Shown here: positions 1 through 38,284 of the stretch, piece after piece
Layout: every line of letters starts with the position of its first letter
Position numbering within the stretch: the first letter of the stretch is position 1
IMG/VR virus record: IMGVR_UViG_3300036851_000082
Span: 1-38,284 of that record
DNA: 38,284 nt
Reading direction: 5' to 3' (one strand)
Source of the DNA: a virus
Notes under the pieces: model-generated
The model's input: the letters and a program-made list of their open reading frames with translations, nothing else
Told to the model about the DNA's origin: nothing
The model's database searches: none
Program-made: the position numbers and the translations under genes

Positions 1-331
<331 letters not shown>

Positions 332-335
<4 letters not shown>

Positions 336-628
336 AGGATTGTCCACACTGCGGCGCGGCAGTCGACGGCCTCGCCTGCCAGTCCTGCGGCTACACCGAG
401 GGACAAAGGCCGCGTGCTGCCGATGCGAAAGTGACTCATGACCACCGCTGCGCATTCGTCGACGAAGGCCGCCGCTGCGATGCCCCCGGAAGCATCTGCC
501 GCAACGGCAGCGACTACCTCTGCTCGCGCCACGACGAGCGCTTGCACGGCGGCAGCGCCAGAACGCCGGAAGGGCTTGCCACGCTCCGAGAGATCATCGC
601 GCGCCAACGCTTCCGGCGGCAACCGTGA
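332..628 (+). CDS. small zinc-ribbon protein
   Basis: 98 residues, starting at an ATG that overlaps the stop of the replication gene. The N-terminus holds two CxxC pairs (CPHCG and CQSCG), a classic zinc ribbon. A second group follows: C, C, C and a His-rich stretch (residues about 37-70: HRCAF, RRCDAP, ICRNG, LCSRH), which could bind a second metal. It sits directly behind the replication initiator in the same operon, so a DNA-linked role is plausible, but nothing in the sequence defines it. The longer frame beginning at 161 overlaps the replication gene and is not needed. Confidence 0.75.
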
Positions 629-894
629 AGCGCGGCAACATCGCGAAAACGTACGACACGAGCTCGCTGTCGACGTGCGCCGGCAAAGTCGGCTTCGAGT
701 CCGGCTGCCACGCCCGCACTGCCCTACGCCATCGGCGCGACGGCCACGAGGCGCGGCACATCTACCGCTGTCGGTTCTGCCGGCGCTGGCACGTCGGTAC
801 CTTTGCCGCCACCGTGGAAAACGCCAAGCGCGAGCAGCGTAACCAGCGCAAGGCCAAGCGCGTTGCGGACTCGATCGACGCGGCGGAGTGGTGA
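625..894 (+). CDS. small basic Cys/His protein, unknown function
   Basis: 89 residues from a GTG that overlaps the previous stop by four bases (GTGA). It is strongly basic and contains a C..C..H pattern, then YRCRFCRRWHVG near residues 48-59, which looks like one half of a zinc knuckle. The C-terminal third is a charged helix. I do not recognise the family. Translational coupling puts it at the end of the early rightward operon. Confidence 0.7.
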   Translation: MKRGNIAKTYDTSSLSTCAGKVGFESGCHARTALRHRRDGHEARHIYRCRFCRRWHVGTFAATVENAKREQRNQRKAKRVADSIDAAEW

Positions 895-1001
895 TGGCTT
901 ATTTCGAGAGGCATGGAAATGGGGCCTACAACGAATTGGGAAGGCGGCCTGCGTGGGTCCGGGTCACGGCCCGACCAAAACCGCGTGGCGGCCCGATTTA
1001 G
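894..1001 (+). CDS. short ORF of 35 residues at end of early operon
   Basis: The ATG shares its A with the preceding TGA stop (TGATG), a common coupling arrangement in this genome. The product is 35 residues, basic, with PAWVRVTARP in its middle. It ends exactly where the hairpin at 997-1019 begins. Too short to classify; could be a chance frame. Confidence 0.4.
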   Translation: MAYFERHGNGAYNELGRRPAWVRVTARPKPRGGPI

Positions 1002-1019
1002 GCTATTTGTGAGCCTAAA
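997..1019. other. hairpin at early/late boundary
   Basis: A perfect 8-bp inverted repeat, TTTAGGCT and AGCCTAAA, with a 7-base loop. It lies just after the last early ORF and before the first late promoter region. There is no T-tract after it on either strand, so it is not a standard intrinsic terminator; it may be an RNA end-protecting or regulatory stem. Confidence 0.5.
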
Positions 1020-1038
1020 AAGAGCACCCCGAGGACCA

Positions 1039-1092
1039 TTGACACCGGGATTGCCTGTGCCGCAGACTTCGGGCGTGCTCGAAAACGAGCAG
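1039..1092 (+). promoter_or_regulatory. candidate late promoter with repressor operator
   Basis: TTGACA at 1039-1044 is a perfect -35 hexamer, though no good -10 follows at the usual distance. At 1075-1092 is GTGCTC-GAAAAC-GAGCAG, one base short of a perfect palindrome of the same form as sites in the immunity region (34223, 34257, 34957) and at 10208. It lies 30 bases before the GTG start at 1123. The operator call rests on this repetition; the promoter call is weaker. Confidence 0.6.
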
Positions 1093-1122
1093 CCGACGAC
1101 AACCCGAGGGAGCTCCGCAACC

Positions 1123-1446
1123 GTGGCAACACTGCGCGCAATCCAACGCAACGCGCTGCCCGCCGTCGACTTCGGCATGCCGGCGTCGCGCAAGTATCCA
1201 ATGCCGCCTGGCGACAAAGCCCACGCCGCCAACGCCAAAGCCCGAGCGACGCAGCAAGTCGCTGCCGGCAACCTCTCGCCGAGCTCGAAAGCGAAGATCG
1301 ACGCGAAGGCCGACCGCATCCTCGGCAAGCAATCGGGCTCGCAGTCGAATAGCCTGCAACCGCACGGCGACATGCTGCATCCAAGCGACCGCGCGTCCTT
1401 CAACAAGTCCAGGCGTCGCGGCCGGCCGCCGAAGAAAGGCCGTTGA
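1123..1446 (+). CDS. conserved-type phage protein, first late gene
   Basis: 107 residues. I chose the GTG at 1123 because a GAGGGAG ribosome site lies at 1106-1112; earlier in-frame starts run through the operator. The middle resembles a widespread small phage/bacterial protein type with a KYPMP motif followed by a Lys/Ala helix of the form HAANAKAR..QQ..AGNLS and KIDAKADRILGK; I recall no assigned function. The last residues are very basic (RRRGRPPKKGR), an AT-hook-like GRP core that could touch DNA. First gene after the late operator. Confidence 0.75.
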   Translation: MATLRAIQRNALPAVDFGMPASRKYPMPPGDKAHAANAKARATQQVAAGNLSPSSKAKIDAKADRILGKQSGSQSNSLQPHGDMLHPSDRASFNKSRRRGRPPKKGR

Positions 1447-1447
1447 G

Positions 1448-1795
1448 GTGTCGCTGTTCTCGCGCATGGCGGCCGCTGTTGCGGCCGTTTTCGCATCGCC
1501 GTCGCGTCGTCGCGTGTTGCGGCGTCGCTCACCGTCATCCGGGCTGTTGTGCCCGCAAATCGTACGATTGGGCGACGACGGCGTCGCTATGGTCAATGTA
1601 GATGGCACGCGTACGCCGTTGCCGAAGTTGGTAACGCACGACTGGCGCCGCGCGACGATCGTCAACGCAGATGGCACGCACATACCGCTCGGCACCGACA
1701 CTTGGTCGGCATTGCTCGACAGCGCTGGCCCGAACGTAGGCGCCGAGGAAAGCGGAGCCGCGGATTTTTGTTTGCCGCTGCGAAAGCCACGATGA
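1448..1795 (+). CDS. hypothetical protein
   Basis: 115 residues from a GTG two bases after the previous stop. The N-terminal 30 residues are Ala/Arg-rich; the centre has two related segments, AMVNVDGTRTPL and TIVNADGTHIPL, which look like a short internal repeat. It overlaps the next gene by four bases (ATGA at 1792). I do not recognise it; position ahead of the terminase genes suggests a late or packaging-linked role, but that is only context. Confidence 0.6.
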   Translation: MSLFSRMAAAVAAVFASPSRRRVLRRRSPSSGLLCPQIVRLGDDGVAMVNVDGTRTPLPKLVTHDWRRATIVNADGTHIPLGTDTWSALLDSAGPNVGAEESGAADFCLPLRKPR

Positions 1796-2166
1796 TTCTC
1801 GACGAGCGCGGGCGCCAGCTTTCGTCTGACGACGGCAAGGTGCCGGCGTGGGCGACCGACGACGACGTTCCGCTGCCGCTCGGCTACGTGCGCCGCGACG
1901 ACGTCACCGACGCATTCGTGATCGGCCATGCACCGCGGCGCGCTGTCGTGTTTGTTGAGCATGCTGCCTGGGTCGAAGATACGGACAAGCTTGTCGCGCT
2001 CGCGGCCGGCGCGTGGAAGGCAGCGGCCGGCGTCGACTGCGACCGTGAGATGGCCGAATTCGTCGCACGGTGTTGGCTCATGTGCTATCAGCGCGCGACG
2101 GCCGCGAGTGTCGATAGCACGCCCGACGACAACGCCGAAGCGCGGCGTTTGCTGACGGTGCACTGA
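1792..2166 (+). CDS. hypothetical protein upstream of small terminase
   Basis: 124 residues, acidic, with an alpha-helical C-terminal half (AGAWKAAAGVDCDREMAEFVARCW). The start overlaps the previous stop (ATGA) and the stop shares a base with the ATG of the small terminase at 2166, so it is translated as part of the packaging operon. No motif I can name. Confidence 0.7.
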   Translation: MILDERGRQLSSDDGKVPAWATDDDVPLPLGYVRRDDVTDAFVIGHAPRRAVVFVEHAAWVEDTDKLVALAAGAWKAAAGVDCDREMAEFVARCWLMCYQRATAASVDSTPDDNAEARRLLTVH

Positions 2167-2717
2167 TGGAAAACCCGAAACCTACGGGGCGGCCGAGCAA
2201 GTTCCGCCCCGAGTTCGTCGAGCAGGCGCGCAAGCTCTGCGCGTTGTATGCAACGAACGCCGAGATTGCCGACTTTTTCGGCGTGCATCTCAACACGCTC
2301 GACAACTGGCGCGACGAATATCCGGAGCTCGACGCCGCGATGGCCGAAGCGAAGGAAAAGGCAGACGCCGCCGTCGAGCGCAGCCTGTATCAGCGCGCCG
2401 TCGGCTACGATCGCACCGTCGAAAAGGTCGCGGCCGGCGTCGGCGTCGTCAAAGTGGAGGAACACTTTCCGGCGTCCGACGTCGCGTGCATTTTCTGGCT
2501 CAAGAATCGGCGCCCCGACAAGTGGCGCGACAAGCAAGAGGTTGCGTTGAGCGGCGGCGGGTTGTCGCTGCACATTCACCACCGAGGCGAGCTCCCGGAC
2601 GAGCCTCGCGTCGTCGAGGGCTCCGCGGTCGTCGTCGAGAAGCGTCCTGGCCTGACGATCAAGCGCAGCAACGGCAAGACAAACGGCGCCAGCGGCAACG
2701 GCAGCGGGCACGACTGA
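2166..2717 (+). CDS. terminase small subunit
   Basis: 183 residues. The N-terminus (GRPSKFRPEFVEQARKLC) leads into a helix-turn-helix at about residues 25-50 (NAEIADFFGVHLNTLDNWR), the usual pattern of phage small terminases that recognise the packaging site. The middle has the family-typical SLYQRAVGY followed by FWLKNRRPDKWRDK. The C-terminus is Gly/Asn-rich and probably disordered, a possible contact for the large subunit. It is separated from the large subunit by two small genes. Confidence 0.9.
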   Translation: MENPKPTGRPSKFRPEFVEQARKLCALYATNAEIADFFGVHLNTLDNWRDEYPELDAAMAEAKEKADAAVERSLYQRAVGYDRTVEKVAAGVGVVKVEEHFPASDVACIFWLKNRRPDKWRDKQEVALSGGGLSLHIHHRGELPDEPRVVEGSAVVVEKRPGLTIKRSNGKTNGASGNGSGHD

Positions 2718-2718
2718 C

Positions 2719-3033
2719 GTGCGCGCGCTGCTGGCCTTACTCTTGTTCGTTGCGCCCGCGTTCGCGCAAGTGGCGATGCCGCCGGTATTCGACCCCGGCC
2801 CGAAGGCCCGGCCTGACGTGGTCGACGTCATCGCCTGGGGTCTGCCGAATCCGGCCGGACCCTCGGCCGTTGGGATTCGCGTCGGCGCCGACACGATGAT
2901 CCTTCTCCCCGATTCGTACGTCGCCGCGATCGTTGCCGCGCAGCATCATGATTACCTTGTGGCGCAGGCCAAGCGCGCGGCCAGAACCGCGCGGATAACC
3001 AGCGAACCCGCGTTGGCCTTCCTACGCAAATGA
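2719..3033 (+). CDS. small exported protein between terminase genes
   Basis: 104 residues from GTG at 2719, one base after the small terminase stop. The first about 17 residues (RALLALLLFVAPAFAQ) form a good Sec signal peptide with an AFA-Q cleavage site. The rest is a small soluble domain without cysteines. A secreted protein between terminase subunits is unusual; it may be a moron acting in the periplasm. It overlaps the next gene by four bases. Confidence 0.7.
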   Translation: MRALLALLLFVAPAFAQVAMPPVFDPGPKARPDVVDVIAWGLPNPAGPSAVGIRVGADTMILLPDSYVAAIVAAQHHDYLVAQAKRAARTARITSEPALAFLRK

Positions 3034-3380
3034 GCGTCGACCTGCTCGCGCAACAACTGCCGGCGCAACCGCCGGTACCGCGGAAAGTGCGCGCACGCCG
3101 ATTGTTGCCGCCGCTGCTGCTCGCGCCTGGTAAGCGCAAGCCCAGACCGCTATCGCAGGAATTCTGTTTTCTTGCGCTGACCCTGCGCGAGCGCGGTCTG
3201 TCGGTATACGTCGTCGCGAATCTGTTGCGCGTTGACAGGGGACGGATAACCAAAGCTCTGCGCGCTGCCGGCATCGGCGCGTACACGCGGCCCACTGACG
3301 AGCAAGCGCTCGCGCGTTTGCCCGCCGACCTGCGCGAGCGAGTGGTCGCTTTCGCTGCGCTGCCGCGAAGCGCGAAATGA
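3030..3380 (+). CDS. small basic protein with helix-turn-helix-like segment
   Basis: 116 residues, ATGA overlap at its start and overlap with the large terminase start at its end. The N-terminal third is Arg/Pro-rich. Residues about 55-82 (LRERGLSVYVVANLLRVDRGRITKALRAAGI) fit a helix-turn-helix. Placed directly before the large terminase it could assist DNA recognition in packaging, or regulate; this is inference. Confidence 0.65.
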   Translation: MSVDLLAQQLPAQPPVPRKVRARRLLPPLLLAPGKRKPRPLSQEFCFLALTLRERGLSVYVVANLLRVDRGRITKALRAAGIGAYTRPTDEQALARLPADLRERVVAFAALPRSAK

Positions 3381-4879
3381 GCACGCTCGACCTTCACTAC
3401 GCGTCACCCGGCCCCGTCGCCGAGCGCTTCCTCTTCGACGATTCTTTCGTGTCGGGCATCATGGGACCGATCGGCAGCGGCAAGACGACGGCGTGCATCG
3501 TCAAGGCGCTTATGTGCTCGTCGAAACAGCCGAAGGACGCGCGCGGCCGCCGGCGCAGTCGTGGCGCCGTCATCCGCAACACCTATCCCGAGCTCAATAC
3601 GACGACGATCAAGTCGTGGCACGAGTGGGTCCCGAAGGATTGCGGGCGCTGGCAGGCCGAGGGACCGCCGACGCATTTCGTGCAAGGCACCGACGGGCTA
3701 GATGCCGAAGTCATGTTTCTCGCGCTCGATCGCCCCGAGGATGTGCGCAAGCTCTTGTCGCTCGAATTGACGTGGGCGTACATCAACGAAGCGAAAGAGG
3801 TTCCGAAAGCGATTCTGGACGGGTTGACCGGCCGCGTCGGGCGCTTTCCGCCGGTCAAGGATGGCGGGTGCGTCGATCCGATTGTCGTCATGGACACGAA
3901 TCCGCCAGACTCCGACCATTGGTGGTACACGCTATCGGAAAACGATACGTCGACAGAGTCCGGCGTCGAGCTCATCGCGAGCATGCGCGACGCCGAGCGC
4001 GAGCTCCGCGAGCACGGCATGTTGCGAGATGGACAATCGCTGTTCCGGTTCTACCGGCAACCGGGCGGCCGCACGGCGGAGGCAGAAAACCTCGCCAACC
4101 TGCGGCCGGCGTATTACACGATCGCGGCCGCTGGCAAATCGTCTGATTGGATCAAAGTCTACATAGAGGGTGAGTACGGTTTCGTTCGCACCGGCAAGCC
4201 CTGCTATCCAGAGTACAGCGATTCGATGCACTGTCGCGAGTTCGAGCTCATTCCGGGCTTGCCGATCTTGATCGGCGTCGACTTTGGCCTGACGCCGGCG
4301 GCCGTGTTCCTGCAACGCAAGGCCACGGGCGCGTGGCGCGCGTTCGACGAGATTGTGAGCGAGCGCATGGGCGCGACCGCACTCGCGGACGCGATCAAGC
4401 AACGCCTGCACGAGCGTTATCCCGAGTACGAAGTCGCGGATATCACGGGCGACCCCGCGGGCGCGCAAGGCGGCAACGACGACCGCAGCGCCTTTCAAAT
4501 CATGGCCGCGAATGGTGTCGCGGCGACGCCGGCGGAAACGAACGACTTCACCACGCGCCGCGAGGCGGTCGCGCACGCGCTCACACGCATTGTCGACGGC
4601 GAGCCCGGTCTCATGATTCACCCGCGCTGCGCGGTCTTGCGCAAGGCATGTGCTGGCGGCTATCAGTTTAAACGCGTGGCCGTGGTCGGGCAGGAACGCT
4701 TTCAAGACAAGCCCGACAAGAATCGCTTCTCGCACGTTGCCGAGGGCTTGCAGTATGGCCTGCTCGGCGGCGGCGAGGGTCGTTTGTTGAAGCGTGCGCC
4801 GAGCGTGCGCGCCAAGCCCAAGACCGAACCGCGCGCTCGTTCTTTGCGTGCGCAAGGTAGCGGCTCGTGGATGGGGTAG
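3377..4879 (+). CDS. terminase large subunit (packaging ATPase/nuclease)
   Basis: 500 residues, normal length for the family. The N-terminal ATPase has Walker A GPIGSGKT at residues 30-37 and a Walker B segment LTWAYINEA at 131-139 with the catalytic Glu. The C-terminal nuclease shows the RNase H-like first acidic motif IGVDFGLTPAAV around residue 300 and a second acidic cluster, DITGDPAG, around 355. The enzyme pumps DNA into the procapsid through the portal and makes the headful cut. It overlaps the preceding gene and is followed after three bases by the portal gene. Confidence 0.95.
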   Translation: MSTLDLHYASPGPVAERFLFDDSFVSGIMGPIGSGKTTACIVKALMCSSKQPKDARGRRRSRGAVIRNTYPELNTTTIKSWHEWVPKDCGRWQAEGPPTHFVQGTDGLDAEVMFLALDRPEDVRKLLSLELTWAYINEAKEVPKAILDGLTGRVGRFPPVKDGGCVDPIVVMDTNPPDSDHWWYTLSENDTSTESGVELIASMRDAERELREHGMLRDGQSLFRFYRQPGGRTAEAENLANLRPAYYTIAAAGKSSDWIKVYIEGEYGFVRTGKPCYPEYSDSMHCREFELIPGLPILIGVDFGLTPAAVFLQRKATGAWRAFDEIVSERMGATALADAIKQRLHERYPEYEVADITGDPAGAQGGNDDRSAFQIMAANGVAATPAETNDFTTRREAVAHALTRIVDGEPGLMIHPRCAVLRKACAGGYQFKRVAVVGQERFQDKPDKNRFSHVAEGLQYGLLGGGEGRLLKRAPSVRAKPKTEPRARSLRAQGSGSWMG

Positions 4880-4882
4880 GCC

Positions 4883-7153
4883 GTGGCCGACAAGACAACG
4901 CGCATTAGCCCCGACTCGAATATCTACCCGCCGGCGAATGTGCCGCCGTCGGCCGCGAGCGCGCCCGTGCTGGCGCCGCCTCCGGTCAATCCCGAGACGA
5001 ATCCAGGCGCCGACGCCAAGCCCGATGGCGCAGTCGACGACGACGCCGAAGCACGTGCTGCGGTTTTGCGCGCGCGCGCACGCTACGGTTACGCGCTCGA
5101 AGTCGACGCCGATAACCGCAAACAGCAAGACATCGACATCAAGTTTGCATGGCAACGCGGCGCGCAGTGGAACGCCGACGTGCGCGAGCGTCGCGACAGC
5201 GCGCGGCGGCCGTGGCTCGAATTCAATCAAACGGGCCAGTTCATCAAGCAAATTGTCAACGATGCCCGCCAGAACAAGCAAGCGATTGACGTGCGCCCCG
5301 AGGGCAACGGTGCGTCAATGCAGATTGCCGAGATAGACGCGGGCCTGATTCGCAAGATTCAGTACGACAGCAAAGCCGAAGCCATCTATTACTCGGCCTT
5401 CGAGCAGGCGGTCACGGGCGGGCGCGGTTACTGGCGCATCGTCGCCGAGTACGAGCGCGAGGATAGCTTTAACCAACGCCTTCGCGTGCTGCCGATCAGC
5501 AACGCCAACGCCGCCATCCTCGATCCCGACGCGAAGGAGCCCGACAAGTGCGACGCGCGCTGGGGTTTCGTGCTCGACTTCCTCGATCGCGACGCCTTCG
5601 AGCGCGAATGGCCCCTGCAACGCGAAGTCGTGTCCTGGGAAATGGACTCGCCGACGCGCAAAGAATGGGTCGATTGGTACGATCTCGACAAAGTATGCGT
5701 TGCCGACTATTTCGAGCTCGTCGACGAGGAACACGACCTGCTCTTGCTGCCCGATGGCTCGACGATTTGGGCCGACGAGCTAGAGCAGCGCTTTGGTAGC
5801 GGGTTCGCCGGCATCGCCGTTACCAAGACCGAGAAGCGCACGCGCACGCGCTGCAAGTGGTACAAGCTCACAGCCTGCGAGCTCCCGCTCGCTGTCTACG
5901 ACACGCCGTTTAAGTACGTGCCGATCGTCATGGTTCCGGGCGATGAGATGGACGTCGCCGGCAAGCGCATCTATCGCGGCGTCGTTCGCACCCTGCGCGA
6001 TCCGCAGATGCTCTACAACTACTTTTTCACGGCCGCGACCGAATGCGTCAGTCGCTACTCACGCGCGCCGTGGATCGGCATCGCCGGCAAGTTTGAGGGT
6101 CATGCGGAATGGGACGATGCCAACGTCGAGGACTACTCGAAGCTCGAATACGAGGCCGTCGAGCTCCCCGACGGCACTTTCGATGCGACGCCGCCGCAGC
6201 GCAACGAGCCCCCGCCGGTCCCGCAATCGCTAGTTGAAATGTGCGCGCAATGCGCGAACCTTTTCCGCGAGATCACGGGCCTTAAAGACCCGGCGCTCGG
6301 CAACCACACGCAAGAGCAATCGGGCGTTGCCATCCTCGCGCGCGATGCCATCAGCGATACCGCGACGTACCATTACGTCGACAATCTCGCGCGCGCTATC
6401 GCGCTAACCGGCCGCATCATGGTCGACGCGATCCCGCGCACGTACGACACCGACCGCATGATTGCGACGCTCGGAATCGACGGCGCAACCGATCAGGTGC
6501 GCATCAATCATCCGGGCGGGCCCGGCGGCGCATTGCTCAACGATTTGCGCGTGGGGTCGTATGCGGTATGCGTCGACACGGGGCCGTCGTATCAGACCAA
6601 GCGCCTGCAAGCGGCGAACGCTGTCGTCGAATTCCTCGGCGTCGTCGACCCGTCGCAGCGCCCGCTCATCACCGATCTCGCCGCGTCCATGATCGACGCG
6701 CCCGACAAGCTCGGCGACCGCATGGCCGCGCGCTTGTTCGCCGCGCTGCCGCCGCAAGTGCAGATGGCGGACATTCAGAGCAAGAGCGGCACAGCGACGC
6801 CGCGGGAGCTCGCGCTCATGCAAGCGCTACAGCAAGCGAACACGAACAGCGCGCAGCAAATGCAGGCGCTACAGCAACAACTCGGGCAGGCGACGCAGCA
6901 GATTCAACAACTCGACGTGCTCGTGCTCAACAAGCAAGGTGAGATCGATCAGCGTCGCGAGGCAGCCGCGCTCGATCATGCCGAGGCAGTGCGCAAGTCC
7001 GATATTCAAGAGCTTCAAGTGCAGTTGAAGGCGATCACCGAGCTCGTCGTCGCGTGGTCGAAAACGGGTGCGCCGACTGCACCCGCTGCCGTAGCCACTG
7101 CCGGCGCCGTCGAAACCGCATCGCAAACCGTCGAGGGAGCGCCGCAGCTATGA
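4883..7153 (+). CDS. portal protein (P22 gp1-like)
   Basis: 756 residues from GTG 4883. After a Pro-rich N-terminus the core has the P22-type portal features: FAWQRGAQWNADV, PWLEFNQTGQFIKQIVND, DVRPEGNG near the start, then KRIYRGVVRTLRDPQMLYNYFFTAATE and the REITGLKDPALGNHTQEQSGVAI motif at about 470-495. The C-terminal 130 residues are Gln-rich and helical (repeated ALQQ), matching the barrel or helical tail of P22-type portals. It forms the dodecameric DNA channel and tail attachment vertex. P22 portal is 725 residues, so size also fits. Confidence 0.93.
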   Translation: MADKTTRISPDSNIYPPANVPPSAASAPVLAPPPVNPETNPGADAKPDGAVDDDAEARAAVLRARARYGYALEVDADNRKQQDIDIKFAWQRGAQWNADVRERRDSARRPWLEFNQTGQFIKQIVNDARQNKQAIDVRPEGNGASMQIAEIDAGLIRKIQYDSKAEAIYYSAFEQAVTGGRGYWRIVAEYEREDSFNQRLRVLPISNANAAILDPDAKEPDKCDARWGFVLDFLDRDAFEREWPLQREVVSWEMDSPTRKEWVDWYDLDKVCVADYFELVDEEHDLLLLPDGSTIWADELEQRFGSGFAGIAVTKTEKRTRTRCKWYKLTACELPLAVYDTPFKYVPIVMVPGDEMDVAGKRIYRGVVRTLRDPQMLYNYFFTAATECVSRYSRAPWIGIAGKFEGHAEWDDANVEDYSKLEYEAVELPDGTFDATPPQRNEPPPVPQSLVEMCAQCANLFREITGLKDPALGNHTQEQSGVAILARDAISDTATYHYVDNLARAIALTGRIMVDAIPRTYDTDRMIATLGIDGATDQVRINHPGGPGGALLNDLRVGSYAVCVDTGPSYQTKRLQAANAVVEFLGVVDPSQRPLITDLAASMIDAPDKLGDRMAARLFAALPPQVQMADIQSKSGTATPRELALMQALQQANTNSAQQMQALQQQLGQATQQIQQLDVLVLNKQGEIDQRREAAALDHAEAVRKSDIQELQVQLKAITELVVAWSKTGAPTAPAAVATAGAVETASQTVEGAPQL

Positions 7154-7479
7154 AGGTCGACAATTTCCGCCCGATCGCGAGCCTCAACATCGTCACGGGA
7201 ATCGCGAGCGCGACAACGAAACTACCGGGACCGGGAACGGGCGTGCGCGTGGCGAATGTTGATACAGCGATCATCATCTACATCGCCTTCGGCAAGGCCG
7301 GCGTAGTCGCGACCGTCAACAGCATCGCCATTCTGCCCGGTACCGTAGAAGTGTTCTCGATCGCCGCCGACCCGGCGCTGGCGCTTGTCACCGGCGACGG
7401 CACCGGCGACACGCACATAGCCTGTATAGCGGCGAGCGGTACGCCGTCGCTCAACGTCGTCACGGGCGAGGGCGCGTAG
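7150..7479 (+). CDS. small beta-sandwich virion-type protein, copy 1
   Basis: 109 residues, ATGA overlap with the portal stop. It is Val/Thr/Ala/Gly-rich with alternating hydrophobic strands and ends in LNVVTGEGA. It is clearly paralogous to the protein at 8360-8692: both start MKVD-x-FRPIAS, share LPGPGT-V-(R)-AN-(V/L)DxA and the LNV-TGEG ending. Proteins with a C-terminal GEG-type ending and this strand pattern occur in many phage structural gene clusters; I infer a capsid decoration or small structural role, unproven. Confidence 0.8.
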   Translation: MKVDNFRPIASLNIVTGIASATTKLPGPGTGVRVANVDTAIIIYIAFGKAGVVATVNSIAILPGTVEVFSIAADPALALVTGDGTGDTHIACIAASGTPSLNVVTGEGA

Positions 7480-7489
7480 GCGCGCGACA

Positions 7490-8332
7490 ATGGGAACGTA
7501 TCGACAACGCGCCAAGAGCGGCGGCGGAGGATTCGGAATCCTCGGCGGCTTGCCCATTGGCCAGGAATTGGGTGTGATCGACTACGACGGCGTTACCTAT
7601 TGGTGGGACGGCACCGTGTGGCAGGCCGTGCCCGCGGACGCAGACGCCGCCAACGTGCCCGCGCTATGGATGTTCAAGCAACAAGGCGATGACGGCGCGG
7701 CGCAGGTTCCCGAGAAGAAAAACGATTTCCGGTTGACCGTGGGCGTCGCCGCGAGCAATTGCGGCCTCGCCGCCCCTACGGGTAAGTGGGGCCCGCATGC
7801 GCTGCAAACGCTCGGCGGCGGCCTCGGCATTCAGAACGCACCCGGTAATGCGTTGCTGGCGTTTGGGTCGAACGATTTCGTTATGGAGGGGTGGATACAG
7901 CCATCAATTCTCGCCGGCGCGGTGGAAGAAATAATCGACCTGCGCAATACCAACGGCTCGGAGGTTCGCCCGGTCATCTACATCAACTCAACGAACAAGC
8001 TAGTTTGGCATATCTCGCTCGTCGATCGCATAGTAAGCACGACCAGCCTAACCACTGGCGTGTGGTGGTACTTCGCGATTGCGCGCGTGAGCGGCAACAC
8101 GCGCATGTACATGGGAACAAGCGGCAGCGCTCCGCAGGAGGGTGGTACGTACGCGGACGCGAATGTGTACCTCGCGCCCGGCACGAGCTCGCGCTTCGGC
8201 GCCTCGTCATCCGGCGCCAGCAACGCCCCATTCTTAGGTTACACGGATTCGTTCCGCATCACGAATGGCTCTGGGCGCGGCTTCAGTGGCGCGTCCATTG
8301 CTGTTCCGACGATGCCGTTTTCTACATTCTGA
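7490..8332 (+). CDS. LamG/concanavalin-like virion protein
   Basis: 280 residues. The N-terminal part is Gly-rich with a DGVTYWWDGTVWQAV segment. From about residue 80 it has the LamG jelly-roll pattern: FVMEGWIQPS, then LVWHISL, WWYFAIARVSGNTRMYMG, and the closing LGYTDSFRITNGSGRGF typical of phage LamG-fold proteins. Such domains usually bind glycans or proteins. It lies between two copies of a small paralogous gene in the portal-scaffold interval, where P22 has nothing comparable, so a virion-surface adhesive role is likely but inferred. Confidence 0.8.
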   Translation: MGTYRQRAKSGGGGFGILGGLPIGQELGVIDYDGVTYWWDGTVWQAVPADADAANVPALWMFKQQGDDGAAQVPEKKNDFRLTVGVAASNCGLAAPTGKWGPHALQTLGGGLGIQNAPGNALLAFGSNDFVMEGWIQPSILAGAVEEIIDLRNTNGSEVRPVIYINSTNKLVWHISLVDRIVSTTSLTTGVWWYFAIARVSGNTRMYMGTSGSAPQEGGTYADANVYLAPGTSSRFGASSSGASNAPFLGYTDSFRITNGSGRGFSGASIAVPTMPFSTF

Positions 8333-8359
8333 CTGCGCCGACGAGGGAGTACATTGCAA

Positions 8360-8692
8360 ATGAAAGTCGATATCTTTCGCCCGATCGCGAGCACGAGCGT
8401 AACCGCGGGCGCTGCCAGCGCTGCCGCGAAGCTACCCGGGCCCGGAACCGCAGTGCGTTTCGCGAACCTCGACGCGGCCAACGTCGTATACGTTGCCTTC
8501 GGGTTCGACACGTCGATCGTGGCGACGACAAGCTCGCTCGCGATTCAACCGGGCACCGTCGAATTGTTCTCGATCGACGGCGATCCAGCGGCCGGGCAAC
8601 TGACGGGGCGCTCGACAGGCTTTACGCACTACGCCTACATCGCGCCCGTCGGTACGCCCGTGCTCAACGTAGCCACCGGCGAAGGCTGCTAG
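8360..8692 (+). CDS. small beta-sandwich virion-type protein, copy 2
   Basis: 110 residues, paralogue of the protein at 7150-7479 (see there). I used the ATG at 8360 because it aligns with the MKVD start of copy 1; an in-frame ATG at 8354 would add two residues. A GAGGGAG ribosome site lies just upstream (8343-8349). The DNA is also visibly similar over the first 100 bases of both genes, so this is a tandem duplication that has since diverged. Confidence 0.8.
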   Translation: MKVDIFRPIASTSVTAGAASAAAKLPGPGTAVRFANLDAANVVYVAFGFDTSIVATTSSLAIQPGTVELFSIDGDPAAGQLTGRSTGFTHYAYIAPVGTPVLNVATGEGC

Positions 8693-8700
8693 AGCTCGCG

Positions 8701-9333
8701 ATGGTCGTACGCAATCCACAAGTGCGGCGGCGCTTCGGTTCTCATGGCTCGCCGGCGCTGCCTCTGCCTGTGCGAGGCGGGGGCGGGAACGTTACTTGGA
8801 ATCCGGCGGACACGGTCAACGCGGTGTTGTCGGGCGGAAATTTGACCGCGACATTCCCCGCGATAGGATGCCTCACTCGCGCGACGGCGTCGCACAACTC
8901 GGGTAAATACTATTACGAGTGCGTCGTCAATTCATTGGACACCGGAAACAATTCGCCCGGCATAGGGGTTGCAACGGCCGCGCTGACGGCCAGCGGCAAC
9001 GGGGTATGGTTTCCAGCGGCGGGCGGCGGGTGCGTCTATCCGGGCCCGACAGCGTTTACGAACAACGGCGCTCCGGTTGATCTTGCCGTGCCTTTCAACG
9101 TCGCCGACGTTTTCATGATTGCGGTGGATATCACGGCCGGTAAGGTGTGGTTCGGGCGCGCTGGGACGTGGACGAACGGCGGCGACCCCGCCGCGGGAAC
9201 AGCACAGAATTTGGATATCACCGCCGGCAGTACATATTTCCCCGCGATGCGCGGGTCGAGCGCTGGCGGCACCGCACGGTTCAAGCAAAGCGCGTGGTCA
9301 TTTGGCGCACCAGCAGGATTTTCGAAGTGGTAG
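8701..9333 (+). CDS. SPRY-domain-like virion protein
   Basis: 210 residues from ATG 8701. After a Gly-rich leader, the sequence shows the SPRY layout: VTWNPADT, SGGNLTATF, then HNSGKYYYECVV with the aromatic run, PGIGVATA, a loop, FMIAVDITAGKVWFGRAGTWTNGGDPAAGT, and a final YFPAMRG strand. SPRY domains in phage tails and capsids mediate binding to partners or host surface. It follows the second copy of the small paralogue, as the LamG gene follows the first, suggesting a duplicated two-gene cassette with different binding domains. Confidence 0.8.
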   Translation: MVVRNPQVRRRFGSHGSPALPLPVRGGGGNVTWNPADTVNAVLSGGNLTATFPAIGCLTRATASHNSGKYYYECVVNSLDTGNNSPGIGVATAALTASGNGVWFPAAGGGCVYPGPTAFTNNGAPVDLAVPFNVADVFMIAVDITAGKVWFGRAGTWTNGGDPAAGTAQNLDITAGSTYFPAMRGSSAGGTARFKQSAWSFGAPAGFSKW

Positions 9334-9387
9334 GACCGGCGCGACGGTTTCGCGCGTGTGCAGTAATCACGAGGTAGGAGGTTTATC

Positions 9388-10182
9388 GTGGCAACGCAAA
9401 TCATCGTAGTCCCCGTCGGTTCGCCGCAGCGGGTGTTCCTGAATCAACCGGGCGGCGTCGGCAGCGCATGCTCGCAACCGGGCGCGACGGGTTCGATGCT
9501 GCTTGAGTACTCGCTCGACGGCGTCAACTTCATTGCGGCGCCGCAAGGGCTCTCCGCGGCCCCGTACGCGCTCGGCGCCTTCACGGCGGGGGGTACGCCC
9601 AACCCCGGCGGCGCCGGCCCCGCATTTCCTCCCTACGCGGTCGTACGCGCGACGGCGGCGACGGTCGCGGGCGTGTTGCTCGTGTCCGACGTTTCCCAAG
9701 TCACCGGCGGCGTGCAAATGGATCGCCAGATGGCGGCGGTTGCCGGCGTCGCCTACACGATGCCGAACATCACGACGGAAGCGAATCTGTTCGCGCTGCG
9801 GCTGCCGCCGGGCCTGTTGAAAGCGAATTTCCGCATAGAGATCGACATCGCGTTGACGCTGACGAACAACGCCAACGTTAAGACGCTGCGAGCGTACTTC
9901 GGCAACACCGGCGCGGGGACGGTGTTCGAAACGCAGGCGGTGACGTCGTTCGCCGGTTTTCGTGCGGGATACGTGATTTCCGGCCGCAACGACGGCGCCT
10001 CCGTCATCGGGGGCAACGTCGGCTCGGCGGGCGGTTACGGCGGCAGCGTGACGGCGAATGCGCTAATCGTGGCGAATGCCGCGTATCAGACGGCCGAGCA
10101 GGAGCTTTACATCACCGGCCAGAAGGCGACCGGCACCGACGCCCTCACCCTCGACCAGCTGTCGGTACGCCTGATCCAGTAG
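9388..10182 (+). CDS. structural-type protein upstream of scaffold
   Basis: 264 residues from GTG 9388, preceded by a strong AGGAGG at 9377-9382. Strand-rich, with SMLLEYSLDGVNF (a motif common in small phage structural proteins measuring sample-like repeats), a central Gly/Ala region and a C-terminal jelly-roll-like half (FRIEIDIALTLTNNANVKTLRAYFGNTG, LYITGQKATGTDALTLDQLSVRLI). Likely another virion decoration or fibre protein. The gene ends just before the second late promoter region. Confidence 0.7.
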   Translation: MATQIIVVPVGSPQRVFLNQPGGVGSACSQPGATGSMLLEYSLDGVNFIAAPQGLSAAPYALGAFTAGGTPNPGGAGPAFPPYAVVRATAATVAGVLLVSDVSQVTGGVQMDRQMAAVAGVAYTMPNITTEANLFALRLPPGLLKANFRIEIDIALTLTNNANVKTLRAYFGNTGAGTVFETQAVTSFAGFRAGYVISGRNDGASVIGGNVGSAGGYGGSVTANALIVANAAYQTAEQELYITGQKATGTDALTLDQLSVRLIQ

Positions 10183-10187
10183 GAGCC

Positions 10188-10225
10188 TTGTGTTTTCGCG
10201 CCCGCGGGTGCTCTAATTCGAGCAC
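10188..10225 (+). promoter_or_regulatory. internal late promoter overlapped by repressor-type operator
   Basis: TTGTGT at 10188-10193 and TCTAAT at 10212-10217 (five of six matches to TATAAT) are 18 bases apart. The -10 lies inside a perfect palindrome, GTGCTC-TAATTC-GAGCAC (10208-10225), of exactly the same form and spacing as operators in the immunity region. A bound repressor would cover the -10. As RNA, it would extend to a 10-bp stem (10204-10229) with one G-U pair, so a processing hairpin or terminator is the alternative reading. Confidence 0.65.
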
Positions 10226-10329
10226 TCGCGGAGTCGCGAGGGAACGAAAGAAAGGGACGTCTATGTGAATGAGGCTACCGGCCGCCTTTGACCGGGAGCG
10301 CTGTAAAGCGCCTCGTTGGACGTACTCCA
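10226..10329 (+). promoter_or_regulatory. scaffold mRNA leader with start-stop codon pair
   Basis: About 100 bases without a convincing gene. A good Shine-Dalgarno AGGGA (10253-10257) stands five bases before ATG-TGA (10263-10268), a minimal start-stop element, followed by a GTG frame of eight codons (10265-10291). The scaffold ATG at 10330 itself has only a weak ribosome site. The arrangement could tune ribosome entry on the scaffold message. An overlapping 31-residue frame from 10269 seems a chance ORF. Confidence 0.4.
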
Positions 10330-11262
10330 ATGCCGAACGACACGTTTGTATTGCCCGGAATTGACGCCGCGCCGGCCGCTGCACCCGCAGCCACGCCGGA
10401 TAACTCGACGAGCTCGGCGACCGTCGACACTGGCAGCGCACCCGCTGCCGCGCCCGCGAACAACGACCCGAACGCCCCCGCGCCCGCCCATGATCCAGGC
10501 CAGCAACCGCCGGCCGATCCGAAGGCCGACGACAAGGGCGAGCAGCGTCGCCAATCGCGAGGCATACAACGACGGTTCGACGAGCTCACCGCGGACAACC
10601 GCGCGACGAAGGCCCTGCTCGATCGCACGCTAGGAGTGCTAGAACGCTTCGCGCCGGGACAGCAGCAGCCCGGGCAGGCCGCCGAGCAACCCGAACCGCG
10701 CGAGCAGGATTTCAATTCTTGGCAAGAGTATCAGCGCGCGCTCACGCGTTGGGAGGCTCGGCAGGCGTATTTGGAGTCGACGCGCGCCGACCGTGAAGCG
10801 CAGCAACGGGAACAGCAGCAGCGGGCGACGCATCAACAAACCGCGCAGGTTCAGCAAGCGGTCGAGACGATGCACGCTCACGTCGCAACGGCTATGCAGC
10901 AAGCGGCCGCGCGATACCCCGACTACGTCGACACGATCGAAGGCGCGACGTTCGATATCCCGCCGACGCTCGAATACGCGATCGCGACTAGCGATGCGCC
11001 GGGCGACGTCTGTTACTACCTTGCCAAGAACGAGAATGTTGCCCGGCAACTGGCGCGATTGGCGCCGGTTCAGGCGGCGCACCAAATCGCCCGCATTGCC
11101 GCGCACATGCGCGCAGGACCGTCAATCTCCAACGCGCCCGCACCCGGCCGACCAGCCAACACGCGAGGCGCAGCGGTCAACGCTTACCCGGAAAACGCGA
11201 CGCCCGAGCAGCATAAGGCTTGGTTGGAGCGCCAGAACGCGGGAGCGCGCGCCGCACGTTAA
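10330..11262 (+). CDS. scaffolding protein (P22 gp8-like position and composition)
   Basis: 310 residues (P22 scaffold is 303). The N-terminus is Ala/Pro/Asp-rich and disordered; residues about 75-200 are charged and Gln-rich with long helices (RALTRWEARQAYLE, QQREQQQRATHQQTAQVQQAVETM). The C-terminal 25 residues end in a short basic helix, HKAWLERQNAGARAAR, like the coat-binding basic helix-turn-helix of P22 scaffold. It guides coat assembly and leaves or is degraded before packaging. I used ATG 10330; a TTG at 10288 would extend it but crosses the leader. Directly precedes the coat gene. Confidence 0.85.
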   Translation: MPNDTFVLPGIDAAPAAAPAATPDNSTSSATVDTGSAPAAAPANNDPNAPAPAHDPGQQPPADPKADDKGEQRRQSRGIQRRFDELTADNRATKALLDRTLGVLERFAPGQQQPGQAAEQPEPREQDFNSWQEYQRALTRWEARQAYLESTRADREAQQREQQQRATHQQTAQVQQAVETMHAHVATAMQQAAARYPDYVDTIEGATFDIPPTLEYAIATSDAPGDVCYYLAKNENVARQLARLAPVQAAHQIARIAAHMRAGPSISNAPAPGRPANTRGAAVNAYPENATPEQHKAWLERQNAGARAAR

Positions 11263-11274
11263 AAGGAAATCGAC

Positions 11275-12498
11275 GTGGCGAACCAAATCCTCACCCCGGT
11301 CATGATTACCAATGAAGCGGTAATCGTGCTGGAAAACCAATGCGCGATGGTCAAGCTCTGCGATTCGCAGTACAGCGACCAATTCGCGAAAGACGGCGCG
11401 AAAATCGGCAGCGTTCTCAACGTTCGCAAGCCCCCGCGCTACATCGGCCGCCAAGGCCCGGCACTGTCGGTCGAAGATCAGACCGAAACGCAGGTTCCGC
11501 TCGTCATCACGACGCAGTTCGGCGTCGACGTGCAATTCTCGTCGGCCGACCTGACGCTTTCGCTGCAAGATTTCAGCGCTCGCGTGCTGAAACCGCAAAT
11601 GGCGGTCATCGCCAACCGCGTCGACCGCGACGGCATGCTGCAATACCAAAACGTCGCGAATCTCGTCGGCACGCCGGGCACGCCGCCGGCGACGCTGGGA
11701 TCGTTGCTCGCCGTCGGTCAACGCCTGCAAGAAATGGCGGCGCCTGACGACGGCCAGAAGTTCCTGATTCTCGGGCCGGCCGCGAATACATCGCTCGTCA
11801 ATGGCCTGTCGGGCCTTTTCAATTCGCAGAGCAAGCTCTCCGAGCAATACGGTAGCGGCATGCTCGCCGACGTCGCTGGTCTGAAGGTATTCATGGACCA
11901 GAACGTCGTCACGCAAACGGTGGGCCCGCTCGGCGGGGCGCCGCTTGTCAACGGCGCGAATCAAGGGCTCACGAGCGGATGGGCGTACTCGCAGAACCTT
12001 GTCACCGACGGTTGGACGGCGGCGGCGGCGCTGCGCCTGAATGCGGGCGACGTGTTTACGTTGCAAAACGTGTTCTCTGTCAATCCGCAGTCGCGCGCGT
12101 CGACCGGCGTTCTGCAACAGTTCGTCGTGCAGCAAAACGTGTCGAGCGATGCCGGCGGCAACGCGACGATTCCGATCGTGCCCGCGATCATCAGCGCGGG
12201 GCAATTCCAGAACGTCACGATCACGCCGGCCGACAACGCACCGTTGACGATCTCGGGCTCGGCCGGCGTCGGCTACGCGCAAAACCTCGGATTCCACAAG
12301 TCGGCATTTACCGTCGCCTTCGTCGACATGATCTTGCCGCGTGGCACCGACATGGCCGAGCGTCGCGTGTGGAAGAACGTTTCGATTCGCATCATCCGCG
12401 CCTACGACATCAACAACGACCGTTTCCCATCGCGTACCGACGTGTTGTACGGGTACAAGACGATCTACCCCGAGCTCGGAGTGCGCCTCACGAATTAG
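11275..12498 (+). CDS. major capsid (coat) protein, P22 gp5-like
   Basis: 407 residues from GTG 11275 with AAAAGGAA upstream. The N-terminus (MITNEAVIVLENQCAMVKLCD), the segment KIGSVLNVRKPPRYIGRQG, then VPLVITTQFGVDVQFSSADLTLSLQDF are hallmarks of the P22 coat family, as is the EQYGSGMLADVAGLKVFMDQNVVTQT stretch. P22 coat is 430 residues. The HK97-like core plus inserted I-domain region builds the T=7 procapsid with the scaffold encoded just upstream. Confidence 0.93.
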   Translation: MANQILTPVMITNEAVIVLENQCAMVKLCDSQYSDQFAKDGAKIGSVLNVRKPPRYIGRQGPALSVEDQTETQVPLVITTQFGVDVQFSSADLTLSLQDFSARVLKPQMAVIANRVDRDGMLQYQNVANLVGTPGTPPATLGSLLAVGQRLQEMAAPDDGQKFLILGPAANTSLVNGLSGLFNSQSKLSEQYGSGMLADVAGLKVFMDQNVVTQTVGPLGGAPLVNGANQGLTSGWAYSQNLVTDGWTAAAALRLNAGDVFTLQNVFSVNPQSRASTGVLQQFVVQQNVSSDAGGNATIPIVPAIISAGQFQNVTITPADNAPLTISGSAGVGYAQNLGFHKSAFTVAFVDMILPRGTDMAERRVWKNVSIRIIRAYDINNDRFPSRTDVLYGYKTIYPELGVRLTN

Positions 12499-12564
12499 GG
12501 CGCCCGCGCTCGCGACCCGCGGCGCGCAGAACATCGCGCGCCGCTTTTTCAAAGGAAATTGGCA

Positions 12565-12924
12565 ATGGCGAAACGCCCCGACCTATCGAAGCTCACAGAC
12601 GCGCAATACAAGGCGCTCACGCCCGAGCAATTGCTCGACTACAACAAGCAATTACCCGAGGTCGATTACTCGAATCCGTATCAGCCGAGCGAGCATCCGT
12701 ACCCGAGCATGCGCTTCGCGCTCGTCGATACGCCAAGCGGCAAGCGCTTGCGCACGGCGCGCGTCAACAACGAAGCCGAGGATAAGGCGCTCGGCGAAGG
12801 ATGGGAAAAGTCGTTGCTCGCGCTCGGCATCGAAACCGCGCCCGCGGCGGCGGCGGTGCAGACGGAAGAATTCGAGATCAATCTTCCGCCGGAAAGCGAG
12901 CACGCGAGTGCGGCCTCAGTCTGA
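12565..12924 (+). CDS. hypothetical protein after coat gene
   Basis: 119 residues from ATG 12565 with AAAGGAAA upstream (a TTG at 12559 is less likely). Acidic, with a YKALTPEQLLDYNKQLPEVDY N-terminal part and a C-terminal Ala/Glu tail. No transmembrane or known motif. Its place between coat and a GroES-like gene suggests a role in the head, such as decoration or assembly, but the sequence does not say. The next gene starts inside its last codons. Confidence 0.7.
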   Translation: MAKRPDLSKLTDAQYKALTPEQLLDYNKQLPEVDYSNPYQPSEHPYPSMRFALVDTPSGKRLRTARVNNEAEDKALGEGWEKSLLALGIETAPAAAAVQTEEFEINLPPESEHASAASV

Positions 12925-13186
12925 CCGTCTGGCGGTGCGCCGGCAATCCGGCGAGCGCGTGCTGCCGTGGGGGCTCGTCATTCCCGGCGGGGAAGATCAC
13001 GGGACCGCGCACGTCGGCGTCGTCGTCGACGCTGGCCCGGGCCGGCGCGTGCGCGAGCGCGTGCTGCCGATGGAATGCGCCGTCGGCGACGTCGTCTTGT
13101 ACTCGTCGCGCACCGACGCCTTCGTGCTCGGGGATGGCTCGCACGTCGACGTCGTCGAAGAAGCAAGCGTAATCGGAGTTTTCTGA
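12908..13186 (+). CDS. single-domain GroES-like (Cpn10-fold) protein
   Basis: 92 residues from GTG 12908, overlapping the previous gene's end by 17 bases. It follows the Cpn10 pattern: SDRLAVRRQSGERV, then a mobile-loop-like segment with hydrophobic triplet LVI (GLVIPGG), AHVGVVVDAGPGRR (compare the VVAVGPG of GroES), CAVGDVVLYSS (compare VGDKVLF) and a closing VVEEASVIGVF (compare LREDDILAVIE). Likely a co-chaperonin that caps host GroEL, as T4 gp31 does for its coat protein. It stands right behind the coat gene. No GroEL is encoded here. Confidence 0.82.
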   Translation: MRPQSDRLAVRRQSGERVLPWGLVIPGGEDHGTAHVGVVVDAGPGRRVRERVLPMECAVGDVVLYSSRTDAFVLGDGSHVDVVEEASVIGVF

Positions 13187-13896
13187 TGGCCGTCACCGTC
13201 ACCGGCAACGATCTAATCAAGGATGCGAGCTTGCTCGCTGGCGTTGGCGATCAGTACAACCCCGACGACTACGCGACGCAATCGCTGGCTGTGCGCATGC
13301 TGAACGACATGCTCGACGCGTGGTCGGCCGATCCGCTGCTCGTGTTCGCGGTCCTTGAGGGTGTCGTGCCTATCACGGTCGGCGTCAACACGATCACGCT
13401 GCCCGGCGGCACCGTCACCGTCAACCCCAGCGTCATCAATGCCGTTAGCATCGTCGATTCCGGCAACAACACCTATCCGTGCACGATCATCGGCGCCGCC
13501 GACTGGGCGAAGATTCAGTACAAGCCCTCTAGCGGGCGCCCCGAGGTCGTTTATTTCGACTACGGGCGCCCCGTTTGCACCGGCTATCTGTACTACACGC
13601 CCGCGTTCGCCGGCGACACGCTGCACGTCTGGTATCAGCAGGATTTGCAGAATTTCGTCGCGCTGACGAACGTGCTCGTTGCGCCGCAGGGCTATTCGCT
13701 CGCGATCAAGTGCTCGCTCGCGCGCTTGATGTGCGTCGCCAACGGCAAGGAAGCGTCGGCCGAATTGCGCCGGCAAGAGCGCATCGCCAACCGCACCGCG
13801 CGCCTCGGCCACATTCAGCCGACCACGCTACCGATGGCGGCGCCGATCGGCGACGGCGGCCATTACAACATCTACACCGACAGGTATACGCGATGA
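13186..13896 (+). CDS. tail accessory factor / head completion protein (P22 gp4-like)
   Basis: 236 residues from ATG 13186, sharing a base with the previous stop. The N-terminus (GNDLIKDASLLAGVGDQYNPDDYATQSLAVRMLNDMLDAWSADPLLVF) is typical of the P22 gp4 family: helices that bind the portal bottom. A strand-rich middle and a C-terminal helix (SLAIKCSLARLMCVANGKEASAELRRQERIANRTAR) follow. It closes the packaged head and makes the first tail ring. P22 gp4 is 166 residues; this one has a longer middle. Confidence 0.85.
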   Translation: MAVTVTGNDLIKDASLLAGVGDQYNPDDYATQSLAVRMLNDMLDAWSADPLLVFAVLEGVVPITVGVNTITLPGGTVTVNPSVINAVSIVDSGNNTYPCTIIGAADWAKIQYKPSSGRPEVVYFDYGRPVCTGYLYYTPAFAGDTLHVWYQQDLQNFVALTNVLVAPQGYSLAIKCSLARLMCVANGKEASAELRRQERIANRTARLGHIQPTTLPMAAPIGDGGHYNIYTDRYTR

Positions 13897-14510
13897 CCGA
13901 CAAGGTTCCGTTCCGGCCGCCGCACGATGTAGTCATCTGCCGCAAGCAATCGCGCGAGGAAAAGCGCGACAGCGGCCTCGTCGTTCCCGAATTCGCGGAA
14001 GCGCGCCCCGACGCACTCGTGCTTGCGGCCGGCGAGGGTCAACTGCAACACGACGGTACGCGTCTGCCCATGCACGTGCGCGTTGGCGATACCGTGATAT
14101 TCCCCGAGACGCGCGGGCAGAAATTCTCGTACCACGGCATCGAATATCTCGCGATTCGCGAGGGGCACTGCATCGCGCTCGTCGACGCCGCCGGCGAGCT
14201 CGTGCCGTTGGCCGACTTCGTCATCGCCGAGCAGTTGCCGACGGAGCGCGTCAACGACGGCGGTGTCATCGTCATTCCGTCGACCGCCGACGATCGCGAC
14301 GAGGCGACGCTGCTCGCGGTCGGGCCCGGCCGCATCCGCGACGATGGCGCCCGCGCCGAACCGCAATTGCGCGCCGGCGAGCGCGTGCTCTATATGAAGC
14401 GCCAGGGCGACCATTTCACGCACAAAGGCCGCGCGCTCGTCGCCTTCCGCGAGGAACACGTCGTTTGCGTGACCGCTGACGCACCCGTTGCCGAGGCAGT
14501 GGCAGCGTGA
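13893..14510 (+). CDS. tandem double GroES-like protein
   Basis: 205 residues, ATGA overlap with the gp4-like gene. Two Cpn10-type domains in a row. Domain 1 (about 1-100): HDVVICRKQSREEKRDSGLVVPE, ALVLAAGEGQ, HVRVGDTVIFPE, EYLAIREGHCIALVD. Domain 2 (about 105-198): FVIAEQLPTERVNDGGVIVIPS, TLLAVGPGR, LRAGERVLYMK, ALVAFREEHVVCVTA. Each keeps a hydrophobic triplet (LVV; VIV) where GroES has the IVL that docks into GroEL. A fused pair would be a pseudo-symmetric cap. It is a separate gene from the single-domain one at 12908. Confidence 0.85.
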   Translation: MTDKVPFRPPHDVVICRKQSREEKRDSGLVVPEFAEARPDALVLAAGEGQLQHDGTRLPMHVRVGDTVIFPETRGQKFSYHGIEYLAIREGHCIALVDAAGELVPLADFVIAEQLPTERVNDGGVIVIPSTADDRDEATLLAVGPGRIRDDGARAEPQLRAGERVLYMKRQGDHFTHKGRALVAFREEHVVCVTADAPVAEAVAA

Positions 14511-16720
14511 GCAACACCGGCAAAATTATGCCGCTGTTCGGATTCGGCACCGGCCGCAAGTCGGCCAACGTGTCGGCGCAGCAGCGCACGAACCTGTACG
14601 TGGAAGTCATGGAGGACGAGGAAAAGGGCAGGCTCGTTTTGTACGCGCGCCCCGGCCTCGTGCGTCAAGTGATCGCGCTACGGCCAGGGCCGCCGCTCGG
14701 CTATACGCCGGTTCCGGGCGCGATCCGCGGCATGATTCAAGTGTTCAACGAGGGCTTGCGCGCCGACGTTGTCTACTATGCCGCCGGGAATGTGTTCTAT
14801 TGGATGGACGGCCCGCTCGCGCAACTGGCGATGCCGGCGGCGACGCCTTCGCCGACATTCCTCGCGTCGACCGGCCCCGTGCGCTTCGCCTTCAATGGCG
14901 ACGAAGTCCTCGCCGTCGACGGAGTATCGGCGTATCTGATAAGCGGCGGCGTTCCGTTCGTCACCGATAGCTCGGGGATGCTGAATCCTCCGCCAGCGGG
15001 CGCGCGCACTGTCTGCGCCCTCGGCGGCTTCCTCGTGTGCGACGATCCGAGCGCGTCGGGCCGCTGGCGCTGGTCGGACATCAACGACGCCTCGTCCTGG
15101 CCGTCGCTCAACTTCGCCACGGCCGAGCTATTGCCCGACACGCTAACGGGCGTGTTCGCCGCGCACGGCGAGCTCTGGCTAATGGGCGCGTCGTCGATCG
15201 AAATATGGGCGGTACAGCCGTCTGGCCTGACGGGCTCACAACCGTTTACGCGCATTCCCGGCGTTGCGGTGGAATGGGGCACGACGGCGTACGACACGAT
15301 TCGCCAAGTCGGCGGCGGCGGCGAAGTGTGCTTCCTCGGCCGCAACATCAATGGGCAGCGCCAAGTCGTCATGATGCAGGCGTACAAGGCGAGCGTGGTA
15401 TCGACGCCGGATATCGACGCCGAAATCGCCGCCGACCTGACGCCCGACGCAGCGACGGCCGTCGTCGAGATTCACTCTGGGCATATCTGGTACGTGCTCA
15501 ACCTTGCCTCGCGCTCGTGGGCCTTCGACCTGACTACTTCGCAAAAGGTCGGCGCTCCCGTGTGGGAAATCTGGTCGACCGATGGCGGCCGCTACGCCGG
15601 ACAGTATGCGGTTACGGCGTGGAATATTCAATTTCAGAGCGACTATCGCGATCAACGCATCTATCAACTTGGCGCGGGCGTGTACACCGACGACGGCCAA
15701 ACGCTGGCGCGCGAGGTCGTTACGAAGCATGCTGTTGGCGACTACGAGCGCTTCACTATCGATGAGATTTTCGTCGACCTCGAAACCGGCGTCGGCGCCG
15801 AAACCGGCGGCGCGCCACCGGGCAGCGCTTTGCGCTTCGACGGCGTTTCTACGTACGTCAACGTTCCCGACGTCGTCGCGCATCAAATCGCGCCGCCGCT
15901 CACGCTCGAAGCAATGGTTACGTTTCACTCCGCCGTCCCGCCGTTGCAGGGCATCGTGCGCAAGATGGATGCCGGTATTCCGCAAGTGGAATGGCTGTTG
16001 CAGGCGTTCAATGGAAGGATACGCGCCAGCTACACGGGCGCGACCGGCATTAAACACGAGACACCGGAATTCCTATTCACGGTCGGCGTTCCCACGCGCG
16101 TGTCAGCGCGTATAGCGCCCACCGTCATAGAGCTTTTCATAAATGGCGTGTTTTTCGGATTGACGCCAATCACCGGCGGAACACCGGCGCCAGTGGGCGA
16201 GCCACTAACTATCGGCTGCATTTCTCCGTACGCGCTGTCGCCAGTGCCAACCGAATTCGCGCCCGCCACGATTTCGGACGTGCGCTTGTGGAATATATTG
16301 CGCACGCCGGAGCAGATTCTTACGCTGGCCTTCGAACGCCTTAATGGTAGCGAGCCCGGACTGCTGTCGTACTGGAAACTGGACGAGGGCAACGGCCTCG
16401 TCGCGAACGACACGATGGGCGTGCAGAACGGAGCCCTTACGTCGACGACGCCGGCGTCGACTATGCCGCAATGGGTCGCGGACCCGACGTGGCCGAACAA
16501 CACCGTCGCCACGACGCCGCAAATCATGGCGCAATGGTCGAAGGACGGCGGGCACACGTGGGGCTCGGAAATTTGGCAATCGCTCGGCGCGATCGGCGCT
16601 TATCGCGTGCGCGCGGTGTGGCGGATGCTTGGGCTCGGCCGCGATTGGCTGTTTCGCCTGCGCGTCACCGACGCGATCAAAGTCGTGATTATCAACGCCG
16701 CCATGCGGGTGCGGGGCTAG
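14507..16720 (+). CDS. packaged-DNA stabilisation / tail hub protein (P22 gp10-like) with inserted LamG domain
   Basis: 737 residues from GTG 14507 (GTGA overlap). Residues 1-433 match the gp10 family: QQRTNLYVEV, LYARPGLV, strand-rich propeller repeats, RWRWSDINDASSWP, SSIEIWAV, VEWGTTAYDTI, VWEIWSTDGGRYAG, ETGVG. The family's C-terminal motif, with SKDGGHTWGSE, YRVRAVWRMLGLGRDWLFRLRVTD and INAAMR, resumes at about 668. Between them, about 434-667, lies a complete LamG-like jelly roll (ALRFDGVSTYVNVPD, LTLEAMVTF, VIELFINGVFFG, ISDVRLWNILRTPEQI, LLSYWKLDEG). Without the insert it would be about 503 residues, near P22 gp10 (472). Confidence 0.9.
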   Translation: MSNTGKIMPLFGFGTGRKSANVSAQQRTNLYVEVMEDEEKGRLVLYARPGLVRQVIALRPGPPLGYTPVPGAIRGMIQVFNEGLRADVVYYAAGNVFYWMDGPLAQLAMPAATPSPTFLASTGPVRFAFNGDEVLAVDGVSAYLISGGVPFVTDSSGMLNPPPAGARTVCALGGFLVCDDPSASGRWRWSDINDASSWPSLNFATAELLPDTLTGVFAAHGELWLMGASSIEIWAVQPSGLTGSQPFTRIPGVAVEWGTTAYDTIRQVGGGGEVCFLGRNINGQRQVVMMQAYKASVVSTPDIDAEIAADLTPDAATAVVEIHSGHIWYVLNLASRSWAFDLTTSQKVGAPVWEIWSTDGGRYAGQYAVTAWNIQFQSDYRDQRIYQLGAGVYTDDGQTLAREVVTKHAVGDYERFTIDEIFVDLETGVGAETGGAPPGSALRFDGVSTYVNVPDVVAHQIAPPLTLEAMVTFHSAVPPLQGIVRKMDAGIPQVEWLLQAFNGRIRASYTGATGIKHETPEFLFTVGVPTRVSARIAPTVIELFINGVFFGLTPITGGTPAPVGEPLTIGCISPYALSPVPTEFAPATISDVRLWNILRTPEQILTLAFERLNGSEPGLLSYWKLDEGNGLVANDTMGVQNGALTSTTPASTMPQWVADPTWPNNTVATTPQIMAQWSKDGGHTWGSEIWQSLGAIGAYRVRAVWRMLGLGRDWLFRLRVTDAIKVVIINAAMRVRG

Positions 16721-16722
16721 TC

Positions 16723-17862
16723 GTGGTCACGAGCGTCGACCTAGCGCCCCCGCTGCCGCGCTATAACGAGCTCACGGTTAAGCCATCCATCGGCGAAGGC
16801 GACGCGATCGAATCGCGGCCGATGCGTAACTGGATGGCGGGCATTTCCAACGTCATCGCCAGCATTCTTGCTGACGGGCAAACGTTCGCGCTCCAAGCTA
16901 ACCGCCAGCTTCGCAACATCCTATACAACGGCGCATTCAACGTGTGGCAGCGCGGCGTTACCGGCTTCACGTCGGCGGCCGCGCCCGTCAATGGCCCCGA
17001 CCGTTGGCAAATCTTTCGTGGCGTCGGAGGTGCGACGCTGGCGCGCATCACATTTTTTAGCGACGCCATTCCCTATCTGTGCAGGATGCAGCGCACGGCG
17101 GCCGACGCGAGCCTCGTGGATATCTACCTCGGTCAATCGCTCGAAACGATCGACAGCGTCCCGCTTGCTGGTGCAACGGTGTCGCTGTCGTTCCAAGCGG
17201 CTGCGGGCGCTAATTATTCTGGCGGCGTGTTGACGGCGGTGGTGCGCTCTGGCACTGGCACCGATCAAAACATCTTTGGCGCATACACCGGAACGAATGA
17301 TTTTCTGACCATAACCGGAACGCTTACCGGGTCGCTGCAAACGTTCTCGGGCTCGGCTGTGGTGCCGGTTAATTGCAACGAGCTTGGTGTGTATTTCTTT
17401 TACACGCCCAGCGGTGTCGCCGGCGCAAACGACTACGTCGACTTTGCGCAGGTTCAACTCGAAGTGGCGCCAGCGGCTACGCCATTCGAGTATCGGCAAT
17501 TCAACGACGAGCTCGCGCGCTGCCAGCGCTATTTTCAGAAGTCGTACGACTACCCGACGGCGCCGGCGACGATCATTGCATTTGGGTGCGTCATGTATCG
17601 CGTGCAGATCGCCGGCGTTGCCGCCGGATGGACGCAGCACGTTAGGTTTGCGCGACCGATGCGCGTGGCCCCGACTATCACGACCTACAACCCAGCGGCC
17701 GTTGGCGCCACGTGGTTCAACGCAACCGCGGCCGCCAATTCCGGCGCGGCGGCGCTCGTCAACACCGGCGATAGCGGGATCAACATTCGCAATCCGCAAG
17801 TCGTCGGCGATGCCGTGGGCAACGAGATCGAAATTCACTGGTCCGCGGATGCGGAGCTCTGA
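16723..17862 (+). CDS. tail fibre-type protein
   Basis: 379 residues from GTG 16723, two bases after the gp10-like stop. The motif set NGAFNVWQRGVTGF...GPDRWQIFRG, then VSLSFQA, and FAQVQLEVAPAATPFEYRQFNDELARCQRYFQKSYDY is a familiar carbohydrate-binding-type layout in phage tail and fibre proteins. The last 100 residues are strand-rich. Its place after the gp10-like adaptor, where P22 has the gp26 needle gene, suggests a tail-tip or fibre role. Confidence 0.8.
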   Translation: MVTSVDLAPPLPRYNELTVKPSIGEGDAIESRPMRNWMAGISNVIASILADGQTFALQANRQLRNILYNGAFNVWQRGVTGFTSAAAPVNGPDRWQIFRGVGGATLARITFFSDAIPYLCRMQRTAADASLVDIYLGQSLETIDSVPLAGATVSLSFQAAAGANYSGGVLTAVVRSGTGTDQNIFGAYTGTNDFLTITGTLTGSLQTFSGSAVVPVNCNELGVYFFYTPSGVAGANDYVDFAQVQLEVAPAATPFEYRQFNDELARCQRYFQKSYDYPTAPATIIAFGCVMYRVQIAGVAAGWTQHVRFARPMRVAPTITTYNPAAVGATWFNATAAANSGAAALVNTGDSGINIRNPQVVGDAVGNEIEIHWSADAEL

Positions 17863-17864
17863 GC

Positions 17865-18668
17865 ATGCCAACACTCGCCGAAATCGCCGCATCACTGGCT
17901 GAACAGCGTCGCAATGCCGCCAACGCATACGACCCGTCGCGCTACGGCAACGAGCGCGCGGGCATGCCGGACAGCCCGTGGCAATTCGACACGAACGGCG
18001 AGCTTTACTTCGACTCGTCGCGCATCAAAGCGCCGACGCTAGACGCGGCCCTGTACGGAATCTCGCCGACGAGCGGCGCCGAAACCGGCAGCAGCTACGC
18101 CGAAGCGCAACAGCAACTCGCGCGCATCCGGCGGTTCGATCCGAACGCGACGCTCGGGGCGAATCAGTACGGCGGCGGTGGCGAGGGTGGCGGCGGCGGC
18201 TTCGAGTCCTACACGCTCAATTTTGATCAATCGAAAGTGCCACAACCAAAAATCCCTGGGCTGCGCAATTTCGGAGGGTATGGCGCCGACCGATTGCGCA
18301 ACCCGAACGCCGCTATCGATGATCCCAACTACGGCCCGATGACGTCGAATGCGAACGTCGTCGACTACGCCAACGCGCCCGGCCTCGCCGACATCATCGG
18401 ACCCATCGTTGTGGCGGCCGCGACCGGCATCGGCGCCGGCGGCCTCTCGGGGCTACTCGGCGGCGCGTCGTCTGCGAATCCGATCGGCGCCGGCGTGGCG
18501 AACGCGCTGCCGGGTGTTGCGCGTGCGGCAGGTAACGAAGATTGGCTCGGCGCTCTGTTGTCATCGCTGCCGGTCGCGGGTAGCGCCGCCGGCATTCCAT
18601 CGTATCTCACGAGCGGCGGCACCACGCTCGCACGCATTCTCTCAGGCAAGCGGCAACGCGGAGGTTAA
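17865..18668 (+). CDS. probable internal virion / needle-region protein
   Basis: 267 residues. The N-terminal 100 residues are Asn/Ala/Arg-rich, followed by a Gly-rich stretch (18172-18208) and, from about residue 165, a Gly/Ala-rich hydrophobic region (LADIIGPIVVAAATGIGAGGLSGLLGG-type) that could insert in a membrane. This profile fits a podovirus ejection or internal head protein. No family is recognised. Directly precedes another Gly-rich gene. Confidence 0.65.
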   Translation: MPTLAEIAASLAEQRRNAANAYDPSRYGNERAGMPDSPWQFDTNGELYFDSSRIKAPTLDAALYGISPTSGAETGSSYAEAQQQLARIRRFDPNATLGANQYGGGGEGGGGGFESYTLNFDQSKVPQPKIPGLRNFGGYGADRLRNPNAAIDDPNYGPMTSNANVVDYANAPGLADIIGPIVVAAATGIGAGGLSGLLGGASSANPIGAGVANALPGVARAAGNEDWLGALLSSLPVAGSAAGIPSYLTSGGTTLARILSGKRQRGG

Positions 18669-18670
18669 AA

Positions 18671-19333
18671 GTGGGCGAAGATGATTATTCGTGGCTGATG
18701 GATATTTTCGCCGGCGGCGGTGGCAGCGAGACCTTGTCGCCTGAGGCGTGGAATGCGATTCTCGGAATGACGGGCTCGCCGTTGCTGCCCGCGGCCGACG
18801 CACCCGGCGGCACTGATTGGCTCAATGAAATACTTGGCAATCTGAGCCTACCCGATCTCCCTGACCCGAGCACAGAGCTTGCCGGCGGCAGCACCGCACC
18901 GGCGACCGGCCCAGGTACTAGCGGGCTCAATGCGCCGATCAGCGGTGGCGGTGGCGGTGGCGGTGGCGCGAGCGGAATTTCAAGTATCTTGCGCAGCCTC
19001 GGGCTCTCGAATGCCGACGGCAGCGCGAATCCGCTCGGCTGGCTCTCCATACTCGCGCCGCTGCTTGGCGGCGCGCTCGGCTACAACGCAGTGAATCGCG
19101 CGGGCGATCAAATGTCGAGCGCGGTGACTGACGCGAACGACTTCCTCAAAACGCAATTCGGGAACTCGGCGGCAGCGTTCGCGCCATTCGTCGATCTCGG
19201 GAAAACCGGCGCGGCACGCCTGGGCGCGTTGCCGCCGTCGAATCTCGCTGGTTCGTTCGGGCCGCTCGGCAGCGGCCGCGGCGTCGTCGGCCCCGGCGGA
19301 CGCAGCTTCGCGGCAATGATGAAAGGCGGTTGA
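18671..19333 (+). CDS. Gly-rich probable internal virion protein
   Basis: 220 residues from GTG 18671. Acidic start (GEDDYSWLMDIFAGGGG), a poly-Gly run at about 18948-18968 encoded by GGTGGC repeats, then a hydrophobic LGWLSILAPLLGGALGYNAVNRAG stretch that may be membrane-active. The last part, FLKTQFGNSAAAFAPFVDLGKTGAARL, resembles a motif in many phage proteins near tail genes. Likely travels in the virion and helps DNA ejection; inferred from composition and position. Confidence 0.65.
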   Translation: MGEDDYSWLMDIFAGGGGSETLSPEAWNAILGMTGSPLLPAADAPGGTDWLNEILGNLSLPDLPDPSTELAGGSTAPATGPGTSGLNAPISGGGGGGGGASGISSILRSLGLSNADGSANPLGWLSILAPLLGGALGYNAVNRAGDQMSSAVTDANDFLKTQFGNSAAAFAPFVDLGKTGAARLGALPPSNLAGSFGPLGSGRGVVGPGGRSFAAMMKGG

Positions 19334-19338
19334 AGATC

Positions 19339-20292
19339 ATGGCGTACGCATTCAACTCCGCGCTTGACGCGGCCGCAAACTATAACGCTTGGGTCGCGGC
19401 CGGGCGTCCGAACACTGATATGTACGGCAACACGCTCGACGTGCGCGGCGAGCCTATGGCGTCGAACGCGTGGGCGGGCGTCGACGCCGGCCTCACTGCG
19501 CAAGCGCAGCCCGGATATAAGCCCGGCGCGACGCCCGGCTACACGCTGCCCACGATCACGCCGACGCCGCTCTCGACGACGCCGGGCGCGACGATGCCGA
19601 CCGCGGGCGCGCTGCCAGCGAGCAACATACCGGGACCGCTCAACACGATCCCCGGACAACTCGGCGGCCCGGCGCCAGCGCCCGGTAGAACCACGCTCCC
19701 GCAAATCATGGGTCAGGCGCCGCCCGTGGGCACGCTCCCCGGCAATAGCGGCGGCGGCCAACTCGGCAGCGCCGGCTATCCGCTCGACGTTAACAAGTAC
19801 ATGGACCCGTCGGTCGCGTTTCGCCTGCAACTTGGAAAGGACGCGATCAGCAACGCCGCGGCCGCAACCGGCAACTACAAATCTGGCACGACGCTTAAAG
19901 ACCTGATGACGTTCGGGCAAAACCTCGCCAGCACCGAATACGGCAACGCGTTCAATCGTGCCACGGGGCAACAGCAGTTTGCGTACAACGCCGACGTCGG
20001 CGATCGTGATTTCGGATATCGCGCGGCGACCGGCGACCGCGACTACAACACGAATCTTGCGACGACGATGGCGCAACTCGGCCTCGGCGGCGCCAGCGGC
20101 CAAGCGGGCACGACGACGTCGCTCGCGCAAGCAATCGCCGCGAACCTCGCGACGCAGGGCGCGATTCAAGGCAATACGACGCTCGGCGGGTCGACCGCGA
20201 TCAACAACGCAATCTCGCAATTGCTCGCGAGCCTCGGGCAGTCGTCGACGCTATCGCAAATCATGGCCCGCATTCCGCAGACGCAGCCTTAA
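19339..20292 (+). CDS. probable internal virion protein with Pro/Thr-rich centre
   Basis: 317 residues. I chose ATG 19339 with AAAGGCGG upstream over a TTG at 19330. N-terminus ALDAAANYNAWVAAGRPNTD; centre Pro/Thr/Gly-rich (about 55-150); C-terminal half Ala/Gln/Thr-rich and predicted helical, with FGQNLASTEYGNAFNRATGQQQFAYNADVGDRDFGYRAATGDRDYNTNLA, a repeating A-x-GDRD-(F/Y) pattern. That repeat and the Ala-rich helices recall phage ejection proteins. No definite family. Confidence 0.65.
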   Translation: MAYAFNSALDAAANYNAWVAAGRPNTDMYGNTLDVRGEPMASNAWAGVDAGLTAQAQPGYKPGATPGYTLPTITPTPLSTTPGATMPTAGALPASNIPGPLNTIPGQLGGPAPAPGRTTLPQIMGQAPPVGTLPGNSGGGQLGSAGYPLDVNKYMDPSVAFRLQLGKDAISNAAAATGNYKSGTTLKDLMTFGQNLASTEYGNAFNRATGQQQFAYNADVGDRDFGYRAATGDRDYNTNLATTMAQLGLGGASGQAGTTTSLAQAIAANLATQGAIQGNTTLGGSTAINNAISQLLASLGQSSTLSQIMARIPQTQP

Positions 20293-20295
20293 GCC

Positions 20296-21756
20296 ATGCC
20301 AATCGACCCCAACGTACTGCTCAACCCGACCGGCATCGCGGCGCCGAATCCGCTCGCGCTGGCGATGCAGGGCCTTACGCTGTCGGACCTGCTGACGCGC
20401 GTGCAGGGCGGTCAAATGGATTTGGAAGGACGCCGCCAATCGCAGGCGCTGTGGAGCGATCCGGCGTTTATCGCTGCCGTGTCCGGCGGCGGCATGCCCG
20501 GCGGCGGCGATCCGGCCGCGCAGAACGGCGCCAGCGCCCCGCAAATGCCCCCGGGCATGTCTACCCCCTCGGGGCCGCCGGGAATGGCGCCAGCGCCCGG
20601 GAATCAAGCCGGCGACGGCTCGGGGGCGCCTTCGGGCTCTCTCGCCGACGCGCTGCGCCGCAACCCGATCGCTGCGCCGGCCGCGATCAAGGCCGCCAAC
20701 GAGTTCGCGAAAACCCGCGCCGAGATGGCCGAGCAGATAGCGCGCACGGGCAAGCTCAACACCGAAACGAAAATCGCTGGCCTGACGAGCTTCGGCAATA
20801 CGGCCTTCGCGCTGGCGTCGCAAGAAAAACCGATAACGCCGATGCAGGCATCCATCCTCGTCGCACAAGCAAAATCGCTGGGCACGCCGCCGCTGATTAT
20901 GTCGACGATGCCGCCGCTCGAAGATCAGCAGGGCTTTCGCGAATGGGCGGCCACACTCGGAACCGCTGCAACGACGCCGGAACAGCAGACGAAGATTTGG
21001 GAAGTGCGGCAGACGACGCCGGGGAACGTGCGCGAGAAAGCAGCGCAGACGGCGAAGATAGAAACCGAAACCGCACAACTCCCGCGCGAGCTCGCGGCGC
21101 GGGAAATGAGCGCGCGCGCGTCGGCGACGAGTGCGGGCGCGGCCGCGACCAATGCCGCGACAAATCGCATGCAATACACCGACCCGCTGTTGCAGCACGT
21201 CGGCAACCCCGAGCAAGGCTTCGCCGCCTTCAACCCGAAGGAGGGCAGCTTCGGACAGGCGACAGCACCCGGACAAGCGAAACGTACGATGCAATCCGGC
21301 AACGCACTTGCGGTTATCGCGGAAGCGCGGCCGCTCATCAACATCGCAACCGGGAGCGGGGTCGGCGCGAGAGCCGACGAGGCGGCGGCGTTGATCGGGC
21401 GCAGCCCCGCGGGTGCCGATGCGATCGCCAAGCTTCGCGTATTGCAGGCCAATCTCATGATGAACCAACCCCGCATGGAAGGCCCGCAATCTGACAGAGA
21501 CGTACAGCTATACCGCGAGGCAGCGGGCAAGATCGGCGATCCAACGACGCCGCGCTCGCAAAAACTGGCGGCGCTTGATGCGATCGAAAACATTCATCGG
21601 CGCTATGTGAATAACCCGATGGGCACAGCGGCCGCGTCGACGACGCGGGTCGATACCCTGCCGAGCCCGAGCAGTGTCGCCGTCGGCACGATCGCGACGA
21701 GTGACAACGGCGTGAAGTGGCGCAACACCGGCACCGATTGGGTCAAGGTGCAGTAA
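20296..21756 (+). CDS. probable ejection / internal virion protein
   Basis: 486 residues. Starts with a segment LALAMQGLTLSDLLTRVQGGQMDLEGRR, has a Gly/Pro/Met-rich linker at about 70-110, then long Ala-rich helices with Lys/Glu heptads (AAIKAANEFAKTRAEMAEQIARTGKLNTETKIAGL; NVREKAAQTAKIETETAQLPRELAAREMSARAS). The C-terminal domain (NALAVIAEARPLI to YREAAGKIGDPTTPRSQKLAALDAIENIH) is compact, ending in a strand pair. The composition and operon place match P22 gp7/gp20/gp16-type ejection proteins. Confidence 0.7.
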   Translation: MPIDPNVLLNPTGIAAPNPLALAMQGLTLSDLLTRVQGGQMDLEGRRQSQALWSDPAFIAAVSGGGMPGGGDPAAQNGASAPQMPPGMSTPSGPPGMAPAPGNQAGDGSGAPSGSLADALRRNPIAAPAAIKAANEFAKTRAEMAEQIARTGKLNTETKIAGLTSFGNTAFALASQEKPITPMQASILVAQAKSLGTPPLIMSTMPPLEDQQGFREWAATLGTAATTPEQQTKIWEVRQTTPGNVREKAAQTAKIETETAQLPRELAAREMSARASATSAGAAATNAATNRMQYTDPLLQHVGNPEQGFAAFNPKEGSFGQATAPGQAKRTMQSGNALAVIAEARPLINIATGSGVGARADEAAALIGRSPAGADAIAKLRVLQANLMMNQPRMEGPQSDRDVQLYREAAGKIGDPTTPRSQKLAALDAIENIHRRYVNNPMGTAAASTTRVDTLPSPSSVAVGTIATSDNGVKWRNTGTDWVKVQ

Positions 21757-23372
21757 TGGGCTACACACTGCAACCGCCGACTGAAGCGCCGCCGAGCTCG
21801 CCGAGCAGCGGCCGCTATTCGTTGACCGCGCCGCCGGCCGTGAGCGATCCCACGGAGGGCATGAGCTTCCTCGAAAATCTACGCCTGGGCACCGGCAAGT
21901 CGTTCAACGACCTGGGTCTCGGCGCGCAACAACTCGCGGCGATGGTCGGCCTCGGCGATCCCGCGGCCGTGCAGGCGAAAATCGACGAGCAGCGTCGCCT
22001 CGATGCGCCGCTCATGAACACGGGCGGCGGCATGGCGGGTAACGTGATCGGCAACATTCTAACCGGCGCCCTCGTTCCGGGCGGTCAGGCGACAGTGCTC
22101 GGGCGCGTGCTCGCGGCCACGGCCGGCGGCGCCGCACAAGGCGCGCTGCAGCCGACGAGCGGCGATGAGAGTCGCGTCGCGAATACCGCGCTCGGGGCCG
22201 GCGCTAACGCCCTTGGCGCTGGCATCGCAGCCGGCGTCGGCCGCGCGCTTCGACCGTCGCAAGCGGCGACGCCAGAAATAGCGGCTGCGCAGCGCTTCGC
22301 GCAATCGCAAGGCAGCGGCCTATCGTTCGGCCAGTTGACCGGCAATGATCTCGTCAAGCGTCTCGAATTCTGGCTCGCGAAATTTCCGGGCGGGCGCGGA
22401 TGGTACGAGAGCCTGGGCGAAGCCCAACGCGGTGCCGTCGACAAGGCAATTGGCAGCATGAGCACCGTAACGGAAAAAAATATCGGCGGCGGCGCTACGA
22501 TTCGCAGCGCCGGCGAACAACTCAACAAATTGCAACAAGGCCGCGATTTCTTTTCCGACCCCGACTTTGTTAGCGCGCTGCGCTCGCTGCCCGATCAATT
22601 CAAGAATCTCGCTGGCGGCATGAAACCGAAGGGCGCGCTCGCTGCCGCAGCCGAGTATGCCGGGCGCGAGGGCGTGCCGAATCCGGCGCTTACTGCATTG
22701 GGCGCGACTGCGCGCGAGCAGGCGATTGCACAGGGCGTACCGGAAACGGTCGGCGGCGCAGCCGCGAAATTGCCGCCGGGCTCGTCGATTCCAATGGACG
22801 AGTACCAGACGATTCGCTCACAACTCGGGCGCTTGTCGCGCGGGGCCGCCGAAGGATCACCCGACGCCGTCGGCTACAAGGCGCTGCGAAAAGCTTTCGA
22901 CGAGGCGGCCGATCGTAGCTTGATGGCGCAGGGCGTCGAGGCGGGCTCGCTCGCGGAGGCGCGCAACGCCTACCAAGTGCAAACGCTCTTGCGGGGCGCA
23001 GAAGTGCAGGGCGCCGACGGCAGCGTTACCTATAGCCCGGTCAAGGCCGCGAACATCATCGATCGCGCAATCCGTGACGGCGATATCAAGAATCTGCCGA
23101 AGGAAACGCAGATGCGGCTTCGCGACCTGATGGCCTTCGGTCGCAGCGTCAAACCAGTGTCGACGAGCGGCACCGCAGAGAATTTGCTTGCGATGAAGCC
23201 AAGCGGTCTCGGCCTTATCAGCGGCGGCCTATCGCCGCTTGTGTGGGCCGCTAATCGCGCGTTGCAGTCCTTCGGGGAAGGCGTCGACGCGCCGATGACT
23301 GGCGCAACGCTCGCGCGGATTATGGCGACGCTGCCAGCGCCCGCCGCTATTAGCGCGTTCGCCGGCCAATGA
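21756..23372 (+). CDS. probable DNA ejection protein
   Basis: 538 residues; ATG shares its A with the preceding stop (TAATG). Residues 30-60 (MSFLENLRLGTGKSFNDLGLGAQQL) and the Gly/Ala-rich region about 95-165 (GGMAGNVIGNILTGALVPGG to ALGAGANALGAGIAAGVG) resemble DNA transfer proteins of podoviruses; two stretches could cross a membrane. The C-terminal 250 residues are mixed helical, with VKAANIIDRAIRDGDIKNLPKETQMRLRDLMAFG. Last of four or five candidate internal proteins, so probably forms part of the trans-envelope channel. Confidence 0.7.
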   Translation: MGYTLQPPTEAPPSSPSSGRYSLTAPPAVSDPTEGMSFLENLRLGTGKSFNDLGLGAQQLAAMVGLGDPAAVQAKIDEQRRLDAPLMNTGGGMAGNVIGNILTGALVPGGQATVLGRVLAATAGGAAQGALQPTSGDESRVANTALGAGANALGAGIAAGVGRALRPSQAATPEIAAAQRFAQSQGSGLSFGQLTGNDLVKRLEFWLAKFPGGRGWYESLGEAQRGAVDKAIGSMSTVTEKNIGGGATIRSAGEQLNKLQQGRDFFSDPDFVSALRSLPDQFKNLAGGMKPKGALAAAAEYAGREGVPNPALTALGATAREQAIAQGVPETVGGAAAKLPPGSSIPMDEYQTIRSQLGRLSRGAAEGSPDAVGYKALRKAFDEAADRSLMAQGVEAGSLAEARNAYQVQTLLRGAEVQGADGSVTYSPVKAANIIDRAIRDGDIKNLPKETQMRLRDLMAFGRSVKPVSTSGTAENLLAMKPSGLGLISGGLSPLVWAANRALQSFGEGVDAPMTGATLARIMATLPAPAAISAFAGQ

Positions 23373-23526
23373 ACGGCCAGCGATATGCGCGCTCGCGAAA
23401 CAGCGCATCGCGCACGCGGCCGGGCGGCAGCACGCGCCATAGCGCGCGCTTCGCGTACCACACGAGCAGCAGCAGCGGCACGAGCAAGAACGGTTTCAGC
23501 AAGCCCGCAAGAACAACGCTCGTCAT
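23350..23526 (-). CDS. small reverse-strand membrane protein
   Basis: 58 residues encoded against the late operon, in the only gap between the ejection genes and the tail spike. One strong membrane segment (VVLAGLLKPFLLVPLLLLVWYA) is followed by a positively charged tail (KRALWRVLPPGRVRDALFRERAYRWPF). Its end overlaps the last 23 bases of the ejection gene. Its opposite strand and placement resemble the P22 immI region and other morons in front of tail spikes; superinfection exclusion or a lysis accessory are possible, neither shown. A longer frame upstream (from 23661) overlaps the spike gene and is a shadow. Confidence 0.6.
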   Translation of the reverse strand: MTSVVLAGLLKPFLLVPLLLLVWYAKRALWRVLPPGRVRDALFRERAYRWPFIGRRTR

Positions 23527-23542
23527 GAGGGAGTCCCGATAG

Positions 23543-24571
23543 ATGGCAACGTCACTATACGCCGCCCCGCTCGGCAATCCGCGATTCAAGGCGTTTGTGC
23601 AGGCCACGGCGACCCCGCTCGTCGGCGGCAAGGTCGGAATTTTCATGGCGGGCACGAACACGCCCGACGCGTCCTACCCGACGTATCTCGATGCCATCGC
23701 GGGTACGAACGCGAACACGAACCCGGTCATTCTCGACGCCAATGGCGAGGCGACGATATTCCTGCAAGTCGGGCGCCTGTACAAGATCGTCTTGCAAGAC
23801 TCGGCCAGCGTGACCTATTGGACGGTCGACAACGTCAACCCGGCGCAGGGCTTCGCGCTGCCGAACAATCCGCTCACTCCTGGCGAGTGGGCGCTGTTCG
23901 GCACCGCGGCGAATGGGCAAATCGCTTTTGCGAGCGCGGTCTCGTTCACGCTCATTGGCGTCGACGCGACGGCGACGTTTCACGCGGGCCGGCGCGTGCG
24001 CACGTCGAACAACGGAGGCACGATTTACTCGACGGTCGTTTCGTCGGCCTTCGCCGCCGGCAATACAACCGTCACCGTCATCAACGACTCCGGCGTTATC
24101 GACGTCGGCCTGTCGCAAGTGTTCTATGGGATCGAATCGTACATAAACCCGTCCTATCTCGATCCGCGCACGGCGCTAGAAGTGGTCAAGAACGGCAACC
24201 AAGTAGGCTTCGCCGTGGCAACGCAAGTTGCTGCTTGGACGGTGCAGCTTGACGCGTTAAGCGAATGGAATGCCGGCCTCAACCGATGGGTCGCGAAATA
24301 TCCGGGGCGCTATCTCGTGATTCTGACGGTGGAAGCCTCGGACACCGGCGTAACGCAGCAAGTGTTGCCGCGCATTTTCAAAACCGGCGCCGACAACGGC
24401 GGCGCGGCTTGGTACACGCCCCCGGTCGCCAATCTTCACATAACGCCCGGCGGCCATCATGTTTTTCAATTGGCGGCCGGCGACTACATCGAAGCATTCG
24501 TACTCGGCACCGCTAACACAACCGTTTACGGGACCAACAGTACTGCGCTTTCGATCGTCCGCATTCCTTAA
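23543..24571 (+). CDS. tail spike / fibre with C1q-like knob
   Basis: 342 residues, ATG with GAGGGAG upstream. Residues 1-105 look like the head-binding domain of podovirus spikes: RFKAFVQATATPLVGGKVGIFMAGT, NPVILDANGEATIFLQVGRLYKIVLQDSAS, TVDNVNP. A central strand-rich region follows. The last 125 residues (ALSEWNAGLNRWVAKYPGRYLVILTVEASDTGVTQQVLPRIFKTG to GHHVFQLAAGDYIEAFVLGTAN and STALSIVRI) read as a C1q/TNF-like trimeric jelly roll, a frequent receptor-binding knob. No P22-type endorhamnosidase helix is visible. Confidence 0.8.
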   Translation: MATSLYAAPLGNPRFKAFVQATATPLVGGKVGIFMAGTNTPDASYPTYLDAIAGTNANTNPVILDANGEATIFLQVGRLYKIVLQDSASVTYWTVDNVNPAQGFALPNNPLTPGEWALFGTAANGQIAFASAVSFTLIGVDATATFHAGRRVRTSNNGGTIYSTVVSSAFAAGNTTVTVINDSGVIDVGLSQVFYGIESYINPSYLDPRTALEVVKNGNQVGFAVATQVAAWTVQLDALSEWNAGLNRWVAKYPGRYLVILTVEASDTGVTQQVLPRIFKTGADNGGAAWYTPPVANLHITPGGHHVFQLAAGDYIEAFVLGTANTTVYGTNSTALSIVRIP

Positions 24572-24583
24572 GGGATATGGACC

Positions 24584-25195
24584 GTGAATGTCGACGATGC
24601 CTTGCGCGCTGTCACCGGCGACGCCGAGCGCTGGCGCGCGCCGATTCTGTCAGCGTGCGCGCGCTTCGATATCGGCACCGATAAGCGCGTCGCCATGTTC
24701 CTAGCGCAGTGCGGGCACGAATCGAACGGGTTCCGCGATCTCTCCGAAAACCTCAACTATTCTGCCGCGGGCCTCTTGAAAACGTGGCCGAAGCGCTTCG
24801 ACGGCACCAGCGCCGCGCAGTACGCGCGGCAGCCCGAACGCATCGCAAATCACGTTTACGCAAACCGCATGGGCAACGGCGACGAGGCGAGCGGCGACGG
24901 GTGGCGCTACCGCGGCCGGGGCCTCTTGCAGATCACCTTTCGCGACAACTACCGCGAAATCGGCGACGAGCTCGGGCTCCCGCTAGAACACGAGCCCGAC
25001 ACAGTCGCAACGCCGGCGGTTGCAGCGCTCACGGCCGCGCGCTACTGGCATGCGACGCATTGCAACGAATACGCCGACCGCGGCGACTATCGCGCTATAT
25101 CCTCGATCATCAACACCGGGCACCCCGACGCCAGCATCATCAACGGCTACGAGGACCGGCTCGCGTGGCTGGAACGTACGGCGGCGGCCGTATGA
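24584..25195 (+). CDS. endolysin, glycoside hydrolase family 19 type
   Basis: 203 residues from GTG 24584. GH19 features: FLAQCGHESNGFRDLSENLNYSA, with two Glu (46 and 55) at the catalytic positions, then RQPERIANHVYANRMGNGDEASGDGWRYRGRGLLQITFRDNY, the diagnostic block for phage GH19 lysozyme-like enzymes. A C-terminal Ile/Asn-Gly-Tyr motif (SIINTGHPDASIINGYEDRL) completes the fold. It cleaves the glycan backbone of peptidoglycan at lysis. No signal peptide, so it needs a holin; a small membrane protein follows at 25239. Confidence 0.92.
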   Translation: MNVDDALRAVTGDAERWRAPILSACARFDIGTDKRVAMFLAQCGHESNGFRDLSENLNYSAAGLLKTWPKRFDGTSAAQYARQPERIANHVYANRMGNGDEASGDGWRYRGRGLLQITFRDNYREIGDELGLPLEHEPDTVATPAVAALTAARYWHATHCNEYADRGDYRAISSIINTGHPDASIINGYEDRLAWLERTAAAV

Positions 25196-25238
25196 GCAGG
25201 GCTTGCTATCGCAGTTAGTTTCTAGAAAGGGACAGGGA

Positions 25239-25391
25239 ATGAACGTCAACATCGGGCCGCTCGGCCTCACGCTTCTAGTGCTCGGCGTCATCGTGGCGAC
25301 CGTCATCGTCACGCGCAAGTGGCCCGCGATCGTCGCGCGGCTGCGCAAGCGCGCTGGCGTCGTCGAAACCCCACCAGAAAGCAAGCCATGA
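25239..25391 (+). CDS. small single-span membrane protein (holin-like or spanin-like)
   Basis: 50 residues, ATG preceded by AGGG at 25234-25237. One hydrophobic segment, PLGLTLLVLGVIVATVIVT, is followed by a basic cytoplasmic-type tail RKWPAIVARLRKR. Position immediately after the endolysin suggests a lysis role (pinholin- or inner-spanin-like), but it is shorter than most spanins and the topology is uncertain. Overlaps the next ORF by four bases. Confidence 0.65.
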   Translation: MNVNIGPLGLTLLVLGVIVATVIVTRKWPAIVARLRKRAGVVETPPESKP

Positions 25392-25570
25392 AACTCGGCG
25401 AACTACTCTCGTTTGTGACCGGCCGCGGCGCGAGCTCGACGCCGGCGGCGCCTGCTGTGCCAACCAATGACCGGCGCGCTTATCTCGACTACGTAGAAGT
25501 CGTGCAAGTGCAGGGCGGCCAACCGCTGAAATATCAGGAATGGATTGCCGCCGGGCGCCCGGCGAAGTGA
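25388..25570 (+). CDS. hypothetical small protein in lysis cluster
   Basis: 60 residues, ATGA overlap with the preceding gene. It is soluble, with a short N-terminal helix (KLGELLSFVTGRG), a Pro/Ala linker, and YLDYVEVVQVQGGQPLKYQEWIAAGRPAK at the end. The phrase WIAAGRP resembles AWVAAGRP in the protein at 19339, though this may be chance. No function evident. Confidence 0.65.
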   Translation: MKLGELLSFVTGRGASSTPAAPAVPTNDRRAYLDYVEVVQVQGGQPLKYQEWIAAGRPAK

Positions 25571-26412
25571 GGCGCGCTGCGCTGTTGCTCGCGGTTGCGC
25601 TCGCGGCGTGTGGTGGTGGTGGCGGCGACACAGCGTACGCGCCGACGCCGGCGTCCGATCCAACGCCGCCGGCTGAGCCCGAATTTGCTACCGACTATCA
25701 GCCGAGCGGGACCGGCAACGCGGCCTATCGCTACGATTCCGGCGGCGTCGGCGCCTACTCGTGGACGCCCGGCCGCGTACGATGGGGCGACAGCGTCGAG
25801 CACCATCGCGTGCGCGATTGCGACGGCGAAGCATGGTATTGGATCGACGGCTACTCGCCCGCGAGCTCGCCCGAAGCGCTGTCGGGCTCGCCAGGCCCAA
25901 AGTGGCCCGTTGAAACGGTGCGTGCCGAATGGATCAACGTCGACGTCGGCACGACGCAGGATATTTCGCGCCTGTGTGGCGGCGGGGTCGAGCAGCCCAA
26001 CGGGCAACCCTACTTGCCGAACGACATCCCACGCTCGGGGCATTTTCGCGTGCGGGTGTGGGGGCGCGTGTGGGACGCTGGCGTGCGCGGGCGCCCGTGG
26101 TTCTGGCAGGCTGATTTTACGTTTGGCCTAGTCCTCGAAAACCCGTGCTGGAAAGGCGCCCAATCAACCCGTAGGGCGTTTGAGACGCTCGAAGTATGGT
26201 GGGAGCGCGGCGACGACGGCAAGATCGCAATGGCCCGCGGAACGCTATCGTATTCGCCCTTCATCGGTGACACGCCAATGGACCCCGGCGCGGCTACCTA
26301 CACGTGGGCGGCAACGAACGGCAAGGACGCCGGGCCGCTGTGGACATTCGAGAGCTTCGCGCCGCCCTTCACCGGATGCTTGCAAAGCTCGACGCTGTCG
26401 CCCGGCCCGTGA
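25567..26412 (+). CDS. phage-encoded lipoprotein
   Basis: 281 residues; GTG overlaps the previous stop (GTGA). The start is RRAALLLAVALAACGGGGG, a type II signal peptide with lipobox LAAC, Cys at residue 15. The mature part begins with a Gly then Pro-rich tether, followed by a Trp/Tyr-rich globular domain containing WYWIDGYSP, WPVETVRAEW and GRPWFWQADFTFG and two or three other cysteines (DC, LCGG, NPCW, TGC) that could pair. Larger than an outer-membrane spanin. Possible roles: surface receptor blocking after lysogeny, or lysis. The stop lies at the edge of attP. Confidence 0.78.
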   Translation: MRRAALLLAVALAACGGGGGDTAYAPTPASDPTPPAEPEFATDYQPSGTGNAAYRYDSGGVGAYSWTPGRVRWGDSVEHHRVRDCDGEAWYWIDGYSPASSPEALSGSPGPKWPVETVRAEWINVDVGTTQDISRLCGGGVEQPNGQPYLPNDIPRSGHFRVRVWGRVWDAGVRGRPWFWQADFTFGLVLENPCWKGAQSTRRAFETLEVWWERGDDGKIAMARGTLSYSPFIGDTPMDPGAATYTWAATNGKDAGPLWTFESFAPPFTGCLQSSTLSPGP

Positions 26413-26422
26413 ATTTCGGACA
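26413..26422 (+). repeat. putative integrase arm-type site 1 (ATTTCGGACA)
   Basis: First of four copies of the 10-mer ATTTCGGACA around the attachment core. It starts 21 bases before the second copy, two helical turns apart. Confidence 0.65.
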
Positions 26423-26433
26423 CGCCGCCGCGC

Positions 26434-26443
26434 ATTTCGGACA
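26434..26443 (+). repeat. putative integrase arm-type site 2 (ATTTCGGACA)
   Basis: Second direct copy of the 10-mer, 21 bases from the first and 20 bases before the core. Confidence 0.65.
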
Positions 26444-26463
26444 AGGTTAGCGGGCGCTATCGC

Positions 26464-26523
26464 TGGCGGAGAGAGTGGGATTCGAACCCACGGCACGGGC
26501 TAAACCGTACACCTGATTTCGAG
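26464..26523 (-). other. attP: attP core: 3' portion of a serine tRNA gene
   Basis: Read on the minus strand this is the 3' part of a class II tRNA: anticodon loop CTCGAAA (26517-26523, anticodon CGA = Ser), the 3' side of the anticodon stem, a long variable arm with stem ACGG/CCGT, a perfect T arm GTGGG-TTCGAAT-CCCAC, the 3' acceptor strand and an encoded CCA. The 5' half of a tRNA is absent on either side, so it is not a tRNA gene but the segment a phage carries to restore a host tRNA after integration. It lies about 280 bases from the integrase stop. Confidence 0.85.
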
Positions 26524-26566
26524 TTAGGTGGAAAGGCGCGCTCGATCAACGGGACGCGGCGGTTCG

Positions 26567-26576
26567 TGTCCGAAAT
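26567..26576 (-). repeat. putative integrase arm-type site 3 (inverted)
   Basis: TGTCCGAAAT, the reverse complement of the 10-mer found at 26413 and 26434; on the integrase side of the core. Confidence 0.65.
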
Positions 26577-26583
26577 TGTCGCT

Positions 26584-26808
26584 CTAAACCGCCGGGCTAC
26601 GGCTCGGAATTTCGGACATCGCCCTTCGGGTGCCGCCGACCCATCCGGCTCGGAATACGAGCCCGACGAGTTCCGTTAATGAAGCGCTTGTATCGTCGCG
26701 GCCGGCGAACCCCTTACAAAACGCCGACGCTGCGCGATTCATCGCATCGAATTGCGATGGTGTCATGCCAATTTCAGCAGGATTGATAGAAGCGTACGGG
26801 TTTTTCAT
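26584..26808 (-). CDS. small protein coupled to integrase
   Basis: 74 residues. Its ATG overlaps the integrase stop by four bases, so it is translated from the same message. The sequence has a helical centre, MTPSQFDAMNRAASAFCKGFAG, and a second amphipathic helix, SLTELVGLVFRAGWVGGTRR. Unknown function; the coupling hints at a recombination-related or lysogeny role. Its gene contains arm-type site 4, so the coding end and attP overlap. Confidence 0.65.
   Translation of the reverse strand: MKNPYASINPAEIGMTPSQFDAMNRAASAFCKGFAGRDDTSASLTELVGLVFRAGWVGGTRRAMSEIPSRSPAV
26609..26618 (+). repeat. putative integrase arm-type site 4 (ATTTCGGACA)
   Basis: Fourth copy of the 10-mer. It lies inside the 3' end of the small gene 26584-26808. 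Confidence 0.6.
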
Positions 26809-27806
26809 TTTCCAGCCTTTCGCATGATCGGCGTAGCGCGCTCGCCGGCGCGCTGCCGGATGTAGCCGTCTGTCGTCGTCGCGGCCGCGTGCCCGAGCAG
26901 GCGTTGCGCGTCGCGGTTCGTGTCGCTGTCGCTGCCGGCCTTCGCGCGTAGGTCGCGAATCTGCCAATCGAAACCGTGCCGTTTAAACCGCTTGCGCAGC
27001 GCCGCCAGCGTGAAGGGTTGCCCGGCCTCGTCGCGAATGAGGAACACCGACCCGACGGCGCCGGTCGTCAAACGCTCTAAAACGGCCGCCAGCGGGCCGA
27101 CGACGGCTATCCGCACCTTCGCCCCCGTCTTGCCCTGTTGAACGCGTAGGACGCCATCCTGTACGTCCTGGCGGCGCATCCTGACGACGTCGCCGGGCCG
27201 TTGCCCGGTCAGGTAGCAGAGTTCGAGGAAACCGGCGAGGATAGGGTCGGCCGCGCCGATCGCGGTCGCGAGCTCGTCGTGCTCGACGTAGCGGTCACGC
27301 CTCGCCTTCACCCCGAACACGCCCGCGCACGGGTTCGGCGCGTCAGTCAGGCCGACGCGGCGGGCGAAATTAAACACGGCCGAGAGCACGGCCTTTTCGC
27401 GCGTTGCCGTGATCGGGCCGCCCTTCGGCTTGCCCTTCGCGTCGACCGTCGGCCGCCTGCGCTCGTCGAAAAACGCTTGCACGTGCTTCGGCCGCACTTG
27501 GTCCAACCGGAAGGCCCCGAACACGGTCGCGAGCGTCGTCAACTGGCGATCGTATTCGTCCTGCGTCTTTTTGGCCTTGCCGGGGAGCGCGTCGCGTCGA
27601 TAGAGCTTGATTGCCTCGGCGACGGTGCCGGCGGGCGCTCTGCCGCCGTGCAGTTCCGCGTATCGGCGCAGCGCCGCCGCAAAATCGTCGCCGAGCGCGA
27701 TCCCCTGTTTCCCGTAGTAGTACCGGAGCGCGCCGCCGCGGGCCTTGGCGTACATGCTCGGCGGCAATTCGAGGTTGTGCTTCCGCCGGCGGCCCATCGC
27801 GCGCAT
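26805..27806 (-). CDS. int: tyrosine-recombinase integrase
   Basis: 333 residues from ATG 27806 (27797, beginning MGRRRKHN, is an equally good start). A core-binding SAM-like domain (about 60-165) with QDEYDRQLTTLATVFG and VQAFFDERRR precedes the catalytic domain: Arg in CYLTGQRPGDVVRM, Lys in QQGKTGAKVRI, the DLRAKAG motif with the second Arg, His in LLGHAAATT and the nucleophile in DGYIRQR. The usual HxLR His is Arg here (IRDLR). It recombines attP (26464-26523) with a host serine tRNA gene. It begins one base after the stop of the excisionase candidate. Confidence 0.93.
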   Translation of the reverse strand: MRAMGRRRKHNLELPPSMYAKARGGALRYYYGKQGIALGDDFAAALRRYAELHGGRAPAGTVAEAIKLYRRDALPGKAKKTQDEYDRQLTTLATVFGAFRLDQVRPKHVQAFFDERRRPTVDAKGKPKGGPITATREKAVLSAVFNFARRVGLTDAPNPCAGVFGVKARRDRYVEHDELATAIGAADPILAGFLELCYLTGQRPGDVVRMRRQDVQDGVLRVQQGKTGAKVRIAVVGPLAAVLERLTTGAVGSVFLIRDEAGQPFTLAALRKRFKRHGFDWQIRDLRAKAGSDSDTNRDAQRLLGHAAATTTDGYIRQRAGERATPIMRKAGK

Positions 27807-27807
27807 G

Positions 27808-28020
27808 CTACGCCGCCCCGCGGATGGCGCGCAAATCAAGCGCTGGCGTGATCTCGACGACATCGCCCGGCCCGGCGCCAATGGCCGCGCGCGTCACAAC
27901 AGGATGCCCGCTCCGGTTGATCGTATGCCGGATGCGCTTTCGTTGGAGGTAGGCGATTTGGTCCGACTTGCGGCGCCATCCGGTTAGGACGTAGAGCTCG
28001 GACGGTGTTAAGAATGTCAC
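27808..28020 (-). CDS. DUF4224-type protein, candidate excisionase
   Basis: 70 residues from GTG 28020. The N-terminus TFLTPSELYVLTGWRRKSDQIAYLQRKRI is the DUF4224 pattern, a small winged-helix-like domain commonly found next to phage integrases. RHTINRSGHPVVTRAAI follows as a second strand-turn. Likely a recombination directionality factor. Overlaps the preceding gene's stop by four bases (GTGA) and is immediately upstream of the integrase. Confidence 0.78.
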   Translation of the reverse strand: MTFLTPSELYVLTGWRRKSDQIAYLQRKRIRHTINRSGHPVVTRAAIGAGPGDVVEITPALDLRAIRGAA

Positions 28021-28202
28021 GCGAGCCCCTTCTCGCGCGCGATCCAATCGCTGACGACGATCGTCCCGCGCCCGTTGCGGTCGCGGTGCATTTCGTCGAC
28101 CTGCGAAAGCGGCAGCAAAATTTGCTCGCCGGTCCCCTCGTCGGTCACGAGCACGGCCGCGTCGGTTTCGCGAATGAACGTGCAGGCGAATTTATGGCTC
28201 AC
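28017..28202 (-). CDS. hypothetical small protein
   Basis: 61 residues from GTG 28202, overlapping genes at both ends by four bases. A strand-rich N-terminal half (FACTFIRETDAAVLVTDEGTGEQILLPLSQVDEM) looks like a small SH3-like or regulatory barrel, ending in a helix. Not recognised. Part of the integrase message. Confidence 0.65.
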   Translation of the reverse strand: MSHKFACTFIRETDAAVLVTDEGTGEQILLPLSQVDEMHRDRNGRGTIVVSDWIAREKGLA

Positions 28203-28363
28203 GCCCGCAACCTCTCGATTTCGCGCGCCTCGCTTGCCTGCACCTTGACCGTTCCGAGGCTGCGGCCGAGCGTCGAGGCGATAGTCTTAATCGGGTGCCG
28301 CGTGAGCAGCGCCGCGTGCACCGTTGCCTCGCAGTTCGTGAGCGATTCGACTAGATCACTCAT
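28199..28363 (-). CDS. small helix-turn-helix-like protein
   Basis: 54 residues from ATG 28363 with an excellent AAGGAGG ribosome site (28368-28374 on the minus strand). The segment HAALLTRHPIKTIASTLGRSLGTVKVQASEAREIERL has the look of a short helix-turn-helix of the sigma-70-region-4/LuxR kind (IKTIASTLGRSLGTVK). It may bind DNA as a regulator or recombination accessory. It starts inside the end of the upstream gene. Confidence 0.65.
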   Translation of the reverse strand: MSDLVESLTNCEATVHAALLTRHPIKTIASTLGRSLGTVKVQASEAREIERLRA

Positions 28364-29060
28364 GCGCCTCCTTGTCGTTGGCGGGCAGCGCGGCAAGACA
28401 GCCGAGTTTATGGTGCTCGCGCTGCTTTGGTTGCGTCCAGTCACGCCCACACAGTCGGCACTCAATGTGAACGGTGTCGCAGTCAGCATATAGCTCTGTG
28501 CACCGTAGCGCGAAAGACCGCAACGCTTCCCGCAGCTTCGCTTCACTTGTTGCGGCTTTTGGGGTAGCAAGTTGTTCGCGCTGCCTTTGTGCCGCTGACA
28601 GGATTTCTTCCTTCATTGCTTCGACAGTCATAGTTCCTTCTGCGCATGGATCGACCATCGTTGCATACAACTCTTGAAGGAATTCACCTATGGCTCTATG
28701 TGCTGCTATGGCGTTGCTCGGCGCATCCTGTACGGGCTGCGCGGCTACTGAGGCGAGAGCGGCGTCGTATCGTTTGCGCAACTCCGTGCGCCACCAAAAT
28801 TTTGGGTTGCCCTTGATCGAGACTGTTTCTGGCCAAATCGGAAAGTCGTCGCCTTCTCCTAGCGCCCATTCAATCACGCCCCGCAACGCCCTCACAGCAT
28901 CGCTTCGGGCGGCTTGGGGAGCGGCGCGAACACATCGACCCTCAATTTCGCATTGCGTAGCGTCCATGCAATCCACCCGCAACTTGCATTCGCCGGGCGG
29001 ACACACCTTCTGCTGCCGTTCGTCGGGAGAGGGCGGCACCACCTTACTCATATCACTCAT
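28356..29060 (-). CDS. hypothetical protein in lower-GC block
   Basis: 234 residues from ATG 29060, with GGGGAA upstream. It has Cys clusters at the N-terminus (VCPPGECKLRVDCMDATQCEIEGRC) and the C-terminus (CTELYADCDTVHIECRLCGRDWTQ...H..GC), the latter like a zinc finger (C-x2-C with H-x-H-x5-C region); the middle is helical. Base composition is visibly lower in GC than the rest of the genome, some lines near 50%. Possibly a recent acquisition together with the two genes upstream. Function unknown. Confidence 0.65.
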   Translation of the reverse strand: MSDMSKVVPPSPDERQQKVCPPGECKLRVDCMDATQCEIEGRCVRAAPQAARSDAVRALRGVIEWALGEGDDFPIWPETVSIKGNPKFWWRTELRKRYDAALASVAAQPVQDAPSNAIAAHRAIGEFLQELYATMVDPCAEGTMTVEAMKEEILSAAQRQREQLATPKAATSEAKLREALRSFALRCTELYADCDTVHIECRLCGRDWTQPKQREHHKLGCLAALPANDKEAHE

Positions 29061-29334
29061 TCGGCTTCCCCTTCGATTGAGCAGCGAGGGCGGCGTCAGC
29101 CAAGTTGTCGCACAGCATCAATAGCTGTGGCCCTGTCAATGATGTGTTCGCCAGAATAATTCCGGCCTTGATTGCGGCTTCACCTATGCCCACCGCAAGA
29201 GCATTCCGTTCGACTTCGCTTCGATCCAGGCGAGCAAGGAGGGCGCGCACATCTGAGAGCAAGACCACCGTTCCGCTATTCTTGAGGTAGCCACGGAGGT
29301 AGTACAGCGCTTCATCCGTCATTGGGCTTGTCAT
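29053..29334 (-). CDS. hypothetical helical protein in lower-GC block
   Basis: 93 residues, ATG overlapping the HNH stop by four bases. Helical: EALYYLRGYLKNSGTVVLLSDVRALLARLDRSEVERNALAVGIGEAAIKAGI, then a second helical hairpin. No motif. The operon overlaps are kept, so it is translated with its neighbours. Confidence 0.65.
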   Translation of the reverse strand: MTSPMTDEALYYLRGYLKNSGTVVLLSDVRALLARLDRSEVERNALAVGIGEAAIKAGIILANTSLTGPQLLMLCDNLADAALAAQSKGKPNE

Positions 29335-29960
29335 GGCCGAATAGCCTCGGAAGGCGAAACCCCACGATTAAGGCGGCTCACAATGGTATTGCTGGAAATG
29401 CCAGTGATGCGCGCCCACTCGGCGAGAATCATTCGCCGCCCGTCAATCTCGACTACACGGTTGTTGCGTTTGTTTCTGTTCTGTTCCGCCCGTGTGGCCC
29501 ATTTCCAGTTATCCGGCCCATAGTCGCCATCGTTGTTGATCCTTTCCAGCGTCATCCCATGGGGCCGCTCACCTACATCAGCCAGAAAGTCGTCGAACGA
29601 ATGCCATCTATCGCAGACGCGAATGCCACGCCCGCCGTAGTTCATAAAATAGCGGTCGGTTGTGCAGTAGCAGCGGCCATTCATCTTGCACCAGACGGTG
29701 TACAACGGATGCTTTTTGCGCGACGCTGCGCCGCCCCTGTACTTAGGACTGGCTCTCCGGGCCATCCCACATGCGTCGCTACAACAATAGTTCTTATGAG
29801 CGCCAGATTGCGGCATGTGAAACCATCGTCCGCATTGATCGCACTGTTTTGCTATACGACCTCTTGGGACTGTAGCCGGCGGTCCCAGTAGCACTTCCTT
29901 CCACTTCATGCGCCGCGCGGTCTGTCCGTCATCCTTCGTCGTCATGTCGTGGATATTCAC
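29331..29960 (-). CDS. HNH endonuclease (homing-type)
   Basis: 209 residues from GTG 29960 (GTGA overlap with recT; GGAG upstream). N-terminal zinc-ribbon-like CDQCGRWF...CCSDACG; then the phage HNH block HPLYTVWCKMNGRCYCTTDRYFMNYGGRGIRVCDRWHSFDDFLADVGERP, GMTLERINNDGDYGPDNWKWATRAEQNRNKR, with the N-N-D and final N residues of the HNH site. A C-terminal helix-turn-helix (LAEWARITGISSNTIVSRLNRGVS) would bind DNA. Free-standing homing endonucleases of this form invade phage operons; it lies in a lower-GC block. Confidence 0.88.
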   Translation of the reverse strand: MNIHDMTTKDDGQTARRMKWKEVLLGPPATVPRGRIAKQCDQCGRWFHMPQSGAHKNYCCSDACGMARRASPKYRGGAASRKKHPLYTVWCKMNGRCYCTTDRYFMNYGGRGIRVCDRWHSFDDFLADVGERPHGMTLERINNDGDYGPDNWKWATRAEQNRNKRNNRVVEIDGRRMILAEWARITGISSNTIVSRLNRGVSPSEAIRP

Positions 29961-31027
29961 TTAACAAGCTCCGCGCGCCGCGCTGTGTAGACCGTGCGCA
30001 CGCGCTCGCGATCGTCGCCGGGAAGCGCGTTGATAACCGACGCGTCTGCGTCGAGGACGTCGACGTCGGTTCGCGATTTCATGGTCGCGATTATCTTGTC
30101 GGCGTCGAGGTTGGGAGCGCCGCTCTTGTCGGTCGCGGGCCTCGCACCCGCGTCGCCGGCTTGTGTACCGGAGCCTTCCCCCTTGCCACCGTCGCCGCCT
30201 TCGGCGTCGCCGGTCGTCGTGTTGTTGCCGCCCGTGTTGCCGTCGCCGCCCATGCCGTCGAGCAACCCGAGCTCAAACGGTTGCGTCGCCGTGCCCTCGA
30301 TCGTCAAACCTTGCGAGGCGCGGCCGGCGACGTTGTCGAGCATGACGGCGGCGAGCAAGTGCGGCGACTTCGGTAGATATTTGATGACCTGCAACAGCGC
30401 GATTTTGCGCGCGTACATTTCAAAATTCTCGTGCGCGTAGTGGCGCTTGCCGACTTTGTTGTACCGCTGCAAATGCGCGCGCGCTTTGGCAACATGCCAA
30501 ACCTCGATGATCGGCCATTGCGAATTGTTCACGCGACCGACGGCGTACACGTAGCGAAGCTTTGCCTCGTCGTCAAACTCGGGGCCGGGTCTGTGCTTCA
30601 CGAAAGGCGAGTCGCCTTGTGAAAAGTCGAAGTCGTCGCCACCGTAGACCGCGCCCGTCCAACATGCGGCGCGGCCGGCGCGCGAGACAAGGTCGACGAG
30701 CCCTTGCCATCCGGGTACAAACTGACATTCTTCGCCGTACGGGATCAGATACGCTTGGCCGCCGACGCCAATTTCTAGTCCTAGTTGCGACGCTTGAATG
30801 ATCGCAGCGAGAATGCTCCGCGGTTCGCATTGCCCGATCTTCGGATTAAGGCGAATGCTCGTCAGCGCGAGGCGCAACATCCGGTCTGCGTTCAAGTGCG
30901 CCGGCAGCGCCCGCGCCATTTCCGGTTTTAGCGTGTTAAGCAGCGCCGGCAGCGAGCGCGGTGCATCGGGCGTGCGCTCGCGCGTTTCCTGTTGCTTGTC
31001 CATCGCGTTCTTAAGTCGATCGGTCAT
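29957..31027 (-). CDS. recT: RecT-family single-strand annealing protein
   Basis: 356 residues from ATG 31027 (ATGA overlap with the exonuclease). RecT core: LNADRMLRLALTSIRLNPKIGQCEPRSILAAIIQASQLGLEIGVGGQAYLIPYGEECQFVPGWQGLVDLVSRAG, then EMYARKIALLQVIKYLPKSPHLLAAV. E. coli RecT is 269 residues; here the core is followed by a Gly/Asp-rich linker (about 255-300) and a helical C-terminal domain (ADKIIATMKSRTDVD...RERVRTVYTARRAEL). It anneals the strand produced by the neighbouring exonuclease during recombination. Confidence 0.92.
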   Translation of the reverse strand: MTDRLKNAMDKQQETRERTPDAPRSLPALLNTLKPEMARALPAHLNADRMLRLALTSIRLNPKIGQCEPRSILAAIIQASQLGLEIGVGGQAYLIPYGEECQFVPGWQGLVDLVSRAGRAACWTGAVYGGDDFDFSQGDSPFVKHRPGPEFDDEAKLRYVYAVGRVNNSQWPIIEVWHVAKARAHLQRYNKVGKRHYAHENFEMYARKIALLQVIKYLPKSPHLLAAVMLDNVAGRASQGLTIEGTATQPFELGLLDGMGGDGNTGGNNTTTGDAEGGDGGKGEGSGTQAGDAGARPATDKSGAPNLDADKIIATMKSRTDVDVLDADASVINALPGDDRERVRTVYTARRAELVK

Positions 31028-32055
31028 AGCGTCACCCCATCTTTTAGGCGTAGCGGCCGCACTGTGGTCTTGCGAACGCATGCCTTGTACGCGTCGGGAA
31101 ACCTCGATTTGAGCGTGTCGGCGTCAATGCTCGTGTGCTGATGCGATTTGCACGTGGCAACAATCTCGCCGGCGATCGTGATAGCGGCGGCATCGCGGAC
31201 GGATTCGCGAATCTCGACGGCGAGCCCTTCCTTCGCGTCGCCGAGCGACGTATATCGCTGCGCCATTGCGCGGTACGTGCGCAGGAACGCGACGAGCTCG
31301 TCGTCGGCCTCGACTGCCGTCCCGGCGTCGGTCGGCCACAACAGCGCGCAGTCGGCGAGCGTTTGCGGCGCCGGCGCGATGCGCGGTACGACGTGGTCGA
31401 GCCAAAACGAGCGGGCGCCGCGAATGAGCCTGTCGAGCAACGGCCCGTCCATGATGACCGGGTACAGCACGAGCTCGTCGGCGCCGAACAGCGCCGCGCA
31501 AATCGCGAGGCGCCGGCGGGTAACGCCGATTCCCCAAAGCACTTGCGCCGCGTAGTGGACGGGAACGTCGTCGGTGCCTTCCTCGCCCCATTCCTTCGAC
31601 GCGAACGGGTGTACCGTCTTGATTTCGAGGTTGACGATTTCGTCATCGCGAAACATTGGCGTTCCGAGATATTCGACGAGCTTATCCTCGGGGAACAAAT
31701 GTCGCACGGCCTCGAATGGAATCTCGGCGTCGACCTCGGCGGCAAAGTAGGGAATGTCCGGGTCGACGTAGCGGCGATTACGCACGAGCACGTCGAGGCC
31801 GTGCATTTGCGCGAGCAACGTCGCCACAAGCGGCTCGACGATGGTTCCGCGCGCAAGGCGCTTGCGAACGGCCTCGGGCGGTTCCGCGGCCGGCTCGTCG
31901 TCGATCTTGCGCGCCCATATCTCGACGGCGGTTTTCCACTTCGGCGGCTGCACGCCGACGATGCCGGCAATGTCGGAACCGCCAATCCATTTGCGGCGGT
32001 CGTACTCGTGGTCGTCAATCGTGCGCAAGTGCGCGAGCGCTGTGGGCGCGTTCAT
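31024..32055 (-). CDS. YqaJ-type exonuclease (RecE/lambda-exo-like partner of RecT)
   Basis: 343 residues. YqaJ motifs: RRKWIGGSDIAGIVGVQPPKWKTAVEIW at the N-terminus, RGTIVEPLVATLLAQ, the acidic residue in YFAAEVDAEI, and EIVNLEIKTVHPFASKEWG followed by VPVHYAAQVLWGIGV, i.e. D/E-(x)-ExK and the conserved Gln of QxxxY-like nucleases. It degrades one strand of duplex ends to feed RecT. The start shares a base with the upstream stop (TAATG) and the end overlaps recT. Confidence 0.9.
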   Translation of the reverse strand: MNAPTALAHLRTIDDHEYDRRKWIGGSDIAGIVGVQPPKWKTAVEIWARKIDDEPAAEPPEAVRKRLARGTIVEPLVATLLAQMHGLDVLVRNRRYVDPDIPYFAAEVDAEIPFEAVRHLFPEDKLVEYLGTPMFRDDEIVNLEIKTVHPFASKEWGEEGTDDVPVHYAAQVLWGIGVTRRRLAICAALFGADELVLYPVIMDGPLLDRLIRGARSFWLDHVVPRIAPAPQTLADCALLWPTDAGTAVEADDELVAFLRTYRAMAQRYTSLGDAKEGLAVEIRESVRDAAAITIAGEIVATCKSHQHTSIDADTLKSRFPDAYKACVRKTTVRPLRLKDGVTL

Positions 32056-32258
32056 TACGAGCCTTTCTTCGCGGCCTTCGCCGCGTTGCGTTCCATTTGC
32101 CGGCGCCGGCGCTCGGCCTCGCGCGTGCCAGCGTGAGCTCTCTTGACGACAACGACGGGCGAGCGCGGCCGCGCGCCCCGGCTACGCATGAGCGCGCCGA
32201 GGAAAGCGGCCTGCGCCAATTGCAGGCCGACCCCGTCGGGTTTCTTGTCGTCGGTCAC
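32055..32258 (-). CDS. small basic protein
   Basis: 67 residues from GTG 32258 (GTGA overlap). Helical N-terminus (GVGLQLAQAAFLGALMRSRG) followed by a very basic C-terminus (REAERRRRQMERNAAKAAKKGS). It may bind nucleic acid. Unknown. Confidence 0.55.
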   Translation of the reverse strand: MTDDKKPDGVGLQLAQAAFLGALMRSRGARPRSPVVVVKRAHAGTREAERRRRQMERNAAKAAKKGS

Positions 32259-32497
32259 TTCTTTTTCGATTTGTCGGAGTCGCCGAATTGCAACGGCTCT
32301 TGATTTGGCTCGTCGGTCGCCGATTCCATACGGACGCCCTTCGTCATCAGATCGGCGACGGTACGGCCGCTCGCTGGCGTAGCGACGAAGCGAGCGCTGC
32401 AATGCCGCACTGCGCGCGAAGCGTTGGGGGCGTCGACGAGACGCGGAAGCTTGTCGGGGTGTTCGGTATCGACGATCAGGTACGGGCGGGATTCCAT
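32255..32497 (-). CDS. hypothetical small protein
   Basis: 80 residues, ATG with AAGGA upstream. Begins with strands (RPYLIVDTEHPDKLPRLVDAPNASRAVRHCSARFVATPAS), a pattern seen in small phage recombination-operon proteins that annotators leave unnamed, and has an acidic-to-basic tail. Function unknown. Confidence 0.6.
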   Translation of the reverse strand: MESRPYLIVDTEHPDKLPRLVDAPNASRAVRHCSARFVATPASGRTVADLMTKGVRMESATDEPNQEPLQFGDSDKSKKK

Positions 32498-32501
32498 GCG
32501 G

Positions 32502-32687
32502 TCACATTCCTTTTGTGGCGGCCACGGGTGCGGCCTTGTTGAATTCGCGGCGGATGCGCGCGAAAGTTTTCCTCAGATCGGTTTCGGCGCTGGGTACGTA
32601 GCGAAAGGCGTCGTCGAGAATGTCGGGCACGCCGAGCCTTGCGCGGGCGTACGCGCGCACGTGGGCGCTATGCAGATGCGCGCTCAC
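32502..32687 (-). CDS. hypothetical small protein
   Basis: 61 residues from GTG 32687 (GTGA overlap). Arg/Ala-rich, with ETDLRKTFARIRREFNKAAP near the end, helical. Part of the leftward operon; function unknown. Confidence 0.55.
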   Translation of the reverse strand: MSAHLHSAHVRAYARARLGVPDILDDAFRYVPSAETDLRKTFARIRREFNKAAPVAATKGM

Positions 32688-32899
32688 TTGGCGAGCTCCG
32701 CGATCAACGCATCAGCGCAGCGAACGGCCGTCGCGGCGTCGAACATCTCGCCGTCGCCGGCGAGTATTCCCTGCATTGCCGCGATGGCGGCGCACTGGCG
32801 CACGCTCATTCCTGCCGCGACGTGGGATTGATGCTCGATAGGGAACGCCGGCGCGGTCGCGAGCGCGGCCGCGGCAACCTTTTGCCTCTGTGTCGTCAT
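32684..32899 (-). CDS. hypothetical Ala-rich protein
   Basis: 71 residues, ATG overlapping the previous stop by four bases. Ala-rich helices (KVAAAALATAPAFP; QCAAIAAMQGILAGDGEMFDAATAVRCADALIAELA). Small four-helix-like proteins of this kind are common in early operons. No function assignable. Confidence 0.6.
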   Translation of the reverse strand: MTTQRQKVAAAALATAPAFPIEHQSHVAAGMSVRQCAAIAAMQGILAGDGEMFDAATAVRCADALIAELAK

Positions 32900-33342
32900 G
32901 GCGCTACCTCGTCGCACTGAAATTGATAGATAGGCTCTGGCGGTTTCATGCCGACGACGACGGCCCGGCACGACTCAGCGTCGGCGTCGAGCGAGCACGA
33001 CAAACGAAAATCGGCGCCGAAGTGGAAATCGCGCTGCCGGAACTGGGGCCAATCTTTTGTGGCCGTGCATTCGAGCGCCGCCGGCGTCCAGCCCTCGACG
33101 AACTCGATCATCGGCGTCGCATCGCGAAAGTCGCGCACGCCGAGCGAGACTTCGACATAGATGCCGCTCGCGCCCTCCCACACGCATACGCTGATGCGGA
33201 CGCGCGGCACGTGCGGCTTGAACCTCTCGGCGAACGCGCGCGCCATGCGCTCTACCTCGCGCAATTGCTGCAAGCGCTTCACCCGCGCGTCGCTGTCGCG
33301 AAACTCCGTGTCTATCGCCGCCTCGATTGATGCGTTAAACAT
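32896..33342 (-). CDS. hypothetical protein of early leftward operon
   Basis: 148 residues. N-terminal charged helix (RDSDARVKRLQQLREVERMARAFAERF), then strands with several Trp/Phe residues (VRISVCVWEGASGIYVEVSLGVRDF; WPQFRQRDFHFGADFRLSCSLD). The start overlaps the upstream stop by eight bases. Possibly a small alpha+beta domain; not recognised. Confidence 0.65.
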   Translation of the reverse strand: MFNASIEAAIDTEFRDSDARVKRLQQLREVERMARAFAERFKPHVPRVRISVCVWEGASGIYVEVSLGVRDFRDATPMIEFVEGWTPAALECTATKDWPQFRQRDFHFGADFRLSCSLDADAESCRAVVVGMKPPEPIYQFQCDEVAP

Positions 33343-33571
33343 GGCCGGCCTTTCGTGCTTTGCGCGCCGCGAGCTTCGCGGCCTTCACGGCGGCAACGTG
33401 TTGCTTGACCGCGAGCGAGTAGCAGGCGCCGGCCGTCGTTTCGTAAACCTTGCGCGTGCCGTGTTCGCGAAACCCGAGCAGCGAGCCCGGACCGACGATG
33501 ACGACGATTGCGCGCCGGCGGCCGCTAACGTCGGACGACAGGCGCACCGTGCGCTTGTGCGTTGGCGTCAT
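33335..33571 (-). CDS. small basic hypothetical protein
   Basis: 78 residues, ATGA overlap at its start. Strands (KRTVRLSSDVSGRRRAIVVIVGPGSLLGFREHG, then TRKVYETTAGACYSLAV) followed by a Lys/Ala helix (AAVKAAKLAARKARKAG). Not recognised; composition would suit nucleic-acid binding. Confidence 0.6.
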   Translation of the reverse strand: MTPTHKRTVRLSSDVSGRRRAIVVIVGPGSLLGFREHGTRKVYETTAGACYSLAVKQHVAAVKAAKLAARKARKAGHV

Positions 33572-33807
33572 AGCGAACCCCGCTCGGGGTCGTTGTAGTC
33601 GAGCACGTCCGTCGCATAGTCGCGAGGGTTGCGGGTGCTCATAAATCGCTGCTCCGCACGCCGTGCGGCGTGCGCCGTCGTGTACTTGTGAGCGCGCGGG
33701 CCGTCGGTCAGCTTGTAACCGCCGCTGTTGCGGCCGGCGGTGCGGAGGTATGTCTCGTTGCCGTCGAGCTGCACGACGCGGACGACGAAGGCGGCGGGGG
33801 CGCTCAT
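33568..33807 (-). CDS. hypothetical small protein
   Basis: 79 residues; starts and ends in four-base overlaps. FVVRVVQLDGNETYLRTAGRNSGGYKLTDGPRAHKYTTAHAARRAEQRF has a strand-loop-strand-helix order often seen in small phage accessory proteins of unknown role. Confidence 0.6.
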   Translation of the reverse strand: MSAPAAFVVRVVQLDGNETYLRTAGRNSGGYKLTDGPRAHKYTTAHAARRAEQRFMSTRNPRDYATDVLDYNDPERGSL

Positions 33808-34181
33808 GATTGAGCCTCGCATTCGATCGCGTCGCGCATGCGGTCGAGCGTGTCCGCCCATGCCGGCGCGGCGTAGGCTTCGAGCGCGCGCACGTCGGGG
33901 TCAGCCGCGTAAAGCACTGAAAGGCGCTCGATCTCGTCGCCGAGCGCTTGTTGCAAGTTCACGTCGTGGCGGTTGGCGTCGGCTAGGATCGCCGCGCGCG
34001 ACAACTGGTATAGATCGGCTACGCGATCCGCCAGCCAATTCGTCGCGCGCTCGTCGACCCTACGAAACCCGGCGTCTGCGTTCTGCGTTACCTGCTCGTC
34101 GTAGTACGCGCGGTCGCGCTTGCCGAGCGCGTCGACTGATTGCGTGCCGAGACGCATTGCTGAGTGCTGTTGCTGAGACAT
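33804..34181 (-). CDS. first gene of leftward early operon, unknown
   Basis: 125 residues, ATG with AAAGGAAAA (34188-34196 on the minus strand) directly behind a hairpin. Helical throughout (DKRDRAYYDEQVTQ; RVDERATNWLADRVADLYQLSRAAILADANRH; QALGDEIERLSVLY). As the first gene after pL it takes the place of lambda N or similar, but it has no arginine-rich RNA-binding motif, so I do not call it an antiterminator. Confidence 0.65.
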   Translation of the reverse strand: MSQQQHSAMRLGTQSVDALGKRDRAYYDEQVTQNADAGFRRVDERATNWLADRVADLYQLSRAAILADANRHDVNLQQALGDEIERLSVLYAADPDVRALEAYAAPAWADTLDRMRDAIECEAQS

Positions 34182-34195
34182 GGACGTTTTCCTTT

Positions 34196-34219
34196 CGGGG
34201 TGTGGTTTGCGACACCCCG
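34196..34219 (-). other. leader hairpin of leftward operon
   Basis: Perfect 8-bp inverted repeat, CGGGGTGT and ACACCCCG, with an 8-base loop. In the leftward mRNA it ends directly before the ribosome site of the first gene (AAAGGA) and would lie very near the 5' end of the transcript. It could protect the message or gate ribosome binding. Confidence 0.6.
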
Positions 34220-34222
34220 ATA

Positions 34223-34240
34223 GTGCTCGAAAACGTACAC
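34223..34240. promoter_or_regulatory. operator at pL, site 1
   Basis: GTGCTC-GAAAAC-GTACAC: perfect left half, right half with two changes from GAGCAC. Its centre is 34 bases from the second site, bracketing the presumed leftward promoter. Confidence 0.6.
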
Positions 34241-34256
34241 CCCATGCAATAGGGCA

Positions 34257-34274
34257 ATGCTCGGAAACGAGCAC
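34257..34274. promoter_or_regulatory. operator at pL, site 2
   Basis: ATGCTC-GGAAAC-GAGCAC: perfect right half, one change in the left. It is part of a 24-base sequence (34265-34288) repeated inverted at pR (34908-34931). Confidence 0.65.
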
Positions 34275-34288
34275 TTTCCGACGAACGG

Positions 34289-34480
34289 TATCCGCGCCCG
34301 GGTCAGAACTGGGCGCGGCGGACTAGGGAATCGCGGGGATTAGCGGGTGCGTGGGCGCCGGGCGAAGCGCATCAGTCGTCGCAGGTAGGCGGGGAGCTCG
34401 GGACACGGCCGGGGGCCCGCTGCTCGCGCTCGCCGTCGGATTGCGCCTGCCGCGGGCGGCGTTTGACTATTACAACATTC
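34289..34480. other. intergenic region between pL and repressor gene
   Basis: About 190 bases without a convincing gene. A perfect 8-bp stem, CCGCGCCC and GGGCGCGG (34292-34318, 11-base loop), lies between the repressor stop and pL and might end the repressor transcript, but no T-tract follows on either strand. A 61-residue minus frame (34372-34557) overlaps the repressor end; I do not support it as a gene. Confidence 0.4.
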
Positions 34481-34885
34481 TCACGGGCGCGCCTTTTGGC
34501 GCGCTCGATTGCGACGAGCATGAGAATCAACGGGCTTGCTTGGCGCTTGGGGGGCACGAGCGTCCTTTACCTTGACGACGGTGCGCGCCGTTGAGTGCGC
34601 GCCCCGCACTAACCCCCTAACTATGTCGCCCCGGTTGGCGAACCACGCGGGGTCGAATTCTTCAACTAGCAACGCCCATGCCGGAATCCCGTATGCGCCC
34701 GCGATCATCTCAAGCGTATCAATCGCGACCGCCCGCTCGGCCTTCTCCATAGCCTGAACCGTTCGGCGGGCGACGCCGGCGGCGAGCGCCAATCCTTTCT
34801 TGCTGGCGAGCTCCGGGTGCCCGTGGTCGCCGGCGTGCGCCATGCACCGGCGCAAGTTCGCTTGCGCTATTTCCTTGATTCCCAT
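34481..34885 (-). CDS. CI-like repressor, HTH Xre type without peptidase domain
   Basis: 134 residues from ATG 34885. N-terminal helices (KEIAQANLRRCMAHAG) lead into a helix-turn-helix, KKGLALAAGVARRTVQAMEKAERAVAIDTLEMIAGAYGI (about 29-68), followed by PAWALLVEEFDP, the typical Xre ending. The C-terminal 50 residues are basic and unstructured (ARTVVKVKDARAPQ...RRNRARQKAR). No S24 peptidase or dimer domain like that of lambda CI is present, so SOS cleavage seems unlikely. It lies between pL and pR as CI does in lambda. No ribosome site stands before its ATG, so a leaderless message is possible. Confidence 0.78.
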   Translation of the reverse strand: MGIKEIAQANLRRCMAHAGDHGHPELASKKGLALAAGVARRTVQAMEKAERAVAIDTLEMIAGAYGIPAWALLVEEFDPAWFANRGDIVRGLVRGAHSTARTVVKVKDARAPQAPSKPVDSHARRNRARQKARP

Positions 34886-34907
34886 GAGGGCGAGAGTAGC
34901 GGCGCCG

Positions 34908-34984
34908 CCGTTCGTCGGAAAGTGCTCGTTTGTGGCACACACCGGCGTTAGTATCAGTGCTTCTTTTCGAGCACTCCCCCGAAA
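34908..34984 (+). promoter_or_regulatory. pR region with operators
   Basis: Between the divergent repressor and Cro-like genes. TTTGTG (34929-34934) and TATCAG (34952-34957), 17 apart, form a plausible rightward promoter. GTGCTT-CTTTTC-GAGCAC at 34957-34974 is an operator with one change, just after the -10; an upstream half-site GTGCTC stands at 34922-34927. Bases 34908-34931 repeat, inverted, the 24 bases at 34265-34288 in pL. Operator copies are 35 bases apart here and 34 at pL, so both early promoters have the same architecture. Confidence 0.7.
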
Positions 34985-35194
34985 GTGGAACTCACCGAAA
35001 TCCAGCGGCGCCTGCAACGCCTGTCGCACGGCCAGCTTCGCGCGATGCAGCGCGAGACCGGCGTTCCATACCCGACGATTCGCCGCATTAAAGACGGCGT
35101 AACGCTCAATCCACGCCTCAACACCGTCGCGCCAATCTTCGTTTGGCTCACCCGCAACGATCAACCGCGGCGGCGCACCCGCGGCAAGGGGTAG
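34985..35194 (+). CDS. Cro-like small HTH regulator
   Basis: 69 residues from GTG 34985, the first gene rightward of pR and divergent from the repressor. RLSHGQLRAMQRETGVPYPTIRRIKDGVTLNPRLNTVAPIFVWL has the helix-turn-helix pattern of Cro/CopG-sized regulators, with ETGVPYPTIRRIKDG as the turn and recognition helix. Basic C-terminus (PRRRTRGKG). Position and size match Cro in lambdoid phages: it would compete for the same operators. Its leader is only about 20 bases and has no strong ribosome site. Confidence 0.7.
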   Translation: MELTEIQRRLQRLSHGQLRAMQRETGVPYPTIRRIKDGVTLNPRLNTVAPIFVWLTRNDQPRRRTRGKG

Positions 35195-35197
35195 CAC

Positions 35198-35434
35198 GTG
35201 GCAGCGGAGCTCGTCGACTTGCGCGCAAAGATCACGGCCGAGGCCGACTGCGCGCTCACTGCCCGCGCCAACGCGACCGATGTCGATAAGTCCGAGCTCG
35301 TCCGAATGGTCTTGCACGAGTGGGCTCTTCGGGAGATTCACGGCGCGACTGTGCTGCAAAACCTGTTGCGCGCAAAGGGAATTGCGGCGGCATCGAAGGG
35401 AATTGTGCGCGGGGCCGGGAGCGGGGATGCGTGA
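35198..35434 (+). CDS. small protein with ribbon-helix-helix-like segment
   Basis: 78 residues from GTG 35198, three bases after the Cro-like stop. The stretch [39 protein letters not shown] fits a ribbon-helix-helix: strand, then helix A with [12 protein letters not shown] turn, then helix B. It could be a second early regulator. There is no toxin gene next to it, so I do not call it an antitoxin. Confidence 0.65.
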
Positions 35435-35534
35435 CCGGCGCCATTCCGATCGTGGCAGCGGGTGCGGGTTGCTCGCCATCGTTTTCTTTTTCTGGCTCGT
35501 CGTCGTGGCCGCTGTCGTGATCGTCACCACATGA
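35427..35534 (+). CDS. very small membrane protein
   Basis: 35 residues, ATG inside the end of the preceding gene. Polar Arg-rich N-terminus then one membrane segment, [19 protein letters not shown]. Stop overlaps the next ATG (ATGA). The clear membrane profile and overlaps support a real microprotein; role unknown. Confidence 0.5.
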
Positions 35535-35770
35535 ACGCGTCCGACATCCCCGACGCCGAGCTCGTCGAACGCATCGCTCGGCTAGAGCGCGAGCTCTACC
35601 CGCTGAAAGCAGAGCGCGAGCGGCGCCGGCTGCGCAAGACGCGCCCCGTCGACGTGCCTGTGTTTGTTGGTCTGACGCCGCGGCGCTTCGCTCGTCTGGC
35701 GGCGCCGTCGAGCGTGCGCGACCTGCCGCCCGACCCCTTCGAGGCGATGCTGTTCGGGAGCGTCAAGTGA
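35531..35770 (+). CDS. hypothetical small coiled-coil protein
   Basis: 79 residues with ATGA overlaps on both sides. A charged heptad helix (DAELVERIARLERELYPLKAERERRRLRK) followed by a Pro-rich tail. Probably a dimeric coil. No known family. Confidence 0.65.
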   Translation: MNASDIPDAELVERIARLERELYPLKAERERRRLRKTRPVDVPVFVGLTPRRFARLAAPSSVRDLPPDPFEAMLFGSVK

Positions 35771-36231
35771 GCGGCGGCCGCATCGCCGGGCGGCGTTGGA
35801 CCCAGGCCGAGCTCGACGCGCAAATGGCGGCAAAGCACGGCGCCGTGCGCAAGTCGCCGTGCAACGACGCGGCGGCGAATCATCAGACATTCAAGGACCG
35901 CGAGGCGCGCAAGGCCGCCGCGCCGGCGCCCGTGTACGCGCTAGTCGGCATGTTTCGCGCTGCCGGGCTTCCCGAGCCCGTGCCCGAGTACGAATTTCAC
36001 CACGCGCGCAAATGGCGCTTCGATTATGCGCTGCCGCTTATCAAGGTCGCGATTGAGATCGAAGGCGGCATTTGGCGCGAAGGCGGGGGCGCGCACTCGC
36101 ACCCGCTCAACATTCAACGCGACATAGAGAAGTACAACGAGGCGGCTGTACTTGGTTGGCGCGTGCTGCGTGTCGTGCCCGAGCAATTCGAGGCCGCAAT
36201 CGTGCTCGTGCAACGACTGATGCGCGAATGA
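35767..36231 (+). CDS. Vsr/DUF559-like PD-(D/E)xK endonuclease
   Basis: 154 residues from GTG 35767. The C-terminal 80 residues show the restriction-endonuclease-like core: EYEFHHARKWRFDYALPLIKVAIEIEGGIW (Asp86, Glu97-x-Glu99 region), HSHPLNIQRDIEKYNEAAVLGWRVLRVVPEQ, as in Vsr/DUF559 nucleases that end in W-x-VLR. Small enzymes of this kind in early phage operons are taken to process recombination or replication intermediates. The catalytic Lys of PD-ExK is not obvious. Confidence 0.78.
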   Translation: MSGGRIAGRRWTQAELDAQMAAKHGAVRKSPCNDAAANHQTFKDREARKAAAPAPVYALVGMFRAAGLPEPVPEYEFHHARKWRFDYALPLIKVAIEIEGGIWREGGGAHSHPLNIQRDIEKYNEAAVLGWRVLRVVPEQFEAAIVLVQRLMRE

Positions 36232-36332
36232 GCGTCGAGCCATTGACCGTTATCGCGCTCGTGCTCTGCTTTTTCGGGCTCGGCGTCGTCGTCGGCGCGC
36301 AAGTCGAGCGCTACCTGTCGGGGCGCGCATGA
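36228..36332 (+). CDS. very small membrane protein
   Basis: 34 residues, overlapping genes on both sides by four bases. LTVIALVLCFFGLGVVVGAQVERYL is one membrane segment starting at the N-terminus. A microprotein embedded in an early operon; unknown role. Confidence 0.5.
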   Translation: MSVEPLTVIALVLCFFGLGVVVGAQVERYLSGRA

Positions 36333-36529
36333 GCCCGTGCGAATACTGCGGCGGGTTCGACGTCGAGCACGATCGCGCGCGCTGCCTGTCGTGCGGAGCT
36401 CCGCGGCTGCGCGCCCCGTACGTGTTCGGATGGAACGACCCGCGCAAAAGCGACATATACGCGTCGCTCGCGTTGTTTGGGTACGCGCTCGTGCGCTATG
36501 AATTGGCGACGTCGGCCCGCTATGACTGA
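36329..36529 (+). CDS. zinc-ribbon small protein
   Basis: 66 residues, ATGA overlap. CEYCGGFDVEHDRARCLSCGAP gives two CxxC pairs, a complete zinc ribbon, followed by a hydrophobic-aromatic tail. Short zinc ribbons are common in phage replication operons, often without known function. Confidence 0.7.
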   Translation: MSPCEYCGGFDVEHDRARCLSCGAPRLRAPYVFGWNDPRKSDIYASLALFGYALVRYELATSARYD

Positions 36530-36803
36530 TGACACGCGCCGAATCCCCGAGCGCGAGTGCGTGTACCTCGTGCATCGCGCCGAGTATCCAGAATTCCGCG
36601 CCGGCGCGTGCCGGGTGCGTCACGACGGTTTCGAGTTCTGCCCGCAACCCCAATTGCCTTGCATGTGCTCGTCGCTGCGCTTGCGCGATGGCACGAGCGG
36701 CGCCGATCTATGGCCCGCGCTCGATCGAAAACCCGAGGAGGAAAAATGTCTCACCGGAAAGGCCGCCGCCGCACGCGTCAGCGCGTACGGCGCGGCGAAA
36801 TAA
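36522..36803 (+). CDS. Cys-containing small protein
   Basis: 93 residues from ATG 36522, overlapping the previous gene by eight bases. Conserved-looking segments: RECVYLVHRAEYPEFRAGACRVRHDGFEFCPQPQLPCMCSSLRLRDG, with five cysteines in the centre. It overlaps the next gene by 58 bases in another frame. Function unknown. Confidence 0.55.
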   Translation: MTDDTRRIPERECVYLVHRAEYPEFRAGACRVRHDGFEFCPQPQLPCMCSSLRLRDGTSGADLWPALDRKPEEEKCLTGKAAAARVSAYGAAK

Positions 36804-37102
36804 CGTGTCGCTGCGGCTCGTATTCATTCCCCCACAGATTCACCGGCGGCGCGTGCTCGTGCGAAAAATGGGTCGGCCGCTTTTTCGACGCGCATCGGCG
36901 CGAGTGTCGCGACTGCATCAACCGCAACGGCGTCGAATGTGAAGTAGTCGACGGCCGCGAAGCCGCATTCCATTGCCCCGAGCTCCGCGACCATGTCCGC
37001 TATGAGTCGATAGTGCTGTACGGCCGTGCACGCGAGGTAGCTGACCGCGCGACCAGGGGCGAGTACACGCGCGAATTATTGCGCCAGCGAGGGCGCGCAT
37101 GA
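36746..37102 (+). CDS. basic Cys-rich protein with strong ribosome site
   Basis: 118 residues. The ATG at 36746 has the best ribosome site in the region (GAGGAGG at 36736-36742), which decides the start despite the overlap with the previous gene. Very basic first 20 residues, then CRCG, CSCE, CRDC and C in a stretch that could hold two zinc ions (TCRCGSYSFPHRFTGGACSCEKWVGRFFDAHRRECRDC), and a helical C-terminus. The metal-binding and basic composition suggests nucleic-acid contact. ATGA overlap with the next gene. Confidence 0.65.
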   Translation: MSHRKGRRRTRQRVRRGEITCRCGSYSFPHRFTGGACSCEKWVGRFFDAHRRECRDCINRNGVECEVVDGREAAFHCPELRDHVRYESIVLYGRAREVADRATRGEYTRELLRQRGRA

Positions 37103-37602
37103 ACGCGCAACAGATTGCGGCCGCGCTCACCAGCGTAGGCGGCCCGTTCCCGTTTCAGCGTTACGTGTGCGTGCCCAATGTGTCGTGGGGTTTGGTGGGC
37201 TTGCCCGGGGAAGCGGATTTGCTTGCGCTCGCACCCTCTGGCTATTTGTACGAGGTAGAAATAAAGACGTCGATCGCCGACTACAAACGCGAGGCGGCGA
37301 AGGCGAAGCACAGACAGCAGCACATTGCCCCGCGTCCGTCGATTGTGCGCGGCTTTTATTTTGCGCTGCCGCTGTCGATCGCCGGTAAGGCAATGGCGCT
37401 AGATGTTGTACCGGGAGCAGGGTATTTCGCTATCAGCGATGACGAGTACGGCTTTCATTGCGACAACGTTCGCTCGGCTAGCCTACGCAGGGCGCGCAAG
37501 CTAACCATACCAGAGCGCGCGCAATTGATGCGCCTCGGCGTCATGCGCTATTGGTCGCGGGCTACGTACCAGTCGCCCGCGCAAGGCAACGCCCATGCCT
37601 AG
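37099..37602 (+). CDS. PD-(D/E)xK nuclease-like protein (MmcB-type)
   Basis: 167 residues. The core motif is GLPGEADLLALAPSGYLYEVEIKTSIADYKREAAKAKHRQQH: Asp40 and Glu54-x-Lys56 are in the right spacing for a PD-(D/E)xK nuclease, followed by the typical helix. Similar small proteins in bacteria are called MmcB-like DNA-repair nucleases, and phages carry relatives near replication genes. The C-terminus is a basic helix. Overlaps the preceding gene by four bases. Confidence 0.72.
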   Translation: MNAQQIAAALTSVGGPFPFQRYVCVPNVSWGLVGLPGEADLLALAPSGYLYEVEIKTSIADYKREAAKAKHRQQHIAPRPSIVRGFYFALPLSIAGKAMALDVVPGAGYFAISDDEYGFHCDNVRSASLRRARKLTIPERAQLMRLGVMRYWSRATYQSPAQGNAHA

Positions 37603-37676
37603 CCGCCTCATTCGCGAGGGCATGCTCACAAGCGAGCGCGTCGAAATGGCGGCGTCAATAGCGGAGGCTCGCCGCG

Positions 37677-37684
<8 letters not shown>
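37595..37684 (+). CDS. 29-residue ORF overlapping replication gene start
   Basis: Begins with MPSRLIREGMLTSERV, a start strongly reminiscent of a class of phage replication-associated proteins that open MPNR-IIREGI-TSERV and continue far longer. Here the frame ends after 29 residues, and the replication gene begins in another frame at 37677. It is either a tiny gene or the remnant of a longer protein that lost its body. The overlap with the upstream gene (eight bases) supports translation. Confidence 0.4.

Positions 37685-38284
<600 letters not shown>

Follow-up and report, generated by a model that had tools for sequence, protein, structure and literature searches.

GroES contacts GroEL through three aliphatic residues of a disordered loop. 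In Chlamydomonas, the chloroplast proteins Cpn20 and Cpn23 combine with a single-domain subunit to form hetero-oligomers of seven GroES-like domains (PMC5780408), while one of the Arabidopsis Cpn10 proteins requires mixing with Cpn20 for its activity (PMC4242682). Among phages, T4 gp31 has a mobile loop of 22 rather than 16 residues and no roof loops, so that its chamber offers more room to the coat protein gp23 (PMC6318259). The coat protein of phage P22 is also linked to this system: GroEL binds its ts mutants, which GroEL/S rescues, and plating of the phage relies on wild-type GroEL/S (Nakonechny and Teschke 1998, cited via PMC2267774).

The window analysed here is an entire IMG/VR virus record of 38,284 bases, which Pfam and PHROG matches to its genes place with the P22-type podoviruses. 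The gene set comprises the small and large terminase subunits, portal, scaffold, P22 coat, and gp4-like and gp10-like connectors, with further genes for a tail fibre, a DNA-ejection protein and an endolysin; integrase, RecT-like and RecE-like genes lie on the opposite strand. No tRNA gene was found in the window, and phage isolate records contained no DNA-level relative of positions 10200-16800. A host was sought through prophages with a similar coat in two scans of 84,980 bacterial and archaeal genomes, in which the best coats reached only 40-41% identity, one from an Azospirillum-type and one from a Methylocapsa-type metagenome bin.

Two Cpn10/GroES-like genes, one of a single domain and one a head-to-tail tandem, are located between the coat and gp10-like genes (Table 1). 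Gene ends overlap throughout 12559-14510. The start of the single Cpn10 gene sits within the 3' end of the preceding small gene, its TGA shares bases with the gp4-like ATG (13186), the gp4-like stop overlaps the tandem ATG (13893), and the tandem stop in turn overlaps the gp10-like GTG (14507). These overlaps suggest that translation is coupled with that of the structural genes. From the overlapping start and stop codons, and from the position among the coat, gp4-like and gp10-like genes, we infer that both Cpn10 genes are late genes.

Table 1. Features of the coat to gp10-like interval of the window, with the GroES genes of Cellulophaga phage phi18:3
Feature	Position	Strand	Evidence
P22-type major coat protein, 407 aa	11275..12498	+	PF11651 E 5e-33; PHROG 283 major head protein E 2.6e-74
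Small gene, about 120 aa, between coat and single Cpn10	12559..12924	+	Kept across clade
Single-domain Cpn10/GroES-like gene, 92 aa, GTG start	12908..13186	+	PF00166 E 6.9e-8, residues 1-91
Single-domain mobile-loop triplet LVI (G-LVI-P)	12974..12982	+	Alignment; adjoins low-pLDDT residues 28-31
gp4-like head-tail connector gene, between the two Cpn10 genes	13186..13896	+	PHROG 12985 E 1e-20 (unknown function)
Tandem Cpn10/GroES-like gene, 205 aa, ATG start, two head-to-tail domains	13893..14510	+	PF00166 twice, E 1.5e-31
Tandem domain 1 (T1)	13911..14177	+	Pfam E 9.6e-19
T1 mobile-loop triplet LVV (G-LVV-P)	13977..13985	+	Alignment; adjoins low-pLDDT residues 32-36
Linker DAAGELV, about 7 codons, from T1 C-terminal strand to T2 N-terminal strand	14184..14204	+	Sequence; Cpn20/Cpn23 alignment
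Tandem domain 2 (T2)	14199..14471	+	Pfam E 1.4e-14
T2 mobile-loop aliphatic run VIVI (G-VIVI-P)	14265..14276	+	Alignment; low-pLDDT residues 125-131
gp10-like head-closure gene, 737 aa	14507..16720	+	PHROG 578 head closure E 1.5e-60
phi18:3 GroES genes	L092:31108-31362 and 41458-42060		

Several features of the neighbouring genes can be recorded here. The small gene has no Pfam or PHROG family match and is 30-48% identical throughout the clade described below. The gp4-like gene displays an additional weak match to PHROG 637, a head-tail adaptor (E 0.0032). The gp10-like protein is longer than the approximately 480-510 aa seen in relatives; a laminin-G-like domain at residues 445-604, slightly below the Pfam cut-off, seems to be inserted, and the C-terminus of the gp10-like protein from the L141 relative joins onto window residues 671-735.

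Both GroES-like genes proposed in the initial annotation, one with a single domain at 12908 and one a fusion of two at 13893, are in place and recognised by Pfam as Cpn10. When the Pfam Cpn10 model was applied to the window DNA, the stretch of the single gene (12908-13180) was matched with E 2.9e-9, and the matches in the whole record amount to exactly three stretches, all above the curated cut-off. PHROGs also assigns phrog_3188, co-chaperonin GroES. The presence of three Cpn10 domains in two genes is confirmed, well past chance, and both proteins are Cpn10 family members by every test that could be run. A search for GroEL (PF00118), which matched GroEL-type chaperonins in 14/14 control genomes, found none in the window (38,284 bases) or in three related records, each 37-39 kb long, bearing out within the record the earlier claim that a GroEL is absent. 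Across G000, G001, G006, G008, G009 and G011, no phage GroEL was found. The lack of a GroEL in these phage records points to dependence on that of the host.

Structure prediction of each protein alone had been suggested as a check on these assignments, and a Cpn10 fold is predicted for both. The AF2 models are single-chain and were built from shallow phage alignments (4-5 sequences), with pLDDT of 78.6 for the tandem and 79.7 for the single protein; the lowest values are found at or beside the mobile loops (Table 1) and at the tandem C-terminus. Compared with solved structures, the model of the single protein retrieves Cpn10 proteins, with 1wnr_G the best match (Z 12.4) followed by 3nx6 (Z 12.2). 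The tandem model is closest to 7ekq_R, the Chlamydomonas Cpn20, which it matches across both domains (Z 14.0, 175 residues, rmsd 4.2 Å), while the T4 gp31 structure is a weaker match (1g31, Z 8.0) and the GroES-like folds of oxidoreductases of the quinone oxidoreductase and alcohol dehydrogenase types score far lower (Z about 6-7.6). A phmmer search with the tandem sequence also finds Cpn23 and Cpn20 of 7ekq over both domains, with E 5.7e-16 and 1.7e-12 respectively. The two-domain match at 4.2 Å is compatible with T1 and T2 occupying neighbouring ring positions; ring geometry cannot be deduced from this model because it is a single chain.

Relatives were collected by searching 2.9 million viral contigs with the coat protein and then the tandem protein as bait, with contigs that end inside the region counted only for the genes they cover. 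The pair is kept in at least eight lineages (the window, L004, L009, L014, L078, L084, L085 and L141; 21 contigs) of one P22-coat podovirus clade. These share the gene order coat, small gene, single Cpn10, gp4-like, tandem Cpn10, gp10-like, as do all relatives whose coat is about 70% or more identical to that of the window. No contig spanning the whole region has one Cpn10 gene but not the other. The coats of the other lineages are 71-75% identical to that of the window, as against about 35-50% for the Cpn10 proteins. Judged from these comparisons, the pair is evolving rapidly, yet it is never lost within the clade. For the best-resolved lineage pairs (L009/L078 and L009/L014), dN/dS is 0.14-0.21, and in L009/L078 (dS about 0.65) the single gene has 0.15 and the tandem gene 0.14; comparisons of the window with its relatives give higher values (0.25-0.68) with dS near saturation, as it is for many lineage pairs. 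In the best-resolved pairs, both Cpn10 genes are under purifying selection.

No Cpn10 gene lies nearby in relatives whose coat is at most 48% identical to that of the window. The presence of the pair in close relatives and its absence from these more distant phages suggests that it was either acquired within this clade or lost by phages beyond it. Models built from the domains of the pair detected no hidden Cpn10 near gp4 in the sister phages; a distant one occurs in L035/L036. In L035 (969-1475, + strand) and L057 (1465-1965, - strand), with coats 38-39% identical to that of the window, there is a Cpn10 protein of about 168 aa; in L035 its gene precedes that of the coat by about 6.5 kb. These proteins contain a CxxC...CxxC zinc-ribbon-like insert at the expected position of the roof hairpin, and the mobile-loop triplet is altered to LHM/MHM. 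Unrelated extra genes are located between coat and gp4 in other sister phages (L018:2973-3695 and 3674-4219; L040:490-1146) and appear by eye to be glycosyltransferase- and methyltransferase-like. The coat–gp4 interval may be a spot where cargo genes come and go.

The hydrophobic triplets LVI, LVV and VIV(I), which the initial annotation had ascribed to the mobile loops, are all found at that position by alignment. A glycine, three aliphatic residues and a proline occur there in 24/24 phage domains, and the aliphatic triplet is also present in 48/48 of the bacterial GroES proteins compared. In a 21-domain phage alignment, 8 of the 89 filled columns contain aliphatic residues throughout, and nowhere but in the triplet do three such columns stand side by side. 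The triplet is kept even though both models show the loop as one of their least ordered regions, which fits an exposed binding loop rather than core packing. The retention of an exposed hydrophobic triplet in a fast-evolving protein is best explained by binding. Directly behind the triplet, the T1 mobile loop of lineages other than the window contains 7-9 extra residues; the T1 loop of the window itself has no insertion. The roof hairpin of the single protein is a few residues shorter in L084 and L085, and of near-normal length elsewhere. A lengthened T1 loop and a shortened single roof are the same two types of change that accompany chamber enlargement in T4 gp31, a parallel we consider no more than suggestive.

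The origin of the domains was approached with a tree in which 21 phage domains were analysed together with 24 bacterial GroES sequences. The single domains form one group (100/99), as do the T2 domains (91/99), with support of 67/81 for a grouping of all phage domains and 78/82 for T1 with T2. Groupings of the single domains with T2 or with T1 are not rejected (AU p 0.475 and 0.169, respectively), with long branches in play, and the Cpn10 proteins of the window are themselves on long branches. The tree appears compatible with either one or several acquisitions of the three domains, and does not decide between them. Phage records, 'Listeria' ones among them, gave tblastn matches to the tandem; these were discarded as candidate tandem genes, with both query halves aligning to one short stretch; they are single-domain GroES, and some of the contigs are apparently bacterial.

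We propose that the pair is a phage co-chaperonin that probably forms a mixed ring, itself probably of seven domains, on the GroEL of the host. It would consist of two kinds of subunit, the single Cpn10 domain and the tandem of two, both made alongside the coat and connector proteins, with co-expression suggested by the putative translational coupling of the genes. The subunits would assemble with, for example, three singles and two tandems, or one single and three tandems. Through the aliphatic triplet of each mobile loop, the ring would cap host GroEL and so turn the folding chamber over to virion proteins, of which the P22-type coat is the likeliest. Singles would be needed to reach seven because tandems alone never give an odd number, while single:tandem ratios of 1:3, 3:2 and 5:1 do. 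This arithmetic matches the invariable co-occurrence of both genes, and the mixed-ring idea, raised in the initial annotation, gains weight from the retention of both genes across eight lineages. Given the GroEL/S dependence of P22, at least of its ts coat mutants, and the adjacent P22-type coat gene, the neighbouring coat protein would be the likeliest client.

It is conceivable that the two genes instead encode two separate co-chaperonins, a single-domain homoheptamer and a tandem ring of six or eight domains, with different clients such as the coat and other virion proteins. In E. coli, Plasmodium Cpn20 by itself takes the place of GroES, and concatamers with six or eight GroES-like domains are functional with GroEL (PMC5780408); hence a tandem can work alone and a mixed ring is not forced. 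Arabidopsis Cpn10(2) and Cpn20 also each form active homo-oligomers (PMC4242682), and in the phage the gp4-like gene separates the single and tandem genes, the domains of which lie well apart on the tree. Against this stand the retention of both genes together in all lineages, the odd symmetry of GroEL, which favours the addition of singles, and the Cpn11/20/23 precedent, which is a mixed ring. We therefore view two independent lids as unlikely. Taking the mixed-ring and two-lid readings together, a co-chaperonin function is likely.

Roles away from GroEL were also considered. The Cpn10 genes flank the gp4-like gene amid structural genes and have diverged from bacterial GroES, as might be the case if the Cpn10 folds served as connector or decoration proteins, with the tandem as a bridge from gp4 to gp10 and the single placed near the coat. 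Such a gp4–gp10 adaptor had been raised as an alternative in the initial annotation and gained no support. In four sister phages, gp4 directly adjoins gp10 with no Cpn10 gene between them (L016 3540/3547, L037 2105/2109, L040 2203/2208, L041 3517/3518), which suggests that the joint needs none, and a virion part would have no need of an exposed GroEL-gripping triplet in every domain. A further, weak indication comes from phi18:3, where several structural genes were annotated from virion MS/MS and both GroES genes by similarity only. A structural adaptor is hence disfavoured and, in our view, improbable. The top structural match of the tandem, 7ekq, is titled 'CrClpP-S2c', a ClpP complex that holds Cpn20 and Cpn23 chains, and it could be imagined that a Cpn10 ring caps ClpP or another seven-fold ring of the host, inhibiting or redirecting proteolysis; blocking ClpP could benefit the phage. 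The precedent is one eukaryotic structure, however, and the coat-adjacent position favours folding, making this the least likely of the explanations.

Should the mixed ring on host GroEL be correct, the lid of the phage would be asymmetric, its loops and roof unequal, and tuned to a coat of P22 type. The conserved pair suggests that a virus may build such a lid on a host chaperonin, and it adjoins a type of coat for which GroEL/GroES dependence is a classic laboratory case. It would provide a small prokaryotic model, of two genes, in which to study why Cpn10 and Cpn20 are mixed in chloroplasts, and a route to ask how lid asymmetry selects clients. Whether the phage has arrived, apparently independently, at the chloroplast solution of an obligate mixed seven-domain ring of single and tandem Cpn10 is a question on which we are evenly balanced. 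No description of a single/tandem co-chaperonin pair in phages was found in the open-access literature searched.

Double-length Cpn10 proteins are already known in other phages. Cellulophaga phage phi18:3 (L092, NC_021794) encodes a single-domain GroES, gp080 (84 aa), and the double-length gp096 (200 aa, 'chaperonin cpn10', S0A356). The two genes are 10 kb apart, with that of gp096 adjoining the terminase and portal genes. In structure, both halves of gp096 match the tandem model (TM 0.55/0.56), and Pfam recognises the second half only. Kinship to the tandem family is not claimed, the profile comparison being non-significant (probability 6.6%). Phi18:3 belongs to a different phage family, with phi13:2, phi19:3 and phi46:3 as relatives, and its single/double GroES set is possibly an independent case. 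Other phages, such as the HTVC023P-type pelagiphages, in which GroES is a core gene (PMC9599517), and jumbo phages, have a PF00166-type GroES in one single-domain gene and no single/tandem pair.

T4 gp31, offered as precedent in the initial annotation, stands as the known phage case, although the phi18:3 set and the chloroplast mixed rings of Cpn10 and Cpn20 are closer. Like the proposed phage lid, gp31 is a phage protein of GroES fold, which replaces GroES on host GroEL for folding of the major coat, and its longer mobile loop and missing roof are partly paralleled in some lineages of the pair. The well-studied gp31 is, however, the product of one gene with one domain that forms a homoheptamer, in a T4-type myovirus with an unrelated coat, in contrast to a conserved pair in a small 38 kb phage. 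Furthermore, gp31 is only 14% identical to GroES (PMC6318259), whereas the domains of the pair are recognised by the Pfam Cpn10 model.

The chloroplast systems of Chlamydomonas and Arabidopsis, with Cpn10/Cpn11 and Cpn20/Cpn23, likewise divide their Cpn10 domains between a single-domain protein and one with two domains joined head to tail, and the phage tandem aligns with Cpn20/Cpn23 over both domains by sequence as well as by predicted structure. The chloroplast partners assemble as seven-domain mixed rings, as is proposed for the phage pair. They are eukaryotic organelle proteins acting on a hetero-oligomeric Cpn60, unlike the phage pair, which has no Cpn60 of its own and is embedded in a run of coat and connector genes. 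The phage tandem fusion may be independent of that in chloroplast Cpn20. By analogy, the pair would work most like chloroplast Cpn10/Cpn20, with a purpose resembling that of gp31.
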